NCBI GenBank assembly: GCA_003151665.1
Contig: PLYD01000066.1
Location: 1-12,453 of the forward strand
Source: Candidatus Dormiibacterota bacterium
GTDB taxonomy: Bacteria; Chloroflexota; Dormibacteria; Dormibacterales; Dormibacteraceae
DNA length: 12,453 nt
Direction of reading: 5' to 3'
The notes below the pieces were generated by a model that searched no databases, was not told the origin of the DNA, and was given only the letters and a program-made list of their open reading frames with translations. The position numbers were made by a program, and so were the translations under genes. This document shows, piece after piece, positions 1-12,453 of this stretch. Each line of letters opens with the position of its first letter. Positions within the stretch are counted from its first letter, which is position 1.

Positions 1-28
1 TGCGCATAGCGGTGCGGGGTCTGGGCAT
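1..28 (-). CDS. istA: IS21-family transposase IstA, first nine codons only
   Basis: Reading leftwards from an ATG at 28, the strand encodes MPRPRTAMR before the window ends. Many IS21-family IstA proteins open this way, with a short Met-Pro lead and then an 'MRKIRE..L' type helix-turn-helix region. A good Shine-Dalgarno, AAGGAG at 35-40, lies 6 bases upstream of the ATG. IstA is the DDE integrase of IS21 elements and works with the ATPase helper IstB; both would lie to the left, outside the window. The call rests on nine residues plus the typical terminal repeats at 118-188, so the family is likely but not proven. The direction is the same as the interrupted agmatinase gene. Confidence 0.6.
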
Positions 29-117
29 CGGCGGCTCCTTCAACGTGGTCTGCGATTGCCCAGAAGGATGCCGCTCGCCCCTCAGCTCACGCCGTCGCTA
101 GCAGGCCTCCCGGCGGG

Positions 118-188
118 GTGATCGGAAACCCCGGAATAGGTGATCGCTTTCGTCCGGAATGGGTGATCGCTTTGCTCCGGAATCCGCA
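118..188. repeat. Iterated terminal repeats of the IS21-like element
   Basis: The plus strand shows a unit close to CCGGAAT-R-GGTGATCGCTTT repeated with a 22-23 base period. The core GTGATC occurs at 118-123, 140-145 and 163-168. The core CCGGAAT occurs at 131-137, 154-160 and 177-183, and the last copy runs into the proposed terminus CCGCA at 184-188. Multiple internal repeats of about this length are characteristic of IS21-family ends, where the transposition proteins bind. The first copy is degenerate (GATCGGAAAC instead of GATCGCTTT). Confidence 0.75.
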
Positions 189-356
189 GTAGTCGGTGGT
201 GCGGATCATCTTCGGACCGAATCGAGCGCCCGCACGGTACGAGGTCCCCGCGTCGTACGGCGCACCGATGATCACGACGTCAGCCCCTTCAAAGGTCGAA
301 GGCACGTCGAGGTCGCATCGGTCCACACCAAGGAAGGTGACGTCGGGACCGTACAT
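189..356 (-). pseudogene. speB: Agmatinase/arginase-family ureohydrolase, N-terminal fragment cut by an IS
   Basis: The fragment encodes about 56 residues including GADVVIIGAPYDAGTSYRAG followed by ARFGPKMIRTTDY. This is the conserved N-terminal strand and loop of agmatinase-type ureohydrolases (pattern GxPxDxGTSxRxGxRxGPxxIR). After the Tyr codon at 189-191 the frame enters IS sequence and reads non-homologous residues to a stop at 87-89. All metal-binding His/Asp motifs of the family lie further C-terminal and are lost here. The start is uncertain: ATG at 354-356 is used, but family-like residues (RVGPLTPRIGG) continue upstream, and a TTG at 375-377 overlapping the potC stop is an alternative. 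Downstream of a polyamine importer, agmatine to putrescine plus urea is the likely original reaction. Guanidinobutyrase cannot be excluded. Confidence 0.75.
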
Positions 357-373
357 CCCGCCAATGCGCGGGG

Positions 374-1255
374 TCAAAGGGCCGACTCGCGCGCCAGCTG
401 GCGGTTTCGCCAACTCCGAATCGCCGCGAAGCTGACTGCTAGCAAGGCGCCGGCCAGGAAGATGAAAGTGCCGATCACGTTCACTTGGGGCGGCACTCCA
501 TTCCGGGTCGCCCCATATACCCAAAGGGGGAAGGTGAGCGTGTTGCCGGAGACAAAGCTGGTGATCACATAGTCATCCAGGCAGAGCGCAAAGGCCAGCA
601 GCGCCGCCGCCATCACGCCCGGAAAGATGACCGGCAGGGTCACCAGCAGGAACGTCCACAGGGGCGATGCGCCGAGGTCTTGCGCCGATTCTTCGAGCGC
701 GCGATCGAAACCGACCAAGCGGGCCCGCACGGTTATCGCCACGAACGGTATCGAAAACATCACCTGGGCCAGTACGATGGTGGGGATCCCGAGGGGAACA
801 TTGACCGCGACAAACAGGGTAAGGAGTGATGCGCCAATCACTACTTCAGACGCCGCGATGTTCATGACCAAGATCGCATCAAGCAGCTTCTTGCCGCGAA
901 AGCTGTATCGATGAGAGGCGAGGGCGATCATCGTGCCGAGGACGGTTGAGATGAGCGCGCCCACAGTAGCCGTTGCCAGCGACGTATAGACGGCCGATGT
1001 CAGCTCGGGTACCGCGAACGGATTCTCAAACCACTTGAGCGTGAAACCCGACCAGACGATGTTGAGCTTGCCGTGCGTGTCGTTGAACCCATACAGGATC
1101 ATCACGAAGATCGGGGCGAATAGCCACACGATCACGAGGTGCGTGTAGCCCGGCAGCAGCAGACGTCCCAGGCGTCTGCGCGCCCTGGCTCCCCTCCTGG
1201 CCATCGGGTTGGACCCTCTCGTCTGTGCTAGCGGTTGTACCGCTTCGGCGCTCAC
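374..1255 (-). CDS. potC: Polyamine ABC transporter permease PotC
   Basis: This is an inner-membrane permease of the spermidine/putrescine importer, about 293 residues from the GTG at 1253-1255. It has six hydrophobic segments, at about residues 37-57, 88-113, 127-150, 157-176, 208-226 and 258-278. The EAA-type loop ('LEESAQDLGASP', about 187-198), which contacts the ATPase PotA, precedes segment five. The charged N-terminus (RRGARARRR) is cytoplasmic by the positive-inside rule. The start choice rests on GGGAGG at 1262-1267, six bases before the GTG. A TTG at 1259-1261 lies directly against that site and is less likely, and an ATG at 1202-1204 is a further option. The gene overlaps the end of potB, implying translational coupling. 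The agmatinase fragment follows within about 20 bases. Confidence 0.9.
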   Translation of the reverse strand: MSAEAVQPLAQTRGSNPMARRGARARRRLGRLLLPGYTHLVIVWLFAPIFVMILYGFNDTHGKLNIVWSGFTLKWFENPFAVPELTSAVYTSLATATVGALISTVLGTMIALASHRYSFRGKKLLDAILVMNIAASEVVIGASLLTLFVAVNVPLGIPTIVLAQVMFSIPFVAITVRARLVGFDRALEESAQDLGASPLWTFLLVTLPVIFPGVMAAALLAFALCLDDYVITSFVSGNTLTFPLWVYGATRNGVPPQVNVIGTFIFLAGALLAVSFAAIRSWRNRQLARESAL

Positions 1256-1257
1256 CG

Positions 1258-2151
1258 TCAACCTCCCATGATCTGTTCGGTGCCGAAGAGGCGCTGGTAT
1301 AGCAGCAGCGTGGCAAGCAGGCCGAGCATGAACACAAAGGCCAGCGAAGCAGCGAACGGATAGTTGATGCTGACCTCGAACTGTTGCTCGATCACGCGGC
1401 CGACCATAGTTGTGCCGACGCCTCCGAGCAGGTCCTGGTTCACGTAATCGGCAACTGCAGGAATGCCTGTTAGGAGCACGCCGGCGAAGACGCCTGGAAT
1501 CGACAGCGGGAAGATGACCCGCCGGAATACCTCGAAGCGATTGGAAAAGAGGTCCTCGGCAGCCTCGACGAGGCCGCGGTCGATCTTCTCGAGTGAGGCG
1601 TAAACCGGCAGTAGCATGAACGGAAAGAAGGTGTAGGCAAGCCCGCCGACGACGGCGACAGGCGTGGCGAGCACTCGAAAGTCAGGCGCCAGCAGGTGGG
1701 CGGATTTGAGCGGCCCGAGCAGCGGCCCATCGTCACTGAGCAGCGTTTCCCAAGACAGCGTGCGGATTACGAAGGAGACGAAGAAGGGCAGCAACACCAC
1801 AAGCAGGTAGGCGGACTTGCGTGGGCCGGCGTAGAACGCGATCCAATACGCGGCCGGATAGGCGACCAAGAGCGCGACGATTGTCGCGGCGCCGCCGTAC
1901 TCGACTGCGTGCAGGTACTGCTCGGAGTACAAACCGAACCCATCCGAGTAATTACCAAAGTTCCATGTGAAGTTGAAGCCGTTGATGAAATCGCCCGACT
2001 CGAGGGACGTGATTGCCAGGGTGACGATGGGCAGCAGGAAAAAGAGCACCAGCCAGCCTCCTCCAGGCAGGATCAGCAGGTATGGGGCCAGCGCCCGTCC
2101 CCAACGGGAACTGAGCGAAGGCCGCCTGGCAGCGCGGGCTTGGGTCGCCAC
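1258..2151 (-). CDS. potB: Polyamine ABC transporter permease PotB
   Basis: This is the first of the two permease subunits, 297 residues, forming the membrane channel with PotC. Hydrophobic segments lie at about residues 22-49, 84-106, 113-133, 158-186, 217-236 and 265-287. The EAA loop ('DRGLVEAAEDLFSNRFEVF', about 191-209) with the following 'RRVIFPLSIPGVFAG' is typical of PotB-type permeases. The long periplasmic stretch between segments one and two (about 50-83) also fits the family. The start is GTG at 2149-2151, 19 bases after the potD stop. No good Shine-Dalgarno is visible there (only AGG immediately before it), so reinitiation after potD is likely. The C-terminus overlaps the potC start region. 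Confidence 0.9.
   Translation of the reverse strand: MATQARAARRPSLSSRWGRALAPYLLILPGGGWLVLFFLLPIVTLAITSLESGDFINGFNFTWNFGNYSDGFGLYSEQYLHAVEYGGAATIVALLVAYPAAYWIAFYAGPRKSAYLLVVLLPFFVSFVIRTLSWETLLSDDGPLLGPLKSAHLLAPDFRVLATPVAVVGGLAYTFFPFMLLPVYASLEKIDRGLVEAAEDLFSNRFEVFRRVIFPLSIPGVFAGVLLTGIPAVADYVNQDLLGGVGTTMVGRVIEQQFEVSINYPFAASLAFVFMLGLLATLLLYQRLFGTEQIMGG
1262..1267 (-). promoter_or_regulatory. Ribosome-binding site deciding the potC start
   Basis: The minus strand reads GGGAGG and then six bases to the GTG at 1253-1255. The site lies in the last codons of potB, ahead of its TGA at 1258-1260. It favours GTG over the overlapping TTG at 1259-1261, which would leave no spacer. Confidence 0.65.
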
Positions 2152-2170
2152 CTAGAGGCTTAACCCCGGG

Positions 2171-3445
2171 TCAGGAGATGATGACCGCGTTGAATATCGT
2201 GTTCCACTCGGTGAGCTCGCTCGGGTTGAGGACTCGGTAGTAGGAAACCTTGTTGAACTCGTCCTGCGGTGGGAAGACCAGCGGGCTCTCAGAGGTCGCC
2301 AGGAGCGACGCCTTCGTGGCTGCGTCCTTCTCCTGCGCCGCCTGCTGCTCGATGTACTGCTTTGCGGCGGGCACTGGTGTGATGTAGTCGATGTACTCGG
2401 CGAGAGTCGCCGCTTCGGCAGGCTGGTACACCCAGTTCATGTATGTGATTGCATCCAACGGATGCGCTGCGTTGAGCGGGATCGTCATGTTGTCCGTCCA
2501 GATAAGTCCACCCTCTGAAGGGACGACGAACTTCAGGTTGTCGTTGCCGGCCGACAGGTTGGCCTGGAAGATGTCGCCGGACCAGGCCATGGTGATCCAG
2601 GTGTCACCACTGCTCAGCGCCTTGATGTAGCTCTGGTCGTAGTACTTGCGGACGATGCCCGCGTCTCGCTGCGCCTTGAGCTTGTCGGCCGCCTTCTGCC
2701 AGTCCTTCGGCGTCGAGGTCTCAGGTTTGATCCCGAGCCCGACCAGGGCCAGGTTCGGAGTGTCTTCGATGTTGCTCATCATTCCGACTTTCCCCGCGAA
2801 CTTGGGGTCGAACAGGTCCGCGTAGCTCGTGATGTCACGCCCCGTCTTGGCCGGGTTGTAACCGATTCCGGTGAAGCCTGACTGCCAGGGGATGGTGAAC
2901 TTGTTGCCAGGATCGAAAGCGCGGCTCTGAAGCGTGGGCGCCGCGTACTGGGTGAAGTTGGGAAGCTTTGTCAGGTCGAGCTCTGTCAGCCAGTGCTTGA
3001 GCTGGTAATCGGTCAGATAGATCCCGTTGGTGACGACGATGATGTCGTACCCGATCGGCGTGCCGGCCTGCAACAGGGGCGCCACCTTAGCGAAGAAGCT
3101 GTTGTTGTCCTGGATCGGCTCGCTGTAGTTGACCTTGATGCCGGTCTCCTTGGTGAACTGGTCCAGCGAGGGGTAGGTGGTCTTGCCCTTGGAGTCCTGG
3201 GCGACATCGATGTAGAGGGGCCAGTTTCCGAAGTCCAGGGTTCCCGTCTTCACCGCCTTGTCCCACACCCAGTTGGTGTGCGCGGCGACGGCCGGCTTGC
3301 TGCCGATACCGCAGGCCGCCATGAATGCCGCCATGCTCACAGCGCCGGCTCCCTGCAGGGCAGTACGCCTCGTTATGCGTTTCTGAGTCAACCCGCGCAG
3401 AAAGGACGGGTCCATGTAGTACGGAATCTCTTTGTCGGTGCTCAT
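2171..3445 (-). CDS. potD: Spermidine/putrescine-binding lipoprotein PotD
   Basis: This is the extracytoplasmic substrate-binding protein, 424 residues, that delivers polyamines to PotBC. The N-terminus has a Tat-like twin-arginine signal (ITRRTALQGAG, Arg26-Arg27), a hydrophobic stretch and a lipobox ending at Cys45 (MAACG). It is therefore predicted to be a Tat-exported lipoprotein anchored outside the membrane. Family signatures follow: DFGNWPLYID (71-80), YSEPIQDNNSF (107-117), QSGFTGIGYNP (188-198), SYADLFDPKFAGKVGM (207-222), MAWSGDIF (286-293) and LIWTDNMTIP (314-323). The Trp316-x-Asp318 pair probably corresponds to the Trp/Asp pair that contacts polyamine amines in E. coli PotD, by inference from motif position. 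It starts nine bases after potA. Putrescine and spermidine cannot be told apart from the sequence. Confidence 0.92.
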   Translation of the reverse strand: MSTDKEIPYYMDPSFLRGLTQKRITRRTALQGAGAVSMAAFMAACGIGSKPAVAAHTNWVWDKAVKTGTLDFGNWPLYIDVAQDSKGKTTYPSLDQFTKETGIKVNYSEPIQDNNSFFAKVAPLLQAGTPIGYDIIVVTNGIYLTDYQLKHWLTELDLTKLPNFTQYAAPTLQSRAFDPGNKFTIPWQSGFTGIGYNPAKTGRDITSYADLFDPKFAGKVGMMSNIEDTPNLALVGLGIKPETSTPKDWQKAADKLKAQRDAGIVRKYYDQSYIKALSSGDTWITMAWSGDIFQANLSAGNDNLKFVVPSEGGLIWTDNMTIPLNAAHPLDAITYMNWVYQPAEAATLAEYIDYITPVPAAKQYIEQQAAQEKDAATKASLLATSESPLVFPPQDEFNKVSYYRVLNPSELTEWNTIFNAVIIS

Positions 3446-3446
3446 T

Positions 3447-3453
3447 CCTCTCC
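3447..3453 (-). promoter_or_regulatory. potD ribosome-binding site
   Basis: The minus strand shows AGAGGAGAGGA just before the ATG at 3443-3445, overlapping the potA stop codon (3455-3457). It is among the clearest Shine-Dalgarno sequences in the window, consistent with the high synthesis usual for binding proteins. Confidence 0.6.
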
Positions 3454-3454
3454 T

Positions 3455-4618
3455 CTAATCGTGTGGTTTCGGCTGAACGGACGATTCCGCCTCGCCGACC
3501 GGGATGACGAACGTGTGCTGAGGCGCCCAGGCCAGGCGAACCGCATCCCCCGGCTTGGCGACGGCGTCCCCGGTGGAGTTCCTGTCGAACGCCGTCATCT
3601 CCCGTCCCTCGGCGGTCTGGAAGAAGTACTGAAAGCTCACCCCTGCGAACACGGCGCTCCGTAGGGTAGCCGGTACGACATTCTGGGTTGCGGGCGGCTC
3701 GGTGCCGACGGGGAAGACCTGGATCTTCTCGGGGCGAACGCCAACGCGCAGAGATTCGCCATCCTTCCGGTCCCGCTCGACCGGTATCCGGATCCTGACG
3801 CCATTCGCCAGCTCGACCTGGCCCCAGCCGCTATCGGTCCCACGATAGGTGCCCTCGAGAAGATTCGAAGCGCCGAGGAATTCCGCCACGAACACGGTCG
3901 CCGGGCGCTCGTAGACGTCCTCGGGCCGCCCGAGCTGCTCGATCTTTCCGTTGTTCATGACGGCGATGCGGTCGGAAATCGTCATCGCCTCTTCCTGGTC
4001 GTGGGTCACGAACACAAAGGTGATGCCCACCTCCTTCTGGATGCGCTTGAGCTCCAGCTGCATCTGCTTGCGGAGTTTGAGGTCGAGCGCCCCGAGGGGC
4101 TCGTCCAGGAGAAGCACCTGCGGCCGGTTGACCAGCGCTCGAGCGAGCGCGACCCGCTGCTGCTGGCCTCCGGAAAGCTGCGAGCGCCGGCGCTTCCCGT
4201 AGCCCGCGAGGCTCACCAGCTCCAGCGCCTCCACCACGCGCCGCTCGACCTCTTTGGCGGGCACTCGCTTCCGACGAAGGCCGAAAGCGACGTTGTCGTA
4301 GACGCTGAGGTGCGGGAACAGCCCGTACGACTGGAAGACGGTGTTGACATTTCTCTTGTATGCGGGGAGGTCCGTGACGTCCTGCCCGTCCAGACTAACC
4401 ACTCCCTCGGTCGGCACCTCAAAACCTCCGATCAGGCGGAGGGTCGTGGTTTTGCCGCAGCCGGACGGTCCCAGCATGCTGAAGAACTCACCGCGGCGGA
4501 TCTCCAGCGTGAGCCTGTCGACTGCGACCACGGAGCCAAAGCGCTTGACCACCTGGTCGAGAACGACGACCGAATCGCCGTGCGCCGTATGCGCCTCTCC
4601 TGGCGCCGGCTCGCTCAT
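3455..4618 (-). CDS. potA: Polyamine ABC transporter ATPase PotA
   Basis: This ATP-hydrolysing subunit is 387 residues from the ATG at 4616-4618. From that start: Walker A GPSGCGKT (50-57), Q-loop Gln96 in FQSYGLFPH, ABC signature LSGGQQQR (148-155), Walker B VLLLDEP (168-174), D-loop LGALD and switch His206 in VTHDQEEA. The ~130 residues after the ATPase core fit the TOBE_2-type regulatory domain of PotA/CysA proteins. The frame stays open 114 codons further upstream into the ppc end, but that stretch is low-quality sequence with no family match, so the ATG is preferred. The nearest purine-rich site (GAGGAGG, 4636-4642) is 17 bases away, longer than usual. Together with potD, potB and potC this completes the importer. 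Confidence 0.92.
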   Translation of the reverse strand: MSEPAPGEAHTAHGDSVVVLDQVVKRFGSVVAVDRLTLEIRRGEFFSMLGPSGCGKTTTLRLIGGFEVPTEGVVSLDGQDVTDLPAYKRNVNTVFQSYGLFPHLSVYDNVAFGLRRKRVPAKEVERRVVEALELVSLAGYGKRRRSQLSGGQQQRVALARALVNRPQVLLLDEPLGALDLKLRKQMQLELKRIQKEVGITFVFVTHDQEEAMTISDRIAVMNNGKIEQLGRPEDVYERPATVFVAEFLGASNLLEGTYRGTDSGWGQVELANGVRIRIPVERDRKDGESLRVGVRPEKIQVFPVGTEPPATQNVVPATLRSAVFAGVSFQYFFQTAEGREMTAFDRNSTGDAVAKPGDAVRLAWAPQHTFVIPVGEAESSVQPKPHD

Positions 4619-4788
4619 CGATGTCGCACCGTTGGCCTCCTCGAGTTCGCGTTGGTATTGCCGATAGGGACTGGCGACGGCGCCGAAGTACCCATAAGAT
4701 CCGGACCCGCGCGCGTGAGGCGGCGTGTCAGCGACCAATTCTGCATCTTGCAGAGATGGGACCGCTACCCGCCAAATAGAGCTGACCC
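4619..4788 (-). other. Gap between ppc and potA, with a small inverted repeat
   Basis: These 170 bases separate ppc from potA. A GAGGAGG site lies at 4636-4642. CTGCA-TCT-TGCAG at 4741-4753 is a short perfect inverted repeat (5 + 5 bases) that could be a weak operator. I see no T-run terminator for ppc and no convincing -35/-10 pair on the minus strand. Whether potABCD has its own promoter or is read through from ppc is undecided. Confidence 0.3.
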
Positions 4789-7401
4789 CTAGCCAGTGTT
4801 TTGAAGACCGGCCGCCACGCCGTTGACAGTCAGAAGAAACAGCCTTTCCGCCAGCACTCTCTCTCGCGCACCGGATCCTTTGGCTCTGAGCGCGCGCAGC
4901 GCTCTGAGCTGCAGGTGGGAGAGCGCGTCGACATATGGGTTGCGGAGCTCGATTGCCCACGAAAGCACCCGCCGATCTTCCAGCAGTCGCTTGTGTCCAG
5001 TGACGGCAAGAACCTTCTCCTTGGTCAGCTCGTACTCGCGCAGCAGGAGCGCCGATAGGTCAGGGTTGGCGCCCAGGTCGAGGTAATGCTTCGCTATCTT
5101 CCGGTCCGTCTTGGCGAGGCTCATCTCGGCATTGTCGAGGAGCACGTTGAAGAGCGGCCACGAGGCGTATGCCTTCTTGAGCTCCTCGAGTGGTGCGGCC
5201 GCCAGGCCGCTTCCCAGGCCGTACCAGCCAGGCAGGTTGAGCCGCATCTGCGACCACGCGAACACCCACGGAATGGCGCGAAGATCGTCGATGTCTTGGC
5301 CGCCGTGCCGCCGGGCGGGTCGGGACGCGATGCGCAGCCGGCTCAGCTCCTCGATCGGGCTCACCTCTCCAAACCAGCTCGCAAATCCCTCGGCTTCGAC
5401 GAGGGCGCGGTAGGTTTCGCGTGCCGCCTCGTCCACCTGCAGCGCGAGCCGCGCAAAACGCTCTGCAGGAGGCCTCGCTCGCTTTCGGGCGGGCGGCGTC
5501 GAGGCCTCGAGCACTGCCGATGCCACCTGCTCGAGATGCCGGCGGGCAATCGCTTTGTTGCCGTACCTCGCAAAGATCACCTCGCCCTGCTCGGTGACCT
5601 TGAAGTGGCCGCCCACCGACCCGGGGGCCTGCGCGCGAACCGCTCGGTTGGCGGGGCCGCCGCCGCGACCCAGCGCCCCGCCCCGTCCATGGAAGAGCGT
5701 GAGGCGCAAGCCGTGGCGTGCTGCCCATCGGGTCAGCTCCTCCTGCGCGCGATAAAGAGCCAGGGTGGCGGTGAGAGGGCCGACTTCTTTGGTCGAGTCG
5801 GAGTAACCCAGCATCACCTCCAGGCGCCGGCCGGAGCGGACGAGTCGACGCACGGGATTGAGCTTCAGCATTGCGTCCATCACCGAAGGCGACCCCCGAA
5901 GGTCGGCAACTGTTTCGAACAGCGGGATCACCTCGAGCGTCGGAGCGATGCCCCCGGTGGCATGGCCCGCCAGCTCGTAGACGGCAGCCATGTCGTGCAC
6001 ATCGCGTGTGAAGCTCACGACGTATCGCCGGCAAGCCTCAGGGCCAAAATCCGCCTGCAGCGCGGCGATTGCCCCGAGTGTGTCGAGCACCTCAATGGTG
6101 GTCGCCGACCGCTTGGCGCCTGAGCGCACCTCGGCGAGCGCGTGCGCATGGATGAGGCTGTGCTGGCGCACCTCCAGCTCGGCGAGATGAAACCCGAATG
6201 TTTCGGCCTGCCAGATCAGGTGCTGCAGCTCGCCGTACGCCAGGCGAACAGCGCCCGCAGCCGCCAGCGACGATTGCACAGTCCGCAGGTCGTCGAGCAG
6301 GCCGGCCGCCCGATCAAATTTCCGCCTTGCGTCCTTCATTCGTGTGGCTCGGATCCGGTCCGCGACGTGAATCAGAAACTGTCGGTGCGGCTCGGAGGGC
6401 GAGCGCTTCTCGAGCTCGGCGAAGCGCTTCGGGTCGGCCGCGCGGAAGGCGGCAAGGCGCCGGCGCAACTGAGGGCTCGGAGGTGTCGTCGCCGTGTCGG
6501 CGGTGAGGGCACGGCCCACCCGATTGGTCGCGTTCTCCAGCGCGATCAGGACGTGCTCGGATTGGATCGGCAGCGTCGCGGCGGTCACCTCCGCGGTGAT
6601 GTTGGCGTTGCCGTCACGATCGCCGCCAACCCAGCTCCCGAATCGGAGAAATGCCGGCGCAAGCGGGGGCCGCTGCCCCGAGTCGTTTGGTCCCAGAGCT
6701 CGGTCCAGCGCTCTATAGATCTCGGGCACGGCGAGGAACAGGGTCTCGTCGAATACCGCCATGACCGAACGGACCTCGTCGAGAGGCTGCACCTGCGTCG
6801 CGCGTAGCTGCCCTGTCCGCCAGAGAATGTCGACCTCCTCGACGAGCCGCCGCTTGGCCTCGGAACGCTCGCTTTCGGAACGGGTCGGATCGTCGAGCCG
6901 GTCCAACTGCTCGCCGGCTCGCCGGATGGCGGTCACGACGGCTCGCCGTCGAGCCTCCGTGGGATGCGCGGTGAAGACGGGGTGCACCTCGAAGTCGGCA
7001 AGGATCCGCTTCAGGCGTCGCGCACCGTGGCGTGACCTCAGCTCGGCGACAGTGGCCGCTAGTGACTCAGGCATCGGCTTCGGCCCCTGGTCCCGCTCAC
7101 GCAGGACTCTTGCGCGGTGATGCTCCTCGGCGAGGTTGGCGAGGTGGAAGTAGCACGCGAATGCCCGGGCGACAGCTGTCGCTCGGGACAGCGACCATGA
7201 TGCAACCAGCTTCTCGGCCTTGCGTTCGTAAGTTGCCTCATCGCGCGCTCGGATCACCGAGCGTCTCAGAAGCTCGACGTCACGTAGCAGCGCCGCCCCG
7301 CCATATTCGGCGACGACCTGGCCGAGGATGTCCCCCAACATACGGATGTCGCGCCGAAGCTCAGATGGTATTTCCTGACGGGCGGTGTCCCTACGGGTCA
7401 A
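4789..7401 (-). CDS. ppc: Phosphoenolpyruvate carboxylase
   Basis: This enzyme carboxylates phosphoenolpyruvate with bicarbonate to oxaloacetate and phosphate, replenishing the TCA cycle and feeding aspartate-family amino acids. The 870-residue length is normal. Family motifs are complete and in order: TAHPTEARRR with catalytic His146, GSWVGGDRDGN (256-266), LEVIPLFETVADL (489-501), LGYSDSTKEVG (531-541), FHGRGGALGRGGGP (570-583), WVFAWSQMRLNLPGWYG near residue 700, and the C-terminal QNTG that reaches the active site. The start is TTG at 7399-7401. A TAG lies four codons upstream in frame, and the first Met (7339-7341) would remove conserved N-terminal residues. There is no Shine-Dalgarno. 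The TTG overlaps the TGA of the third-block frame of the cimA remnant, so translation probably depends on coupling. Confidence 0.96.
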   Translation of the reverse strand: MTRRDTARQEIPSELRRDIRMLGDILGQVVAEYGGAALLRDVELLRRSVIRARDEATYERKAEKLVASWSLSRATAVARAFACYFHLANLAEEHHRARVLRERDQGPKPMPESLAATVAELRSRHGARRLKRILADFEVHPVFTAHPTEARRRAVVTAIRRAGEQLDRLDDPTRSESERSEAKRRLVEEVDILWRTGQLRATQVQPLDEVRSVMAVFDETLFLAVPEIYRALDRALGPNDSGQRPPLAPAFLRFGSWVGGDRDGNANITAEVTAATLPIQSEHVLIALENATNRVGRALTADTATTPPSPQLRRRLAAFRAADPKRFAELEKRSPSEPHRQFLIHVADRIRATRMKDARRKFDRAAGLLDDLRTVQSSLAAAGAVRLAYGELQHLIWQAETFGFHLAELEVRQHSLIHAHALAEVRSGAKRSATTIEVLDTLGAIAALQADFGPEACRRYVVSFTRDVHDMAAVYELAGHATGGIAPTLEVIPLFETVADLRGSPSVMDAMLKLNPVRRLVRSGRRLEVMLGYSDSTKEVGPLTATLALYRAQEELTRWAARHGLRLTLFHGRGGALGRGGGPANRAVRAQAPGSVGGHFKVTEQGEVIFARYGNKAIARRHLEQVASAVLEASTPPARKRARPPAERFARLALQVDEAARETYRALVEAEGFASWFGEVSPIEELSRLRIASRPARRHGGQDIDDLRAIPWVFAWSQMRLNLPGWYGLGSGLAAAPLEELKKAYASWPLFNVLLDNAEMSLAKTDRKIAKHYLDLGANPDLSALLLREYELTKEKVLAVTGHKRLLEDRRVLSWAIELRNPYVDALSHLQLRALRALRAKGSGARERVLAERLFLLTVNGVAAGLQNTG

Positions 7402-7801
7402 GTTTTTCGGCTAGTCTTCGTGAGCTGGGCGTACTCGAACGAGTCGACGAGAGCCGCCAGCGACGCTTCGATGACGGTGAACGCGCTGGATGCGGCGCTC
7501 CGCAAAGCGGTTGCTCGAGCAACCCACCGTCGTCCAGCGCCGCAGTCCCCGCCCGGACTCGATGAGAACCCTCGTTGTTGCGGCAGTACCAGCGGCGCTG
7601 TCCAGGATGCGCACTTTGTAGTCGGAAGCCGCCCTCCACGTAATCGAAGCCGAGCCCGTCCAGAGCGCGGGCGATGCGCACCTTGTCCGCTGCCGAAAAG
7701 GACACGGCAGGGCCCTGGGCGCCGTCGCGCAGCGTGGTGTCGTACACCACGACGCGCTTCGCGGCGCCTTTGGTCTGGCTGGATGCGGCTGGTCTGGGCA
7801 T
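7398..7801 (-). pseudogene. cimA: Citramalate synthase remnant: N- and C-terminal ends joined over a large internal deletion
   Basis: Three blocks in three frames recall CimA, which condenses pyruvate with acetyl-CoA to citramalate on the threonine-independent route to isoleucine. Block 1 (7801-7625, 59 codons) carries [20 protein letters not shown] and GFDYVEGGF, the first active-site strand of the LeuA/CimA family. Block 2 (7620-7510) carries [19 protein letters not shown] and [11 protein letters not shown] from the C-terminal LeuA regulatory domain. Block 3 (7475-7398) carries [18 protein letters not shown], the family's C-terminal end. About 400 residues of barrel and linker are missing between blocks 1 and 2, and 34 extra bases split blocks 2 and 3. 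No active enzyme can be made. The block-1 frame stays open for 136 codons and ends at 7391-7393, across the ppc start. 2-Isopropylmalate synthase is a less likely alternative. Confidence 0.82.
7509..7524. repeat. 16-base perfect palindrome at the edge of the insertion in the cimA remnant
   Basis: GGTTGCTCGAGCAACC is a perfect 8 + 8 palindrome. It lies at the exact point where block 2 of the remnant ends and the 34-base frame-shifting insertion (7476-7509) begins. It may have promoted slippage; a regulatory role is not supported by anything else. Confidence 0.6.
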
Positions 7802-7834
7802 AAAAAAACCTCCGGGCCTTTGTGGCCGGGAGGT
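7802..7834 (-). terminator. Attenuator terminator that also hides the cimA-remnant ribosome-binding site
   Basis: On the minus strand ACCTCCCGGCC and GGCCCGGAGGT form an 11-position stem with one C-C mismatch around the loop ACAAA, followed by seven T residues (7808-7802) directly before the ATG at 7799-7801. This is a strong factor-independent terminator placed between promoter region and coding start, where a terminator makes sense only as an attenuator; no minus-strand gene ends here. The 3' arm contains CGGAGG (7809-7814), the Shine-Dalgarno for the ATG seven bases on, so folding would also block initiation. Confidence 0.75.
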
Positions 7835-7857
7835 CCTGCGACGTCAGCGGAGTGCGC

Positions 7858-7914
7858 TTAAGTCTCACGACCTCCCCAGGCAATTCCGATGATCGCGACG
7901 CGCGACTTTGACAT
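7858..7914 (-). CDS. Putative leader peptide MSKSRVAIIGIAWGGRET, isoleucine type
   Basis: This 18-codon reading frame runs from ATG at 7912-7914 to TAA at 7858-7860, and three of its codons are Ile (ATC ATC GGA ATT, 7882-7893). The antiterminator arm 7869-7876 lies within its Trp-Gly-Gly-Arg codons. A ribosome stalled on the tandem ATC codons would leave that arm free. A ribosome reaching the stop codon would cover it and let the terminator form. This is the classical attenuation layout, and Ile is the end product of the CimA pathway. Weak points: no Shine-Dalgarno, so it would have to be leaderless, and only three cognate codons. Translation is an inference. Confidence 0.5.
   Translation of the reverse strand: MSKSRVAIIGIAWGGRET
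7869..7876 (-). promoter_or_regulatory. Antiterminator arm competing with the attenuator terminator
   Basis: Minus-strand GGGAGGTC is perfectly complementary over 8 bases to GACCTCCC at 7828-7835, the 5' arm of the terminator, with a 33-base loop. Pairing here and pairing in the terminator exclude each other. The arm mimics the terminator's own 3' arm (CGGAGGT), as expected of an antiterminator. Confidence 0.6.
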
Positions 7915-7922
7915 CGCAGCCA

Positions 7923-7928
7923 AGCCTA
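7923..7928 (-). promoter_or_regulatory. Possible -10 element for the attenuated transcript
   Basis: Minus-strand TAGGCT lies 8 bases before the leader-peptide ATG, so transcription could start at or next to the A of ATG and give a leaderless message, which would explain the absence of a Shine-Dalgarno. No good -35 is found at the right distance, so this is tentative. Confidence 0.3.
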
Positions 7929-8009
7929 GAGCATTGCGGGCCGAGATCGCCTGGGTGCCGCAAACAAAATCTGATGGGTATTGTTGGGGCCAAACGAACA
8001 GCCGTAAGC

Positions 8010-8041
8010 CACGGCGACGCGATCACGGCAGATTCACGGCA
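8010..8041 (+). repeat. CACGGC direct repeats upstream of the ACT-domain gene
   Basis: GATCACGGCA (8021-8030) is followed directly by GATTCACGGCA (8031-8041), and a third CACGGC lies at 8010-8015. Spacings of 11 and 14 bases place the copies roughly one turn apart, just upstream of the presumed core promoter. This looks like an activator or repressor site, but no protein can be named. Confidence 0.4.
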
Positions 8042-8063
8042 ACTGCCCTAGGACCAGTAATCT
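8033..8063 (+). promoter_or_regulatory. Possible promoter of the ACT/DUF5612 gene
   Basis: TTCACG (8033-8038) and AGTAAT (8056-8061) have a 17-base spacer and match consensus at four of six positions each. The overlapping TAATCT (8058-8063) is an alternative -10. Either would start transcription just before the GTG at 8071, giving a very short or absent leader, in line with the missing Shine-Dalgarno. The rest of the divergent gap (7929-8009) shows nothing recognisable. Confidence 0.35.
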
Positions 8064-8070
8064 TCTGCGC

Positions 8071-8727
8071 GTGGCGGATGTTCTTGGGCTTCTCGTTGCA
8101 GCGCGAGACGAGCCGGGCGTGCTGTACCGCTTGTCGGAGACCATCTTCCGCCACGGCGCGAACGTCACCTATGTAGCGGGCGGAGCGCATAGAGATAACG
8201 CCGCCGAGCTTCAGCTCGAGGTCGCCGGAGCACCCGACGCCCAGCGCTTGATTGCGGAGCTTGAAGGCCTGGAAGGCGTCACCATGGTCAGCATCGTCCC
8301 CACCTTCGAACGCATCTATGGAAAGCGCGTAATCGTGATCGGTGGCGGCGCGCAGGTCGGCATGGTGGCGCAGGGCGCGATCTCGGAAGCAGACCGCCAC
8401 AACATCCGCGGGGAGCGGATCTCGGTCGACACCATTCCGCTCGTCGGCGAGGATCAGCTCGCGGCTGCCGTTCGCGCAGTGGCCCGGCTGCATCGCGCAC
8501 GAGCACTCGTCCTCGCCGGCGCCCTCATGGGCGGAGACATCAGCACCGCGGTCCGCGAGATAAGGGAAGTGGGGATCCTCGTTCTATGCACCAACATGGC
8601 GGGCTCGGTGCCCGACGCAGCGGACCTCGTGGTGAGCGATCCTGTCGAAGCCGGCGTGATGGCCGTGATGCTGATCGCGGACACCGCGACCTTCTCCATC
8701 GAGCACGTCAGGGGCAAGCGCTTCTAG
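8071..8727 (+). CDS. ACT domain / DUF5612 protein of unknown function
   Basis: The protein has 218 residues. Residues 1-78 have the ACT pattern: a hydrophobic strand (VLGLLVAARDEPGVLYRL), a helix and RHGANVTYVAGG. ACT domains bind amino acids and regulate metabolic enzymes. Residues 82-218 begin GKRVIVIGGGAQVGMVAQGA and resemble the DUF5612 domain known mainly from archaeal and some bacterial ACT proteins. The Gly-rich segment GGGAQVGMVAQGA looks nucleotide- or phosphate-binding, but no catalytic residues can be assigned. There is no signal peptide or membrane segment, so it is cytoplasmic. The start is GTG at 8071-8073, with no Shine-Dalgarno. The gene is divergent from the cimA leader and ends one base from the convergent transglutaminase gene. 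A role in sensing a branched-chain amino acid is only a guess from the neighbourhood. Confidence 0.8.
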   Translation: MADVLGLLVAARDEPGVLYRLSETIFRHGANVTYVAGGAHRDNAAELQLEVAGAPDAQRLIAELEGLEGVTMVSIVPTFERIYGKRVIVIGGGAQVGMVAQGAISEADRHNIRGERISVDTIPLVGEDQLAAAVRAVARLHRARALVLAGALMGGDISTAVREIREVGILVLCTNMAGSVPDAADLVVSDPVEAGVMAVMLIADTATFSIEHVRGKRF

Positions 8728-8728
8728 G

Positions 8729-9541
8729 TCATTCCATCGATCGCGTTCTGACGCCTACGTTCATCGCCCCGGTCGCCGAGCCCACATAGATGCCGCGGGT
8801 CGGCGCGGCGTCGCTGTAATCCCTGCCCACCGCCAGGCGCACGTGGTTCTCTGAGGTGCGCACCGGGTGCGTAGCGTCGAAACCGACCCAACCTCGACCT
8901 GGCACCCAGCCCTCCGCCCACGCGTGAGACGCGCTGGAGGAGCCGCCCCCGTCAGGCGAATGGATGTAACCGCTCACGTAACGAGCCGGCACTCCCATGG
9001 CCCTGGCGGCGGCGATGAACAGGTGGGCGAAGTCCTGGCACACACCCGCGCGCAGCGCGAGCACCTCATCGACTGCGCTGTACACGTCGGTCACTGCGCG
9101 GTCGTATGTGAACTCTCGGCTGATGGTCAGCGTCAACGCATCAAGTGCCTCTTCCACATCGCGGCCGGAGCGTGGATCAGCGATCGGGAAGCGGGCCGCC
9201 AGCTCGCGCACGCCGTCCACGTCCTTGACAGGAGGGCGGAAGCGAAGGAAGTCGTACACCAGCTCCTCGCCGGCGTCCTTGTCAGGCTCGAGCCCGGTCT
9301 CGACGACAGATCTGCTGGTGACGATCAGCCGCGTGTGCGGACGCACAAGGTTGAAGTAGTGCACGTGGTTGCCGTAGCCATCCAGATACGAACGCGGCTT
9401 GATTCCAGAGCTGACGTCCAGGTCGAACTCCAGGCAGCGCTGTCCGTTGCCGTCCATTGGACGCAAGCGCACCTCCATGACCGTTTCCGCAATCGGGCCG
9501 GAGTATTTGTACCGAGTGCTGTGAACTATTTCGAGCTTCAC
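8729..9541 (-). CDS. Transglutaminase-like cysteine protease/amidase (COG1305 type)
   Basis: The protein has 270 residues and no signal peptide. The N-terminal ~100 residues (MKLEIVHSTRYKYSGPI, VRLRPMDGNGQR, YLDGYGNHVHYFNL) match the bacterial transglutaminase N-terminal region. The core carries the catalytic triad Cys168 (RAGVCQDFAH), His206 (SSASHAWAE) and Asp222 (VGFDATHP). Members act on peptide or isopeptide bonds; the substrate of this group is unknown. The start is GTG at 9539-9541, overlapping the TGA of the alpha-E gene by four bases (GTGA) with no Shine-Dalgarno, so translation is coupled. It is the last of three overlapping minus-strand genes, ATP-grasp, alpha-E, transglutaminase, a conserved trio in many bacteria. 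Its stop lies one base from the stop of the plus-strand ACT gene. Confidence 0.88.
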   Translation of the reverse strand: MKLEIVHSTRYKYSGPIAETVMEVRLRPMDGNGQRCLEFDLDVSSGIKPRSYLDGYGNHVHYFNLVRPHTRLIVTSRSVVETGLEPDKDAGEELVYDFLRFRPPVKDVDGVRELAARFPIADPRSGRDVEEALDALTLTISREFTYDRAVTDVYSAVDEVLALRAGVCQDFAHLFIAAARAMGVPARYVSGYIHSPDGGGSSSASHAWAEGWVPGRGWVGFDATHPVRTSENHVRLAVGRDYSDAAPTRGIYVGSATGAMNVGVRTRSME

Positions 9542-10488
9542 TGCTGCTGTTGTTGGGGCATCGCCCTTTCCTCATCGCCGACCACGTTGCTCGGAACCTT
9601 GCTTGGATGGAAGTACGCCTCGCGCATGGCCAGCTCGAGCTGCCGCAACATGCTTCTGCACTCGGTCTCGAACTCTCGTGGCTGGTCGGCGACCGCAGCC
9701 GCGGTCGTATCCATGAACATCCCGTGTAACTTCGAGAGCAGGCGCTTGGGCTTCGAACGCCGGCCGGGTCCGTCGATCCTTGACACCGAGTCGAGGGCGA
9801 CCTGGGCCGAAAAGCGCGCCGATCGTGGCAGCGTCTGGTCGAGTAAAAGGCATTCGATCACGCGGTCGGGTGTGACGCCGCCGGAGTAGCGCGACTGGTA
9901 CGACTCGAACGCAAAACAGGATTTGAGGACCGCGGACCATTCGAGGGCGTCCTCCGGCGCGTCAGCCAGCTCCGCGGACTTTCTGGTCACGATCGCCGTG
10001 ACGTTGGCCGTACGCTCGAGGAACTTCCCAAGACGGACGAAGTCGCGCGCCTCGTCGTGCTGCATCGTGTCCATGAGCAGGCCATCGACCAAACGGATCG
10101 TGAGCTGCACATCGGTGAGGAACGGATATAGGTCAGGCTGCCACGTGGGCTTTTGAACGCGCCAGTGCAGCGCGTTCACCTGCTCGTAGAGCTCGCTGGG
10201 CAGCGAGGGCCGCACCGCCTGCGCCGCCAGGCGTGCAGCGGCAACGCTCGCCCGTACCGACGGCCCCAGCGTTCCCGTGATGACCACCTCGACCGCCTGG
10301 TCACGTCGACTCGTGTCGCCGCCCGGCCAGCCGGCCAGGTCCATGAACCGAGTCCAGAACTCCGGACCGGGCTCATCCGTCCGGTCCAGGGACAGCGCCA
10401 CGTGCACACCCAGGATCCGAGCGAGGTGGTCGGCTCGCTCCAGGTGTCTGCCCAGCAATGTCAGCGACGTTGCCGCCCGGCTAAGCAT
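9538..10488 (-). CDS. Alpha-E domain protein (DUF403/COG2307 type)
   Basis: This all-helical protein of 316 residues opens with MLSRAATSLTLLGRHLERAD, the hallmark of alpha-E proteins (usually MLSR.A..LYWLGRYLERAE). Further signatures are FVRLGKFLERTANV (about 160-173) and a helical C-terminal half. Its biochemical role is unknown; the family is nearly always next to circularly permuted ATP-grasp and transglutaminase genes and may be a partner subunit. The ATG at 10486-10488 is chosen over an upstream in-frame start at 10527. It is where homologues begin and has GAGGG (10494-10498) five bases upstream, although it overlaps the ATP-grasp stop by eight bases. The protein ends in five Gln residues encoded just before the transglutaminase start. 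Confidence 0.87.
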   Translation of the reverse strand: MLSRAATSLTLLGRHLERADHLARILGVHVALSLDRTDEPGPEFWTRFMDLAGWPGGDTSRRDQAVEVVITGTLGPSVRASVAAARLAAQAVRPSLPSELYEQVNALHWRVQKPTWQPDLYPFLTDVQLTIRLVDGLLMDTMQHDEARDFVRLGKFLERTANVTAIVTRKSAELADAPEDALEWSAVLKSCFAFESYQSRYSGGVTPDRVIECLLLDQTLPRSARFSAQVALDSVSRIDGPGRRSKPKRLLSKLHGMFMDTTAAAVADQPREFETECRSMLRQLELAMREAYFHPSKVPSNVVGDEERAMPQQQQQ

Positions 10489-11950
10489 CCGATCCCTCAC
10501 CGTCGTCGGCCATGACCCACGTATCACGGCTGCCGCCGCCTTGCGAGCTGTTGACTATCAGGGAACCGTCCTTGAGAGCGACGCGCGTCAAGCCGCCCGG
10601 CGCGACGTAGATCTCAGGGCCGGTGAGCACGAATGGACGCAGGTCCTGGTGGGCACGTCGCAACCGGCCGTGGTCGAAGACGGGCTGCACCGACAGCGCC
10701 AGTATCGGTTGCGCGATGAACCTTCGCGGCCGCGCCTCGATGCGCCGTCGGAACTCCTCGCGCTGCTCGTTGGTCGATTCCGAGCCGATCAGCATCCCGT
10801 ATCCGCCCGATGAGTCGACGGTCTTGACCACCAGCTCCTCCAGGTGCTCGAGCACGAAACGGCGGTCCGCATCGATCGCGCACAGGTACGTCGGCACGTT
10901 GGGGAGAATGGGTTCCTCGTCGAGGTAGTACTTGATGATCTTTGGCACCAGCGCGTAGACAGCCTTATCGTCGGCGACGCCGTTGCCGAGGGCGTTGGCG
11001 ATGGCGACGTTGCCCGCTCTGTACGCATTGACGAGCCCGGCGACTCCCACGAGGGACTCCTGCCGTCCGAAGATAGGGTCCAGCCAATCGTCGTCCAGAC
11101 GCCTGTAGATGACGTGCACCGGCTTGAGGCCGCGAGTGGTGCGCATGAATACGTGGTCCTGGTCGACGACCAGGTCCGTGCCCTCGACGAGCTCGATGCC
11201 CATCTGCTTGGCGAGGTACAGGTGCTCGTAATAAGCGGAGTTGCTGATGCCAGGCGTGAGCAGCACCACCGTCGGGTCGTCGACGCCCTCGGGCGCGAGC
11301 CATCGTAGGTGGCGCAGCAGCTCGTGAACGTAGCCCTCGACCGGCCGCACGGGATACCCGGCAAACAGGTCAGGCAGCACCCGCTTCATGACGTACCGGT
11401 TGGCCAGCACGTAGGACACGCCCGAGGGCGTCCGCAGGTTGTCCTCCAGAACGTAGAAATCGCCTTTGCCGTCCCGCACGAGGTCGACGCCGGCGACGTG
11501 GCAGTGGATTCCGTGGGGCACCGCAAGACCTTCGATCTCCCTCAAGTACTGGGGGCTCGAGAGCACGGTCTCGGGCGGGACTGCCCCCTGGTGGAGGATC
11601 AGCTTTCGGCCGTAGACGTCGTCAAGGAAGAGATTCAAGGCCGCCAGACGTTGCTTCAGACCTGCCTCGAGGCGTCGCCAGGTCTGGGCCGAGATCACCC
11701 TCGGGATGATGTCGAAGGGAAAGACTTTGTCGGTCCCCAGGGCGTCCGGGTACACAGCGAAGGTGATGCCGTGGTTTCGGAACATCTGCATCGCCAGGTC
11801 GTGGCGGCGGGAAAGCTCCTTCGCCCCAAGCCGGTTCAGCTGGTCGTACAACGTCCGGTAGCCAGGCCTGGGTTGGCCCGAAGGCGCAAGCATTTCGTCA
11901 TAGAACCCGTTGGACTGGTAGTTGACACCAAGGGATTCGTTGGGGGCCAC
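10481..11950 (-). CDS. Circularly permuted ATP-grasp protein (COG2308 type)
   Basis: The protein has 489 residues and is predicted to activate a carboxylate with ATP for amide or peptide bond formation. Visible family motifs are GFYDEMLAPSGQPRPGY (15-31), RNHGITFAVY (58-67), VLEDNLRTPSGVSYVLANR (167-185), LLTPGISNSAYYEH (230-243), IYRRLDDDWLDP (281-292), NALGNGVADDKA (319-330) and VVKTVDSSGGYGMLIG (374-389), in the circularly permuted order. The start is GTG at 11948-11950, with no Shine-Dalgarno. The only later option, ATG at 11891-11893, would lie within the conserved YDEM motif, so GTG is kept. It is first in an overlapping unit with the alpha-E and transglutaminase genes. Iyer, Aravind and co-workers predicted such clusters to make or modify peptide-like metabolites; the true product is unknown. 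Confidence 0.88.
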   Translation of the reverse strand: MAPNESLGVNYQSNGFYDEMLAPSGQPRPGYRTLYDQLNRLGAKELSRRHDLAMQMFRNHGITFAVYPDALGTDKVFPFDIIPRVISAQTWRRLEAGLKQRLAALNLFLDDVYGRKLILHQGAVPPETVLSSPQYLREIEGLAVPHGIHCHVAGVDLVRDGKGDFYVLEDNLRTPSGVSYVLANRYVMKRVLPDLFAGYPVRPVEGYVHELLRHLRWLAPEGVDDPTVVLLTPGISNSAYYEHLYLAKQMGIELVEGTDLVVDQDHVFMRTTRGLKPVHVIYRRLDDDWLDPIFGRQESLVGVAGLVNAYRAGNVAIANALGNGVADDKAVYALVPKIIKYYLDEEPILPNVPTYLCAIDADRRFVLEHLEELVVKTVDSSGGYGMLIGSESTNEQREEFRRRIEARPRRFIAQPILALSVQPVFDHGRLRRAHQDLRPFVLTGPEIYVAPGGLTRVALKDGSLIVNSSQGGGSRDTWVMADDGEGSDA

Positions 11951-11971
11951 CGCTATAGTGTCGGCGCACCG
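11951..11971. promoter_or_regulatory. 21-base divergent gap with a palindromic -10-like element
   Basis: The two start codons face away from each other with 21 bases between. Plus-strand TATAGT (11954-11959) is a five-of-six -10 match, 12 bases before the ATG at 11972. The centre CTATAG (11953-11958) is a palindrome, so the minus strand reads TATAGC there. A minus-strand CTGACA lies 15 bases further upstream of that TATAGC, within the first codons of the plus-strand gene. A single symmetrical element might serve both directions. A minus-strand start from it would fall at or after the GTG, so the ATP-grasp gene may use another promoter. Confidence 0.4.
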
Positions 11972-12453
11972 ATGTCAGGGAACACGATCAACTTGCGGGT
12001 CGGCTGCGAGTTTGCCTACGACGTGAGCGCCCCGACCTCGGTGACCGTCCAGGTCCGGCCGCGCTCGGATGCCAGCCACAAGCTGGTCAGCGAGACGTGG
12101 TCGACGACGCCCCCCTTGCCGGTCGACGAGTACTCAGACGTGTACGGCAATCCCGTAAAACGGTTAGTTATGCCCACCGGGGATCTGCTCCTGCGCTACG
12201 ACGCCATCTGCGCCGTCCCGGATGAGCCCGACCCGGACGCGATGGCGGCAGAGCAGCTTCCAGTGGAGCAGCTGCCAGGCCAGCTTCTGCACTTCACACT
12301 GCCCAGCCGGTACTGCCTCTCGGACGAGCTGATGAGCATGGCCTGGGAGCTGTTCGGTCAGACGCCGCCAGGTGGCGCGCGAGTGCAGGCGATCTGCGAC
12401 TGGGTTCACGACAACATCAAGTTCAAGTACGGCACGAGTAATCCGCTGACCAC
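11972..12453 (+). CDS. Second transglutaminase-like protein, N-terminal part (cut by the window end)
   Basis: The ATG at 11972-11974 opens a frame that stays open to the window edge (160 codons). The N-terminus (LRVGCEFAYDVSAPTSVTVQ, VRPRSDASHKLVSETW, LPVDEYSDVYGNPVKRL) is the bacterial transglutaminase N-terminal region. TLPSRYCLSDELMSMAWELFG, then TPPGGARVQAICDWVHDNIKFKYG, leads into the transglutaminase core. The catalytic Cys, His and Asp would lie beyond the edge and are not seen. It differs clearly from the transglutaminase at 8729-9541 and belongs to another subgroup of COG1305. There is no Shine-Dalgarno; a TATAGT -10-like box 12 bases upstream suggests a nearly leaderless transcript. 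Divergent placement beside the ATP-grasp gene suggests a shared process. Confidence 0.83.
   Translation, partial: MSGNTINLRVGCEFAYDVSAPTSVTVQVRPRSDASHKLVSETWSTTPPLPVDEYSDVYGNPVKRLVMPTGDLLLRYDAICAVPDEPDPDAMAAEQLPVEQLPGQLLHFTLPSRYCLSDELMSMAWELFGQTPPGGARVQAICDWVHDNIKFKYGTSNPLT

What the first reader, a model, noticed from the sequence alone, without database searches (positions are those of the whole stretch)
7802..7914. Isoleucine-type leader-peptide attenuator upstream of a broken cimA
Seen: an 18-codon frame with tandem ATC ATC plus ATT codons; GGGAGGTC (7869-7876) inside it, perfectly complementary to the 5' arm (7828-7835) of a strong hairpin; and seven T residues after the hairpin. Established: in trp/his/ilv-type attenuation, a ribosome stalled at the cognate codons frees an arm that blocks the terminator. 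The distances fit: a stall at 7888-7893 leaves 7869-7876 clear, while a ribosome at the stop codon 7858-7860 covers it. Inference: the operon senses Ile-tRNA charging, which suits citramalate synthase. I do not know of a described Ile attenuator for cimA in this kind of organism. The hairpin also sequesters the Shine-Dalgarno, so it may control both transcription and translation.
Basis: partly seen in the sequence, partly recalled or inferred. Interest (0 to 1): 0.75.

Follow-up and report, generated by a model that had tools for sequence, protein, structure and literature searches.

The report
Isoleucine-sensing switch before cimA operon
In a family of uncultured soil bacteria, a tiny isoleucine-rich reading frame and two competing RNA hairpins appear to switch the isoleucine gene cimA on only when isoleucine runs short, and the same RNA switch seems to have been recoded with methionine codons to control another gene in a sister family.

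Summary
The minus strand carries an 18-codon leader (MSKSRVAIIGIAWGGRET*), an arm GGGAGGTC complementary to GACCTCCC, and a hairpin whose 3' arm is cimA's Shine-Dalgarno, then T7 and the cimA ATG. The element occurs in 29 of 42 genomes of the nearest family held, the same 29 that show cimA in whole or in pieces. In 29 aligned leaders Ile is 20% of residues, against 2.7% in CimA. The same module occurs in 15 sister-family genomes: 14 before a threonine synthase with Met codons at the sensor positions, one before an acetolactate synthase operon. Between families the antiterminator changes by paired substitutions; inside the family it does not covary. Folding puts the Shine-Dalgarno in the terminator when the ribosome sits at the leader stop (P>0.9 in 43 of 44), but stalled-state equilibria are mixed. 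The leader start lies 7-12 nt after a TANNNT box in 44 of 44. Rfam has no match. The window's cimA is broken (possibly an artefact); ppc behind it is intact. There are no expression data. Verdict: a new variant of ribosome-mediated attenuation.

The parts
7923..7928 (-). putative -10 box TAGGCT, 8 nt before the leader ATG; no -35 box recognised
   Evidence: A TANNNT hexamer lies 7-12 nt before an in-frame ATG/GTG leader start in 44 of 44 members; with the 30 bases before each start shuffled, mean 4.1 and at most 10 of 44 in 500 rounds (relatedness not kept). The sigma-70 consensus scan found no promoter
7858..7914 (-). leader peptide ORF, MSKSRVAIIGIAWGGRET*
   Evidence: homologous Ile-rich ORFs in all 28 aligned relatives
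7882..7893 (-). sensor codons ATC ATC GGA ATT (Ile, Ile, Gly, Ile)
   Evidence: codon -3 before GGA is Ile in 29 of 29, codon -5 in 27 of 29, codon -7 in 24 of 29; the window has Ile at -6, -5 and -3
7869..7876 (-). antiterminator 5' arm GGGAGGTC, inside the leader ORF
   Evidence: pairs with 7835-7828; 98.6% of cells paired in helix 1 over 44 members
7828..7835 (-). shared arm GACCTCCC: antiterminator 3' arm and terminator 5' arm
7809..7833 (-). terminator / SD-sequestering hairpin CCTCCCGGCC-ACAAA-GGCCCGGAGG; its last five bases GGAGG are the putative cimA Shine-Dalgarno
   Evidence: not listed by the simple terminator scan
7802..7808 (-). T7 tract: terminator U-tract and SD-to-start spacer
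   Evidence: identical T7 in 29 of 29
7836..7846 (-). TGACGTCGCAG: can pair with 7919-7909 at the leader start (competing 5' stem in the window) or take part in the apical antiterminator stem
   Evidence: fold; conservation of the 5' stem in other members was not tested
7391..7801 (-). cimA reading frame as it stands: N-terminal piece, then out-of-frame sequence (broken)
   Evidence: TIGR00977 positions 2-46 only
7411..7614 (-). C-terminal cimA remnant
   Evidence: TIGR00977 positions 466-500; comparison with G001
4789..7401 (-). ppc, phosphoenolpyruvate carboxylase, open frame of 870 codons, next gene of the putative operon
   Evidence: NF000584 766.9 bits, below its curated cut-off of 815; a relative lies next to cimA in 14 of 18 family genomes examined

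Best explanation
It is a ribosome-mediated attenuator that senses charging of tRNA-Ile and controls the cimA-ppc operon. Transcription starts at or a few bases before the leader start codon (inferred from the -10 box) and the leader is translated with little or no 5' UTR. With enough Ile-tRNA the ribosome runs to the stop codon and covers GGGAGGUC, so GACCUCCC pairs with the SD-containing arm: a terminator forms directly before the start codon, and any transcript that escapes has its SD buried. With Ile-tRNA short the ribosome stalls on the Ile codons, GGGAGGUC pairs with GACCUCCC before the SD arm is made, the terminator cannot form, and cimA is transcribed with its SD released from that hairpin. 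Shown: sequence parts, conservation, co-occurrence, paired changes, fold energies. Inferred: transcription start, termination, translation, and the response to isoleucine.
For: The element occurs in 29 of 42 family genomes; these are the same 29 with TIGR00977 over the cut-off (27) or in pieces (G017, G037), while the other 13 have no match over the cut-off. Ile is 104 of 509 residues (20.4%) in 29 leaders against 2.7% of 14,259 CimA residues, and 4 and 1 of 538 codons in the other two frames; codon -3 is Ile in 29 of 29. Antiterminator double changes between families: CG to UA (10 and 13 rows), GC to AU (9 rows); 97.5% of cells paired against 27-60% when slid; 32 double-change cells, reached by 0 of 500 shuffles. 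Terminator plus small leader hairpin: 95.6% paired, 13 double-change cells, 0 of 500. Ribosome at stop: SD in terminator P>0.9 in 43 of 44; antiterminator formed before the SD arm exists P 0.83 or more in 44 of 44; in the window SD-in-terminator P is 0.00 for stalls at either ATC and 1.00 at the stop. The pattern GGAGGTN{55,85}GGGAGGTTTTTT hits 25 of 110 class genomes (23 at these leaders, 2 at one unrelated sequence), reversed control 0.
Against: No expression, termination or ribosome data. Within the family there is no antiterminator covariation; between families it rests largely on one split, and the two measures that count pairs or pair types do not exceed shuffles (420 and 465 of 500; 132 and 87 of 500). 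At full-length equilibrium with the arm free the stalled state is mixed: in 18 of 44 members the SD is still in the terminator with P 0.5 or more at every sensor codon, and mean SD pairing of any kind is 0.70, from 0.13 (window) to 1.00, so the model leans on folding order. The best conserved Ile codon (-3) is so close to the arm that a ribosome there would mask part of it (P 0.72 in the window). The no-ribosome state varies among members from 0 to 1. A simple terminator scan missed the hairpin.
Confidence: 0.85

Rival explanations
1. Purely translational attenuation: the hairpin only hides the SD and the T-tract is a spacer; little or no termination occurs.
For: The SD is the 3' arm in 29 of 29 rows; the T7 tract lies exactly between SD and start codon; 8 of 44 members have a mismatch at one stem pair; the simple terminator scan did not list the hairpin.
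Against: A T7 tract identical in 29 of 29 and kept as T7 or longer in 13 of 15 sister-family members is more than a spacer needs; the stem is strong (-21.5 kcal/mol) and abuts the U-tract. The ilvB leader of G001 has a terminator-like hairpin away from the SD (read by eye).
Confidence: 0.25
2. Leader-peptide sequence sensing: conserved RGG.PT residues, not Ile codons, arrest the ribosome (an arrest peptide), so the signal is not tRNA-Ile.
For: The C-terminal residues RGG(P/S/F).T are about as conserved as the Ile codons, and codon -3 is nearest to them.
Against: Those codons encode the antiterminator arm, which explains their conservation at the RNA level; the amino acid at -3/-5 is Ile before cimA (29 and 27 of 29) and Met before thrC (14 of 14) while the RNA module stays.
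Confidence: 0.07
3. A tRNA- or ligand-binding leader (T-box or riboswitch) rather than a peptide leader.
For: T-boxes precede cimA elsewhere in Chloroflexota: an Rfam hit just upstream of cimA in Lucifugimonas marina (L115), and a T-box-like sequence in L140 (read by eye, not reported by Rfam). T-box matches below the gathering score occur in 56 of 110 class genomes, but I placed none of them before the cimA of this family.
Against: No Rfam match in the window at gathering score or at E up to 1 around the leader; short leader; Ile codons in a single frame.
Confidence: 0.02
4. A relic: because cimA is broken here, the leader is a decaying leftover in this genome.
For: cimA in the window retains only its two ends.
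Against: The leader is identical to that of G001 except for one base in the terminator loop, while the rest of the window differs from G001 by about 2 to 21%; ppc behind it is open; the break may be an artefact.
Confidence: 0.1

Closest known systems
Ribosome-mediated transcription attenuators of trp/his/ilv type (general knowledge); ilvB-II motif of Corynebacterium (PMC10272879: outline with abstract and section 14 read)
   Same: Short ORF rich in the cognate amino acid, attenuation upstream of a branched-chain amino acid biosynthesis gene.
   Different: Controls cimA (citramalate route) rather than ilvB; Ile rather than mixed BCAA codons; the terminator arm is the SD; putative near-leaderless start; different lineage.
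M. tuberculosis ilvB1NC attenuator (PMC13236596: passages read)
   Same: Described there with an LVVI uORF, a ribosome at the stop codon masking the antiterminator, and a Rho-independent terminator.
   Different: Mixed BCAA codons, 166-nt leader, no SD in the terminator mentioned in the passages seen.
Actinobacterial LEU element and ilvB leaders (PMC1262725: abstract and passages read)
   Same: Leader ORF upstream of leuA with a base stem that involves the SD; candidate ilvB leaders with terminators.
   Different: The LEU element uses a pseudoknot and pairs Leu codons with the SD; cimA does not occur in that text.
Mycobacterial cysteine uORF translation attenuation (mentioned in PMC13236596 passages; leaderless polycysteine ORFs otherwise recalled, primary paper not read)
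   Same: Small ORF with cognate codons upstream of the biosynthetic operon; leaderless start recalled.
   Different: Different amino acid; candidates there lack obvious terminators (abstract of PMC1262725).
T-box leaders
   Same: Sense tRNA charging; one precedes cimA in another Chloroflexota genome (L115).
   Different: Bind tRNA directly, no leader peptide (general knowledge); no match here.

Membership tests
Ribosome-mediated (trp/his/ilv-type) attenuator | short ORF with cognate codons in the leader | tested here: met
   Ile 20.4% of leader residues, codon -3 Ile in 29 of 29
Ribosome-mediated (trp/his/ilv-type) attenuator | two mutually exclusive conserved stems | tested here: met
   paired changes only between families, none in the antiterminator inside the family
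Ribosome-mediated (trp/his/ilv-type) attenuator | intrinsic terminator: GC hairpin plus U-tract | tested here: met
   (sequence and fold only); the simple scan did not list it
Ribosome-mediated (trp/his/ilv-type) attenuator | leader stop codon placed so that a terminating ribosome masks the antiterminator arm | tested here: met
   SD in terminator P>0.9 in 43 of 44 with the ribosome at stop (assumed 12-nt edge)
Ribosome-mediated (trp/his/ilv-type) attenuator | sensor codons placed so that a stalled ribosome leaves the arm free | tested here: inconclusive
   true for the -6 and -5 codons in the window, not for -3 with a 12-nt footprint; 26 of 44 members have a sensor codon whose stall brings P below 0.5
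Ribosome-mediated (trp/his/ilv-type) attenuator | leader translated; derepression on starvation for the cognate amino acid | not testable with these tools
   needs ribosome profiling and reporter assays
Translation attenuation by SD sequestration | SD of the regulated gene inside the hairpin | tested here: met
   GGAGG 7813-7809 is the 3' arm; the arm carries an SD-like sequence in 29 of 29 rows
T-box | T-box covariance model match | tested here: not met
   no match in the window
any Rfam 15 family (4227) | covariance model match | tested here: not met
   Searches (gathering, whole window; E up to 1, 7700-8020): none; whether ilvB-II and ilvB-OMG are in the library was not checked

The most novel reading that the evidence does not exclude
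One homologous RNA module (GGAGGT arm inside a leader ORF, terminator whose arm is the SD, T-tract as spacer, near-leaderless start) has been re-addressed during evolution by recoding the same sensor positions (-3 and -5): Ile codons for cimA in one family, Met codons for a threonine synthase in the sister family; a third version (Val at -3, Ile at -4 and -7) serves acetolactate synthase. It acts on both transcription and translation and makes a clade-specific, swappable amino-acid sensor.
Probability: 0.55. Interest if true: 0.7.

Novelty: new variant of a known kind. Interest (0 to 1): 0.55.

Why it matters
It extends leader-peptide attenuation to an uncultured lineage labelled Chloroflexi, gives the citramalate route to isoleucine a dedicated tRNA-Ile sensor, and offers a natural experiment in which the sensor codons and the regulated gene change while the RNA switch stays. 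Another Chloroflexota genome has a T-box at the same gene (L115), so two unrelated kinds of tRNA-charging sensor may do the same job. PEP carboxylase sits behind cimA in 14 of 18 of these genomes examined, which would put anaplerosis under isoleucine control.

Tried and rejected
Covariation inside the family alone: rejected as evidence, sequence too conserved. Phylum-wide spread of the module: the search of 400 genomes with R2 gave 71 with E<=0.05, of which 20 were class members and 51 were not; ten weak-hit loci were fetched (L232-L241) and six of them showed the motif. By eye L232/L233 look like T-boxes and L237, L238 and L241 like PyrR-type leaders (motif labels recalled); L239 I could not assign. 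The remaining weak hits were not looked at. So no spread beyond the class is claimed, and none is excluded. T-box or riboswitch in the window: none. The idea that the Met-leader threonine synthase is really a methionine enzyme: not supported or excluded; several sister-family genomes with the leader also list a second ThrC match over the cut-off, and 30 of 32 family genomes have PF01053 matches over the cut-off. ilv leader check: only G001's ilvB upstream region was found by the motif used; five other loci (L297-L301) gave nothing because the motif failed. In one search the arm was mislocated in some rows; one search replaces it. In one search the leader start was chosen by a rule that picked an internal start in L055 and L036; one search gives the longer starts.

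Rows left out: G035 is not in alignments A1 and A2 (its long cimA piece begins at a contig edge) although it carries the element before a cimA start on another contig; L059, L060 and L061 are LeuA-type loci or gave no motif, not cimA. One search's printed output was cut in the middle; the affected family loci were handled, and the 30 loci of other families were re-examined. The list of weaker TIGR00977 matches was capped, so small cimA pieces in the 13 genomes without the element cannot be excluded.

Literature: ten searches. Searches returned no paper; judged by titles and starts of abstracts, none of the others lists a cimA attenuator. The library holds open-licence papers only, so 'not in print' is claimed only for these searches.

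Full report
WHAT IS THERE. On the minus strand the window has, in order: TAGGCT (7928-7923), leader ATG 8 nt later (7914), 18 codons MSKSRVAIIGIAWGGRET, TAA (7860-7858), then GACCTCCC (7835-7828), which is both the complement of GGGAGGTC in the leader (7876-7869) and the 5' arm of a hairpin whose 3' arm ends in GGAGG, then T7 and the ATG of cimA at 7801. The hairpin region folds at -21.5 kcal/mol (z -3.3) and the whole leader at -56.1 (z -3.1). A simple consensus scan does not list the hairpin as a terminator and finds no sigma-70 promoter. Rfam finds nothing in the window at gathering score and nothing around the leader at E up to 1.

CONSERVATION. The window's own assembly is not held; the nearest genome is G001. 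TIGR00977 was searched in 101 relatives: 100 match, 56 over the cut-off. The 28 family members whose cimA upstream region I fetched all have the element, 29 with the window (the exact string found 28 of these 29 because L022 reads GAGAGG). A covariance model built from the 29 (R1) finds the element in 29 of 42 family genomes. G035, left out of the alignment, carries the element directly before a cimA start. In two other families of the class with full-length cimA, 30 of 30 loci have another open frame of 139 or more codons ending within about 90 bases before the CimA motif (by eye the end of a 3-isopropylmalate dehydrogenase, not tested) and no element there.

SENSOR CODONS. Ile makes up 104 of 509 non-initial residues of the 29 leaders against 2.7% of 14,259 CimA residues of the same loci; the two other frames have 4 and 1 Ile in 538 codons each (the binomial probability printed there ignores relatedness and is not used). 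Counting back from the GGA of GGAGGT, codon -3 is Ile in 29 of 29 (ATT 28, ATC 1), -5 in 27 of 29, -7 in 24 of 29. Over the eight codons before GGA the ratio of non-synonymous to synonymous single-step differences per site is 0.58, only weak purifying selection on the peptide as a whole. Typical leaders: MRNQRGIAIEISRGGPPT, MRSWIAIAIEIIRGGPPT, VRNRIAIGIEISRGGPPT.

THE SAME MODULE ELSEWHERE. In 110 genomes of the class R1 also hits 15 of a sister family (E 8.6e-9 to 0.004). Fourteen lie directly before a gene that reads as threonine synthase: two were scanned and pass TIGR00260 (262 and 265 bits); the genome search lists a TIGR00260 match over the cut-off at 12 of the 14 places, pieces below it in G084, and none listed in G063, whose contig ends there. 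Their leaders end in SMMMRRGGFRT, TMIMPRGGFRT and similar, with Met at -3 and -5 in 14 of 14. One (G045) lies before an 85-codon ORF followed by an acetolactate synthase large subunit (TIGR00118, 628 bits); its leader is MCSTRIRGIVGPGGSRT, with Val at -3, Ile at -4 and -7. The 85-codon ORF looks like IlvM by eye, but no Pfam or NCBIfam model matched it. A plain pattern (GGAGGT, 55-85 bases, GGGAGGTTTTTT) matches 25 of 110 genomes: 23 at these leaders and two at one unrelated sequence shared by G076 and G032, with 0 matches for the reversed pattern. A second model (R2, built from the window and 43 relatives) finds in the class those 43 relatives and G035 with E 1.5e-11 or better; the next hits start at E 0.0015 and many are the opposite strand of the same places. 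Convergence of the two families on the same module, rather than descent, is not excluded.

STRUCTURE EVIDENCE. Within the family the antiterminator has no double change and the terminator has one pair with it, in two rows. Across 44 members, antiterminator pairs 11-49 and 12-48 go from C-G to U-A in 10 and 13 rows, 16-43 from G-C to A-U in 9 rows; 97.5% of cells pair against 27-60% when slid; 32 double-change cells, reached by 0 of 500 shuffles, while the numbers of double-change pairs and of pair types do not exceed shuffles (420 and 465 of 500). For the terminator plus the small hairpin formed by the leader's own GGAGG flanks, 95.6% pair, with a G-C to C-G change in 11 rows; 13 double-change cells, 0 of 500, the two pair-counting measures 132 and 87 of 500. 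Most of this is one split between two families, so it is fewer independent events than rows.

STATES. With a ribosome at the stop codon (assumed 12-nt edge) the SD lies in the terminator with P>0.9 in 43 of 44. With a ribosome on the first sensor codon and the SD arm not yet transcribed, GGAGG is paired to the shared arm with P 0.83 or more in 44 of 44. At full-length equilibrium 26 of 44 members have at least one sensor codon whose stall brings the SD-in-terminator P below 0.5; in 18 of 44 it stays at 0.5 or more, so there antitermination must rely on folding order. For the window: 0.00 for stalls at either ATC, 0.72 at ATT, 1.00 at the stop (all). SD pairing of any kind in the full module averages 0.70, from 0.13 in the window to 1.00, so the SD is not always free even outside the terminator. 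The codon at -3 is the best conserved yet the least well placed under this footprint, which I cannot explain. Without any ribosome the outcome differs among members; in the window it depends on whether six bases before the ATG are transcribed (0.01 or 1.00; one search shows the 5' stem).

START. In 44 of 44 members an in-frame ATG or GTG lies 7-12 nt after a TANNNT hexamer; shuffling the 30 bases before each start gives a mean of 4.1 and at most 10 of 44 in 500 rounds (relatedness not kept). By general knowledge of bacterial promoters, transcription would start at or a few bases before that codon, leaving no room for a Shine-Dalgarno. This is inference.

OPERON. A PEP carboxylase follows cimA in 14 of 18 family genomes examined and was not found within the 1.5-4 kb seen in G025, G021, G012 and G005. 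In the window the ppc frame is open over 870 codons. cimA is not: relative to G001, where it is intact, an interior of about 1.25 kb is missing, a roughly 35-base piece of that interior appears inverted near the 3' end, and about 0.8 kb upstream, which reads like an aquaporin gene by eye, is missing too. Such a mixture fits either real rearrangement or assembly or amplification chimeras; I cannot tell which. The leader itself is identical to that of G001 apart from one loop base.

ORGANISM. Locus L062, a record titled Chloroflexi bacterium isolate CF_54 (VBFO01000006.1), carries the element and has the contig length of G010's cimA contig. The class may be Dormibacteria; that is recalled, not tested.

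KNOWN OR NEW. The working principle is that of trp/his/ilv attenuation, and corynebacterial and mycobacterial ilvB leaders are the nearest described cases I found (PMC10272879, outline with abstract and section 14; PMC13236596, passages; PMC1262725, abstract and passages). Judged by their listings, none of the ten literature searches returned a cimA attenuator. What differs is the target gene, the single amino acid, the terminator arm that is the SD with the U-tract as spacer, the putative near-leaderless start, and the recoded use of one module for different amino acids. I file it as a new variant.

Noticed in passing
L173-L186 (sister family f2), module ends about 3 bases into the gene: Methionine-coded version of the same attenuator before a threonine synthase; why Met should control this enzyme is unclear.
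   Followed up: partly
L172:645-2679: Ile/Val-type leader with the same module before a small ORF (IlvM-like by eye) and an acetolactate synthase large subunit.
   Followed up: partly
L060, about 290-420: Leu-rich leader ORF MISLAFLLLTLVLLLSLTLLRGGFVARAEARI* with a terminator-like sequence before a 2-isopropylmalate synthase-like gene in G002.
   Followed up: no
L296 (G001:C28), upstream of ilvB: Leader ORF MSQMVANGRVLVLLGILGLIGLGETGARAT* with a GC-rich terminator-like sequence before ilvB: a third leader-peptide attenuator candidate in the same genus.
   Followed up: no
L115:3149-3422; L140 about 3390-3470: T-box (Rfam hit in L115; by eye in L140) directly upstream of cimA in other Chloroflexota.
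   Followed up: partly
G058:C160, G052:C103, G054:C2 and others (family f3): T-box matches below the gathering score lie just upstream of LeuA/homocitrate-synthase-like matches (positions).
   Followed up: no
window about 7470-8001: Three breaks relative to G001 within about 600 bases, one with an inverted short piece: possible assembly or amplification chimera.
   Followed up: partly
window 8071-8727 (+): ACT domain plus DUF5612 protein, divergent from the cimA leader.
   Followed up: no
window 8729-11950 (-): Transglutaminase-like, Alpha-E domain and circularly permuted ATP-grasp genes in a row.
   Followed up: no
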